A DNA stretch of 45,883 bases from Oscillospiraceae bacterium (lineage in GTDB: Bacteria > Bacillota > Clostridia > Monoglobales > WRAG01), in NCBI GenBank assembly GCA_009780345.1, contig WRAG01000019.1:1-45883 (forward strand), written 5' to 3'. Position 1 is the first letter of the stretch. Each line of letters starts with the position of its first letter. The notes beneath the pieces were generated by a model. It was not told the origin of the DNA. It did no database searches and saw only the letters and a program-made list of their open reading frames with translations. The translations under genes and the position numbers were made by a program. This document shows positions 1 through 45,883 of the stretch, piece after piece.

Positions 1-107
1 AGCCCGTATTTTAGGATTGCGGTTTTGACCGCGGCGCGGATTACGGCGTTTAGTCCGGGGCAGTCGCCGCCGCCTGTCATTATTGCTATTTTCTTGATTT
101 CACTCAT
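1..107 (-). CDS. pfkA: 6-phosphofructokinase, N-terminal fragment
   Basis: The gene runs off the left edge; only the first 35 codons are present. They read [20 protein letters not shown] and continue [12 protein letters not shown]. The [13 protein letters not shown] stretch is the nucleotide-binding glycine loop of phosphofructokinases, which phosphorylate fructose-6-phosphate in glycolysis. The GGDCPGLN form is closer to PPi-dependent or mixed-group enzymes than to the GGDAPGMN form of classic ATP-dependent PfkA, so the phosphoryl donor is open. The ATG at 107 has GAGGAG 7 nt upstream and a good promoter behind it. Confidence 0.85.
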
Positions 108-161
108 CTTTTTTCTCCTCTTTCGTGAATTTATTTGAAATTTTCGTATAAGTCAAACTTC

Positions 162-190
162 ATTATACAATACTTCATCTAACTTTTCAA
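162..190 (-). promoter_or_regulatory. sigma-A promoter of the phosphofructokinase gene
   Basis: On the minus strand TTGAAA (190-185), a 17-nt spacer and TATAAT (167-162). Expected transcription start is near 155, giving a leader of about 50 nt before the ATG at 107. Confidence 0.7.
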
Positions 191-204
191 GAGGAAAAAT
201 AAGA

Positions 205-750
205 TTATTTGTCTTTTTTTCGTTTTTTTCCTGAAAACATTCCCACGATTCCGTAATATATGGGAATTGTTAGAAATACAAGCCAGCCCGGATGCCATAA
301 ACGCCAAATAAATCCGAGTAGCAAATATATGATGGTAACTATAATGGGGTAAACACAATCGAATTTATATTCGCAGTCGTCTTCGTCTAAGACGTGTAAG
401 CCATTCGCGCCTATATGCACCTCGGTGCCGTCGGCGTCTATGACGTGTATGCCGTCAATTCCGATGGAAACAAATTCTTTGCCTTTCGGTGATTCCTTAT
501 TATCTTCGTGGTTAGATGATTCGTTATTCTCTTCGTCATTCGGCGATTCCTTGTCGAGCAGCAACTCGTCCAGCGAAATATCATAAAGTTTTGCAAGTTC
601 TATTAGATTATCAAGGTCGGGCGACGATTCGGCGCGCTCCCATTTTGACACGGATTGGCGACTTACGCCAATTTGATCGGCAAGCTCTTCCTGCGAAAGG
701 TTTTTCTCCTTGCGGAGTTCAAGCAGTTTATTTGCTATAGAAATATTCAT
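205..750 (-). CDS. XRE-family HTH regulator with C-terminal membrane segments
   Basis: 181 residues. The first ~65 residues are a Cro/C1-type helix-turn-helix, with the usual LSQEELADQIGVSRQSVSKWE pattern (around 18-38) that reads DNA. A charged linker (about 70-90) leads to a short glycine/valine/histidine stretch (VSIGIDGIHVIDADG and GANGLHVLDED), then two hydrophobic segments (about 131-150 and 153-172) and a lysine-rich tail. I infer a membrane-tethered repressor, a common Firmicute design whose signal is usually unknown. The ATG at 750 has AGGAGG 6-7 nt upstream. A 12-bp inverted repeat brackets its probable -10 box, which suggests autoregulation. Confidence 0.8.
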   Translation of the reverse strand: MNISIANKLLELRKEKNLSQEELADQIGVSRQSVSKWERAESSPDLDNLIELAKLYDISLDELLLDKESPNDEENNESSNHEDNKESPKGKEFVSIGIDGIHVIDADGTEVHIGANGLHVLDEDDCEYKFDCVYPIIVTIIYLLLGFIWRLWHPGWLVFLTIPIYYGIVGMFSGKKRKKDK

Positions 751-758
751 ATATGTAG

Positions 759-801
759 CCTCCTATTTATTTATTGATTATATTCTATCATAAATAGGAG
801 G
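759..801 (-). promoter_or_regulatory. perfect 12-bp inverted repeat around the xre promoter
   Basis: CCTCCTATTTAT (759-770) and ATAAATAGGAGG (790-801) are exact reverse complements, 19 nt apart. Between them, on the minus strand, is TATAAT (782-777), a likely -10 box; no convincing -35 is visible. The proximal arm contains the ribosome site of the xre gene. Transcription from this -10 would start inside or just past the proximal arm, so a DNA operator fits better than an mRNA hairpin. Confidence 0.6.
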
Positions 802-876
802 TTGCGGCAATCAATTTTAATTGTCGGGCGCGCAACTATTGGTTGCGAGAATGAGTGGATATGCCTATTTTACTGG

Positions 877-1416
877 CTATTCCATTGTTTTGCCTAAAAA
901 TCCCGCGGCGGATTGCGCAAGCTTTGTTTCGATTTCGCCGACGTCATGATTTGTGTCGTTTACCATGAAAATAACCGTTCCGATTGAGTCGCCCTCGAAG
1001 ATAATGGGCGCGACAACGCCGGCGAGGTACTTGTCCATGCCCTCAACGACTTGGATTTTTTTCTCGCCGGGCTTGGCGAGCAATATCGCCTTGTTTTCCA
1101 TGATTTTTTCAAGCTCGCTTGACACTTTTTTGTCGGACAGCTCCTTTTTCGGAGCGCCCGAAACGGCGATTATGTTGTCTTTGTCGGTAATGCAAGTGGG
1201 AAGTCCCGACGTTTTTGATAAACTTTCGGCGTATTGCATTGCGAAAGTTCCAAGTTCGCCGATAGGCGAATACTTTTTGAAAATCACTTCGCCGTCTTTA
1301 TCGGTGAAAATTTCAAGCGGGTCGCCCTCTCGTATTCGCATGGTTCTTCTTATTTCTTTTGGTATAACAACACGACCTAAGTCGTCAATTCTTCTTACTA
1401 TTCCGGTAGCTTTCAA
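877..1416 (-). CDS. spoVT: stage V sporulation protein T (AbrB-type regulator)
   Basis: 179 residues from the chosen start. The N-terminus (MKATGIVRRIDDLGRVVIPK, then EIRRTMRIREGDPLEIF) is the swapped-hairpin AbrB/SpoVT DNA-binding domain; the rest is a GAF-like domain. SpoVT tunes late forespore gene expression in Bacillus and Clostridium. The frame is open back to a TTG at 1431, but that codon overlaps the ribosome site. The TTG at 1416 lies 7 nt after GGAGG and gives exactly the N-terminus and length (about 178) expected of SpoVT, so I chose it. A sigma-G type promoter lies just upstream. The call implies an endospore-forming ancestry. Confidence 0.9.
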   Translation of the reverse strand: MKATGIVRRIDDLGRVVIPKEIRRTMRIREGDPLEIFTDKDGEVIFKKYSPIGELGTFAMQYAESLSKTSGLPTCITDKDNIIAVSGAPKKELSDKKVSSELEKIMENKAILLAKPGEKKIQVVEGMDKYLAGVVAPIIFEGDSIGTVIFMVNDTNHDVGEIETKLAQSAAGFLGKTME

Positions 1417-1449
1417 AGGTTTAACCTCCAATATAGTAATTTACAATGA

Positions 1450-1479
1450 TAGTATGGAAAATTTTTTGTATTTTTATGC
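1450..1479 (-). promoter_or_regulatory. forespore (sigma-G/F type) promoter of spoVT
   Basis: On the minus strand GCATA (1479-1475), exactly 18 nt, then CATACTA (1456-1450). This fits the Bacillus forespore consensus GHATR-N18-CATNHTA at every position. spoVT is a classical sigma-G gene, so motif and gene support each other. Confidence 0.75.
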
Positions 1480-1533
1480 AGAATTGTTAGGAATTTAAAT
1501 TTGCCTTTACGATAAAAGTTTTATATAATGTAG

Positions 1534-1719
1534 TTTATAACGTATCGGAAAATTATTTTTAAAATTTTCGGTGTATATGATAAAGGTAGTATTCGCGCAT
1601 ACCTTGGCACGATCGCTAAAAATTGCGCTAAAAATAAATTGCGTGAGTTAATGCCGTATTCCGAGCTTGACGAAACAATTTCAAGTAATACCGACTGGAG
1701 ATGGATTATCATTCCGTAA
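1534..1719 (+). pseudogene. remnant of an ECF RNA polymerase sigma factor
   Basis: Reading 1534-1719 gives an open frame without a usable start: an ATG at 1528 is followed at once by a TAG at 1531. The peptide contains VYDKGSIRAYLGTIAKNCAK followed by NKLREL and ends in SNTDWRWIIIP. The G-S-I-R-A-Y-L-G-T-I-A-(R/K)-N-x-A pattern is typical of sigma region 2.3-2.4 in ECF factors. Region 2.1-2.2 and all of region 4 are missing, so it cannot work as a sigma factor. It sits 150 bp before an intact ECF gene but does not resemble that gene closely enough to be a simple tandem copy. Confidence 0.5.
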
Positions 1720-1740
1720 CCGATTAACAACAACCAAAAT

Positions 1741-1769
1741 TTGAAAATTACTTTAATGTATGATACAAT
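1741..1769 (+). promoter_or_regulatory. sigma-A type promoter before the ECF sigma gene
   Basis: TTGAAA (1741-1746), 17 nt, TACAAT (1764-1769). The -10 box overlaps the left arm of the hairpin at 1763-1794. Confidence 0.5.
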
Positions 1770-1803
1770 CCCTAGTATGAACCGGGGGTTGTATTATTTT
1801 TTT
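1763..1803 (+). terminator. hairpin with T-tract before the ECF operon
   Basis: ATACAATCCC (1763-1772) pairs with GGGGTTGTAT (1785-1794), with one G-U pair and a 12-nt loop, followed by a T-rich run to 1803. It reads as an intrinsic terminator for transcripts from the left. Because the left arm overlaps the -10 at 1764-1769, terminator and promoter may serve different transcripts. Confidence 0.5.
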
Positions 1804-1873
1804 ATAAATAAAAATGAACCTTTTCTGATCTTGCGGCTATTACTAAGTGTACGGGATTAGATTGGAGGTCAAA

Positions 1874-2431
1874 GTGGAGGATACATTGCGCGCAATTAAA
1901 AAAACCAAAACACAAATTATTCCCGCGAAAATCAATTTTAAGGATTTGGTTGACGACTATAACGAATCAATTTATAGATTTTGTTGCAGGCTAACCTATT
2001 CTAAAGAGGACGCGGAGGATTTATTTCAGGATACGTTCCTGAAGGCGTTTGAACAATTACCTAAAGTAAATGCTTCAAATAACCCGAAAAGTTTTCTGTT
2101 TTCAACGGCTTTATATCTGTGGAAAAGCAGGAAACGGAAATATGCTCGCCGTAACCGACTTGTTCCCATTCAACCTTTGGACGATACGATGGTAAGCGAC
2201 ATTAATATGGAAAACAGCATAATGGCAAAGGAAGAAAACCGAATTGTTCGCGAATTGGTTGAAAATTTGCCTGAGAAATTTAAAATCCCGACGATATTGT
2301 ACTATACGGTAGAGATGAATGTGCAGGACATAGCTTCAACTTTGAAACTCCCTGTCGGAACGGTAAAGAGCAGATTGTTTAAAGCGCGAAAATTAATCGA
2401 GGAAGGATTGGTTGGAAATGAACATGAATAA
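1874..2431 (+). CDS. ECF-family RNA polymerase sigma factor
   Basis: About 185 residues. Region 2 (YNESIYRFCCRLTYSKEDAE, then DLFQDTFLKAFEQL) contains the DAEDLFQDTF core that binds polymerase and the -10 element. Region 4 (LPEKFKIPTILYYTVEMNVQ, then DIASTLKLPVGTVKSRLFKA) is the helix-turn-helix for the -35. The frame extends back to a GTG at 1847 with no ribosome site. GTG 1874 (GGAGG 5 nt upstream) and TTG 1886 (GGAGG 5 nt upstream) are both plausible; I list GTG 1874. The end overlaps the next gene by 14 nt, the usual arrangement for a sigma factor and its anti-sigma partner, which implies coupled translation and probably autoregulation. Confidence 0.85.
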   Translation: MEDTLRAIKKTKTQIIPAKINFKDLVDDYNESIYRFCCRLTYSKEDAEDLFQDTFLKAFEQLPKVNASNNPKSFLFSTALYLWKSRKRKYARRNRLVPIQPLDDTMVSDINMENSIMAKEENRIVRELVENLPEKFKIPTILYYTVEMNVQDIASTLKLPVGTVKSRLFKARKLIEEGLVGNEHE

Positions 2432-3206
2432 TAAACGATACAACGTGGACACTCTTCTTCGAGGAGCCTTACAGAGTAAGGAAAAGCCGGACACGGCTTT
2501 AGTCCACGAACTAAAATATCAATTAAACGAGGAGAGATGTATTATGAAAAACAGAAAATTTGCAAAACCATCTTTAGTTGCGGCTGTTTTGATTGCTGTG
2601 TTGTCAATTTCGGTGTTTGCCTTTGCTATGCCGGCTATCTGGAGACATCTTGACACCAGAATCGTTGAAGGCGAAGAATATATGAGTAACTTTACCATGA
2701 AAGTTTCAGAAGACGGCACCGAAATGGTTATGGGCGCGGAATTTCATGGTGATGTTTTGGACGGCGGCTTGGTAAAAGTTGAAGCAGACGGTGAATATAT
2801 CGTATTGGCTGATCCGGTTCAATTTGACAATATGGACGAAGTGTTGAATATTACGACGCTTGATAACGTGCTTGTTCCGGGATATTTACCTGCAGGATTC
2901 GCGTTTCAACGAGCCGGATTTCCTATAAATCCGCTGAATCATCCTGATCATCCAATCGCTGCGACGCATATTGTTGCCAATTACACTAACGGTGTAGATA
3001 ACATCCAACTGCAAACGATGCAATGGGATTCCGCATGGGGAATAAGCTTTTTCTCACCAAGTCAAGTGGCTATCACAGTCAACGGGAATGTTGGAGCAAT
3101 CGCCGACGGTATGCTTATGGTGATAATTGACGATGTGTTGTATACGATTACCGCGTCAAGCCTTACGCAAGCGGAACTTATTAAAATTGCAGAATCTTTG
3201 CGATAA
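2418..3206 (+). CDS. probable membrane anti-sigma factor (DUF4367-like)
   Basis: 262 residues from the ATG at 2418, which overlaps the sigma gene. Residues 1-45 are hydrophilic and would bind the sigma factor in the cytoplasm. A single membrane segment follows (PSLVAAVLIAVLSISVFAFA, about 47-66). The external part ends with a pattern typical of DUF4367 domains: VPGYLPAGFAFQRA, later YTNGVDNIQLQTMQW, a short VNGNVGAIADGM core and a final SSLTQAELIKIAESL helix. Gene order and topology support an ECF anti-sigma factor whose outer domain senses an envelope signal. No cysteine/histidine zinc motif of the ZAS type is visible. Confidence 0.7.
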   Translation: MNMNNKRYNVDTLLRGALQSKEKPDTALVHELKYQLNEERCIMKNRKFAKPSLVAAVLIAVLSISVFAFAMPAIWRHLDTRIVEGEEYMSNFTMKVSEDGTEMVMGAEFHGDVLDGGLVKVEADGEYIVLADPVQFDNMDEVLNITTLDNVLVPGYLPAGFAFQRAGFPINPLNHPDHPIAATHIVANYTNGVDNIQLQTMQWDSAWGISFFSPSQVAITVNGNVGAIADGMLMVIIDDVLYTITASSLTQAELIKIAESLR

Positions 3207-3262
3207 AAAAACATCCTTATTTGTAAGTTGCAAAATAACCCTTTTTGAGCCTTGTTGAAAAT

Positions 3263-3319
3263 AATCATAAATTCCCGCTTCTAATCGCATTATGCGACAG
3301 GGAGCGGGAATTTATGATT
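3263..3319. terminator. long palindrome after the anti-sigma gene
   Basis: AATCATAAATTCCCGCT (3263-3279) is exactly repeated inverted at 3303-3319, a perfect 17-bp stem; the loop holds a second small hairpin (TCGCA/TGCGA). There is no clean T-run outside the stem, but the A/T-rich outer arm could end transcription in either direction. The first 14 bases recur at 4291-4304, on the other side of the ttcA-like gene. Confidence 0.5.
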
Positions 3320-3333
3320 TAAAATAGATATTA

Positions 3334-3362
3334 TTGACCTAAGTTCAAGATTATGATATAAT
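3334..3362 (+). promoter_or_regulatory. sigma-A promoter of the TtcA-like gene
   Basis: TTGACC (3334-3339), 17 nt, TATAAT (3357-3362); start expected near 3369, about 30 nt before the ATG. Confidence 0.75.
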
Positions 3363-3399
3363 TCAAGAGCTAAAGGAACAAGGGGAGGATTATATACTA

Positions 3400-4260
3400 A
3401 TGAAACGCGAACTTACACAGGCGCAAATAATTGAGCGAAGCATTATCAAAAAATTTCGCAAAGAGCTTTGGACACCTTTCGTAAAGGGTGTTAAGGAATA
3501 CGAACTAATCAAAGAAGGCGATAAAATCGCCGTATGTATATCGGGCGGGAAAGATTCTATGCTTCTCGCGAAGTTGTTGCAGCAGCTAAGGCGGCATAGC
3601 GATGTTCCGTTTGAACTTGTATTTTTGGTGATGGACCCGGGGTACAACGAGGAAAATATGGCGCAAGTTGAGCTTAACTCAAAACTTCTGGACATACCGA
3701 TTACGGTATTTAAAACTGATATTTTCGATACGGTGGCGCAAATGGACGGTTCGCCATGCTATATTTGCGCGCGAATGCGGCGAGGACATCTCTACAAAAA
3801 CGCTCAGGAGCATGGCTGCAATAAAATCGCGTTGGGGCATCATTTCAGCGATGTTGTCGAAACAACTCTTATGGGTATGTTTTACGGTTCGCAGATTCAG
3901 GCGATGCTTCCAAAACTTCATAGCACAAATTTCGCCGGAATGGAGCTAATACGCCCGTTGTATATGGTTCACGAAAGTGGTATAACCATGTGGCGTGATT
4001 ATAATAATTTGAAATTTATACAGTGCGCTTGCCGTTTTACCGAATATTGTACCGTTGACCCTGACAGCGGCGGCTCTAAGAGACAGGAAATTAAACGTCT
4101 CTTGAAGCGGCTTTCTGAGGAAAACCCGAATTTAGAGCGGAATATATTTAAAAGTATTCATAATGTGAAGCTTGACACTTTGCCCGGGTATAAGCAAGCC
4201 GGCGTAGAGCATAGTTTTTTAGATAATTTCGCTGAGGCGGTCCAAAAAACTTTTGAGTGA
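3400..4260 (+). CDS. TtcA-family PP-loop tRNA thiolation protein
   Basis: 286 residues. The PP-loop ATPase motif SGGKDSMLLAKLL starts near residue 49 and activates the target base as an adenylate. A paired-cysteine motif (CYICARMRRG, about 122-131) and a later CACRFTEYC group (about 211-219) match the iron-sulfur/sulfur-handling cysteines of TtcA, which makes 2-thiocytidine at position 32 of some tRNAs. The GHHFSDVVETTLM stretch is a further hallmark of the TtcA/TilS fold. Related Firmicute proteins are poorly characterised, so the exact modified base is inferred. Ribosome site GGGGAGG lies about 11 nt before the ATG. It has its own promoter and is flanked by two similar hairpins. Confidence 0.8.
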   Translation: MKRELTQAQIIERSIIKKFRKELWTPFVKGVKEYELIKEGDKIAVCISGGKDSMLLAKLLQQLRRHSDVPFELVFLVMDPGYNEENMAQVELNSKLLDIPITVFKTDIFDTVAQMDGSPCYICARMRRGHLYKNAQEHGCNKIALGHHFSDVVETTLMGMFYGSQIQAMLPKLHSTNFAGMELIRPLYMVHESGITMWRDYNNLKFIQCACRFTEYCTVDPDSGGSKRQEIKRLLKRLSEENPNLERNIFKSIHNVKLDTLPGYKQAGVEHSFLDNFAEAVQKTFE

Positions 4261-4296
4261 TAATTTGTCGCCTAAGACATAATGTAAAACAATCAT

Positions 4297-4341
4297 AAAT
4301 TCCCTCCGAATTGCGTATATATCTGCAATGAGGGGGAATTT
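4297..4341 (+). promoter_or_regulatory. hairpin covering the ribosome site of the carboxypeptidase gene
   Basis: AAATTCCCTC (4297-4306) pairs with 4330-4341 (GAGGG, a GG bulge, AATTT), and ATTGC (4310-4314) pairs with GCAAT (4325-4329). The AGGGGG ribosome site of the next gene (4331-4336) lies in the right arm and the ATG follows at 4344. It looks like a terminator of the upstream gene by shape, but its T-run leads straight into the start codon, so it may also control translation or read-through. Confidence 0.5.
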
Positions 4342-4343
4342 TT

Positions 4344-5507
4344 ATGTTTAAGCGAATATTGTGTCTGATTTTATCTGCTATTTTAATATTAGGAGTTATT
4401 GGCGTCGTTGCCGCGCCGAGGCAAGAAGAAGTTCAAATGCCCGACAGGCTTATCAACGCGCGGAGCGGGATATTGATGGAGGCGTCAAGCGGCGTGGTAC
4501 TGCACGAGTTCAATCCGCATGACCCTATGCCGATTGCGAGTGTTACCAAGGTTATGACGATGTTGCTCGTTATGGAAGCAATCGCCGACGAGAAAATCTC
4601 CCTTGACGATATGGTGACTGTAAGCCCGCACGCCGCGGGAATGGGCGGTTCGCAGGTTTATCTTGAAGTTGGTGAACAGATGACGGTTGAGGATATGTTG
4701 AAAGCTGTTGCCGTTTCGTCGGGAAATGACGCGGCCGTTGCGCTTGCAGAGCATATAAGCGGCTCGGAAGAGGCGTTCGCCGAGCTTATGAACGAGCGGG
4801 CGCGGACGCTCGGCGCTGAGAATACTAATTTTGATAACGCAAGCGGCTTGGAGGAGGAAAATAACTATTCAACCGCGCACGATATCGCGCTTATTTCGCG
4901 GGAGCTACTTAATCATCCGAAAATTTTTGAATTCACCACCATTTGGATGGATTCTTTGCGGGATGGAGAGTTTGGTTTGTCAAACACCAATCGTCTAATC
5001 CGGTTTTACGATGGCGCGACGGGACTTAAAACGGGTTCGACAAGTTTTGCGAAATATTGTTTGTCAGCAACCGCTTTACGGGACGACATGCACTTGATTG
5101 CGGTGGTTTTGGGCGCGCCGACTACGAACGATAGGTTTAACAGCGCAACGCGGCTGCTCGATCACGGGTTCGCGAATTATGCGGTGGTGAATGAGGAGGT
5201 TATGGCAGAAAATCCGCTGCCTGTTATCGAAGTTACCGGCGGGGTGGAGGAAGAGTTGGAAGTTGGATTTTACAATGGACTCAATTTTGTCGTTCCGCGT
5301 GGGAAGCAGAATCGAATGGAAGTCGAAATCACGTTGCCTGAACAGATTCGCGCACCTATTCGGGCTGGACAAAAAATTGGCGAAGCAATCTTCACAGCGG
5401 ACGGCGAGGAACTCTACCGCGCGGAGATACACGCGATGGTTGACGTTCGGCGGATTAATACCTGGCAGATGTATGTACGAATGTTGGGAGTTTGGCTGAA
5501 AGGATAG
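4344..5507 (+). CDS. D-alanyl-D-alanine carboxypeptidase (DacF/DacB-like, S11 family)
   Basis: 387 residues, a low-molecular-weight penicillin-binding protein that trims the terminal D-Ala of peptidoglycan stem peptides. It has an N-terminal signal segment (1-24), the catalytic S66-x-x-K69 (SVTK), S126-G-N128 and the K229-T-G motif, all in the expected spacing, then a C-terminal beta domain (about 285-365) and an amphipathic end (WQMYVRMLGVWLKG) that would hold it to the outer membrane face. With SpoVT nearby, a sporulation-type DacF is tempting, but nothing in the sequence separates DacF from other S11 enzymes. Ribosome site AGGGGG 7 nt before the ATG lies in a hairpin. A bidirectional terminator follows. 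Confidence 0.88.
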   Translation: MFKRILCLILSAILILGVIGVVAAPRQEEVQMPDRLINARSGILMEASSGVVLHEFNPHDPMPIASVTKVMTMLLVMEAIADEKISLDDMVTVSPHAAGMGGSQVYLEVGEQMTVEDMLKAVAVSSGNDAAVALAEHISGSEEAFAELMNERARTLGAENTNFDNASGLEEENNYSTAHDIALISRELLNHPKIFEFTTIWMDSLRDGEFGLSNTNRLIRFYDGATGLKTGSTSFAKYCLSATALRDDMHLIAVVLGAPTTNDRFNSATRLLDHGFANYAVVNEEVMAENPLPVIEVTGGVEEELEVGFYNGLNFVVPRGKQNRMEVEITLPEQIRAPIRAGQKIGEAIFTADGEELYRAEIHAMVDVRRINTWQMYVRMLGVWLKG

Positions 5508-5520
5508 AGAGTTTTGATAA

Positions 5521-5554
5521 CAAAAGCGGCATAGCATAAGCTATGCCGCTTTTG
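5521..5554. terminator. bidirectional terminator
   Basis: Perfect 15-bp stem CAAAAGCGGCATAGC / GCTATGCCGCTTTTG with a 4-nt ATAA loop, between the convergent carboxypeptidase and SLH genes. Confidence 0.85.
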
Positions 5555-5568
5555 TTGTTGAAAATTAC

Positions 5569-8500
5569 TTAATTTCTCAAAAATTCTAGCGTTCTATAAA
5601 TTATTACTGCCATTTCGGCGCGAGTTATCTGCGCGGTGGGGTTAAAGTTGCCGTCAGGCGTGCCGCCGACAATTCCTGCCGCTCTCATAGCGTGAACTGC
5701 GTTCCATGCATAGTCGGCAATCGTATCGCTGTCCGCAAACTCGACCAAATCATAGCTCCATTCCATAGTGTTCGTGATATATCTGTAAAGAAGCACAACC
5801 GCGTCCTGGCGAGTTATATTTAATCCTACGCCGAAGTTGCCTGTTCCGTCGCCAAGCGAGATTCCGTGGTCGTACATCGCTGAAACGGCATTGAAGAACC
5901 AATCGCCCGGAATTGCGTCTGCGAACGGCGAGTTGTCGTTTGTACGTTCAAGGTCGAACGCGTTCATGATAATTGTCGCCATTTGCTCGCGAGTCATTGG
6001 GTTGTTTGGAGCGAAAGTTCCGTCGCCCATTCCGCCGATTATATCGCGACTATAGAGCCAAACGATTTGGCGAGCCGCCCAGTGACCGTCGATGTCGGTA
6101 AACGGCAACTCAACAGGTCTGTCTTCGGGCGGTGGCGGCGTTAAACTGCCGATATTACCAACGTCCATGCCGCCGCCCGGAGGTCTGCTCGAACCGCCGG
6201 GACCGCTTGGTCCGCTTGGTCCACCGGGGCCGCCCGGCGGAGGAGTTTGTCCTTGCGAAGTTCGCGGAACCCTTGTCGGGCTTGTAAGCGTGTGCGTATT
6301 TCCGTCAATGTTGATTGCAACGGTTACGTTTATCGTCATATCGCTTGCTTGAGGTATAGGCGTCATTACGTTGTTCTCTATTCTGATAACCGACGGATTT
6401 GCCGACGTCAAAGATGATATTGCGAAGCCATTTATAAATTCGGGAACTTCGAACGGAGCGGTTAGCACGCTTGGCAAGTTTAAACCTTCAAATATATTTC
6501 CGCCCGGTTCGTTTGCGTCGGTTCCGGTGGCATAGCCCGCCACAAGGTTTACCGCGCTGACTCCCGTAGGGAATACAAAGCGCACAAATCTTGCGTATAC
6601 CGCCGTTGATAACGAGATTAAATTCGCTCGGTTCGGTTGAATCAGCCCTGTTGTGTGCATATGCTGCCACGAAAGAGCGTCGCGGGAAGAGTAAACTCTT
6701 AAACCGCTGACAGGCAGACCTTCATACACCACCAAAAATTCGGAAAACGGATTAAAATCACGGCTGTCAATCGAAATTGTTCGGTTATTGCCCTCGATTC
6801 GCCATGGGATATCAAGGTTTTCGCTGATTGCCAAACGTTTGTGTTCGCTATCGTCATCGTCGATAATAAGTCTGTTAATAAAGAGGTTATTCGCCGAGTG
6901 ACGAACGATAGTGAAGACGAAGTCATGTTCAACTCGCGTTCCGTCGTCGTCGATTATCGCGGTGATTCGCGTTTGATTATCCGCGAAGCGAGGGCGGTCA
7001 ATGATTACGTTTACATAATCACCGGAACCCGCATTTATCGCGACTATATAAGGGCTGCTCGATTCCCAATCAACGGTAAGTTGCGTTCGCGCGATGTTGG
7101 TCGGAAGGGTGAAGTTGTATGTTTCAACTGTTCGCGGGAATGTCATTTCGCTAAACAGTCGCTCGAAATATGCGGCGTCGGAATTTAGTCCGAGAGCGAT
7201 AATGTTTATGGTTCGCGTCGTTGACAAACTGCCGATCGTCACCGTTGCAGTAAGAGTTACCGGCGTATCAGTCTGCGGACGAGTAATGATTCCGGTCGCA
7301 GGATCGATGATATCCGGTCGGATCGACGCCCAACTTATAATCGCCGAATACCGCCATTCGGTAAATAAGTTCAGATTTCCCCGCACATAGTTTATATCGC
7401 CGTAGTATATCGCGTCCGCCGTGATATAATCCGCGGTTTCGTTAAGCGCGTCTTGCAATGTCGGCGCAAATATCGCGGGACGCAAGTCGGGAGTTACATT
7501 TACCGTCGCGCCGTTAAATGCGGCGGTTGATTGAATGTTAAAGGTTACATTATTGCTCCCTGCGGCGGCAAGAGCGGCGGATAAGTCGCCGATGTAGACG
7601 CTTCCGCTATCGTCAAGCTGTGACGTAATGGTATTGCCGCCGAAAGTTACGGTTACGTTATCGCCAACGTTAAATCTGCCGTTAAGCGGGATAAGTCTAA
7701 GCCATACCGAATCTAAGTTGGCTATACTCGCCATAATGCTTGATACGTCAGCTGTTATCGTGCTGTTTCCTACGAGCGCGTCGGTTGCGGTGGTGTCAAC
7801 GGGAAACGTAACGTGCGCGTGTGCGGGATTCGCGCGCATTGCCAGCACCGTTAGGTCATATCTCACTTGATATGAGAAATCGGCGTAAGAAAATGTGGCG
7901 GTCAGCGTCACATCCCTGTCCCCTGCGCCGAACGCAGGGCGGTTTACAGCTCCCGTTGCAGGATTTATCACGCTTGGATTCGACGAGTGCCAGTTTATTG
8001 CGACACCGTTATGCCATGACGTCGGCAAAGTTAGATTTTCCGATATATTCAGCGGGTCGTCGGTGATGTTAAGCTCAGCAATGCAAGCTCGCACACGTCT
8101 GATGGCGTCGCTTATATATCCGACTCTCATAATCGGTTCGTTCGGCATTCTTGTCATGCCCGTCATGGTAACGATGGTTCTCGCACCGGTGTGAGTCAAC
8201 GCTAAACCATTGCTGCCAACCTGATAAAGCTTTGACAACCTCATGGTTACGCCGGTGATGTCAGGATATTTTGCCAAAAAGTCTCTGATTCCGAAGCCGT
8301 CAACACCGTTCCATAAATCAGCGGTAAGCAAATGTCCCGGAGATCGTGGAGTTAACCGCCCGACCAGATATTCAACGTTGTTTCTCATCGAACTGTTGCT
8401 CGGCGGACGAGTGGCGGCAACGAAAGCTCCGTCTATTGTTCTGTAATTAAACTCAGACATATGCGGCGGCATTAGGTAGATGCCGATAGGTTGCTGGTCG

Positions 8501-8829
8501 GTTCCCATGATATTTAGCTTTACTCTAAGTTCTTGAATCTCGATTTCGTCATTTTTATATTGCTCGAAGAAATCTTCAAGGTCGAATCGTAAAAATGTTT
8601 CCCTTATCGCGGAACCGGGGCCGCCGTCAATCATGAACATTGCTCGTTGCTGTGGCGCTATGGTTTCCCGCGTGAACGCGCCATAGTCAAGTCGCACCGT
8701 GCTCCACATTAAGTCAGGTCGTTCTCTGCCCGGCGTTTCGTCGGGCATTCCCATTACCATTATGCTTGTAACCGACATAAGCGCGAAAATCATGGCGAAT
8801 GTAATTATTAACGATATAAATTTTCTCAT
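5569..8829 (-). CDS. SLH-anchored secreted protein with atrophied Ig-like repeats
   Basis: 1086 residues. Signal peptide (1-27), then a beta-rich region (about 35-240) that resembles the DNRLRE/CBM96-like module of its neighbours (ETFLRFDLEDFFEQ, GIYLMPPH). Three repeats follow that look like atrophied bacterial Ig domains (about 255-330, 460-550, 553-645), each with the W-x-S-S-x-P-x-(V/I)-I-(D/N)-P-A-T-G or related core. A discoidin-like sandwich (about 650-775) and a Pro/Gly linker (about 853-908) lead to three SLH domains (909-1086; PFTDIDGHWAARQIVWLYSR is the first), which bind pyruvylated wall polymer. No catalytic domain is recognised; a binding or scaffolding role for a polysaccharide is inferred. 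Its ATG overlaps the stop of the lyase gene (TGATG), so the two are translationally coupled. Confidence 0.85.
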   Translation of the reverse strand: MRKFISLIITFAMIFALMSVTSIMVMGMPDETPGRERPDLMWSTVRLDYGAFTRETIAPQQRAMFMIDGGPGSAIRETFLRFDLEDFFEQYKNDEIEIQELRVKLNIMGTDQQPIGIYLMPPHMSEFNYRTIDGAFVAATRPPSNSSMRNNVEYLVGRLTPRSPGHLLTADLWNGVDGFGIRDFLAKYPDITGVTMRLSKLYQVGSNGLALTHTGARTIVTMTGMTRMPNEPIMRVGYISDAIRRVRACIAELNITDDPLNISENLTLPTSWHNGVAINWHSSNPSVINPATGAVNRPAFGAGDRDVTLTATFSYADFSYQVRYDLTVLAMRANPAHAHVTFPVDTTATDALVGNSTITADVSSIMASIANLDSVWLRLIPLNGRFNVGDNVTVTFGGNTITSQLDDSGSVYIGDLSAALAAAGSNNVTFNIQSTAAFNGATVNVTPDLRPAIFAPTLQDALNETADYITADAIYYGDINYVRGNLNLFTEWRYSAIISWASIRPDIIDPATGIITRPQTDTPVTLTATVTIGSLSTTRTINIIALGLNSDAAYFERLFSEMTFPRTVETYNFTLPTNIARTQLTVDWESSSPYIVAINAGSGDYVNVIIDRPRFADNQTRITAIIDDDGTRVEHDFVFTIVRHSANNLFINRLIIDDDDSEHKRLAISENLDIPWRIEGNNRTISIDSRDFNPFSEFLVVYEGLPVSGLRVYSSRDALSWQHMHTTGLIQPNRANLISLSTAVYARFVRFVFPTGVSAVNLVAGYATGTDANEPGGNIFEGLNLPSVLTAPFEVPEFINGFAISSLTSANPSVIRIENNVMTPIPQASDMTINVTVAINIDGNTHTLTSPTRVPRTSQGQTPPPGGPGGPSGPSGPGGSSRPPGGGMDVGNIGSLTPPPPEDRPVELPFTDIDGHWAARQIVWLYSRDIIGGMGDGTFAPNNPMTREQMATIIMNAFDLERTNDNSPFADAIPGDWFFNAVSAMYDHGISLGDGTGNFGVGLNITRQDAVVLLYRYITNTMEWSYDLVEFADSDTIADYAWNAVHAMRAAGIVGGTPDGNFNPTAQITRAEMAVIIYRTLEFLRN

Positions 8830-11800
8830 CAGTCAAGCCCCCTTTCAGATGTTGGCGATAAATCAAGCAGTCTGCTGATTACAACCGTCGCTTGCGCGCG
8901 CGTCGCGGATGTTAGCGGCGAGAATTCGTCATTTCCAACGCCTGACATCAGCCCCGCGCCAACTGCGCCGGCAACCGCGTCGTATGCCCAGTCGGCAATC
9001 AGCGAAGCGTCTGCAAATATGCTTAAATCAGCGGAGTGATCATTCTCCAAATTCATCATTTCGAATGCCGTCATAAGCATTATCGCCATTTCCTGCCGTG
9101 AAATCTCGTCGTTCGGGCGGAAAGTTCCGTTATATCCGCTTACAAGTCCGGCGTTATACGCCGCGGCGACGGCGGAGGCGAACCAATCGATTCCGTTTAC
9201 ATCATTGAATATGTCGCCGTTGCCGTTGTTGGTGTAAAGCGGAATTCCAAGCGCTCTTACCAAAATTGTGGTAAATTGCGCGCGTGTGATATTGCTGTTC
9301 GGTGCGAATTCATGGTCTGCCACGCCGTTTACAACGCCGCGCGCGTACATTCGAAGAATTTCTTCCCGCGCCCAGTGGTTTTCGATGTCTGCGAACGGCA
9401 AATCGCTTACGTTGCCGTTATCCCCGCCATTTATCGGAGGAAGCGGAGGAAGCGGAGGAAGTTGATTCACATTATTTCCCGCGCCCGGAGCGGAAAGGTT
9501 TCCGCCGCCGTCAGGTCTGCCGATAGGCGGATCTGAACCGATAGGCGGAGCGTTCGGAGGAATTTGTGGCGGCGGAACGGGTGTTCTGCCGTTGGTTGTG
9601 ATAGCGTTACCATCGGTTGTGAACTGAACACTTACGCCGTTAAAGATTACGCGATCAACTTGTGTGTCGGTTACGATTCTAACTCCGTTTTCAGGAAGAG
9701 TGCGGCTTTCGGTGTCGATAAACATGGTTCGGTGTTCCCATCTTACGCCTAAGTCAGCCAATCTTCCGTCGAAAGATACTAAATCTTCACCGTCGCGTGT
9801 AAGCGTAGTTCCTTTAGTTAACGCTATCATCGCTAAGTTATTATTAACGTCAAGTTCAACATACGCCATTTGACCGTCGGTTGTAAATCTGTCAAACGAG
9901 CGCGTCGGGAAGTTAAACTCGCGCCAGTCAGGCATTCCTGCGTACCAGCGAGGGCGTTCCCAACCGGGCGGCAACGGTGCGGGCGGATTCCAAACCGTTG
10001 CCGAAAATCTCATTTCCGGCGGGAAGCCGGGATGGAAATCGTTCCCTGAATAGAAGAATCCGGTGTTTTGACCGATGTTAATTCTAAGTGAAGTCGCAAC
10101 ATATGTCGGAACGTTAAGGGGAATTCTATTCACCGCCACGAATGTTTGTTGCCCTTGACGATCAGGGAAAAGCAGGGTGTCAAATGTTGCCGGCCCCACA
10201 TGATCTACGCGAAGGTATGAAACGAAATCGGCAATTTCTTCGCCATGTTGCGGGCTTATCATAAAGCCTCTATCGTTTCTCGCGATAATTTCGTGAGGGT
10301 CGGCAGGAACGACCTGTATCTGCGGGCTATTCGCATAGTTGGTTGTCATCGCTTTGGTAACCGGGTCAATACTTAAGAAGTTTCGAGTGTCGGGACGCCA
10401 AATCTGCCTGTAAGTATGCGCGTCATTATCGTCAGGGAATATGAAGTCCGAAACGATCCAAAATCTGTTGTGAACGAAGAAAACTTTTCTGTGCGCTTCA
10501 AACCCTGCTTGCCAAATGTCTTCATGATCTTGATATCTTGGCCAAATTTTATCGGAACCCGCGTGAAGAAAGTCGAACACTCTGTTTGTGGCAAGCAGCA
10601 TTCTCTGCGGCTGATTAAAGTTGATGTTACCGGGATGTCGTAATTGATTTCGGTTATTGATTTCTATCGTATTGTGCGAAGAAGTTTGGGTCATAATTTG
10701 GGATACGGGCGAACCTTGAACATATCCGCTTCCGCCAACCTCAACAAGCATAGCTCTGCCATATGCCCACACGTCAAGCCCCAAATCATCGGGGTGAGAG
10801 TGAGAACCGCCGAACGTTGTGTTTATAGTCGCGCCGTAATCATTACGCCCCCAACCGCTTCGCATAAACGCAATGGCTTTCCACGGATATAAAACAGAGT
10901 ACCAATACGGCCTGGTTCCTCTTTCGCCATTCGATTGCAAATAGGCGGTAAATCCGTAAGGATCAACTAACGGGAATCGCTGATAAAGCTGTTGATAAAC
11001 CGCGGTGATACCATCATGCCGCCCGCCGCTTCCCCATGGCTGCATCTGCCTTGCGGGCATTGTCATATCGACGAAATACCGCGCGAGCATTTGGAAATGT
11101 CGAATCATAGCGGCGTAATGGTGATTATCCTCTTCCTCATGAATAGATATTATTTCAAGTATTGCCAACATTTCTCTTAAAACGCCGAGGATGTAACCGG
11201 AAGTAGATTCAGGATAACTTCCGTCGGGATTAAGATATATATCAAACAAATTTACAAGTGATGTTTTCGCCCGTTCCCACTCGCCGTCAATTCGTATTTC
11301 AGGATGCCATCCCATTGCGTGGAACGAACCGTAAAGCTGCGCCAAAACCTGGTTAAACGCGCCGCCGACGCTGACGGCTTGCAATCCGCCGACTCGCACA
11401 TGCTCGTGAATATACTTCAAGAGTGCGGTAAGAATTTCCGGCGTCATAAGACTGCTGTCCAACATTCCGAAAAGCAGGCTGTTTAAGTTCGCGACACGCC
11501 AACCGGCGTCGAGGCGGCGCGGAAATCCTACGTCGGATTGCTGAGTATACATTTCTATCACATATTCTAATGCTTTAAAGCCGAATATTTCCTCTTCGGT
11601 TCGAAGATATCGCTCTAACATCCATTGAATAGGTTGCAAACGAGGGCCAACATTCAGCCACTCGGCTTCCAGGTTCCACAAACTTGATATTCCGGCATGC
11701 CATATGTATCCGGTTAGTTTATAGTTGAAAATCATCGGAAAATGTCCGTCCCACGTGAACGCATGCTCGTTAAAAACGGTGTCAAGAACCTGCTGACTCC

Positions 11801-14240
11801 TCGGGAAGAAAACGAACATCTTTTTATCTCGATCAACGTCAGATCGTGCGTAAAACCTCAGTTGCATTGACGTAATTCGCCCCATGTCGGGAAGGTTAAA
11901 GTGCAAATAAGTTCGCGCGGTGTCATCTCCGAAAGGAGTAGGGATGATAGACGTTCTGCCATGTACATCTGTATGTATCTGCGGCTCGCCCAAAGCTTCG
12001 CGCACGAGCAATATTTCCTCATTACCAAAGTTTACGTCAGAATTTGCGCCCGCGCTTATGAACATGTCAGCGTGAACAGGGAAAGTTCTTTGTACTCCGT
12101 CCACCATAATAAGCATTTCCGCTCCATATTGCCCGTTGCCCCATCTGCGGCTTTTTATTTCAATCGCGGAGCCGTCCATGTCGCTGTCCATTAGGAAAAA
12201 CGATCTGGGAACCGAATATCCTAACGGCGTAAGGTCGATATCGATAGTGTGCCACCGCCATTCCGGTCCGATGTGAGTCATTGCGACGGGAATGTCTAAT
12301 TGCCACCAACCGAATATGTCTTCCGCCATCATTTCGGCGGCAAAGAAATTCGGACGCATAGGAACTTCATACGTTCGCCCTAAATCACGGTTTCGGTAGT
12401 AAACCAAGAGTTGCGCTCTCGCCTCGTCGTAATCTCCACGCTGTGCCGCGAGCATAACATATCTGAGGTCCGGGAGCAAGTCGTATCTTAGCACAGGATG
12501 ATTATAAGTCACCCAGCCGCCTGCCCAGTTATTCATGCTTGCCCTAAAAACCTGCTGCGGAACCCACCCGCCGAGTCCGTTGTTTAAGTTAGGGTTCCAA
12601 ACTCCGAAAAACGCTTCGTCGGTTATATGTTGCGGGTCTCGAAGCTCGCGGAAACCCGCGCCGCCATCTTGTCGTAAGATGGTTACCGAAAAAACCCGGC
12701 TAAACGTATATCCGCCGACAGTCGCAATAGCCGCCAACGCAACGTGTGCGTCGCCTTCGCCTGCAAACGGCCGGTCAACACGGCCGTTGTTTCCCAAAAA
12801 CTCTTGATTTGAAGATTGCCAACGTATAGTGACGCCGTTGATTGAAGGAGGCAATGTCATATTGCGGATTACCGCGCTTGTATCGCCGAGATCTAACATT
12901 GCAAGCGCGTTCATAGCCTGTCGTATATCGTCGTCAACGCCGTCGAGAATAAATAAATCATCGCTGTCTCTTAAACGTCCGTTTCCTGTCGCCGCAAGCG
13001 CGAAATTTGCGGAATTTCCGCTTACAAAATTCGAGACGTCGATTTGAGTAGTGGTTTCGTTCATATTTGCTATAAATCTTGATATCAGGGTTCCGTTTGC
13101 CGAATGTAAAGTATAGTAATCGCCCGGCACAAGGTATGAATTCGGAACTCTGAGAACGTATCCCGTTACGCCTGAGACGTTTGAGGATATATTAAACGAT
13201 ATATCCATCGAGTTGTTTACCACAGCGGTTTCGGTTCCCGGAAAACTTCCTTGACGCAACACCATTGTTTCATAGGTGAAAACGCGGGTGATATTGTTTA
13301 AAGTAACGGTCGCTTCGAACTGAACCAGCGTGCTACTTCCATGAAATCCCGGGCGGTTAACAAGAACGCCGCTGTTGTTAATCACGTCAGGACGAGAACT
13401 TTGCCACGAAATCGTGCCGCCGAATCCCGGCCAGGTCGTTGCTAGCCCTAAATTGAAAGTGTCGGTATAAATCGCGCGAGGGAAAAGCTGTTCAAGTTCC
13501 TCGCCGACGTTAGCAATTGGAACCAACTCCGGCGCGTATGAAACTTCAAGGTGAGGCCTAAGCGGTCGTCCGTTAGCGCCATATGTGAGATTCGTGTTAG
13601 GCACGAAAACCGTTACGTCTGACGTTCCGAAAAATTTAAGTCCAACAATGGTTTGCCCCGGATTATTCGCAAAATATTCAAGCACGTGAGGCAATATATT
13701 AGGCGAATTCATCGGAGAGGCGGGCGGAACGCCTGTTTGCTGCCACACCAAATTAGAGCGGTAAGTGATTAAACCTAAATTTCTTGCCGCGCCGTAGGTT
13801 GGTATATCGCTTTGCGTAATTCTCATGGTAAGATCGGATGTAAGAAGATACACGTTAAAATTACTGTTAGCGTTTCCGCCGCCACCAAGATCAGCGTGCA
13901 TTCCAATGGTAAGCGAATCCAACTCGTCTAAAATATTCATATAATTCGCTAAATCAAATGTTAAAAAGAATAATCTATGGCGATTTCCGCCACCGCCGCC
14001 CGCGAACGCGCCGTTCGTTATCCTTCCGTCAAGAACGACTTGCGTTCCGCTTGGCGTGTTGTCGCCCGAAACTGTCGGATTGCCTTGTGTTCCTCCAAAG
14101 TCAACGCTTACAATCGTTCTGACATTGACATATTCCACCGTTGTCCCTGCCATTGCCGGCGTTGCGCCAAAAATCGGCAAAATGGAAAGCGCCATAGTAA
14201 ATGCCAGTAGTAAGCATAACGGTTTCATTCTGATACTCAT
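8829..14240 (-). CDS. giant SLH-anchored heparinase II/III-like polysaccharide lyase
   Basis: 1803 residues. Order: signal peptide (1-31); DNRLRE/CBM96-like module (about 40-235); atrophied Ig-like repeat (about 250-330); a linking beta region; second such repeat (about 430-525); heparinase II/III N-terminal-like region with an inserted second DNRLRE-like module (about 720-830); alpha-helical toroid (about 850-1130, with DGSYPESTSGYILGVLREML); heparinase II/III beta-sandwich domain (about 1135-1420), where SGWGRNDYGATINTTFGGSH and the following S-H1149-P-D-D match the family's conserved histidine region; Pro/Gly linker (1552-1610); three SLH domains (about 1614-1800). The family cleaves uronic-acid polysaccharides (heparin, alginate, ulvan-like glycans) by beta-elimination. 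Substrate is not predictable here. The ATG at 14240 has GGAGGAG 6-8 nt upstream. Confidence 0.85.
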   Translation of the reverse strand: MSIRMKPLCLLLAFTMALSILPIFGATPAMAGTTVEYVNVRTIVSVDFGGTQGNPTVSGDNTPSGTQVVLDGRITNGAFAGGGGGNRHRLFFLTFDLANYMNILDELDSLTIGMHADLGGGGNANSNFNVYLLTSDLTMRITQSDIPTYGAARNLGLITYRSNLVWQQTGVPPASPMNSPNILPHVLEYFANNPGQTIVGLKFFGTSDVTVFVPNTNLTYGANGRPLRPHLEVSYAPELVPIANVGEELEQLFPRAIYTDTFNLGLATTWPGFGGTISWQSSRPDVINNSGVLVNRPGFHGSSTLVQFEATVTLNNITRVFTYETMVLRQGSFPGTETAVVNNSMDISFNISSNVSGVTGYVLRVPNSYLVPGDYYTLHSANGTLISRFIANMNETTTQIDVSNFVSGNSANFALAATGNGRLRDSDDLFILDGVDDDIRQAMNALAMLDLGDTSAVIRNMTLPPSINGVTIRWQSSNQEFLGNNGRVDRPFAGEGDAHVALAAIATVGGYTFSRVFSVTILRQDGGAGFRELRDPQHITDEAFFGVWNPNLNNGLGGWVPQQVFRASMNNWAGGWVTYNHPVLRYDLLPDLRYVMLAAQRGDYDEARAQLLVYYRNRDLGRTYEVPMRPNFFAAEMMAEDIFGWWQLDIPVAMTHIGPEWRWHTIDIDLTPLGYSVPRSFFLMDSDMDGSAIEIKSRRWGNGQYGAEMLIMVDGVQRTFPVHADMFISAGANSDVNFGNEEILLVREALGEPQIHTDVHGRTSIIPTPFGDDTARTYLHFNLPDMGRITSMQLRFYARSDVDRDKKMFVFFPRSQQVLDTVFNEHAFTWDGHFPMIFNYKLTGYIWHAGISSLWNLEAEWLNVGPRLQPIQWMLERYLRTEEEIFGFKALEYVIEMYTQQSDVGFPRRLDAGWRVANLNSLLFGMLDSSLMTPEILTALLKYIHEHVRVGGLQAVSVGGAFNQVLAQLYGSFHAMGWHPEIRIDGEWERAKTSLVNLFDIYLNPDGSYPESTSGYILGVLREMLAILEIISIHEEEDNHHYAAMIRHFQMLARYFVDMTMPARQMQPWGSGGRHDGITAVYQQLYQRFPLVDPYGFTAYLQSNGERGTRPYWYSVLYPWKAIAFMRSGWGRNDYGATINTTFGGSHSHPDDLGLDVWAYGRAMLVEVGGSGYVQGSPVSQIMTQTSSHNTIEINNRNQLRHPGNINFNQPQRMLLATNRVFDFLHAGSDKIWPRYQDHEDIWQAGFEAHRKVFFVHNRFWIVSDFIFPDDNDAHTYRQIWRPDTRNFLSIDPVTKAMTTNYANSPQIQVVPADPHEIIARNDRGFMISPQHGEEIADFVSYLRVDHVGPATFDTLLFPDRQGQQTFVAVNRIPLNVPTYVATSLRINIGQNTGFFYSGNDFHPGFPPEMRFSATVWNPPAPLPPGWERPRWYAGMPDWREFNFPTRSFDRFTTDGQMAYVELDVNNNLAMIALTKGTTLTRDGEDLVSFDGRLADLGVRWEHRTMFIDTESRTLPENGVRIVTDTQVDRVIFNGVSVQFTTDGNAITTNGRTPVPPPQIPPNAPPIGSDPPIGRPDGGGNLSAPGAGNNVNQLPPLPPLPPINGGDNGNVSDLPFADIENHWAREEILRMYARGVVNGVADHEFAPNSNITRAQFTTILVRALGIPLYTNNGNGDIFNDVNGIDWFASAVAAAYNAGLVSGYNGTFRPNDEISRQEMAIMLMTAFEMMNLENDHSADLSIFADASLIADWAYDAVAGAVGAGLMSGVGNDEFSPLTSATRAQATVVISRLLDLSPTSERGLD

Positions 14241-14261
14241 TCAAACTCCTCCTTATTTATT

Positions 14262-14593
14262 CGAGAAAGCAAAAATGCTTGCTTGCCGGTAGATTGCGAC
14301 CAATCACACTTCGTCAGCAAACAACTCGTGTTCTTGGGCAATCCTCAAGTACGAGCCGTTTGCGAAAACACGGTAGACTTCACCCAATCGTTCAGCGGCA
14401 AAAAGCACCTTGAACTCTTGGGAAGTCCTCAAGGACGTGGCATTAGCAAAATTAAAATTTTGATGCCACAGCCAGTTTTCGACGGCTCAGCAAATGACAT
14501 TTTTGCGACGACAGCCGGGTAAATACCCCGCGGTTTACCGCGGAATGCGTGCCATAAGGCACGCGGGTCCAGAGCTTGCTCTGGGGTAGATAC
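14262..14593. repeat. intergenic repeat mosaic 1
   Basis: The 356-bp gap before the lyase gene holds no gene. It contains the module CAATCACACTTCGT...AACTCGTGTTCTTGG (14300-14340), a GTGGCATTAGC...GATGCCAC hairpin module (14437-14469), and three adjacent perfect hairpins near 14525-14585 (CCGCGGTTTACCGCGG, GCGTGCCATAAGGCACGC, CCAGAGCTTGCTCTGG). The same modules occur at 19.8, 45.4, 45.6 and 45.8 kb. Because it separates two genes read in the same direction, it may cut or stabilise the transcript. Confidence 0.8.
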
Positions 14594-14596
14594 CCG

Positions 14597-17173
14597 TCAT
14601 TCTACGGCCAGTACTCTTGCAAGTGGACGAAGAGTATTAAAACCTTCAAGGAACATTACTCTTACCGATGATGCAGCCGCAACATCAGTAAACGCGCCGA
14701 CTCCGCCCGCGAAACTTATAAACGTTTGCGTAGCATACAACTCAATATTCGCCGCCGGAACGATCAGATAATCTATCATTCGGTTGTTTCCGTCATAGAA
14801 TGCGAGAATTGGTGTAACGTTTTCCGGGTCGCCGCCCGGAATATTCCTCGATCCGAATCCTCGTATATTTATAACGGTCGCGTCTTTGATATTATCCATA
14901 GTAAGCGGTGCGTTTGCTTGATCGAAAGCTTGAATTCTTGGCAGTCCCAATCCCTCAGTTTGCTCAGCGGGTATAAATAATTTCGGGCGCGTGTCTTGGT
15001 CTGTTCCGTGAATGAATGCCAACGTGTTAACGGTTGTTATGTTCGTTAAAACAAAAGCGAAGTTGGTAACGCCAGCGTTTGCAGGGTCATCGAAGTATGC
15101 TTGTAATATATTGGTAAAGTCGAAGCTTAATTCCATCGGGAAAGGACCGCTTCGCGGGTAAGAAACCGTAACTTGCGGAGCATATCTTAAAAATTCGGCG
15201 GCAGACATTTCGTTAATTAGCATATCAAACGCGCTTAACCCAACATTTTGATTCAAAGGAGCAATAATACCCGGAATTTGGGCGGCAAACGGATTAGTAA
15301 CTCCCATAGCCGGCCATCTTTGAGGATGATTTAAGTGTATGTCATAAACTTTGTCCGCAGGAATCAAAAACGCCGTAAATGCCGGCTCCGGTCCGCTTGC
15401 ATTCTCAATACCGTTTAATGTAACTGTAAAAGTTACACTTCTCTCGTCGGTAGAGCCATCGACAGACAGAATATTCGTGATATCTTCAGGCGATAAATCA
15501 TATCTGAACACAACGTCGCGCCGCGCCGCCGGAGAACCTCCACCGGGACCGATTTGTACACCGGTTCCTACTGCCGGCCCCATAATGGTGTTCGCGTTTC
15601 CAAGAATAACGAAATCGTTTCGATCCGGAATAGCGTAAATTCCGCCGTCACTTCGAACCATTTGCATTAATGACGGTTGAGTTATAACTCTCGATAATGC
15701 CGGATTCGCGCCGTCGAATAACCACCCGGCGTACAGCGTCAAAATTCCGGTTGTTGAATTGGCGTAATCCGACACGTAATCAGTATCGAAATTCCACTCT
15801 TGCATAAGGTTTCTATCTCTAAACCAACCGATAAACTCGTTGTACTCGCGAATAGGTTCATTCGGCTCTGTGATGATTGCATTTGCTGCGACCCCTCTGA
15901 TTCGTGGAACTAAATTTCCGCCGCGGCTGTCAAAATTAACTCTGAATGTATTGAGGGTAAGCAAGCCGCCCTCTTCATCAAAGTAATCAAACGAAGCCTC
16001 TAAATCTTCTTCGTTGTTAAACACTTCTATTATAACATTAAAACTGCTGTCGTTATCTACGACAAACGGAACATTAAGAGTAGGAAATAGTGTAATAGCA
16101 GAGGAAGCGGCAAGACCGCTGATTGTTTCCGAATTTCCGTTTGATTCAAATGTTACGTTGATGGTATAGCCTGCTCTTGTGCCGACTATTTCAATCGCAA
16201 CCGTGTCCGCGGGATTGTTTGCGTTAACAGTAAACTCAAACGTGTCCGGAAGTTCGGTCGGAACATATAATCTCATGGTCGGCGCAACCGAAGCGCTTGC
16301 AAGGATTCCGTTATTGTCTAAACAAGATATTGACATCATAACTCTGACTATGCCATCGTTAAAAAGATCGTCATACACTTCGCCTGCCGCGAAATCTTCA
16401 AGATAAGCTTGAAGAGCCGCGGTAATATTAAAGAATACTACGCCGGAAAGTCCTGCGGCGTTCGTCACGCCGGCTCTTGCCGCGGGCGGGCGTATATTAG
16501 ATGACGAAGTAAGCTCGGCTTGCGGCAAGTCAGGATTAATAAATCTTAAAAAGTCTCTCGCTGTAGCCATTCGTTGGAACATTGTGATATAATTAACGCC
16601 GCCCGGGTACGAATAAGTGTTTTCTACATCATCATAAGTTAGAAAACCGTGTGTTATCTCCGCCGGAACCAAATAAATATTCCAATACAACGGCCAAGCA
16701 GGTGTGCCGCCTGTCGAAATTTCAATAGGAGTAAATCCGAACAGAACCTGCTCGTCTATATCGGTGCTTAAAGGGTTTAACGATTTAATTGTATCTACCT
16801 GCTCTTCGGTTAACTCAAACATTACCCACGCTTCTCGATAATCGCCGGTAGCGCTTAAATTGTTAGTTCCAAGCTGGAAACTTGTAACATTAACGCCGCC
16901 GCCACCGCCCGAATCGTGCAAACCATACGGACCTTGGTCGTTATTTGCAGTTGTTGCGTTTGCAACCGACTCTGCCGCCGTCGCGGTAGGAGACGTTCTG
17001 AACGGTCCGACGCCTCTTTGCGAGCGCGCCCAACCATGCCACGCCCGCTCAATCGGCGGCGCAGACGGACTCGTCGGATTCGCCGTCGCAGGTTGCAGCG
17101 GAATTAACACAAACAACGTTGCCACCATTGTGAATACTACCAATAAAGATGTAATTTTGCTAAACTTTTTCAT
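14597..17173 (-). CDS. large secreted protein with two DNRLRE-like halves and a Listeria-Bacteroides repeat
   Basis: 858 residues, signal peptide 1-31 (cut after PATA-N likely). Two long regions (about 95-310 and 500-735) share the same layout: an AW or VVFRYDLS-type strand, a NIYLVPAE/AFLIPADKVYD strand, then FNITAALQAYLED / FDFTNILQAYFDD, so the protein is internally duplicated and related to the DNRLRE/CBM96-like modules next door. Between them lies a Listeria-Bacteroides type repeat (FRVNFDSRGGNLV...EFIGWFRDRNLMQEW...LTLYAGW, about 405-490). No SLH or sorting signal is present, so it should be released or held by a partner. No enzyme domain is recognised. AGGAGGG precedes the ATG by 6 nt, and the gene lies 40 bp after the barrel-protein gene, so they are probably cotranscribed. 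Confidence 0.75.
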   Translation of the reverse strand: MKKFSKITSLLVVFTMVATLFVLIPLQPATANPTSPSAPPIERAWHGWARSQRGVGPFRTSPTATAAESVANATTANNDQGPYGLHDSGGGGGVNVTSFQLGTNNLSATGDYREAWVMFELTEEQVDTIKSLNPLSTDIDEQVLFGFTPIEISTGGTPAWPLYWNIYLVPAEITHGFLTYDDVENTYSYPGGVNYITMFQRMATARDFLRFINPDLPQAELTSSSNIRPPAARAGVTNAAGLSGVVFFNITAALQAYLEDFAAGEVYDDLFNDGIVRVMMSISCLDNNGILASASVAPTMRLYVPTELPDTFEFTVNANNPADTVAIEIVGTRAGYTINVTFESNGNSETISGLAASSAITLFPTLNVPFVVDNDSSFNVIIEVFNNEEDLEASFDYFDEEGGLLTLNTFRVNFDSRGGNLVPRIRGVAANAIITEPNEPIREYNEFIGWFRDRNLMQEWNFDTDYVSDYANSTTGILTLYAGWLFDGANPALSRVITQPSLMQMVRSDGGIYAIPDRNDFVILGNANTIMGPAVGTGVQIGPGGGSPAARRDVVFRYDLSPEDITNILSVDGSTDERSVTFTVTLNGIENASGPEPAFTAFLIPADKVYDIHLNHPQRWPAMGVTNPFAAQIPGIIAPLNQNVGLSAFDMLINEMSAAEFLRYAPQVTVSYPRSGPFPMELSFDFTNILQAYFDDPANAGVTNFAFVLTNITTVNTLAFIHGTDQDTRPKLFIPAEQTEGLGLPRIQAFDQANAPLTMDNIKDATVINIRGFGSRNIPGGDPENVTPILAFYDGNNRMIDYLIVPAANIELYATQTFISFAGGVGAFTDVAAASSVRVMFLEGFNTLRPLARVLAVE

Positions 17174-17213
17174 TTTTTACCCTCCTAAAATGTGTTGCTT
17201 TATATGAATTTAA

Positions 17214-19472
17214 TTAAATATTTAATTCAAACTCGCCGAGTTCCTTATCAATTAAGATATCCAGATACACGTTTCCAAAAATTTCTTTTACGCAAGTTTT
17301 ATACCCGCCAACCTCATTTGGCGCCGCAAACCCTTTAACAAACGGTCCTAACCGCACTTTTCCGACATGAATCGGCTCGTTCGACTTGAAAGTAAACTCA
17401 TATCCGTCGTTTGAGCGAACGTAGCGCATATCAATTCCCTTAAACCCTTTAACCTCAACGCCGTCAACATCATTTGTCAACCTTGGGATAAAATTCACCT
17501 TATCGGTAATTGTGTCAATCCCGATAATCAAATTCAACGACTTCATAATCTCGCCCTGCTGAATGGAATTGCCTAAATCCGACTGGCGGAACCAATATTT
17601 ATTCGAAAAATGCTTCACCACGCCCTCGGGAATCATGTAGTGAAACTCGTATTGGTTATAGCAGCAAAATGCCGTCGCCTCAATGCACTTGCTAAACATC
17701 TCAACATCGTCCATAAGCGCGCAAATCTCGTTAATCCAACCTTGCGCGTATCCCATTTGCCGCCCGCTGTACGGGTCAATGCCGCTTTCTTTCATAGAAT
17801 CGTATGTATTTTTGATTATATCGAAAAACGGGCACTCGTTCGCCTCGAACCCATACAAATCAGGCACTAAGAATAACAACGCAAATCGCTTGTAGTCATA
17901 CGTCCAAACGTCGTATGTATTGTCGTTAAATATCTTCCCGAACTTCGGATGATCGAAAACGAAAACCTCCAACATTCCGTCCGTCAGCGTTTTTGCATGC
18001 TTTTCGCATCTTTCCCGCAATTTGTCAAACCCGCAGTCGCGAGCGATGTTTTCGTACGCTTTCAAACCGTAGTACGCGAAGGTATTCGAGTACAAATCAC
18101 GAAAACCGTACTTCTGAATCGACGCCTCGCTTTCGGAATGCAAAACTTTATCAAAATTCGACTCGGTCGGATTTTCAATCTGCCAGAAAATAAACGCCGC
18201 CGCGTCGGTGATTTCCTTTTCATGTTCCTTCAACCAAGCGATATCAAGCGCTCCGCCCCGATACGCGGCGTACATAGACAGCATGATCGCGCCGTGTCCG
18301 TCATTCTCCTTGCCGCCTGCGTTTATGGCGCATTGCTCGCTTTTCTCGCCCGCGTTCGCAATCCGCTTCCAATTCGGCTTACCGTTCAGCGGCGATAAAT
18401 CATACAAATATCCGTTCAAGCTTTCGGCGGCTTCTTTGATTCGTTCGGTGCAGCCCGCGCGGTTCAACTCCATCAAAGTTCGCCCGACATCGCGGCTCCA
18501 AATATCCTTCGAATACGCGCCGACGTTGTCGCGAAACGTCCCGAATCCGACGTAACATCCGAAGTTCGGCGAACCCTCCGACGATGTAACCGGCATTCCG
18601 TTCGCGTCAATCTTTTTCTTCGCAATATCGTCAAGGTTTGCCGCGTAAACGTTGGTCAAAATATCCGCGACGTTGTTGCCGAAGAACCGAACGTCCGGTC
18701 CGGCGTAATTGTCCGGTAAAACGCGCTCCAATCGCGCGGGAATCTCGTCCCTGAACTGATACAGCCGCCGCGCAAGCAACTCCAACGCGGGTTCATACCT
18801 TTTATTTAAGAAAATCTCCGGTTCGATAATTTTTTCAACATTCGGCGCGGCCTCGCCCGACTTCAAAAACGTCGCCGCGGTAATAAACGCGTCGTTTGCC
18901 TTAGCAGAGGAAGATACAATTTTTATCCCCTCAACAGCTTCGTCCGCAAGCTTCACCGCCATGATAAACTTCGAACCTTTATCGGTTTCCTCATCCATTT
19001 CGTTCAACAGTCGCGCGTCGTCCAGCAATTTTTTCGCGTTCATATCTGACACAAACGGTTCCTTATGCGGCGCGAAAAAAGTTTGATAATTCCCGCGCTC
19101 GTGCTCCTTTTGCTCGTAATAAACTTCGTAATTCCAAATGTTTAGCCCGAAAATCAGCGGAATATACTCGCATGTTTGATTTCGATATACAATTTGCAGG
19201 TATCCCAACGTATCACCAATGAAAATTCGCGGAGAATAGTTGGCGTTCAGCTCGTCAGGTCCCCACCAGTCGCTCATCGCTTGTTTAGTGGTCACCATTC
19301 CGGTGAAATATCCGAACGAAACAGGCTCATCGCCGTCAACGGTGTAATATTCGCCGATTTCAAAATTCTTCGCGTTCAATCCGTCGCTTTTATAGCTAAA
19401 CGAAAATGGGATATCGTTTAATTTTACTGTTTTATCATCGTTTGAGCGTTTTAGTTGTATGTATTTGGTCAT
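17214..19472 (-). CDS. cytosolic (alpha/alpha)-barrel protein, glycosidase-like
   Basis: 752 residues from the ATG at 19472, which has AAAGGA 8 nt upstream. The frame stays open for 22 more codons upstream, but those lie in the repeat mosaic and have no ribosome site. There is no signal peptide. After an N-terminal beta domain (1-170) the protein is mostly helical with repeated helical hairpins (about 290-640), including DIWSRDVGRTLMELNRAGC, SEQCAINAGGKENDGHGAIM and YDVWTYDYKRFALLFLVPDL, and ends in a beta domain. This is the look of six-hairpin glycosidases (GH15/GH78-like clans). I infer breakdown of oligosaccharides produced by the extracellular lyase, but I cannot assign a family, so product naming should stay cautious. 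Confidence 0.7.
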   Translation of the reverse strand: MTKYIQLKRSNDDKTVKLNDIPFSFSYKSDGLNAKNFEIGEYYTVDGDEPVSFGYFTGMVTTKQAMSDWWGPDELNANYSPRIFIGDTLGYLQIVYRNQTCEYIPLIFGLNIWNYEVYYEQKEHERGNYQTFFAPHKEPFVSDMNAKKLLDDARLLNEMDEETDKGSKFIMAVKLADEAVEGIKIVSSSAKANDAFITAATFLKSGEAAPNVEKIIEPEIFLNKRYEPALELLARRLYQFRDEIPARLERVLPDNYAGPDVRFFGNNVADILTNVYAANLDDIAKKKIDANGMPVTSSEGSPNFGCYVGFGTFRDNVGAYSKDIWSRDVGRTLMELNRAGCTERIKEAAESLNGYLYDLSPLNGKPNWKRIANAGEKSEQCAINAGGKENDGHGAIMLSMYAAYRGGALDIAWLKEHEKEITDAAAFIFWQIENPTESNFDKVLHSESEASIQKYGFRDLYSNTFAYYGLKAYENIARDCGFDKLRERCEKHAKTLTDGMLEVFVFDHPKFGKIFNDNTYDVWTYDYKRFALLFLVPDLYGFEANECPFFDIIKNTYDSMKESGIDPYSGRQMGYAQGWINEICALMDDVEMFSKCIEATAFCCYNQYEFHYMIPEGVVKHFSNKYWFRQSDLGNSIQQGEIMKSLNLIIGIDTITDKVNFIPRLTNDVDGVEVKGFKGIDMRYVRSNDGYEFTFKSNEPIHVGKVRLGPFVKGFAAPNEVGGYKTCVKEIFGNVYLDILIDKELGEFELNI

Positions 19473-19494
19473 AGAATTTGTCCTTTCTTTCAGA

Positions 19495-20204
19495 GCGAGG
19501 CTCTGGAGCATTTTGCGCGGTCGCGCGCGGCGCGGCAAGGACCAGTCCTTGCCAATCCAGCAAACTTTTGCGCGCCAAAAGTTTGATCAAAAGCGCCTTG
19601 CGGACTCACACGCTCAAAAACCGAGCGCACATGGCGCGGAAGTGAGTGCAAACAACTCGCCCCTGTCAAAACAACATCTCGCGCTTTTAGGCGCGGGTCG
19701 CTCTCGACAGAGAGCAGCGTTCGCACACACTAGTCTTTCCGCGAATGCGGTTCGCTAACTCTTGTCGCCCTCATGCCAGACGGGCACACACGCGGTTTGG
19801 GAGTGGCATCCAAATCTGTATTTGGGATTCGGCTAATGCCACCCCTGTGAAAACTGCCCAAGAACACGAGACGTTTCGTGGCGAAGTGTGATTGGTTGCA
19901 GTTGACCGCTAGTGGGTCGGCGGCATAGTGGCGACGGTTTGGCATAAAGCTCTTAGCAGTTTACTGCTTAGAGATTTAGACCTCCGAAGCGGTTTTGGCG
20001 AGGAGTTTCATCATCTTTTGCCGTCAAAAGTTTTTTGGGGCTTGACAAGGGTGTCAACACACCCTTGTCGTCCTGCGCTGACGAGCGCAAAGTCTGCCGC
20101 CTCAGCGGCAAAGGGGTTTTTAGGGCAAAGCCCTAAAAACCTGCGGCAGCAGCCGCACATATGCGCTTGTCAGCGCAAGACAGCCCCCGCCCGCAAGGCG
20201 CAAA
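19495..20204. repeat. intergenic repeat mosaic 2
   Basis: 710 bp with no credible gene between the URO-D and barrel-protein genes. Modules: palindrome GGCAAGGACCAGTCCTTGCC (19534-19553) followed by a block to about 19597 that recurs almost exactly at 35475-35536; a block at 19672-19757 (GGCGCGGGTCGCTCTCGA and CTTTCCGCGAATGCGG) that recurs at 35608-35695; a GTCGCCCTCATG...GCGACGGTTTG pair (19758-19940) that recurs at 26014-26090; an inverted CAATCACACTTCG module (about 19850-19900); GGGGCTTGACAAGGGTGT (20037-20084) that recurs at 35779 and, inverted, at 25765-25822. The palindrome GTTTTTAGGGC-AAA-GCCCTAAAAAC is at about 20116-20140. Confidence 0.85.
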
Positions 20205-21296
20205 CTACTCAATCCCGCAAGCCTTGCGTAACTTCTTCGCAAAATACAAAAAATCATCATATGAAACTTCGGGATGAATCAGATGATCAAACGCCGGAAT
20301 ATATCCGCCGCCCTCAATCGCTGGCATAATTCGCTCAATCTCTTTGTCGATAGCATATTCGCCCTTAGCGATTTCCATCTTATCAATTCCGCCCATCGCG
20401 CAAAACTGCGTCGGATATCGTTTCTTAATCTCCACAACGTCAGAACCCGCCGCAACCTCGAAGGGATAAATCAAGTTTATTCCGCCCTCGATAAGCGGAT
20501 CGAACAGTAAATCGCAATCTCCGTCGGTGTCAAGCGAGAGGATCGGAATATTATTTTCGTCGCAAAACTGCCGAATTCGCTTATAATTCGGAACCATAAA
20601 CTCGTACATCATCGCCGGCGAGATAAGCGGCCCCTGCTTGCCCGACATGTCTTCCCAAATATGTATGCAATCAATTTGTATGTGCTTCGCCACTTCTTTG
20701 TAAATTGTAAGCCACAAATCGGTCAGCGTATCCATGATATCCGCGATAACTTCGGGATAATCATAGAACCACATAAGCAGCTCCTCAACGCCAATCAAGT
20801 CCCGCGCCGTCCCGAAAAGCCCATAAGGAAAGTTGCCCAACTGAATTGGTCCATCGTGTGCAGCCGCCCAAGCCTTGAGTTCGTCAATGTCAACGGTGAT
20901 TCGCTCTTCAAGTTTAGGTTGCAAACGTTCTTCTTTCAGCCGCTTCCAATCGTCCGGCGTTTTCACCGGATATTCCAAAAAGTTCGGTATGCTAACGTTG
21001 CCGTGTTTTACTTCGGTAACGATTCCCTGATAATTCAAAAACACCCGTTTTTCCCCGTCATCGCTAATGGTTCCCTCCTCAAACGCCGGGCAGTATCCAA
21101 GGTTTACCCAATTTGCGGGAACCGGCAAAAATCCGGCGTCGCAACCTGTTTTCGCTGTATAATCCTCGTTCACTCCGAGCCCCTGCGTCCGCCAAAGTTC
21201 CACGGTTTCGATCCACGGCCCGAAGGGAAATATAAACGGCACTCGGTCGGTTTTCTCGTTTAATACGGTTTTGATGATTCGCTCTCTTGATGTCAT
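20205..21296 (-). CDS. URO-D superfamily protein of unknown substrate
   Basis: 363 residues with the uroporphyrinogen decarboxylase / MtaA-CmuA TIM-barrel fold: N-terminal MTSRERIIKTVLNEKTDRVP, the PIQLGNFPYGLFGTARDLIG stretch, DCIHIWEDMSGKQGPLISPA and the C-terminal CAMGGIDKMEIAKG and PAFDHLIHPEVSYDDF. It is not HemE: the arginine-rich N-terminal motif of true decarboxylases is absent. In the position where corrinoid methyltransferases (MtaA, MtbA) have a zinc-binding H-x-C, it reads L-D-T-D-G-D-C, so zinc-dependent methyl transfer is doubtful. Such proteins often lie in carbohydrate loci of anaerobes, and this one does too. AAGGAG lies before the ATG. It is 32 bp after the regulator gene, so likely cotranscribed. 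Confidence 0.8.
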   Translation of the reverse strand: MTSRERIIKTVLNEKTDRVPFIFPFGPWIETVELWRTQGLGVNEDYTAKTGCDAGFLPVPANWVNLGYCPAFEEGTISDDGEKRVFLNYQGIVTEVKHGNVSIPNFLEYPVKTPDDWKRLKEERLQPKLEERITVDIDELKAWAAAHDGPIQLGNFPYGLFGTARDLIGVEELLMWFYDYPEVIADIMDTLTDLWLTIYKEVAKHIQIDCIHIWEDMSGKQGPLISPAMMYEFMVPNYKRIRQFCDENNIPILSLDTDGDCDLLFDPLIEGGINLIYPFEVAAGSDVVEIKKRYPTQFCAMGGIDKMEIAKGEYAIDKEIERIMPAIEGGGYIPAFDHLIHPEVSYDDFLYFAKKLRKACGIE

Positions 21297-21328
21297 TTTA
21301 ACGCTCCTTCAATATGTAAAATTGATAT

Positions 21329-22486
21329 TTAACTTAATTTTCGCAACTTTTCTTCGTTACACGTCAAATCTTTCACGGTTTCGCCATCGATAAACCGTAC
21401 AGGAACGGCGATTATACGGCTTGCCGCGTCGGTATTTATGATGTTCCAAACTTCTTCAGCCGATTTATAACCTAACGAATAAAAATCCTGCTCAATCGTC
21501 GTAACGGGCATTGCGACCTCGTAAGGTATGTCCATTTTGTCGAATCCGGTAACCGAAAAATCACCCGGAACGCTGTATCCGATTTTTTTGCACAAATAAA
21601 TAAGCAAATAAGCGAAAAAGTCACAGCTGCAAACCAGCGCGGTGACATTTTTCGCTTTCAGTTTCTTCAAAAATTTAATATAAAAATCAGACTGCTTTTC
21701 GTGGTCTTTAATACTCTTGATTTCGCTCGCCCACTGCTCTTCGCAAAGAGTGTCGAGCAGATTGTTTTCAAACTCATTTTTGATTCCGTATTTTTGTAAC
21801 GCCGCGCTGAACCCCAAATACCGCTCGCGAGCGGAGGAAGAGTCGGCGATTGGAACATTCGAGAGGAACGCGATGTTTTTATGCCCATTTTTGATTAAAT
21901 GTTCGGTGGATATAAAACCGCCGCCGAAATTGTCAGACACAACGCTTGAAACAGGAATTCCTTCATAGCTTTGCCCGACCGTTACCACAGGCGTTCCGTT
22001 CATTTTTATCGTCGCGACGACGGCGGAATTTGCCGATGACATGTACGGCGCGAGTATAATTCCTCCGGTTCGCTTCCGCGCCAAATCTAACAAGGTTTCA
22101 CGTTCCGCTTCGGCGTTACAGGAAACTATATGTAACGAGAGGAAGCAGTCTTTCGACTGCAAAAAATCCGACGCGCCCGAAATCATATCCACGACTTCAA
22201 CACCTGTCGTTCCTCTAGGCATAACCAGCGAAACAACCAAATTGGTTTTGTTATCACGAACGTCGCGCGGCGTTTCCGCGACAAAGCTTCCGACGCCCTT
22301 TTTGCTGTCTATCAGTTTCATAACCTGAAGTTCGCGAAGCGCGCGCTTTGAGGTAATCGAGCTAACGTTAAACATCTCGGCAAGTTCTTTCTCGGATGGA
22401 ATTTTATCGCCCGCCGCCCATGCGCCGGAATGAATTTTTTCCTTCACAAACTTCACAATTTGACTATATAAAGGTTTCGGACGCAA
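21329..22486 (-). CDS. GntR-HTH / LacI-like sugar-responsive transcription regulator
   Basis: 385 residues. Residues 1-70 are a GntR winged helix (KPLYSQIVKFVKEKIHSGAW, IPSEKELAEMFNVSSITSKR, ALRELQVMKLI, KKGVGSFV). The rest is a periplasmic-binding-protein-like effector domain as in LacI (NLVVSLVMP, GIILAPYMSS, VVTVGQSYEGIPVSSVVSDN, PGDFSVTGFDKMD, TTIEQDFYSLGYKSAEEVW). This is the AraR-type layout, used to repress sugar genes until a sugar binds. The frame extends to 22522, but a TTG at 22486 with AAGGAGGG 6 nt upstream is the better start. It heads the lyase/SLH gene series and its promoter region carries three palindromes, so it is the likely local controller. Confidence 0.85.
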   Translation of the reverse strand: MRPKPLYSQIVKFVKEKIHSGAWAAGDKIPSEKELAEMFNVSSITSKRALRELQVMKLIDSKKGVGSFVAETPRDVRDNKTNLVVSLVMPRGTTGVEVVDMISGASDFLQSKDCFLSLHIVSCNAEAERETLLDLARKRTGGIILAPYMSSANSAVVATIKMNGTPVVTVGQSYEGIPVSSVVSDNFGGGFISTEHLIKNGHKNIAFLSNVPIADSSSARERYLGFSAALQKYGIKNEFENNLLDTLCEEQWASEIKSIKDHEKQSDFYIKFLKKLKAKNVTALVCSCDFFAYLLIYLCKKIGYSVPGDFSVTGFDKMDIPYEVAMPVTTIEQDFYSLGYKSAEEVWNIINTDAASRIIAVPVRFIDGETVKDLTCNEEKLRKLS

Positions 22487-22523
22487 CAAAATCCCTCCTT
22501 GAAATACGAAAAACGCTGACAAA

Positions 22524-22576
22524 CTAGGATGCCTAGTATACTATGTAAATATAACATATTTACACGGTACTGTCAA
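22524..22576 (-). promoter_or_regulatory. promoter with overlapping palindromic operators for the GntR/LacI-type regulator
   Basis: Minus-strand promoter TTGACA (22576-22571), 17 nt, TATATT (22553-22548). A perfect 9+9 palindrome TGTAAATAT-AAC-ATATTTACA (22544-22564) covers the spacer and the -10. Just downstream are TAGTATACTA (22534-22543) and CTAGG-ATG-CCTAG (22524-22536). The first is placed to block polymerase. I infer autorepression and control of the whole minus-strand series to 5.6 kb. Confidence 0.75.
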
Positions 22577-22629
22577 CGTTTTTTTGTTCAAATTTTCAGT
22601 TTTTACTCAGGTGGTATACTAAGTTGAAA

Positions 22630-23532
22630 TTACAGCAAAAACCAAACCATAAGCGGCACGGTGATAACAGACAGAATTGTACTTACCATGATTATCTGCG
22701 CCGCGGCGACTGCGTCGCCGTCAAAGTTTGCCGCGCTTACGATTATTTTAACCGCCGCGGGCATCATGGTGATTATAACCGGAACGCCGAGCATCATTCC
22801 TTCAAATCCCAGCAATCTCAGCACTACGAACAGTAGGAGTGGATAGAGAACCAGCCTAAGCGCCGACACCGCGAAGTATCGCCATTCGCCAAACATCGCT
22901 TTAAGCGGCGCGCCCGCCAACAAAAGTCCTGCTAAAAGCATAGCAAGCGGCACGGTTGACCGTCCTACAAGCTCAAGCGTAATGTAAATCCCGCTCGGTA
23001 GTTCAATTGAAAGCACAAACAGCGCAAATCCTGTCAAAACCGCGATTATCGGCGGGTTAAGCAGCTTTTTCAAGCCGAATTTCCCTTTTTCGTTTAAAAT
23101 GATATTTCCGACCGACTGTGCCAGTACGAAAAACGGCAAACTGAAGATTACCGCGTAAAATAAGCCTTCCGCGCCGTATACCGCATACGCGACGGGATAG
23201 CCCATGAAACTGAAGTTCGAAAATCCCATAACCGATGTGATTATTCGCTTTAGATAAGTTTTCACTCCGGTGATGACGCTGAAAAGCCAACCGATTAAAA
23301 GCCCGACAAGTACAACCGCGAACGCGACTAAAATCAGAGCGCCGCTTGTCACCAAAATTTCGGGCGTGAATTCGTATTGCATTGAAATAATGATCAAACT
23401 TGGAAGCATAATGTTAAACAGCACTTTTGCGACACCTTTCGCAAAGTCGTCGTTTACCCATTTTCGTTTCGCGACGAACCAGCCAATCGCAATAAGCACC
23501 AAAAATGCCGCCACAGTATTTATAACTTGCAT
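22630..23532 (-). CDS. AEC-family (auxin efflux carrier type) membrane transporter
   Basis: 300 residues, about ten membrane segments in two halves, each of five. Hallmarks are the N-terminal AAFLVLIAIGWFVAKRKWVN, KVLFNIMLPSLIIISM, MGFSNFSFMGYPVAYAVYGA and the C-terminal LGVPVIITMMPAAVKIIVSA-like region. Bacterial members carry malate and other organic anions; the substrate cannot be told. AAGGGGTGA lies 6 nt before the ATG. It has its own promoter (23662-23690) and a pair of 11-bp direct repeats in its leader. It ends about 50 bp before the promoter of the carbohydrate regulator and is probably a separate unit. Confidence 0.85.
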   Translation of the reverse strand: MQVINTVAAFLVLIAIGWFVAKRKWVNDDFAKGVAKVLFNIMLPSLIIISMQYEFTPEILVTSGALILVAFAVVLVGLLIGWLFSVITGVKTYLKRIITSVMGFSNFSFMGYPVAYAVYGAEGLFYAVIFSLPFFVLAQSVGNIILNEKGKFGLKKLLNPPIIAVLTGFALFVLSIELPSGIYITLELVGRSTVPLAMLLAGLLLAGAPLKAMFGEWRYFAVSALRLVLYPLLLFVVLRLLGFEGMMLGVPVIITMMPAAVKIIVSAANFDGDAVAAAQIIMVSTILSVITVPLMVWFLL

Positions 23533-23596
23533 AAAAATTCACCCCTTAAAACCAAAAAAAGTTTACATAATATCGTTCGAATGTAATTGAAATTTT

Positions 23597-23629
23597 TTAT
23601 GTGAACCTGCTGCTCAAATTATGTGAACC
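23597..23629. repeat. two 11-bp direct repeats in the AEC gene leader
   Basis: TTATGTGAACC occurs at 23597-23607 and 23619-23629, exactly 22 bp apart (about two helical turns). A related half-site in opposite orientation (TTTCACATAA) is at 23890-23899. This spacing suits a regulator bound as two copies on one face of the DNA, downstream of the promoter. Confidence 0.6.
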
Positions 23630-23661
23630 AATCGCAATATTTCAAAAAATTCTCGCCTAAA

Positions 23662-23690
23662 ATTATATCATTAATCAACCTAAATTGCAA
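23662..23690 (-). promoter_or_regulatory. sigma-A promoter of the AEC transporter gene
   Basis: On the minus strand TTGCAA (23690-23685), 17 nt, TATAAT (23667-23662). The leader would be about 120 nt. Confidence 0.7.
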
Positions 23691-23696
23691 ATCAAT

Positions 23697-23838
23697 AAAA
23701 AAATGGCTAAATGTCGAAGACATTTAGCCTATGTCCGTTTAATAAAATAAACGGAGGGAAATGAAAAAAGTTTACCAGTTGTGGTAAAAAGAACTGCTAA
23801 CAGTTCTCTGTAGTCCGACACACTCGTGTATCGTACAT
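23697..23838 (-). ncRNA. candidate small RNA with four hairpins and terminator
   Basis: No open frame of note. On the minus strand there are four perfect hairpins in order: AGAACTG-TTAG-CAGTTCT (23807-23790), TTACCA-CAAC-TGGTAA (23787-23772), an 8-bp TCCGTTTA/TAAACGGA stem (23755-23734) and GGCTAAATGTC-TTC-GACATTTAGCC (23729-23705), the last followed by A and seven T, a textbook intrinsic terminator. A promoter lies just upstream. The size would be about 140 nt. I do not recognise a known RNA family. It lies between hydA and the AEC gene, downstream of the hydA terminator. Confidence 0.55.
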
Positions 23839-23842
23839 GTAT

Positions 23843-23871
23843 ATTTTATCACCTTTATCCGAAAAATACAA
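23843..23871 (-). promoter_or_regulatory. promoter of the candidate small RNA
   Basis: On the minus strand TTGTAT (23871-23866), 17 nt, TAAAAT (23848-23843); start near 23837. Confidence 0.5.
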
Positions 23872-23927
23872 TGGTTATTTTTGTAGATGTTTCACATAAA
23901 TTACGAAAAAATTTGTGCATTTCCAAC

Positions 23928-23953
23928 AAAAACGGCGCCCTTTTGGGCGCCGT
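23928..23953 (-). terminator. terminator of the hydrogenase operon
   Basis: On the minus strand ACGGCGCCC-AAAA-GGGCGCCGT followed by T-rich sequence, 17 bp after the hydA stop codon. Confidence 0.85.
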
Positions 23954-23969
23954 GGTGTAGCTGAACAGT

Positions 23970-25703
23970 TTATCTCTTGGTAAAATGTGTGTGAAGCAGT
24001 TTGTGCGACTTATGTCCGCACGGTTCGCCCAAAAATTCCTCATAAACCTTTTTAACAATCGGGTTTTCATGCGCTTTGCGTACTTTTAGCGATTTGTCCT
24101 CATCATAAAGTCCGCCCGCGCGAACCTTTTTAACATCAATATCCATTTGGGTTTTCGCGTCCACAATAGGTTGGCCGCCGCCGGTTACGCAGCCGCCTTC
24201 GCAAGCCATGATTTCGATAAAGTCATATTTCGCCTCGCCGGAAATAACCTTATCAAGCATTTTTCGCGCGTTTCCAAGTCCGTTCACGGCGGCGACTTTA
24301 AGCGGTTTGCCGGCGATTGTAATTTCAGCTTCTTTAATGCCGCTTGTGCCGCGAACCGCGTCGAAATCAATTTTATCAAGCGGTTTGTTCTCCAAAACTT
24401 CCGAAACTGTACGCAATGCCGCTTCCATAACGCCGCCGGTTGCGCCGAAAATGGCGCCTGCGCCGGTTCCGATTCCAAATGGAGTATCAAACTCTTCGTC
24501 AGGCATTCTATCGAACCGAACGCCGGCGCTTTTGATTAATCTTGCCGCCGCGCGAACGGTTAACACCGCGTCAACGTCAGAATATCCCGCGCCGCTCAGT
24601 TCTTCGCGCGACGCTTCGAATTTCTTCGCCGTACACGGCATAATCGCCACGACGTATATCTTTGCCGGATCAATGCGTTTTTGCTTCGCGTAGTATGATT
24701 TCAATAGCGCGCCGAACATTGACATCGGCGATTTCGCGGTGGATAAGTTATCCAAAAGTTCGGGATAATTATGCTCGCAGAATTTTACCCATCCCGGAGA
24801 GCATGATGTGATTTGCGGCAACTTTCCGTCGTTTTGCAAACGGTGAATAAGCTCGGTTCCCTCTTCCATAATGGTGAAATCCGCGCCCGTATCCGTGTCG
24901 AACACGCCGTCGAATCCACAGCGGCGCAACGCCGCCGCAAGTTTGCCGGTTACACGCGTTCCAATCGGCATACCAAAAAGTTCGCCAATTGAAACCCTGA
25001 CCGACGGCGCGACTTGCACAACAACGTGCTTGTCAGGATCGTTTATCGCGTCTTGAACCTCTGTCAGCATATTTGCGCCGCGCAACGCCGCAACGGGGCA
25101 CGCCGTAATACATTGCCCGCAGTTTACGCAGTTAACGTCGGCGATAGATTTATCGAATGTCGTTCCGATTTTTGTCGCGAATCCGCGATTCACGGTGTCG
25201 ATTGCCGAAACGGTTTGAACGTTTTTACAAACGCTTACGCAGCGGCGGCAAAGTATGCACTTGTTCGGGTTTCGCCAAATAGCGACTGATTTTTCATCAA
25301 GCGGAAGCGTAGGATCTTCGCCTTTGAAGCGAATATCCTGTATCCCCAAATCGTCGCAAAGCTTTTGAAGCTCGCAACTTCCGTTACGCACGCAAGTTAG
25401 GCATTCGCGGTCGTGGTTTGACAAGATTAATTCAACATTAATCCGTCTCGCCTCACGCACTTCGGTGGTGTTTGTAAGAACTTCCATGCCTTCTGCCGCA
25501 GGATAAAGGCAAGCCGCGACCAAAGTCCGCATACCTTTCACTTCCGCCAAACAAAGACGGCACGAGCCGGGCGCGTTGACACCTTTAAGGTAACAAAGCG
25601 TCGGAATATCAACGTTCGCCTCGCGGGCGGCTTGAAGAATTGTGCTTCCCTCCGGCACAGAAACTGCGATTCCGTTTATTGTAAGATTAATCGTTTTAGG
25701 CAT
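23970..25703 (-). CDS. hydA: [FeFe] hydrogenase catalytic subunit HydA of an NADH-linked HydABC complex
   Basis: 577 residues, start at the ATG with AAAGGAG 8 nt upstream (the longer frame to 25739 lacks a site). Domains: [2Fe-2S] (C37, C48, C51, C65); His-Cys [4Fe-4S] (H97, C101, C104, C110); two [4Fe-4S] (C149-x2-C152-x2-C155-x3-C159 and C192/195/198/202); H-cluster domain with TSCSPGW (299-305), MPCTAK (355-360) and MACEGGC (499-505). It evolves or oxidises H2; with HydB and HydC it would use NADH and ferredoxin together (electron bifurcation/confurcation). The first H-cluster motif has Ser302 where TSCCPGW enzymes have the second Cys. Repeat mosaic 3 separates it from hydB. Confidence 0.93.
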   Translation of the reverse strand: MPKTINLTINGIAVSVPEGSTILQAAREANVDIPTLCYLKGVNAPGSCRLCLAEVKGMRTLVAACLYPAAEGMEVLTNTTEVREARRINVELILSNHDRECLTCVRNGSCELQKLCDDLGIQDIRFKGEDPTLPLDEKSVAIWRNPNKCILCRRCVSVCKNVQTVSAIDTVNRGFATKIGTTFDKSIADVNCVNCGQCITACPVAALRGANMLTEVQDAINDPDKHVVVQVAPSVRVSIGELFGMPIGTRVTGKLAAALRRCGFDGVFDTDTGADFTIMEEGTELIHRLQNDGKLPQITSCSPGWVKFCEHNYPELLDNLSTAKSPMSMFGALLKSYYAKQKRIDPAKIYVVAIMPCTAKKFEASREELSGAGYSDVDAVLTVRAAARLIKSAGVRFDRMPDEEFDTPFGIGTGAGAIFGATGGVMEAALRTVSEVLENKPLDKIDFDAVRGTSGIKEAEITIAGKPLKVAAVNGLGNARKMLDKVISGEAKYDFIEIMACEGGCVTGGGQPIVDAKTQMDIDVKKVRAGGLYDEDKSLKVRKAHENPIVKKVYEEFLGEPCGHKSHKLLHTHFTKR

Positions 25704-25734
25704 TTGAATGACTCCTTTCTTGTGAGGCGAGTGC

Positions 25735-26205
25735 CTCAAACTTTTTCAGAGCAAGGCTCTGTAGCATTTGCGCTTGTCAGCGCAGGACGACAAGGGCTTG
25801 TCGAAGCCCTTGTCAAGCCCCGAAAAACTTTTCGAAAAGTTTTATCAAAACATGCGGCGCAAACGCGCTATGGCGCTATTAAAAGCGCGCCGCTTATTGA
25901 GGACTGCGAACAATATCCTCTCAGTTAAGTGCCTACGGCGGCAAAAGCCGCATGCTCGAGTGGAGTACAGTGATATATCTCGCTAATCTTTCCGCGAACG
26001 CGGCTATCCAAACTTTGTCGCCCTCATGTCCAGCGGGGTACCCACGCGGTTTTTGCGTGGGTCGCAGACATAGTAGGCGACGGTTTGATAAAACTTTGCC
26101 GTCAAAGTTTTTCGGGGTTTGTTAAGGGTGTTCGACAACACCCTTGACGGTATTATGCCCTAGGGCATACCCTAATAAGGTTTTAAGCCCGCGCCGCAGG
26201 CGCAA
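25735..26205. repeat. intergenic repeat mosaic 3, between hydB and hydA
   Basis: About 500 bp without a gene inside an operon. Modules shared with the other mosaics: CAGAGCAAGGCTCTG (25748-25762), the inverted CTTGACAAGGGC...CCCTTGTCGTCCTGCGCTGA module (25768-25822), CTAATCTTTCCGCGAACGCGG (25984-26004), TTTGTCGCCCTCATG (26012-26028) with its partner GCGACGGTTTG (26078-26090), and GGTTTGTTAAGGGTGTTCGACAACACCCTTGACGG-type hairpins (26116-26150). Smaller palindromes such as TATGCCCTAGGGCATA (26153-26168) follow. Confidence 0.8.
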
Positions 26206-28107
26206 TTACACAATCTTAATCGCGCCAAACTTCGGCGGACACATATCAATACATATTCCGCATTTGGTACATAGTTCCTGATCGATATAATGCGTCGTTT
26301 TCGGTTCGCCCTTAATCGCGTTGGTGGGGCAACCGCGCTTACAAATTCCGCAACCGACGCATTTATCTTCGTCGATCACATATTTTAAAAGTGATTTACA
26401 AACGCCCGCCGGACATTTATGATCGTTAACATGCGCCAAATACTCGTCTTCAAAGTAACGAAGCGTGCTTAGCACGGGGTTCGGCGCGGTTTGTCCAAGT
26501 CCGCAAAGACTTGTCGATTTAATGTTTGCCGAAAGGACTTTCAGCGTTTCGATGTCTTCAAGCGTTCCTTTACCCTCGGTGATTTTGTCCAAAATTTCAA
26601 GCATACGCTTGGTTCCGATTCGGCAGGGCACACATTTGCCGCACGACTCGTCCACGGTGAATTCAAGGAAGAATTTCGCGATGTCAACCATACAAGAATC
26701 GTCATCCATAACAATCAATCCGCCCGAGCCCATCATAGAGCCGATTTCAATCAGAGATTCAAAGTCAATGGGCGTATCTGCAAGCTCTGTCGGAATACAT
26801 CCGCCGGACGGGCCGCCTGTTTGCGCCGCTTTGAACGTTTTGCCGGGCGCGACATTTCCGCCGATTTCTTCAACGATTTCGCGTAGCGTAATTCCCATAG
26901 GGACTTCAACAAGTCCGATATTTTTGATTTTTCCGCCAAGCGCGAACACTTTTGTGCCACGGCTTCCGTCGGTTCCGATGGTTTTGAACCATTCCGCGCC
27001 TTTGTTGATGATAACCGGAATATTCGCGTAGGTTTCAACGTTATTTAGTATAGTAGGTTTACCGAACAGGCCTCGAACCGCAGGGAATGGCGGACGAGAA
27101 CGAGGTTCGCCGCGTTTTCCTTCGATTGAAGTGATAAGCGCGGTTTCTTCGCCGCACACAAACGCGCCCGCGCCAAGGCGGACTTCCAAATGAAAGTCAA
27201 ATCCGCTGTCGAAAATATTATTTCCCAAAAGTCCGAATTCTAAAGCCTGATCAATCGCGATTTGCAGGCGTTCGACCGCGATTGGATACTCCGCGCGGAT
27301 GTAGACGTAGCCTTGATTCGCGCCGACCGCGTAACCGGCGAGAGCCATTGCCTCGATGATGGTATGCGGGTCGCCCTCGAGGATACTTCTGTCCATAAAC
27401 GCGCCGGGATCGCCTTCGTCGGCGTTACAAAGCACGTATTTTTGGTCGCTTTCAACGTTCGCGGCGAATTGCCACTTGGTTCCTGTTGAAAATCCTGCGC
27501 CGCCGCGACCGCGTAGGCCTGAATCTTTGATTATATCGATAACGTCTTGCGGTTTCATTTCGGTTACCGCTTTTCCAAGCGCGGCGTAACCGTCGAACGC
27601 TATGTACTCCTCGATACATTCGGGGTCGATAAGTCCGCAATTCCGAAGCGCGACACGTAGTTGCTTCTTATAAAAAGGCGTCTCGTTAAGGGGGATGTCA
27701 ACATCCCCCTTAATCGATTCGTCGTATAGATATTTTTTTACAGGATGCCCCTTAACAAGGTGTTCCTCAACGATTTCTTGAATATATTCCGGCTCGACAA
27801 GGCTGTAGAATGAACCTTCGGGATACACGATCATAATGGGGCCGACCGCGCAAAGTCCGAAACAACCAACGACTACAACGTCAATTTCCTTGTCCAACTT
27901 ATGCGACTTCAATTGCTTGTGCAATTCGTCAACAATTTTCTTACAACCGGAAGCAACGCAACCCGTTCCGCCGCAAACCAATATATGCTTGCGCGCGATG
28001 GAGGTAGAATCGCATTTTCCGTGTAACTGGTCATTTTCGTCAATTCGCAAACTTACCAAACCGGCGTGTTTGTCGCGAATTACTTGTAATTCAGCTAAAC
28101 TTTTCAT
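26206..28107 (-). CDS. hydB: HydB: NADH/FMN-binding subunit of the HydABC hydrogenase
   Basis: 633 residues. N-terminal thioredoxin-like [2Fe-2S] domain (C45, C50, C82, C86); NuoF-like core with the FMN/NADH loop SGLRGRGGAGFSTGTKWQFA and the GAGAFVCGEETALITSIEGK stretch; NuoF C-terminal [4Fe-4S] site (ESCGKCVPCRIGT); and two extra [4Fe-4S] ferredoxin motifs at the end (CVGCGICKRGC and CTKCGICIDMC). This order is typical of HydB of electron-bifurcating hydrogenases, where it is the NADH site. It follows hydC by 4 bp and has GGAGG 9 nt before the ATG. A perfect 28-bp palindrome lies in the coding sequence for about residues 132-141. Confidence 0.93.
   Translation of the reverse strand: MKSLAELQVIRDKHAGLVSLRIDENDQLHGKCDSTSIARKHILVCGGTGCVASGCKKIVDELHKQLKSHKLDKEIDVVVVGCFGLCAVGPIMIVYPEGSFYSLVEPEYIQEIVEEHLVKGHPVKKYLYDESIKGDVDIPLNETPFYKKQLRVALRNCGLIDPECIEEYIAFDGYAALGKAVTEMKPQDVIDIIKDSGLRGRGGAGFSTGTKWQFAANVESDQKYVLCNADEGDPGAFMDRSILEGDPHTIIEAMALAGYAVGANQGYVYIRAEYPIAVERLQIAIDQALEFGLLGNNIFDSGFDFHLEVRLGAGAFVCGEETALITSIEGKRGEPRSRPPFPAVRGLFGKPTILNNVETYANIPVIINKGAEWFKTIGTDGSRGTKVFALGGKIKNIGLVEVPMGITLREIVEEIGGNVAPGKTFKAAQTGGPSGGCIPTELADTPIDFESLIEIGSMMGSGGLIVMDDDSCMVDIAKFFLEFTVDESCGKCVPCRIGTKRMLEILDKITEGKGTLEDIETLKVLSANIKSTSLCGLGQTAPNPVLSTLRYFEDEYLAHVNDHKCPAGVCKSLLKYVIDEDKCVGCGICKRGCPTNAIKGEPKTTHYIDQELCTKCGICIDMCPPKFGAIKIV
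27686..27713. repeat. perfect palindrome inside hydB
   Basis: TTAAGGGGGATGT, a CA loop, and ACATCCCCCTTAA form a 13-bp perfect stem within the gene. It codes for the region SIKGDVDIPLN between the thioredoxin-like and NuoF-like domains, a linker that tolerates insertions. Confidence 0.75.
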
Positions 28108-28111
28108 GGCT

Positions 28112-28615
28112 TTATACCTCCTTGTAGTTTTTCAAAATCTTCGCGACCTCTGCCGGAACATTATGCTCGTCAATCCGTCCGTAAACATCGTCGCCGACCG
28201 TCAAAACAGGCGCAAGTCCGCACGCGCCGATACAACGAGTCGCTTCAATTGAAAATTTGCCGTCGTCGGTCACTCCGTCAACGTCGATGTCCAATTCTTT
28301 TTTGAACTCGTCCAGGATTTTTCCCGCGCCTTTGACGTAGCAGGCGGTTCCCATACATATCGCGACATTATATTTTCCTTTCGGTTCAAGCGAAAACTGG
28401 GTATAAAACGTAACAACGCCGTAAATTTCGGTCATCGGAACGTTTAATCCTTTTGAAATCATCTCTTGCACTTCAATAGGCAAGTATCCGTAAATTTGCT
28501 GCGCCTCATGAAGTACGGCAATCAACGAACCTCGCACGTTCTTTTGCTTTTCGATAATTTCCATAAGTTTCGATTGCTGCTCGGGTGTTCCGCTAAAAGT
28601 TTTTACATCGGGCAT
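28112..28615 (-). CDS. hydC: HydC: NuoE-like [2Fe-2S] subunit of the HydABC hydrogenase
   Basis: 167 residues, NuoE/HydC family. N-terminal helical bundle (about 10-70) and a thioredoxin-like [2Fe-2S] domain with cysteines in CMGTACYVKGA (about 87-97) and CIGACGLAPVL (about 128-138), the usual C-x4-C...C-x3-C set. It passes electrons between the NADH site on HydB and HydA. It is the first gene of the operon; AGGAGGA lies 6-7 nt before the ATG at 28615. A TAAAAT -10-like box is present near 28657 on the minus strand, but no matching -35 is convincing. Confidence 0.92.
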   Translation of the reverse strand: MPDVKTFSGTPEQQSKLMEIIEKQKNVRGSLIAVLHEAQQIYGYLPIEVQEMISKGLNVPMTEIYGVVTFYTQFSLEPKGKYNVAICMGTACYVKGAGKILDEFKKELDIDVDGVTDDGKFSIEATRCIGACGLAPVLTVGDDVYGRIDEHNVPAEVAKILKNYKEV

Positions 28616-28703
28616 ATGTATTCCTCCTCGGCGTTATTTTAAGGATTTTCCCTATTTTACCATTGAACACGTCAATTTTATCATAGAAGATTTAAAAAAG
28701 CAA

Positions 28704-28732
28704 TTGTTTTTTTGTGGAGTTTGTGGTAGAAT
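28704..28732 (+). promoter_or_regulatory. promoter of the small membrane peptide gene
   Basis: TTGTTT (28704-28709), 17 nt, TAGAAT (28727-28732) preceded by TGG. Start expected near 28739, giving a leader of about 180 nt. Confidence 0.6.
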
Positions 28733-28738
28733 AATTTT

Positions 28739-28922
28739 TAAGGCAAGGTAGGGATGGTTAGTCCACCGTTTGAACTTCTTAATAGGGTTCCTGAAAAATG
28801 AGAGCCGTTGCTCGAAATTTTTTGGGAAAGACGAGTCGCCGCCCATAGTGTGAGCTTTTGTCGCTGTTTTTGCGGCGAAACGAGCAACAAGGGCGTGCGG
28901 CGAGGAGAAGGAGGTGGTTCTT
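28739..28922 (+). ncRNA. long structured leader of the small peptide gene
   Basis: About 185 nt without an open frame that matters before a 20-codon gene. It is rich in short inverted matches (for example GAGCCGTTGCTC, GTCGCTGTTTTTGCGGC) and ends in AAGGAGGTGG, an unusually strong ribosome site that could be masked by pairing. Long leaders that delay translation are characteristic of type I toxin mRNAs. Confidence 0.4.
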
Positions 28923-28985
28923 ATGGGAGAGTACATACTCTATTTAACGATAATTTTATTACTCGTTTTGATTATAAGAAAATAA
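28923..28985 (+). CDS. 20-residue membrane peptide, type I toxin-like
   Basis: The peptide MGEYILYLTIILLLVLIIRK has a short polar start, one continuous hydrophobic helix (residues 4-18) and a basic end, the plan of Fst/TxpA/BsrG-like type I toxins and other small Firmicute membrane peptides. AAGGAGGTGG lies 6-7 nt before the ATG. The TAA stop falls within the left arm of the terminator, a compact mRNA ending often seen in these genes. On the opposite strand a TATAAT box (28976-28971) could start an antisense RNA across the gene, but its -35 is weak. The gene is isolated between divergent hydC and lepA. Confidence 0.55.
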   Translation: MGEYILYLTIILLLVLIIRK

Positions 28986-29020
28986 CCGCCCCAACACCCA
29001 AATTGTAGCGGTTATTTTTT
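28979..29020 (+). terminator. terminator of the small peptide gene
   Basis: AAAATAACCGC (28979-28989) pairs perfectly with GCGGTTATTTT (29008-29018), 18-nt loop, T-run to 29020. Confidence 0.85.
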
Positions 29021-29130
29021 CTGCTATTTCGGGCTAACCATTTTGGTCTTGCCTCTTTATATTTATATTATATCACGTTGTTGGTTTGAAGTCAATATAT
29101 TTCATACAAAATTTTTACAGGAGCGTATTT

Positions 29131-30936
29131 ATGCCATACAAACAAGAAAACATACGAAATTTTTCAATCATCGCGCACATCGATCATGGGAAGTCAACCC
29201 TTGCCGACAGGCTTGTCGAACTTACCGGTGATGTTGCCGCGCGGGATATGCAGAATCAAATTATGGATAACATGGATCTCGAGCGCGAGCGCGGGATTAC
29301 TATTAAGGCGCGTGCGGCGAAGCTTGAGTATACCGCGAAGAACGGCGAGGTTTACGTGCTGAACCTTATCGACACGCCGGGACATGTGGATTTTAACTAC
29401 GAAGTTTCTCGCTCGCTTGCGGCGTGTGAGGGCGCGATTTTGGTGGTTGACGCCGCGCAGGGAATTGAGGCGCAAACACTTGCGAATACTTATCTTGCGC
29501 TTGAACATAACCTTGAAATCGTGCCGGTAATCAACAAAATCGACCTGCCGAGCGCGCAACCCGACGTTGTAAAACAGGAAATCGAAGATGTCATCGGAAT
29601 TCCCGCCGACACCGCGCCGCTTATTTCGGCAAAGGTCGGAATCGGGATTGAAGACGTTTTGGAAAAAATCGTCGCCGATATTCCCGCGCCGAAAGGCGAT
29701 AAATCCGCGCCGCTTCGGGCGTTGATGTTCGATTCGTATTATGACGCTTACAAAGGGGTTATCGTTTACGTTCGAGTAATGGAGGGGACGCTGAAACTCG
29801 GCGATAAAATCCGCATGATGGCGACGGGCGGCGAGTTTGAGGTCGTGGAACTTGGATATCTTCAAGCGAACGGCGTGGAGCCGTCGAAATCCATCTCCGC
29901 CGGCGAAGTTGGGTATATCGCGGCGAGTATCAAAAGTATTTCCGACGTTCGAATCGGTGACACGGTTACAACCGCGCAAAACGGCGCGACCGAGCAGCTT
30001 CCGGGCTACAAAGAGGTAAATCCGATGGTGTTCTGCGGAATTTATCCTGCCGACGGCGCGCGGTATGACGATTTGCGTGAGGCATTGGCGAAGTTGCAGC
30101 TAAACGACGCGGCGCTAAAGTTCGAGCCGGAAACGTCAATCGCGCTTGGGTTCGGATTCCGTTGCGGATTCCTCGGACTTCTTCATATGGAAATCATTCA
30201 AGAGCGGTTAGAGCGCGAGTATAACCTCGATTTGGTAACAACCGCGCCGTCGGTTGTCTACAAAATTACAAAAACTGACGGAACCGAACTTTCTATCGAC
30301 AATCCTACCAATTTGCCGCCGCCGGGGGAAATCAGAGGTATGGCAGAGCCAATCGTCGCGGCGTCGATTATGACGCCGACCGAATATGTGGGAAGTATTA
30401 TGGACTTGTGCCAAGAACGGCGGGGAACTTATAAGGATATGACTTATATCGACGAGGGGCGGGCGACGTTGACCTATGATTTGCCGCTTAATGAGATCAT
30501 CTACGACTTTTTCGACGCGCTGAAATCCCGCACTCGAGGTTATGCGTCGTTCGACTATGAATTCAAAGGTTACGAGCCGTCGAAGCTTGTTAAGCTCGAC
30601 ATGCTGCTAAACGGCGACATTGTTGACGCGCTTTCGTTTATCGTTCATACCGATAAGGCATATAACCGCGGGCGCAAGATTGCCGAAAAACTGAAAGAAA
30701 GCATACCGCGGCAGATGTTTGAAATTCCGATTCAGGCGGCGGTGGGCGGGAAAATTATTGCCCGGGAAACGGTGAAGGCTATGCGTAAAGACGTTTTGGC
30801 GAAATGTTACGGCGGAGATATTACGCGGAAGAAAAAACTGCTTGAGAAGCAGAAAGAGGGTAAAAAACGTATGCGGCAAGTCGGCTCGGTCGAAGTTCCG
30901 CAAGAGGCGTTTATGTCAGTGTTGAAATTAGATTAA
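29131..30936 (+). CDS. lepA: elongation factor 4 (LepA), back-translocating ribosomal GTPase
   Basis: 601 residues, the normal length. GTPase motifs: AHIDHGKST (P-loop), RGITIKA (switch I region), DTPGHVDF and NKIDLP. Later domains include [20 protein letters not shown] and the LepA-specific C-terminal end ([20 protein letters not shown], then [20 protein letters not shown]). LepA acts on stalled or mistranslocated ribosomes. The frame is open for 15 more codons upstream, but the ATG at 29131 has AGGAG 8 nt before it and gives the standard N-terminus. A TTGGTC-N17-TATTAT pair lies near 29042-29070. Confidence 0.95.
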
Positions 30937-30964
30937 AAAAAAGAGCCTTTCGGCTCTTTTTTTT
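30935..30964. terminator. bidirectional terminator after lepA
   Basis: Thirteen-bp stem of A-run plus GAGCC / GGCTC plus T-run with a TTTC loop, between convergent lepA and the SLH gene. Confidence 0.9.
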
Positions 30965-30982
30965 ATAAAATTTTCGCTAAAC

Positions 30983-33190
30983 TTATGAGTTTAAAAAACG
31001 ATACAACACCGCCGCGATTTCCGCGCGGGTTACAGCTCGGCGCGGGTTGAAATTCCCCGCCTCATCGCCGCGCAAGATGTCTTGAATCGTCAAAACGTTT
31101 ACAGAAGATTTCGCCCAATCGCTGATATAATCCCAATCGGCAAACTCTCTGCCCATTACCAAATCAGGCGGAATTTGACCGCTAAATTGCTGATAACGAT
31201 AAAGTAACGTCGCCATTTGCTCGCGGGTCATCTCCGCCGTCGGCGCGAACAATCCGTCGCCAACTCCGCTTACAATATCATTTGCCGCCGCCCAAGCGAC
31301 AGCGGTAGAATACCACGTTCCCGACGCGACGTCAACAAAATCAGACGCGCCCGCAGACGGCGAACCGGTCATTCGCCATAAAACCGTCACGAACATCGCG
31401 CGAGTGCTTGCCGCGTTCGGCGCGAACTCGGTCGCGGAAACTCCGTTAAGTAGTCCGTTGTCAAACGCATAAGCAACATACCAGTAGAACCAATCATTCT
31501 CATTTACATCAACAAAATTTCCGTCCGGCTCGGTTACGCTCGGCGTACCCGGTCCCGGAGTTGTCGGAGGAGGTGTAAAGACGTTTCCGCCGCCTTGGTT
31601 TCCGCCACTACCGGAGCCGCCGCCACCGCCGCCCGGCCAAGTTCCGCTTCCGCCGAGGTTTGGCAATTGATTCGGTTGCAGCGCGAAATACCAAACCAAA
31701 AGGTCGCCGTCTCGAAGCTCTACCGCCGCCGATGAAACGTTAGGAACAGTCCATTGCGTGGTGTTGCGCGCTTGAATCGCGAACTTCCAGCCGCTTTGCG
31801 GGCCTTGCGCGCCGTTCCAAAGTCCCGCAATCGAGGTTACAAACAAAGTGTCGTCAGAACCGGTGGTTTGCAAAGCCAAACCTGCTCGTCTAAGCAAGCT
31901 GTACGCAGTCTCGTTTGCCGCGATACTAAACGATCTGTCCGCAAGCCTGCGATTTTGATGGTCTATAACAATAATGCTTGCCGTACGAATGGGCGGAGTT
32001 GTTCCGCCGCCATTTCCGCCGTTTCCGTTACCGTTTTCGTCGTCATAAATCGGAATTTCAACCGTCGGTGGTGTTCTCGGATTGTCAACGCCTAAATTCG
32101 AAAAAACACTGGTTCCCAATCCAATAGAAACTAATCCAAGAAATCCGTCTCGCGTCGCCAAAGCATTTGAAGCCATGCCTGTTCCCCAATCCGCGCCGAA
32201 CGAACCGTCGTCCATCATAAAACTCATAAGCGAATGAACCGGAGTCGCGTAAACATCATCGTCTACCTGCCAATCTTCAAGTATATCAAAACCTGCTGCC
32301 GCCAACGCAAGCATTACTACGCCTGTTGAGTTTGCATTCGCCTCAATTGGCCCGAATTCTTCCGGTTGGTTCGGATTCCACGGAAATCCGCCGCATTCCA
32401 ACTGCGCGTCACGCAGATATTGCACTATCTTCGTAAAAGCTGCTTCTAGGCATATAGAAGGACTAAATCCCATTTGAAACGCCAAAAAAACCATAGCGGT
32501 AGAGTCAACATCTTCGCCCCAACCTGTTATATTAAATCCGCCGTTGCCCTCTTGTAAATCAAGAATAATGGGTACGAAATGATCATTAAAATTCCACGCG
32601 TCCCAAGTTGAAGCTCTTTGTGAATAAAGTATAAGTAAAATATCCGAAAATGTAAAATCAACGTCCGAATCAACCAAAGCATCTTCAATCTCTGCTATAT
32701 TGTCGGTATCATTTATAAATTCGCCTAATTCTTCAGCAAAATTTCGTCCGTCAAAATTCCACGAATCATATCCCAACGCCGCCATAGCAATAATCTCCCT
32801 TGCCCACACCGAAAGATACGTAACGTCGTCGTCAAACACGCTCGCGTTCGGCAAATCCCCCAACTCAGGCAAGTCAAAATTGCCGTCATCAAAAGCATAA
32901 CCTATCGTCGCAAGCGCGACAAGTTCCCACATAACACTAGGGTCGCCGTGCAGGTCGGATAAATCCGTTCTGTTCTCTTCATACCATTCAAGCGTTTGGT
33001 TAATAAGGTCCCAATTGGTAACGACATCGTCGTCGTTGTCGGTTCCTGTTCCGGGGTGCGGCGCACTAACATTGCCGCCTCCGCCGGGTGCGCTTAAATT
33101 CCCACCGCCGCTTGGCGCACCGGCGAGTACGGTCGTCATAGATGTCAGAACCATTGCCAGAACTACCAGTATTGCTAAAATCTTTTTCAT
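30983..33190 (-). CDS. SLH-anchored transcobalamin-like surface protein (alpha-toroid + DUF4430)
   Basis: 735 residues. Signal peptide (1-23); Gly-rich linker with GGGNLSAP and GGGNVSAP (28-44); a helical toroid of prenyltransferase/squalene-cyclase-like repeats (about 60-365; EDVDSTAMVFLAFQMGF, NANSTGVVMLALAAAGFDIL, DGSFGADWGTGMASNALATR); linker; a DUF4430 domain (about 402-505; TAYSLLRRAGL, GPQSGWKFAIQ, LRDGDLLVWYF); Gly/Pro linker; three SLH domains (about 558-735). Toroid followed by DUF4430 is the two-domain plan of transcobalamin and intrinsic factor, which clamp cobalamin between the domains. With the cobalamin-riboswitch-like element in its leader, capture of corrinoids at the cell surface is my best inference. 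AGGAGG lies 7 nt before the ATG. Other ligands remain possible since both folds are widespread. Confidence 0.85.
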   Translation of the reverse strand: MKKILAILVVLAMVLTSMTTVLAGAPSGGGNLSAPGGGGNVSAPHPGTGTDNDDDVVTNWDLINQTLEWYEENRTDLSDLHGDPSVMWELVALATIGYAFDDGNFDLPELGDLPNASVFDDDVTYLSVWAREIIAMAALGYDSWNFDGRNFAEELGEFINDTDNIAEIEDALVDSDVDFTFSDILLILYSQRASTWDAWNFNDHFVPIILDLQEGNGGFNITGWGEDVDSTAMVFLAFQMGFSPSICLEAAFTKIVQYLRDAQLECGGFPWNPNQPEEFGPIEANANSTGVVMLALAAAGFDILEDWQVDDDVYATPVHSLMSFMMDDGSFGADWGTGMASNALATRDGFLGLVSIGLGTSVFSNLGVDNPRTPPTVEIPIYDDENGNGNGGNGGGTTPPIRTASIIVIDHQNRRLADRSFSIAANETAYSLLRRAGLALQTTGSDDTLFVTSIAGLWNGAQGPQSGWKFAIQARNTTQWTVPNVSSAAVELRDGDLLVWYFALQPNQLPNLGGSGTWPGGGGGGSGSGGNQGGGNVFTPPPTTPGPGTPSVTEPDGNFVDVNENDWFYWYVAYAFDNGLLNGVSATEFAPNAASTRAMFVTVLWRMTGSPSAGASDFVDVASGTWYSTAVAWAAANDIVSGVGDGLFAPTAEMTREQMATLLYRYQQFSGQIPPDLVMGREFADWDYISDWAKSSVNVLTIQDILRGDEAGNFNPRRAVTRAEIAAVLYRFLNS

Positions 33191-33233
33191 AAATAATCCT
33201 CCTAAAATCCGTAGTTTGGATTTTTTAATTTTT

Positions 33234-33302
33234 GCGCAATCAAAGGGCTGACTTTCACAGAGGCGGTACCGTGGAGATTTCCACTCGCTTCAATGGTTGC
33301 GC
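33234..33302 (-). promoter_or_regulatory. short cobalamin-riboswitch-like element
   Basis: On the minus strand the outer stem GCGCAA (33302-33297) / TTGCGC (33239-33234) encloses GAAGC, GTGGAAATCTCCAC, then CGGTACCGCCTCTGTGA and AAGTCAG. This follows the conserved order of the cobalamin riboswitch core: GAA, GTG-AAATC, CGGT-CCGCC-CTGT-A, AGTCAG. The P7-P11 extension is missing, and only the first six bases of the B12 box (AGYCAGGAGACCTGCC) match. Downstream, an AAAATCC/GGATTTT hairpin touches AGGAGGATT before the ATG at 33190, so control of translation is likely. Confidence 0.65.
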
Positions 33303-33328
33303 TATGTTAATTTAATATTTATCGAATT

Positions 33329-34003
33329 TTATTTTACCACTTTACTTCTATACTTCGCGGGAGTGTCGCCGGTAACACTTTTGAAAACCTTTGTAAAATA
33401 GCTTTGCTCTTCAAATCCCGCCATATCCGAAATATCAATCAGCGATAAAGACTTGTCCGCAAGCAGTTCGATACTTTTCTCAATACGAACTTTGTTGATA
33501 TACGCTGTCAAACTGTCGCCTGTTTCCTCTTTAAAGATGCGACTTAGGTAGGATTTGCTTAAATAAACGTGGTGCGCGATATCTTCAATCGTAAGTTTTT
33601 GCCCACAATTCTCGCGAATATAACTTTTCGCCTCGGCAATAGTGTGCGTGTGCTTCAACCCTTTAAAATTAAGCATATATCCCAAAAAGTTCTCCAAAAC
33701 CGCGGTAAACCACACGTTAAGCTCGTAGAAATTGCTAAGTGTTTGAATGGTTTCGAAATATGTGTTGTTAAGCTTTAAAACTTCGTCGTCATCGGCGCCG
33801 CGGTCAATCGCGCTTCGAGAAAGAAGAACCACAAGCTCAAGCGCGCGTGTCTTTAGCGCAGACAGATCTTCTTGAGAATAGTAGTAAATGTTAACAAGAA
33901 GTATGTTAAGGATTTCTTTCGCCAATGTTTCGTCACCTTTGGAAATCGCTTCAACCAACAGCTTTTCAAGCCGCATCGGATACTTTGCGAAATCAAACTC
34001 CAT
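33329..34003 (-). CDS. AraC-family regulator of the PocR-associated type, sensor domain absent
   Basis: 224 residues. The C-terminal ~100 residues are an AraC double helix-turn-helix (KLTIEDIAHHVYLSKSYLSR, IFKEETGDSL, then SLIDISDMAGFEEQSYFTKV, FKSVTGDTPAKYR). The N-terminal ~110 residues (LEKLLVEAISKGDETLAKEI, ELVVLLSRSAIDRGADDDEV, LNNTYFETIQTL) match what I know as the helical linker between a PocR ligand domain and the HTH in clostridial regulators of propanediol, ethanolamine and methyltransferase genes. The PocR domain itself is missing, and only 70 bp separate the start from the divergent gene, so it is not simply frameshifted upstream. GGAGGG precedes the ATG by 6 nt. It probably controls the divergent ASKHA gene. 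Confidence 0.8.
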   Translation of the reverse strand: MEFDFAKYPMRLEKLLVEAISKGDETLAKEILNILLVNIYYYSQEDLSALKTRALELVVLLSRSAIDRGADDDEVLKLNNTYFETIQTLSNFYELNVWFTAVLENFLGYMLNFKGLKHTHTIAEAKSYIRENCGQKLTIEDIAHHVYLSKSYLSRIFKEETGDSLTAYINKVRIEKSIELLADKSLSLIDISDMAGFEEQSYFTKVFKSVTGDTPAKYRSKVVK

Positions 34004-34037
34004 GTGCTACCCTCCGTATTAGAACCTATGTTCCTAC

Positions 34038-34066
34038 TTGACATTTCCGTATAAATCCGCTACAAT
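34038..34066 (+). promoter_or_regulatory. sigma-A promoter of the ASKHA gene
   Basis: TTGACA (34038-34043), 17 nt, TACAAT (34061-34066). The transcript should begin near 34073, too close to the ATG at 34075 for that codon to be used, which supports the ATG at 34090. Confidence 0.8.
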
Positions 34067-34089
34067 CTCTTTGAATGGAGAGATTGCCG

Positions 34090-35406
34090 ATGTTTAAATG
34101 TACCGGAAATTGCGCCGAGTGCGGTCGCTGCACCAATTATATCACAGATAACCGAAAATTTCAAGGTGTAACTTCGGGAATTTACCGAAAGTTTACAAAA
34201 AATCCGATTACAAGCAAGCAAAACTGCTATGGAATGGCGGTGGATATTGGAACGACGACCATCGCCGGATATCTTTATAAATTCCCCGAATGCGAGCTTG
34301 TCAGTTCAATTTGCGTACCAAATTCGCAAGTAATACACGGCGCGGACGTGATTTCGCGAATAGAATACGCCAACAACGGCGGTTTAGACAACCTGCGAGA
34401 CAAAGTTTGGGCGCAGATAGACAAAATCACCGCCGCATTTGAAAGTAAAGCCGGCGAAGCGATTGACACTTTCGTAATTACCGGAAATACCGCGATGTTG
34501 CACATTCTCGAAGGGATTGACCCGCGGTCGTTGGCGGTCGCGCCGTTTACGCCGCAAAGTCTCTTTGGGCAGGCAAGCCTGCACCAATCCCGCGTTGTAG
34601 ATGCGCAAACATCTGCCCGCGAGACACGAGAGGTTGCTGGAAAAACCTATCTCCCGCGGTGTATATCATCCTACGTCGGCGCGGATATTACTTGCGGGAT
34701 TTTGGCGAGCGGAATGATGGAAGATAAAGTGTCGTTTCTAGTTGATATCGGGACCAACGGCGAGATGGCTCTGTGGAGCGGCGAGAAATTGGTATGCTGC
34801 GCAACCGCTGCGGGACCGGCGTTTGAGGGCGCGGGAATCGCCGCCGGCTGCCCTGCCGTAAGCGGAGCGATTAACAAAGTTTGCGTAAGTAACGGCGAAA
34901 TTTCATACACAACCATAGATGATGAAACGCCGATGGGAATTTGCGGAACGGGAATTATCGACGTAATCGCTTGTATGCTTGCATTAGGAGTGATTGACGA
35001 AACCGGATATTTGGAAGATGATTTTCAAATCGGCGACAGTGGGATTTTTATAACGCCGAACGATATTCGCCAGGTGCAGTTGGCGAAATCCGCGATTCGC
35101 GCGGGAATTGACACTTTGCTGAACGAGCGGGGCGTTACGGTTGACGATGTGGAAAATTTCTACATCGCCGGCGGGTTTGGGAACTATATCGACAAGCAGA
35201 GTTGCGCTAAAATCGGGCTGATTCCGAGCGAGATTTTGGATAAGGTAGTTGTAATCGGCAATTCGGCGGGAATCGGCGCGGGAATGATTCTGCAAAGCCG
35301 CGCGTGTTTGGAAGAATCGGAGCGAATCGGCGAAATGGCGGAAACGGTTGATTTATCGACCAGTTCGTACTTTATGGAGAAGTATGTGGAGCATATGATG
35401 TTTTAG
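34090..35406 (+). CDS. RACo-type ASKHA protein (reductive activator of corrinoid proteins family)
   Basis: 438 residues from the ATG at 34090 (GGAGAG 7 nt upstream). A short N-terminal cysteine group (C4-x3-C8-x2-C11-x2-C14) replaces the [2Fe-2S] ferredoxin domain of full RACo. The rest is the DUF4445 actin-like ATPase: GMAVDIGTTTIAGYLY (phosphate 1), VITGNTAMLHILEGIDP, SYVGADITCGIL, FLVDIGTNGEMALW (phosphate 2), AGPAFEGAGIAAG, and FYIAGGFGNYIDKQSCAKIG. These proteins spend ATP to reduce Co(II) corrinoids to the active Co(I) form for methyltransferases. About 20 residues (about 160-182) between FTPQSLFG and YLPRC appear to be an insertion encoded by a palindromic repeat also present in uvrA. 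No corrinoid protein gene is in the window. Confidence 0.8.
   Translation: MFKCTGNCAECGRCTNYITDNRKFQGVTSGIYRKFTKNPITSKQNCYGMAVDIGTTTIAGYLYKFPECELVSSICVPNSQVIHGADVISRIEYANNGGLDNLRDKVWAQIDKITAAFESKAGEAIDTFVITGNTAMLHILEGIDPRSLAVAPFTPQSLFGQASLHQSRVVDAQTSARETREVAGKTYLPRCISSYVGADITCGILASGMMEDKVSFLVDIGTNGEMALWSGEKLVCCATAAGPAFEGAGIAAGCPAVSGAINKVCVSNGEISYTTIDDETPMGICGTGIIDVIACMLALGVIDETGYLEDDFQIGDSGIFITPNDIRQVQLAKSAIRAGIDTLLNERGVTVDDVENFYIAGGFGNYIDKQSCAKIGLIPSEILDKVVVIGNSAGIGAGMILQSRACLEESERIGEMAETVDLSTSSYFMEKYVEHMMF
34569..34636 (+). repeat. small palindromic element inserted in frame in the ASKHA gene
   Basis: Starts with GCAGGC-AA-GCCTGC (34569-34582), then ACCAATCCCGCG, a small AGATG/CATCT hairpin (34600-34615), and ends with CCCGCGAGACACGAGAG. 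Start and end match the element in uvrA (42933-43013); the middle differs. Confidence 0.6.
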
Positions 35407-35880
35407 GGCTTTGCTCTAAGACCCTTTTTTGCCGCTGAGGCGGCGAGGCTTTTGCGCGTGCGCGCGCGGCGCGACAAGGACCAGTCCTTGTCAATCCAGC
35501 AAACTTTTGCGCGCCAAAAGTTTGATCAAAAGCGCCGCGCTCACGCACGTGCTTAAAAACCAAGCACACGTGGCGCGGAAGCTAGTGCAAACATAGCACA
35601 CTAACCAAAAACATCTCGCGCTTTTAGGCGCGGGTCGCTCTCGAACAGAAGCGGCGTTCGTACATACTAATCTTTCCGCGAATGCGGTTAGCTAACCCAA
35701 ATAGCGGCACGTTTTTGATAGCGCGAAAGCGCGTTTGTGCCGCAAAGTTTTACTAAATTTTTTGTGAAAAAATTTTTGGGGCTTGACAAGGGTTTCAATA
35801 AACCCTTGTCGTCCTGCGCTGACAAGCGCAAGTGCTACAGCGACTTCGCTGAAAAGTTTTTAGTCCGCGCCCTCGGACGC
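35407..35880. repeat. intergenic repeat mosaic 4
   Basis: About 480 bp with no gene. Modules: TTTGCCGCTGAGGCGGCGAG (35429-35447, also at 45352-45371); AAGGACCAGTCCTTG plus the AAACTTTTGCGCGCCAAAAG block (35475-35536, near-identical to 19541-19597); CTCGCGCTTTTAGGCGCGGG to CTTTCCGCGAATGCGGTTAG (35614-35695, as at 19676-19757); and GGGGCTTGACAAGGGTTT...AAACCCTTGTCGTCCTGCGC (35778-35820, as at 20037 and, inverted, 25768). Confidence 0.85.
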
Positions 35881-35897
35881 AAAAAAGGAGAAATCAT

Positions 35898-36428
35898 ATG
35901 AAACTAATCGAACAAATCAAAAACTTAGGCGCGCATAACGCGGCGATTGTTGAGGTTTCCGACATTCCGTTCGAGCCGTCGCTGATTGACATGTGCAAAA
36001 TGAACACTTGCGGGAACTATGGCAAGAGCTGGGTTTGCCCCCCGCTTAGCGGGGAGATTGACGACTTAATCGCGAGAGCCAAGCAATACAAGCGAATGCT
36101 TGTATTTCAGGCGGTCTACCCGCTGGAAGATAGCTTTGACATCGAGGGAATGTTCGCCGCGAACGAGAGTTTTCGCAAGCTGACGGTGGATATTGATCGC
36201 GTTTGCAGGGCTGAATGGACTGACATACTTACGTTATCAGCAGGAAAGTGCGCGATTTGTGACGAGTGCGGCGCAATAACCAACGAACCTTGCCGCGCCC
36301 CGGACAGAGCTTACGCCGCGCTGGAGGCGTACGGGATTTTTGTATCGAAGTTGGCGGAGGTTAGCGGAATCAAGTATATCAACGGCGTAAATACCGTGAC
36401 ATACTTCGGCGGGATATTATTCAATTAA
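35898..36428 (+). CDS. DUF2284 cysteine-rich, probably metal-binding protein
   Basis: 176 residues with the DUF2284 cysteine pattern: CKMNTCGNYGKSWVCPP (about 33-49) and CAICDECGAITNEPCRAPDR (about 117-136). The family is thought to bind metal or iron-sulfur and is often found near corrinoid methyltransferase or RACo genes in anaerobes; its reaction is unknown. AGGAG lies 7 nt before the ATG. The CPPLSGEI codons contain a CCCCGC-TTA-GCGGGG palindrome (36040-36054). It lies after the ASKHA gene in the same direction, with repeat mosaic 4 between them. Confidence 0.8.
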   Translation: MKLIEQIKNLGAHNAAIVEVSDIPFEPSLIDMCKMNTCGNYGKSWVCPPLSGEIDDLIARAKQYKRMLVFQAVYPLEDSFDIEGMFAANESFRKLTVDIDRVCRAEWTDILTLSAGKCAICDECGAITNEPCRAPDRAYAALEAYGIFVSKLAEVSGIKYINGVNTVTYFGGILFN

Positions 36429-36512
36429 TAATTAACAGTTTTAAAGCAACAAAACATGAGTTTAAGCATAAAATGGTACGGAATCATAAATTTTATACTG
36501 GGAGTTGAAACT

Positions 36513-37124
36513 ATGTATTTTCCGGAACCATCTTATAAATGCGAAAAAGCGCACCCATGCGGTGAGCATTGCAAATGCCCCGATTTTTATCGGCAGTTTA
36601 TTTTGACAAACGGTATGCGTCTCGCGTGGGAGCAGCATATCTACTGGACGCGACTGTTTTTAATCAGTACAGCGGAAAGACTTGCCGACTTGAAAGATAC
36701 GACCGCAAGGCTTATGCAAAACCCGAAAGATATCGCGAAAGTTTTCGAGCCGTATTATCCAGCCGATGTCACGCGGGAAATCGCGCGGTTGTTGACCGAA
36801 CACTTGCAAATCGGCGGCGATTTGATTACCGCTTTGCGGGATAAGAAAGCGGCGGAAGCGGCGGAGTTGAACCGTCGCTGGTACTTAAACGCCGACCAAA
36901 TGGCGGCGGCGTTCGCGGCGATAAACCCGAATTATAAGCTTGATGAAATGCGGCAAATGCTGCGCACGCATTTGGATTTGACAACGAAAGAAGTTACCGC
37001 GCGGCTTGCGGGGCGTTATGCCGAGGATATTGAAGCGTTCGGCAAAGTCGAGCGTGAAGCCATGATGATGGCTGACTATTTCACGCAGGGGATTTTCAAA
37101 GAATTCCCGCATAAGTTTGTGTAA
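36513..37124 (+). CDS. all-helical protein of unknown function
   Basis: 203 residues from the ATG at 36513 (GGGAG 8 nt upstream; the longer frame from 36456 has no site). A short N-terminal cysteine-rich stretch (CEKAHPCGEHCKCPDFYRQF, about 9-28) precedes helices with LAWEQHIYWTRLFLISTAER, TARLMQNPKDIAKVFEPYY, LLTEHLQIGGDLITALRDKK, RRWYLNADQMAAAFAAINP and MLRTHLDLTTKEVTARL. I recall a Firmicute family with the W-E-Q-H-x-x-W-T-R and R-W-Y-x-N-A-D signatures that has sometimes been mislabelled acetylglutamate kinase; it lacks a kinase fold. The cysteine-rich head is unusual and may bind metal. Function unknown. Confidence 0.7.
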   Translation: MYFPEPSYKCEKAHPCGEHCKCPDFYRQFILTNGMRLAWEQHIYWTRLFLISTAERLADLKDTTARLMQNPKDIAKVFEPYYPADVTREIARLLTEHLQIGGDLITALRDKKAAEAAELNRRWYLNADQMAAAFAAINPNYKLDEMRQMLRTHLDLTTKEVTARLAGRYAEDIEAFGKVEREAMMMADYFTQGIFKEFPHKFV

Positions 37125-37160
37125 ATTTATTGCGAAAATGTAAAGCATTTGTCGGAATGA

Positions 37161-37189
37161 TTGACAAACAAGGCTGCATATGGTATACT
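37161..37189 (+). promoter_or_regulatory. sigma-A promoter of the ClpE-like gene
   Basis: TTGACA (37161-37166), 17 nt, TATACT (37184-37189) preceded by TGG. No CtsR (GGTCAAA) or CIRCE site is visible. Confidence 0.8.
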
Positions 37190-37221
37190 AAGGTTTGTGT
37201 TTAATGACGCAAACCTTTTTT
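37190..37221 (+). terminator. hairpin with T-run at the ClpE-like gene start site
   Basis: AAGGTTTGTG (37190-37199) and CGCAAACCTT (37208-37217) with an 8-nt loop and six T (37216-37221). The left arm begins right at the -10 box and would be partly outside a transcript from 37161-37189, so it should end transcripts from the upstream gene; a DNA-binding site at +1 is the alternative. Confidence 0.6.
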
Positions 37222-37265
37222 ATGTACCATATCATATACAATTAAGAAATCGGGGTAATTTATAT

Positions 37266-39602
37266 ATGCTTTGTTCAAAATGTAACGAAAATTTGGCGGT
37301 TGTTTTTATAACCAAAATCGATGAAAAAGGTCGGCAGGCAAATGAGGGACTGTGCTTGACCTGCGCGAAAGATATGAATCTTCCGCATATCAACAATATC
37401 ATTTCCCAAATGGGCGTTGACCCCAGCGAGATTGACGAGATGAATAAGGAAATGAGCGAAATGTTCGCCGACGCGTTTGCGAGCGGTGAAGTTATCGAAC
37501 CTGTGGACGACCCTGAAAACCCGGGAAGTTCGAATATGAATTTTAATATCAACAAACTACGCGAAACGCTTGGAATCAATCGAATGGGCGGCTCGGAGGA
37601 AGAAATGCCCCCTCCGCCGCACCTGCCGCACCAAACGGGCGCGGCTCCCGCCGCTTCAGCGCGCACGCGAACCAGGCAAAAGCCGAATAAGCGGAAATAT
37701 CTTGAAATGTACGGCACGAACTTGACCGCGAAAGCTATCCAAGGAAAAATCGACCGAGTGATCGGGCGTGAAACCGAAATCGAGAGAATGTCGCAGATTT
37801 TGAACCGCCGGACGAAAAATAATCCATGCCTAATCGGCGAGCCGGGCGTCGGAAAAACCGCAATCGCCGAAGGGCTCGCGCTTCGGATTGCGACCGGCGA
37901 AGTTCCCGCTAAACTTTTGGGATACGAAATTTATTTGCTTGATTTGTCGGCGGTGGTTGCGGGAACGCAGTTCCGCGGGCAGTTTGAGGCGCGCATTAAA
38001 GCAATTATCGACGAAGTGAAGCGCGCGGGGAATATTGTGCTTGTAATCGACGAGGTACATTCTATCGTGACCGCCGGCGACGCGGAGGGCGCAATGAGCG
38101 CAGGCGCGATTCTAAAGCCCGCGCTTGCGAAAGGCGAAATCCAGGTTATCGGCGCGACGACTCTGAACGAATATCGCAAACATATCGAGAAAGATTCCGC
38201 GCTTGAACGGCGGTTCCAGCCTGTTATGGTTGACGAGCCGAGCGTTGACGAGACAATTGAGATAATCAAAGGAATCCGCGAGTATTATGAGGATTATCAC
38301 AAGGTGAAAATTACCGATGAGATTATCGAAATGGCGGCGATTTTGTCCGAGCGGTATATTAACGACCGATTCTTGCCCGACAAAGCGATTGACGTGATCG
38401 ACGAGGCGGCGAGCAAGGTGAATTTAGGAAACAAGTCGCTTGTCGAGCTTGAAAAGCTGAAAATCGAGCTGAAAAAAGTGCAGGACGAGAAAGAAGACGC
38501 GGCAAGCGCCGATTCTGAGGAAGACTATAAAAAAGCGGCGGAACTTAAAAGCCGCGAATGTAAGTTGCTTGATGACATTGCGAATTTGGAAAAATTGAGC
38601 GAGAATATTTATATTCAGCGGGAAGACATTGCCGCCGTTATCGAGATGTGGACGAAAATCCCGGTGAAAGATATTACCGAAACCGAGACCGAGCGGCTTG
38701 TGAATATGGAGCAACTTTTACACGAGCGGGTAATTGGGCAGAATGACGCGATTGACGCTGTTGCGCGAGCGATTCGGAGGGGCCGCGCAGGAATTTCGGT
38801 GAAACGCCGACCTGTGTCTTTTATATTCGTCGGTCCGACGGGCGTCGGGAAAACCGAACTTGTAAAGCAACTCGCGCGAGTGATGTTCGGAAGCGAAGAA
38901 GCGCTGATTCGCCTTGATATGAGTGAGTTTATGGAGAAACATTCGGTGTCGAAACTTTCGGGTTCGCCGCCGGGATATGTCGGTTACGACGATGGCGGGC
39001 ATTTCTCCGAAAAAGTGCGGCGGCGTCCGTATTCGGTGATCTTGCTTGACGAGGTTGAAAAGGCGCACCCCGACGTGTTTAACATGCTTTTGCAAATCTT
39101 GGACGATGGAAAAATGACCGACGGACAAGGGCGCGTGGTTTCGTTTGAAAACACCGTCATAGTTATGACGTCCAACGCCGGAAGTAACGAGAAAAGCAAC
39201 ATCGCCGGCTTCGGCGGAAGCACGGGAATCGCCAATAAAGATAAGATTGACCGCGCTTTGAAAGATATTTTCCGTCCCGAGTTTTTGAATCGCGTTGACG
39301 AAATTGTTATGTTTGACGAGCTTTCACAAGCTGAGCTGATCGAGATTATTACGTTAATGTTAGCTGATTTAGCGGAGGGGCTTTCTGAAAAAGGAATTTC
39401 GCTGAACGTAACGAACGCGGCGAAGGAACATATCTTCAAAAATGGCTACCACCGAACGTTCGGCGCGCGTCCGCTTCGTCGATTTATTCAGCGGAATATC
39501 GAGGATAGACTCTCAGACATGCTGCTGCGCGGTGAAATCCGCGGCGGAAGCGCGGTGACGGTTGGCGTGAGAGAAGATGAGTTGAAATTTAAAGTTGATT
39601 AG
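37266..39602 (+). CDS. ClpE/ClpC-like AAA+ unfoldase with N-terminal zinc finger
   Basis: 778 residues from the ATG at 37266, which gives the N-terminus MLCSKCNENLAVVFITK. Residues 3-35 hold two C-x2-C pairs (LCSKC, LCLTCAK), the zinc finger of ClpE instead of a Clp-N double repeat. Then a Pro/Ala linker (about 110-145), AAA+ 1 (GEPGVGKT, VIDEVHSIV), a coiled-coil middle region (about 375-440) and AAA+ 2 (GPTGVGKT, ILLDEVEKAHPDVF, arginine-finger region NRVDEIVMF, HRTFGARPLRRFIQ). It should unfold proteins for ClpP and help with protein quality control. The upstream GGGG ribosome site is weak and 11 nt away. No ClpP contact loop of the L/I/V-G-F/L type was confirmed by eye. Confidence 0.88.
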   Translation: MLCSKCNENLAVVFITKIDEKGRQANEGLCLTCAKDMNLPHINNIISQMGVDPSEIDEMNKEMSEMFADAFASGEVIEPVDDPENPGSSNMNFNINKLRETLGINRMGGSEEEMPPPPHLPHQTGAAPAASARTRTRQKPNKRKYLEMYGTNLTAKAIQGKIDRVIGRETEIERMSQILNRRTKNNPCLIGEPGVGKTAIAEGLALRIATGEVPAKLLGYEIYLLDLSAVVAGTQFRGQFEARIKAIIDEVKRAGNIVLVIDEVHSIVTAGDAEGAMSAGAILKPALAKGEIQVIGATTLNEYRKHIEKDSALERRFQPVMVDEPSVDETIEIIKGIREYYEDYHKVKITDEIIEMAAILSERYINDRFLPDKAIDVIDEAASKVNLGNKSLVELEKLKIELKKVQDEKEDAASADSEEDYKKAAELKSRECKLLDDIANLEKLSENIYIQREDIAAVIEMWTKIPVKDITETETERLVNMEQLLHERVIGQNDAIDAVARAIRRGRAGISVKRRPVSFIFVGPTGVGKTELVKQLARVMFGSEEALIRLDMSEFMEKHSVSKLSGSPPGYVGYDDGGHFSEKVRRRPYSVILLDEVEKAHPDVFNMLLQILDDGKMTDGQGRVVSFENTVIVMTSNAGSNEKSNIAGFGGSTGIANKDKIDRALKDIFRPEFLNRVDEIVMFDELSQAELIEIITLMLADLAEGLSEKGISLNVTNAAKEHIFKNGYHRTFGARPLRRFIQRNIEDRLSDMLLRGEIRGGSAVTVGVREDELKFKVD

Positions 39603-39603
39603 A

Positions 39604-39635
39604 TTAAAAGCCGCTTTGCGGCTTTTAATTTTTTT
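39604..39635 (+). terminator. terminator of the ClpE-like gene
   Basis: TTAAAAGCCGC-TTT-GCGGCTTTTAA followed by seven T. Confidence 0.9.
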
Positions 39636-39656
39636 CGAAAAAAATTAATTTTCATA

Positions 39657-39685
39657 TTGACAAAATTTATGGACAGTGGTATAAT
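39657..39685 (+). promoter_or_regulatory. consensus promoter of tRNA-Arg
   Basis: TTGACA (39657-39662), 17 nt, TATAAT (39680-39685); the tRNA begins 20 bp after the -10. Confidence 0.9.
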
Positions 39686-39704
39686 CATTTAGTTGAAAAA
39701 ATAT

Positions 39705-39780
<76 letters not shown>

Positions 39781-39781
<1 letters not shown>

Positions 39782-39818
39782 AAATAGTGCAGAGTCATTC
39801 ACTCTGCGCTATTTTTTT
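39781..39818 (+). terminator. tRNA-Arg terminator abutting the CPBP gene
   Basis: AAAATAGTGCAGAGT / ACTCTGCGCTATTTT (15 bp, one G-U), loop CATTC, then T-run to 39818. The next bases are AGGAG, the ribosome site of the CPBP-like gene, so that gene probably depends on read-through from the tRNA promoter. Confidence 0.8.
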
Positions 39819-39831
39819 AGGAGTTGATAGT

Positions 39832-41103
39832 TTGAAAAAAATCATAACCTCAATATTGTTTGTTGCCGGTGTGTTTTTGCTTTTATTAGTGTTGCCGAAT
39901 ATGATAAACTTTATTTTCATGAGAAATTTTAGCAATTTTGCGCTTCGTCATACAATATCAATTATTCCGTTTGTCATCATACTATCATTGGTAATTTTAT
40001 TCACAAAGCTGCGCAAGCAATCGCTGAAAGACACGTTTTATCTGCGTAAACCGTCTCGTAAAAACGTCGGAATGGCGATTTTACTCGGCGCGCTGATTGG
40101 AATATTGCAGATGTCGTATACGATTGCAATGTTTTTTAGCCGCGATTTCATTGCAATAGGGTTTAGCAATCCAATGCTTGGTATGATATTAGGAAATATG
40201 CTTCGAATTTCGCTGATTGCGGCTGTTCCTACCATATTTGTTACTGTTTGCCGCGAAATGATACTCCGCGGCGCGATATTTTCGGAAATTAGGAAATATA
40301 TGAATGCGAAGTGGGCGATTATCGCTTTAAGTTTGCTGTCTGCCGTAATATTTTTTGCGGTGATTTGGTCTCGATTTGGTTTACATTTACCGTTTGTGAC
40401 TTCCGCTTTGCTGATACTTGTAAATACTTTGGTGCTGTATATACTGTGCTATAAATCCAACTCAATTTGGGCGCCCGTTGCGGCAGGTTTGACAACTTCG
40501 TTTTTCGGCGTGATACATGTTATGCTTGAAGAGATGATAATGCCTTTGCGTGTGGTCGAAGTAATTCCTACGCATATGTTTAATAGAGAATTCGGAGATG
40601 TCGATTGGGGGATAACAGTAGAACAACCGTCGCCTTGGCTGACTATAATTTTTACTTCGGTTGTTTTAATGCTTATTTCGCTGGTCTTATGGCGATTTTG
40701 GAAAGGCAAGAAAAAAGCACCACTCGAAAAACTCGCATATCACCCTGCTATCGAGGCGGCGGCAGACTATTGGTGTGCCACGGTTGCCGAAAAGGCTTCC
40801 GCCGAAGAAGGCGAGATGTTCAGAGAAGCTCTCCTCGCCGGAATTGCCAAAGTTTTCGATTTGCCGGAGGGGATAATTGAGATATATTCAAAAGTGCCGA
40901 ACGCGGCGGCTTATACGGCATTCGAAAAGCCGGGAAAACCGAGCGGAGTTCTGCGAGCTGCACTAAAAAAAGCTAAGTTGAAGACCTCACTTCTGCCACA
41001 AGATATAACGATGACGGTTAGCACAAGCGTGGTAAAGGTTTGCGGCACCTCTTCGGGTGTAATCATCCTTTGGAAAGCACCGATTGTAACGAATAATAAA
41101 TAA
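39832..41103 (+). CDS. CPBP-like (CAAX protease related) membrane protein with C-terminal extension
   Basis: 423 residues from a TTG at 39832 with AGGAG 8 nt upstream; the open frame reaches back into the tRNA but has no start there. About eight membrane segments (to about 300). The CPBP/Abi motif 1 (E-E-x3-R) appears as R-E-M-I-L-R-G, with the first glutamate replaced, and motif 2 F-x3-H as FGVIH. Family members include type II CAAX proteases and bacteriocin-immunity proteins; the changed first residue makes protease activity uncertain. The last ~125 residues (HPAIEAAADYWCATVAEKAS, LLAGIAKVFDLPEGIIEIYS, KVCGTSSGVIILWKAP) form a soluble domain I do not recognise. Confidence 0.7.
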   Translation: MKKIITSILFVAGVFLLLLVLPNMINFIFMRNFSNFALRHTISIIPFVIILSLVILFTKLRKQSLKDTFYLRKPSRKNVGMAILLGALIGILQMSYTIAMFFSRDFIAIGFSNPMLGMILGNMLRISLIAAVPTIFVTVCREMILRGAIFSEIRKYMNAKWAIIALSLLSAVIFFAVIWSRFGLHLPFVTSALLILVNTLVLYILCYKSNSIWAPVAAGLTTSFFGVIHVMLEEMIMPLRVVEVIPTHMFNREFGDVDWGITVEQPSPWLTIIFTSVVLMLISLVLWRFWKGKKKAPLEKLAYHPAIEAAADYWCATVAEKASAEEGEMFREALLAGIAKVFDLPEGIIEIYSKVPNAAAYTAFEKPGKPSGVLRAALKKAKLKTSLLPQDITMTVSTSVVKVCGTSSGVIILWKAPIVTNNK

Positions 41104-41106
41104 AAA

Positions 41107-41120
41107 GCAGGCAAGCCTGT
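41107..41120 (+). repeat. partial copy of the in-gene palindromic element
   Basis: GCAGGC-AA-GCCTGT followed by ACCACAAT resembles the start of the elements inside the ASKHA gene and uvrA (GCAGGC..GCCTGCACCAAT). Confidence 0.45.
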
Positions 41121-41130
41121 ACCACAATAA

Positions 41131-41154
41131 AAAAAGAGCCGAAAGGCTCTTTTT
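41131..41154. terminator. bidirectional terminator
   Basis: AAAAAGAGCC-GAAA-GGCTCTTTTT between convergent CPBP-like gene and nagB. Confidence 0.9.
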
Positions 41155-41157
41155 CTA

Positions 41158-41880
41158 TTATCCGTTCATAGCGTCTTCGTCCGCAAGAACGATCACATCG
41201 GCGTGCATATTAAGCATTGTCGCGGGGCAGGAAGTCGTAATTTTGCCGGTAAGCAGTTTTTTCAACGGCTCGCTTTTGTTTTTCCCGCTAATCATCAAAA
41301 TGATTTTCTTCGATTTCATAATCGTAGCCATGCCCGACGTTAAAGCGTGCCGCGGAACATCGCTTTCAGACGCGAAAAATCTTGAATTCGCTTTAATTGT
41401 ATCTTCGGTCAGTTCAACTCTGTGAGTTCCGGCGGTAAGCTCGTCTTCCGGCTCGTTAAAGGCGATATGCCCGTTGCTTCCTATCCCTAAAATTTGCAAA
41501 TCAATTCCGCCGGCGGAGTCTATCATTTTGTCATAGTTTGCGCATTCGGTTTCGATGTCTTTCGCGCTTCCGTTCGGAATATGTAGGTTTTCCGGTTTTA
41601 GATTTACCTTGCTGTATAAATGCTTATTCATAAAATAGTAGTAACTTTGGTCGTTTTCCTTATCAATCGGGCAATATTCGTCAAGGTTGAATGTCGATAC
41701 GTTTGAAAAATCCAACTCGCCGTTTTGATACATTCTCGCAAGCTCGACATACATTCCCTCGGGAGTAGAGCCGGTCGCAAGTCCTAAAACGCAGTTTGGT
41801 TTTAGTGAAACCTGCCCCGCAACCAGTCTCGCCGCAGTTTTTGACATCTCTTCGTAGTTTTTGCAAGTTATTACTCTCAT
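41158..41880 (-). CDS. nagB: glucosamine-6-phosphate deaminase
   Basis: 240 residues, the normal length. Family marks: MRVITCKNYEEMSKTAARLV, LGLATGSTPEGMYVEL (phosphate loop), STFNLDEYCPIDKENDQSYY, LGIGSNGHIAFNEPEDEL (active-site region) and a conserved end with AMNG. It converts glucosamine-6-phosphate to fructose-6-phosphate and ammonia, feeding amino sugars from wall or glycan breakdown into glycolysis. AGGAGGG lies 7 nt before the ATG; a TATAAT box is just upstream but no good -35 was seen. No nagA or PTS gene is adjacent. Confidence 0.93.
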   Translation of the reverse strand: MRVITCKNYEEMSKTAARLVAGQVSLKPNCVLGLATGSTPEGMYVELARMYQNGELDFSNVSTFNLDEYCPIDKENDQSYYYFMNKHLYSKVNLKPENLHIPNGSAKDIETECANYDKMIDSAGGIDLQILGIGSNGHIAFNEPEDELTAGTHRVELTEDTIKANSRFFASESDVPRHALTSGMATIMKSKKIILMISGKNKSEPLKKLLTGKITTSCPATMLNMHADVIVLADEDAMNG

Positions 41881-41930
41881 TAAATCGCCCTCCTAAAATT
41901 ATAATATTGATATTTTGCCAACCTTATTAC

Positions 41931-41965
41931 AAAAATCAAAAATGACCGCGCATAACGCACGGTCA
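41931..41965 (-). terminator. tRNA-Ser terminator
   Basis: On the minus strand TGACCGTGCG-TTA-TGCGCGGTCA (two G-U pairs) followed by a T-rich run, directly after the tRNA. Confidence 0.75.
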
Positions 41966-41974
41966 CTAATGAGT

Positions 41975-42063
41975 TGGCGGAGGAAGAGGGATTCGAACCC
42001 CCGTGGGCTTGCACCCTAACGGTTTTCAAGACCGCCCCGTTATGACCACTTCGGTATTCCTCC
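41975..42063 (-). tRNA. tRNA-Ser(TGA)
   Basis: 89 nt with the long variable arm of class II tRNAs. Acceptor GGAGGAA / TTCCTCC, anticodon stem-loop GCGGT-CTTGAAA-ACCGT reads TGA, variable arm AGGGTGCAAGCCC, T-arm GGGGG-TTCGAAT-CCCTC, discriminator G and an encoded CCA. Confidence 0.95.
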
Positions 42064-42147
42064 TGATAGTGCAGAGTGCAAAGAGCAGAGTTCATACGCG
42101 CCGTAATATTATAGCACACTTTAATTTTGCCCCGCGCAACGAAATAT

Positions 42148-42176
42148 ATTATACCAAATACATTTTCACTTGTCAA
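42148..42176 (-). promoter_or_regulatory. consensus promoter upstream of tRNA-Ser
   Basis: On the minus strand TTGACA (42176-42171), 17 nt, TATAAT (42153-42148), about 80 nt before the tRNA. A second TATAAT (42113-42108) lies closer but has no -35. Confidence 0.75.
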
Positions 42177-42209
42177 CTGTTTTTTTAAACTAATTTTTAA
42201 AAAATATGC

Positions 42210-42238
42210 TTGTATTTTTTTGCTGCAAGGTGTATAAT
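42210..42238 (+). promoter_or_regulatory. promoter of uvrA
   Basis: TTGTAT (42210-42215), 17 nt, TATAAT (42233-42238). No LexA (GAACN4GTTC) box is visible near it. Confidence 0.75.
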
Positions 42239-42276
42239 GATCATTTGAGCGATATACTTTTTGGAGGGAAATCACA

Positions 42277-45204
42277 TTGAAGCATATACACATAAAAGGC
42301 GCGAGAGAGCATAATTTAAAAAATATCGACGTTACAATTCCGCGGGACAAGCTTGTTGTCCTGACCGGCTTGTCAGGCTCGGGAAAATCGTCGTTGGCGT
42401 TTGACACAATATACGCAGAGGGGCAGCGGCGGTATGTGGAATCACTATCCGCTTACGCGCGGCAGTTTTTGGGGCAGATGGACAAGCCCGATCTTGATTA
42501 TATCGAAGGTTTGTCACCCGCGATTTCGATTGATCAGCGGACCACCAGTAAAAACCCACGCTCGACGGTGGGAACGGTTACCGAAGTTTACGATTATCTG
42601 CGCTTGCTTTACGCGCGAATCGGCGTTCCGCATTGTCACAAGTGCGGAAAAGAAATCCGTGCGCAAAGTATCGACCAGATCGTTGATAGTATTACATCAC
42701 TTCCGAGTGGAACGAAGATTCAGGTTTTATCTCCCGTCGCGCGAGGGCGGAAGGGCGAGTATGTCAAAACGTTTGAAGACGCGAAGAAAGCGGGGTTCGT
42801 CCGCGCGATTATTGACGGCGAAATGCGTGAACTTGGCAACGAAACCATTCGCCTCGACAAGCAAATTAAGCATAATATCGAAATTGTGGTTGATCGGCTT
42901 GTCGTCAAAGAAGATGATACGGCGTTTCAGAAGCAGGCGGAGCCTGCACCAATTCCCGCGTCGAAAGAAGCGAAAGACGTGACTTCCGAGCCGCGAGGCA
43001 CGGAGTTTAATAAATTCAAAAAAAGATTGGCGGATTCTGTCGAAACCGCGCTTGGTATGGCGGACGGAATCGTTGTAATCGACGTTATCGGCGGCGAGCA
43101 ACTGATGTTCTCGCAGAATTATGCCTGCGAGGATTGCGGAATCAGCATGGAAGAGCTTGCGCCGCGGATGTTTTCGTTTAACAGTCCGTTCGGCGCGTGC
43201 GCCACTTGCGGCGGGCTTGGAAACGTGTTGAAAGTCGATCCCGACATGATTTTGCCCGACAAAACGAAAAGTATCAACGAGGGCGCGATTATTGCGAGCG
43301 GTTGGGGGTCGGGCGGCGCGCCGGATCGGATTTCGTCTCTGTATTATCGCGCGCTTTCAGAGCGGTATGACTTTAGTTTGGATACCCCGGTTGGGAAGCT
43401 GCCCGAAAAAATTATCGACATCATCCTTTACGGCACGGGGGTTGAGAAAGTTAAGCTTGAATACGACGGAATGTTCGGGATGAAATCCGGTTTCGCGAAG
43501 TTCGAGGGGATTGTTAACAATCTTGAGCGGCGATATAAGGAAACTAACTCTGAATGGAGCCGCGCAGATATTGAAAGTATGATGATTTCGTCGCCGTGCA
43601 CCGCTTGCCACGGCGAGCGGCTTAAACCCGAAATTTTGGCGGTTACGGTGAATGATTTGAATATCAGCGAGGTTTCGAAGTTCTCAATCACCGATGCGCA
43701 CGCGTTTTTCGCTAACTTAAAGCTGACCGAAAAGGAAGAAATCATCGCGCGGCAAATTTTAAAAGAGATAAACGAGCGGCTTGGATTTTTAATCAACGTC
43801 GGGCTGAACTATTTGAGTTTGTCACGCAGCGCGGGAAGTCTTTCCGGCGGCGAGGCGCAGAGAATACGGCTTGCAACACAAATCGGTTCAAGCCTTATGG
43901 GCGTTTTGTATATCCTTGACGAACCATCAATCGGGCTTCATCAGCGGGATAACGAAAAACTGCTCGCGACGTTGAAACGCCTGCGGGACTTAGGGAATAC
44001 GCTCATCGTGGTTGAACATGACGAGGATACAATGCTTGCCGCCGATCATATTATCGACATTGGTCCCGGCGCGGGAATTCACGGCGGCGAAATTGTCGCC
44101 GAGGGGATTGCCGAGGAAATAATGAAGAACGAAAATTCCATTACGGGACAATATTTAAGCGGGAAGAAGAAAATCGAAGTTCCGAAAAAGCGGCGTAAAA
44201 CCGCGCGGGCGAAAAAACTTGAAATTATTGGCGCGGCGGAGAATAATTTGAAGGATGTTAGCGTGAAAGTTCCGCTCGGAACGCTTACTTGCGTTACCGG
44301 CGTGTCGGGAAGCGGGAAAAGTTCACTTGTGAACGAAATTATGTATAAAGCGCTCGCGAACAAGCTGAATAAGGCGAAAAAGCGGGTTGGCAAGCATAAG
44401 GAGATTAAAGGTGTCGATAATCTCGACAAAGTAATTGATATCGATCAATCGCCGATCGGGCGCACGCCGCGCTCGAACCCGGCGACGTATACCGGGCTGT
44501 TCGGCGATATTCGTGAGCTTTACGCCGCGACGAACGAGGCGAAAGCGCGCGGCTATAAGTCGGGGCGGTTTAGTTTCAACGTCAAAGGCGGGCGGTGCGA
44601 GGCATGTTCGGGCGACGGAATTATCAAAATTGAGATGCACTTTCTGCCCGATGTTTACGTGCCTTGCGAGGTATGCAAAGGCTTGCGGTATAACCGTGAG
44701 ACGTTGGAAGTGCGCTACAAAGGCAAGAATATCAGCGAAGTTTTGAATATGACGGTTGAGGAAGCGATGATGTTTTTCGAAAATATTCCGCGGATTCATA
44801 GGAAGTTGCAGACTTTGTATGAAGTTGGGCTTGGATATATCCGAATCGGGCAGCCGTCTACGACGCTCTCCGGCGGTGAGGCGCAGAGGGTGAAACTTGC
44901 GACCGAGCTTTCAAAGCGCAGCACGGGGCGAACGATTTATATATTAGACGAACCGACGACGGGACTGCATATTGCGGATGTTCATAAGCTGATTGAAGTG
45001 CTTGAGCGCCTTGTTGACGCGGAGAATACCGTTGTGGTGATTGAACATAATTTGGATGTGATCAAACGCGCGGATTATATTGTGGATTTGGGACCGGAGG
45101 GCGGCAATATGGGCGGTGAGGTTATTGTCTGCGGCACTCCGGAGGAAGTTGCGAAGTGCGAGCGATCGTATACGGGGCAGTATTTGAGGAAGTTTTTGAA
45201 GTAG
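42277..45204 (+). CDS. uvrA: excinuclease ABC subunit A (UvrA)
   Basis: 975 residues from a TTG with GGAGGG 8 nt upstream; no other start fits. UvrA is the damage-recognition ATPase of nucleotide excision repair. Two ABC ATPase units: Walker [15 protein letters not shown] and [10 protein letters not shown], signatures [19 protein letters not shown] and [15 protein letters not shown], Walker [14 protein letters not shown] and [12 protein letters not shown]. Zinc sites: CHKC near 119, CEDCG...CATCGG and CEACSGDG...CEVCKG. Between [10 protein letters not shown] and [11 protein letters not shown] there are about 35 extra residues (about 213-248) compared with the few residues I expect there, and they coincide with a palindromic repeat. 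The rest is typical. Confidence 0.95.
42928..43013 (+). repeat. small palindromic element inserted in frame in uvrA
   Basis: GCAGGC-GGA-GCCTGC (42933-42947), then ACCAATTCCCGCG, ending with CCGCGAGGCACGGAG (about 42991-43005). It matches the start and end of the element in the ASKHA gene and codes for [20 protein letters not shown] and following residues. Confidence 0.65.
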
Positions 45205-45883
45205 GACTTTGCCCTACGAACCCTCCGCGGGAGCGGTTGCGCCCTGCGGGCGCGGGGTTAAGGCGCGGTGCGACTTAGACCGTTCGCCGCGAATGCGGCG
45301 GATTTTGCGCCCAACGGGCGCGGGTTTTTAGGGCTTTGCCCTAAAAACCCATTTTGCCGCTGAGGCGGCGAGCTTATGTCCTGCCGGACGGGCGATAAGG
45401 GCTCTGCCCTTACGGTAGGTTTCAACCAATCATACTTCGTCAAAAAACAACTCGTGTTCTTTGGCGGTTTCCCGACTCGCTTCGCTTACTGGATAATTCG
45501 ACTAAGCTTTTCAAAAAACGAAAAGCAAGTCTCATTTATCACAGGGGTGGCATTGGCCGAATCCCAAAAACGGATTCGGAAGCCACTCCCAACCCCGCGA
45601 TTTGTGCCGCGAGCGGCGACGAAAAAAGCATTGGTTAGCGAACCGCATTCGCGGTAAATGAGACTTAGCTTGCGCATTTTGTATGCTGTAGTCGAATTAT
45701 CCAGTAAGCGTAAGCGAGTCGGGAAAGACTAGCGAGATAGAACGCCGCGCTCCGTTCGAGAGCGACCCGCGAGCCGTCAACCATATCCAATCACACTTCG
45801 TTAAAAAACAACTCGTGTTCTTGGATGGTTTTGACAGGGGTGGCATTAGCCGGATTAAAAAACCAATCCGGATGCCACTCCCT
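45205..45883. repeat. intergenic repeat mosaic 5 (to the window edge)
   Basis: No gene seen. Modules: GTTTTTAGGGC-TTTG-CCCTAAAAAC (45325-45348); TTTGCCGCTGAGGCGGCGAG (45353-45372); CAATCATACTTCGTC...AACTCGTGTTCTTTGG (45427-45463) and CAATCACACTTCGTT...AACTCGTGTTCTTGG (45788-45824); GGGGTGGCATTGGCC...GAAGCCACTCCC (45545-45589) and GGGGTGGCATTAGCCGGATT...GGATGCCACTCCC (45838-45882); the inverted module with CTTTCC and GGGTCGCTCTCGAAC (45722-45770). Confidence 0.85.
45471..45723. repeat. 253-bp element with nested inverted repeats
   Basis: Outer arms 45471-45502 (begins CCCGACTCGC, ends ATAATTCGAC) and 45691-45723 match as reverse complements with a single 1-nt indel. Inner arms AAGCAAGTCTCATTTA (45523-45538) and 45655-45671 also pair with one indel. 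A GTGGCATTGGCC hairpin module sits in the middle. Confidence 0.75.

Follow-up and report, generated by a model that had tools for sequence, protein, structure and literature searches.

Nested families of small non-coding hairpin elements fill intergenic DNA in an Oscillospiraceae genome

The intergenic regions at 14.3, 19.5, 25.7, 35.4 and 45.2 kb of a 45,883-nucleotide contig from an Oscillospiraceae bacterium appear as mosaics of shared palindromic modules, raising the question of what these modules are and what could have spread them. The window analysed here is this entire contig, C19 of a 2.05 Mb draft genome in 59 contigs. The five loci lie where the first-pass annotation had placed them, and modules are common to them in both orientations (direct families D1–D9, inverted pairs I1–I9). 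The near-identities it had pointed out were recovered: positions 19541–19597 and 35480–35536 differ by 1 mismatch in 57, and 19676–19757 is 91% identical to 35614–35695 over 82 aligned columns. Its count of five is accurate for the loci listed but misses a sixth, a diverged family g element at 28784–28896. Likewise, its estimate of at least seven modules was right in that modules are shared but too low in number, and several of the modules are discrete elements nested in others. The features of the window are collected in Table 1. Apart from the repeats, a cobalamin riboswitch (50.4 bits; 33191–33319, minus strand) is found upstream of the gene at 30983–33190, and URO-D and RACo-like genes close to it suggest corrinoid methyl metabolism.

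Table 1. Repeat elements and their parts in the window (a slash within a sequence or between positions marks an insertion point)
Position	Strand	Feature	Evidence or remark
14287–14370	+	Family c element, left piece of outer copy (HMM positions 1–84); last part at 14474–14491	Profile match, sequence
14371–14473	+	Second, complete family c element in apical loop of the outer copy's second hairpin (AAAACA/AGTTTT), without duplication	
19491–19534	.	Border palindromes CAGAGCGAGGCTCTG and TTGCGCGGTCGCGCGCGGCGCG	
19535–19759	+	Core element, left half, with end hairpin GCAAGGACCAGTCCTTGC	Most widely repeated block; 57 copies in sample
19799–19909	+	Family b two-hairpin element after GGTTT	107.9 bits
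19941–20012	+	Family e two-hairpin element after GGTTT	
20026–20090	-	Core right end, hairpin GACAAGGGTGT...ACACCCTTGTC	
20094–20177	.	Array of short border palindromes (GCCGCCTCAGCGGC, TTTTAGGGCAAAGCCCTAAAA, TGCGCTTGTCAGCGCA)	
25747–25784	.	Border palindromes CAGAGCAAGGCTCTG and TGCGCTTGTCAGCGCA	
25788–26149	.	Core element with hairpin ends on both sides; family a site AATCTTT/CCGCG empty	
28784–28896	-	Diverged family g element, sixth locus	E = 7.8e-15, HMM positions 11–119
35401–35473	.	Border palindromes abutting the upstream gene's stop codon	
35474–35697	+	Core left half, 87–88% identical to 19535–19759; family a site empty at 35675/35676	
35761–35846	-	Core right end and border palindrome	
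45326–45412	.	Border palindromes and core end hairpin GTCCTGCCGGACGGGCGATAAGGGCTCTGCCCTTA	
45413–45592	-	Family b/c element (45413–45470 and 45539–45592), split by a family a element in its linker	
45471–45538	+	Family a element within the b/c linker, after GGCGGTTT	
45655–45723	-	Second family a element, at recurrent core site AGTCTTT/CCGCG (AATCTTT/CCGCG at most loci)	
45773–45882	-	Family b element at contig end	

Used as a query, the 19.5 kb locus found 93 places in the genome it comes from (best E = 1.7e-88), far above chance. In a sample of 745 kb of this genome (36%), read as stretches, the five loci together gave approximately 100 merged places amounting to 39.8 kb, or 5.3% of the DNA. 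Small non-coding hairpin elements belonging to several families and situated between genes make up about one-twentieth of the genome. Called genes overlap 2.5% of the repeat length, versus 78% expected, and the repeats occupy 73 spacers (62 co-directional, 7 convergent and 4 divergent), taking up roughly three-quarters of them. No comparable DNA match was found in 40 relatives from the same order; the relatives searched include no further member of the host's taxonomic family. An assembly artefact is unlikely: copies occur in many contigs and in different gene neighbourhoods, and copies identical to the last base are present at contig ends. Assemblies break at repeats, and two sets of identical family b copies, 111 bp in length, lie at such breaks (C14, C31, C38, C45 and C57; C2, C17 and C43). 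The flanks of these identical copies differ, which suggests recent activity.

The inserts were identified by all-against-all comparison of the loci, in which one locus is continuous where another carries an insert of fixed size. At least seven families were found: a (68–72 bp), b (~110 bp), c (~103 bp), d (~93 bp), e (~72 bp), f (~71 bp) and g (~119 bp). Their ends are sharp, with the flanking sequence changing at once, and comparison with paralogous empty sites gives inserts of recurring size with a junction difference of mostly 0–1 bp; the family a site that is filled at 45655–45723, for example, is the one left empty at 35675/35676. Family a is seen within the linker of b, b within c, d within c and within g, and c within a loop of another c. 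Excision of full copies of families a–g in silico, in three rounds (83, 6 and 1 copies), lowered the number of nested events from 73 to 17, the residue being mostly short GC-rich palindromes arrayed at the borders, and left a core of ~260–360 bp whose hairpin ends are of three interchangeable kinds. Judged from sequence comparison, the mosaic can thus be largely resolved into families a–g, with clean insertions among themselves and into a palindromic core of about 300 bp. What the first-pass annotation read as combinatorial assembly is, according to the paralogous empty sites, largely the product of sequential nested insertion of separate small elements. Many insertions at the same site may represent a single event that was copied along with the host core.

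The repeats do not correspond to one simple insertion sequence: several families are present, a single element with its own transposase was not found, and interrupted copies in the own-genome sample contain other small elements and never a gene. Autonomous, gene-carrying copies were likewise absent from this sample and from the loci fetched from Sporomusa and CTSoil genomes. Family g begins with CGTC and occurs ~17 times in the 745 kb without a clear target, and one copy is split by a family d element (C17:8488–8703). Its assignment as a CGTC-tagged REP was considered and rejected; the tag is present, but the lengths of stem and loop are not those of that REP family.

Most insertions directly follow TT, and the junctions point to a short, T-rich target for some of the families. 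The frequency of T at positions -2 and -1 before the insert is 91 and 77% for family b, 100 and 100% for e, and 81 and 81% for a. For families c and d the TT is not directly at the junction, and family c inserts in the 3′ arm of core-end hairpins at CTTG/TCAA-like sites and also in loops. Target duplication is mostly absent from a–d junctions, while inserts of e, f and g appear to replace ~3–8 bp relative to the empty paralogue (~8 bp are lacking for e). Bacterial MITEs usually duplicate their target, whereas families a–e are without such duplication. Insertion points are unpaired at a fraction of 0.48, versus 0.39 in their surroundings (p = 0.011), a modest enrichment. Targeting of loops or linkers was considered and found to have modest support; family c also enters stems.

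Aligned copies of b and c share one common structure of two bulged hairpins, in which 26 of the 32 pairs have changed on both sides. The covariation amounts to 0.636, against 0.069–0.096 when the partners are slid, and 98.3% of cells are paired. The covariance analysis suggested in the first-pass annotation as a check for RNA folding is therefore strongly positive for b/c, although the rarity of G-T wobble indicates hairpins of DNA rather than RNA. In the b/c elements G-T and A-C account for 1.6% and 0.7% of pairs, compared with 9.3% and 0 in a small control of the genome's own tRNAs (11 tRNAs, 237 pairs; p = 7e-8). Block A has the same orientation as the genes in 22 cases and the opposite in 23, and so shows no strand bias. 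The scarcity of G-T pairs and the random orientation relative to genes both point to a hairpin that matters as DNA and not as RNA, whether it is selected or copied in that form. Structured RNAs with a function in 3′ UTRs, as terminators or in regulation, kept by selection and spread by recombination, would account for the strong covarying structure and for the intergenic placement in spacers that are mostly co-directional and seldom divergent. This is nevertheless very unlikely given the near absence of G-T pairs relative to tRNAs, the even orientation of block A, the clean nesting of one family in another, and the failure of the elements to match any known RNA among the Rfam covariance models.

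More locally, families a–e have subterminal hairpins at both ends, and no long terminal inverted repeat is found in the aligned copies. Families a and d share a common right hairpin (TTCGRCTA-stem-AAGTCTCA) and differ jointly 5′ of this hairpin and in the terminal bases (ATTTA and AAATG, respectively), as would be expected of guide and cleavage sites, in a comparison of two families made by eye. Read from the c side, the long hairpin of b/c elements has GTAG (GTCA in b) at its foot; at the other end GGAG or GCAG is found at the hairpin foot in most aligned copies. The GT[AG]G tag is present in c and in many relatives from the class, and families a, d and e are without it.

The elements are not confined to this genome. 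Exact matches to family a were found in three Sporomusa species and in the soil MAGs CTSoil_079 and CTSoil_080, where it forms a 125 bp two-hairpin unit with a left flank of mostly TTA or TTG, a fixed end CATTTA, and end-to-end junctions in tandem copies. A small hairpin element, CATCTCATTAACAACCTG...GGCTTACTTA, is nested in the first hairpin of the Sporomusa-type family a (CTSoil_079; L088, L097, L129), so nesting occurs there too. One family-a-like match was seen in a Fibrobacteraceae MAG (L113), for which contamination or transfer is possible. Plasmid, phage and viral collections returned no match to family a. In the own genome the b/c model identifies at least 76 copies. Of 390 other genomes from the class, 27 contain matches, commonly more than one, with scores of up to 79.7 bits; a weak R1 match in G008 was looked at but given no weight. 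At 16 inspected b/c loci the element itself was unmatched in Rfam in all cases, the matches being a neighbouring L10 leader and a group II intron. In the class relative G307 (L206 1501–1605), a b/c-like element is situated just after an L10 leader and before an rplJ-like gene. At the level of sequence, these comparisons establish discrete families, clean nesting, a mostly duplication-free junction, a TT preference, covarying hairpins and spread both within and between genomes.

No enzyme that mobilises the elements was found. A single Y1 transposase gene, IS200-like, was found in the own genome (L031, G000:C31:6324-6680); it has an in-frame stop (TAA), its flanks are unrelated, and module-like ends are absent from it. 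TnpB was not found in the own genome, and linkage of the elements to TnpB was rejected. The link to a TnpA-REP enzyme raised in the first-pass annotation was accordingly not borne out by this one broken gene, which is not flanked by modules. RAYT genes were found neither in the own genome, for which the draft state means that absence is not final, nor in the other carriers checked. Three carriers are without any Y1 gene: G273 (8 copies, 99% completeness), G198 and G414. Where class relatives with b/c copies do have Y1 loci, none of those checked bears element ends. An association of Y1 genes with the elements was sought in the own genome, Sporomusa, CTSoil, and the order and class relatives, and was not found, with G025 as the sole exception; there, a single b copy lies ~190 bp away from where the match to a broken IS200 gene ends, outside the stretch common to the two IS copies. 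No IS encoding TnpA or TnpB with ends like those of these elements was found. This absence is not proof, because multi-copy IS may be missing from a draft bin. The enzyme may have been lost, may be absent from the draft assembly, or may be of another kind.

One candidate of another kind is a reverse transcriptase, e.g. from a group II intron, that inserts folded RNA. The own genome encodes, where one of its contigs ends (L131, end of G000:C9), a single RT similar to group II intron maturases, and a group II intron is close to one b/c copy in L222. However, the G-T deficit and the lack of strand bias speak against an RNA stage, and the remaining b/c loci inspected have no intron match in Rfam, making this route highly improbable. 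Upstream of the RT on C9, an open frame ending in GGFDCSG (NlpC/P60-like by eye) stops shortly before the RT gene. Alternatively, palindromes could be shuffled without any dedicated enzyme, with template switching, hairpin-primed copying and gene conversion creating, perfecting and moving the hairpins. Such shuffling would fit the almost perfect Watson-Crick stems on both strands, the many combinations of short border palindromes, and the missing enzyme, including the carriers that have no Y1 gene. It seems unlikely, as the element ends and sizes are precise and recurring, a short target is preferred, and copies are found in unrelated genomes.

We consider it somewhat more probable than otherwise that the loci are piles of non-autonomous, single-strand mobile elements resembling REP/REPIN and PATE sequences, mobilised in trans. 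Each element, of 60–120 bp, consists of two imperfect, bulged hairpins and encodes no gene. The moving form, now or in the past, would be a folded single DNA strand, whose hairpins would be recognised by a trans-acting enzyme; this enzyme would cut the ends and join the element just 3′ of short T-rich target sites, in most cases with no duplication. The chemistry would be that of the HUH (Y1) transposases acting on IS200/IS605 ends and REP sequences. New copies would land in old ones, giving the mosaic look, because the intergenic DNA is already full of palindromes with such targets. Points that weigh against this reading are the lack of an active mobiliser and the carriers without Y1, the c and d junctions with no adjacent TT, the bases apparently replaced by e, f and g, the modest enrichment of unpaired insertion points, the entry of c into stems, and the chance that many same-site insertions were copied with the core. 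It is conceivable, with rather low probability, that a process unlike the known transposases, enzymatic or replicative, moves these class-wide two-hairpin DNA elements and keeps them perfectly paired, with mutual landing sites layering the intergenic DNA.

Non-autonomous, hairpin-ended elements have close counterparts. The likeness to REP and BIME sequences noted in the first-pass annotation is sustained by the extragenic, hairpin-based organisation, the few divergent spacers and the GTAG-like tag of b/c, though not by a TnpA-REP or by simple combinatorial assembly. A GTAG-like tag at the hairpin foot is a hallmark of REP (PMC6006769), and the elements further resemble REP, BIME and REPIN sequences in that their tagged hairpins often form inverted pairs, in many copies and mosaic clusters (PMC3733652, PMC6006769, PMC3116915). 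In contrast, the units here are longer, belong to several unrelated families that are regularly inserted into one another, and are not accompanied by a RAYT. In a narrower form of the trans-mobilised reading, b/c would be true GTAG REP/REPIN sequences whose RAYT was lost from the lineage or is encoded in a missing part of the assembly. It is supported by the GTAG-like tag, which c and many class relatives carry at the base of their second hairpin, and by the inverted hairpin pair in many extragenic copies; with no RAYT in the genome, GTCA instead of GTAG in subfamily b, and tagless a, d and e, we regard it as possible but doubtful. By virtue of hairpin-foot tags, end palindromes, absent duplication and nesting, b/c appears to work like a REPIN and a/d like PATEs, yet filing the elements as members of either group fails on the enzyme link.

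Bacterial MITEs such as Bcr1, NEMIS, RUP and ERIC (PMC3733652) are similarly intergenic, folded and without coding capacity, at 70–300 bp, but carry terminal inverted repeats of IS elements, which are lacking in a–e. The palindromic repeats of Volvox organelles and the mitochondrial double-hairpin elements are also short, fill intergenic DNA and insert into one another, and no mobilising enzyme is known for them either; those, however, belong to organelle genomes, and no common sequence or fixed element ends have been shown for them (PMC2670323).

Ever since REP- and PATE-like hairpins were described, the question has been how they spread when no transposase is obvious. The present genome and the carriers lacking Y1 make it testable, through precisely defined ends, unoccupied sites, recent identical copies and a covariance model that finds relatives class-wide, and the layering of the elements provides a relative clock of insertions.

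The PATEs of Haloquadratum walsbyi have near-terminal palindromes, no terminal inverted repeats and no target duplication, and its SMR-A repeats of ~110 bp insert into palindromes of other elements; its IS200-type transposases are mostly broken, and SMR mobilisation was termed enigmatic (PMC3119063). The elements described here share with PATEs and SMR-A their non-coding nature, end palindromes, lack of duplication and mutual nesting, together with a broken IS200-type transposase (PMC3119063). The Haloquadratum PATEs clearly derive from resident IS605-type elements (PMC3119063), whereas a parent IS was not found here. Furthermore, those elements are archaeal and the present ones bacterial, with nesting three rounds deep that involves most of the families. 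The kind of element is thus already known, being REP/PATE-like, and its striking feature in this genome is the hyper-nesting.
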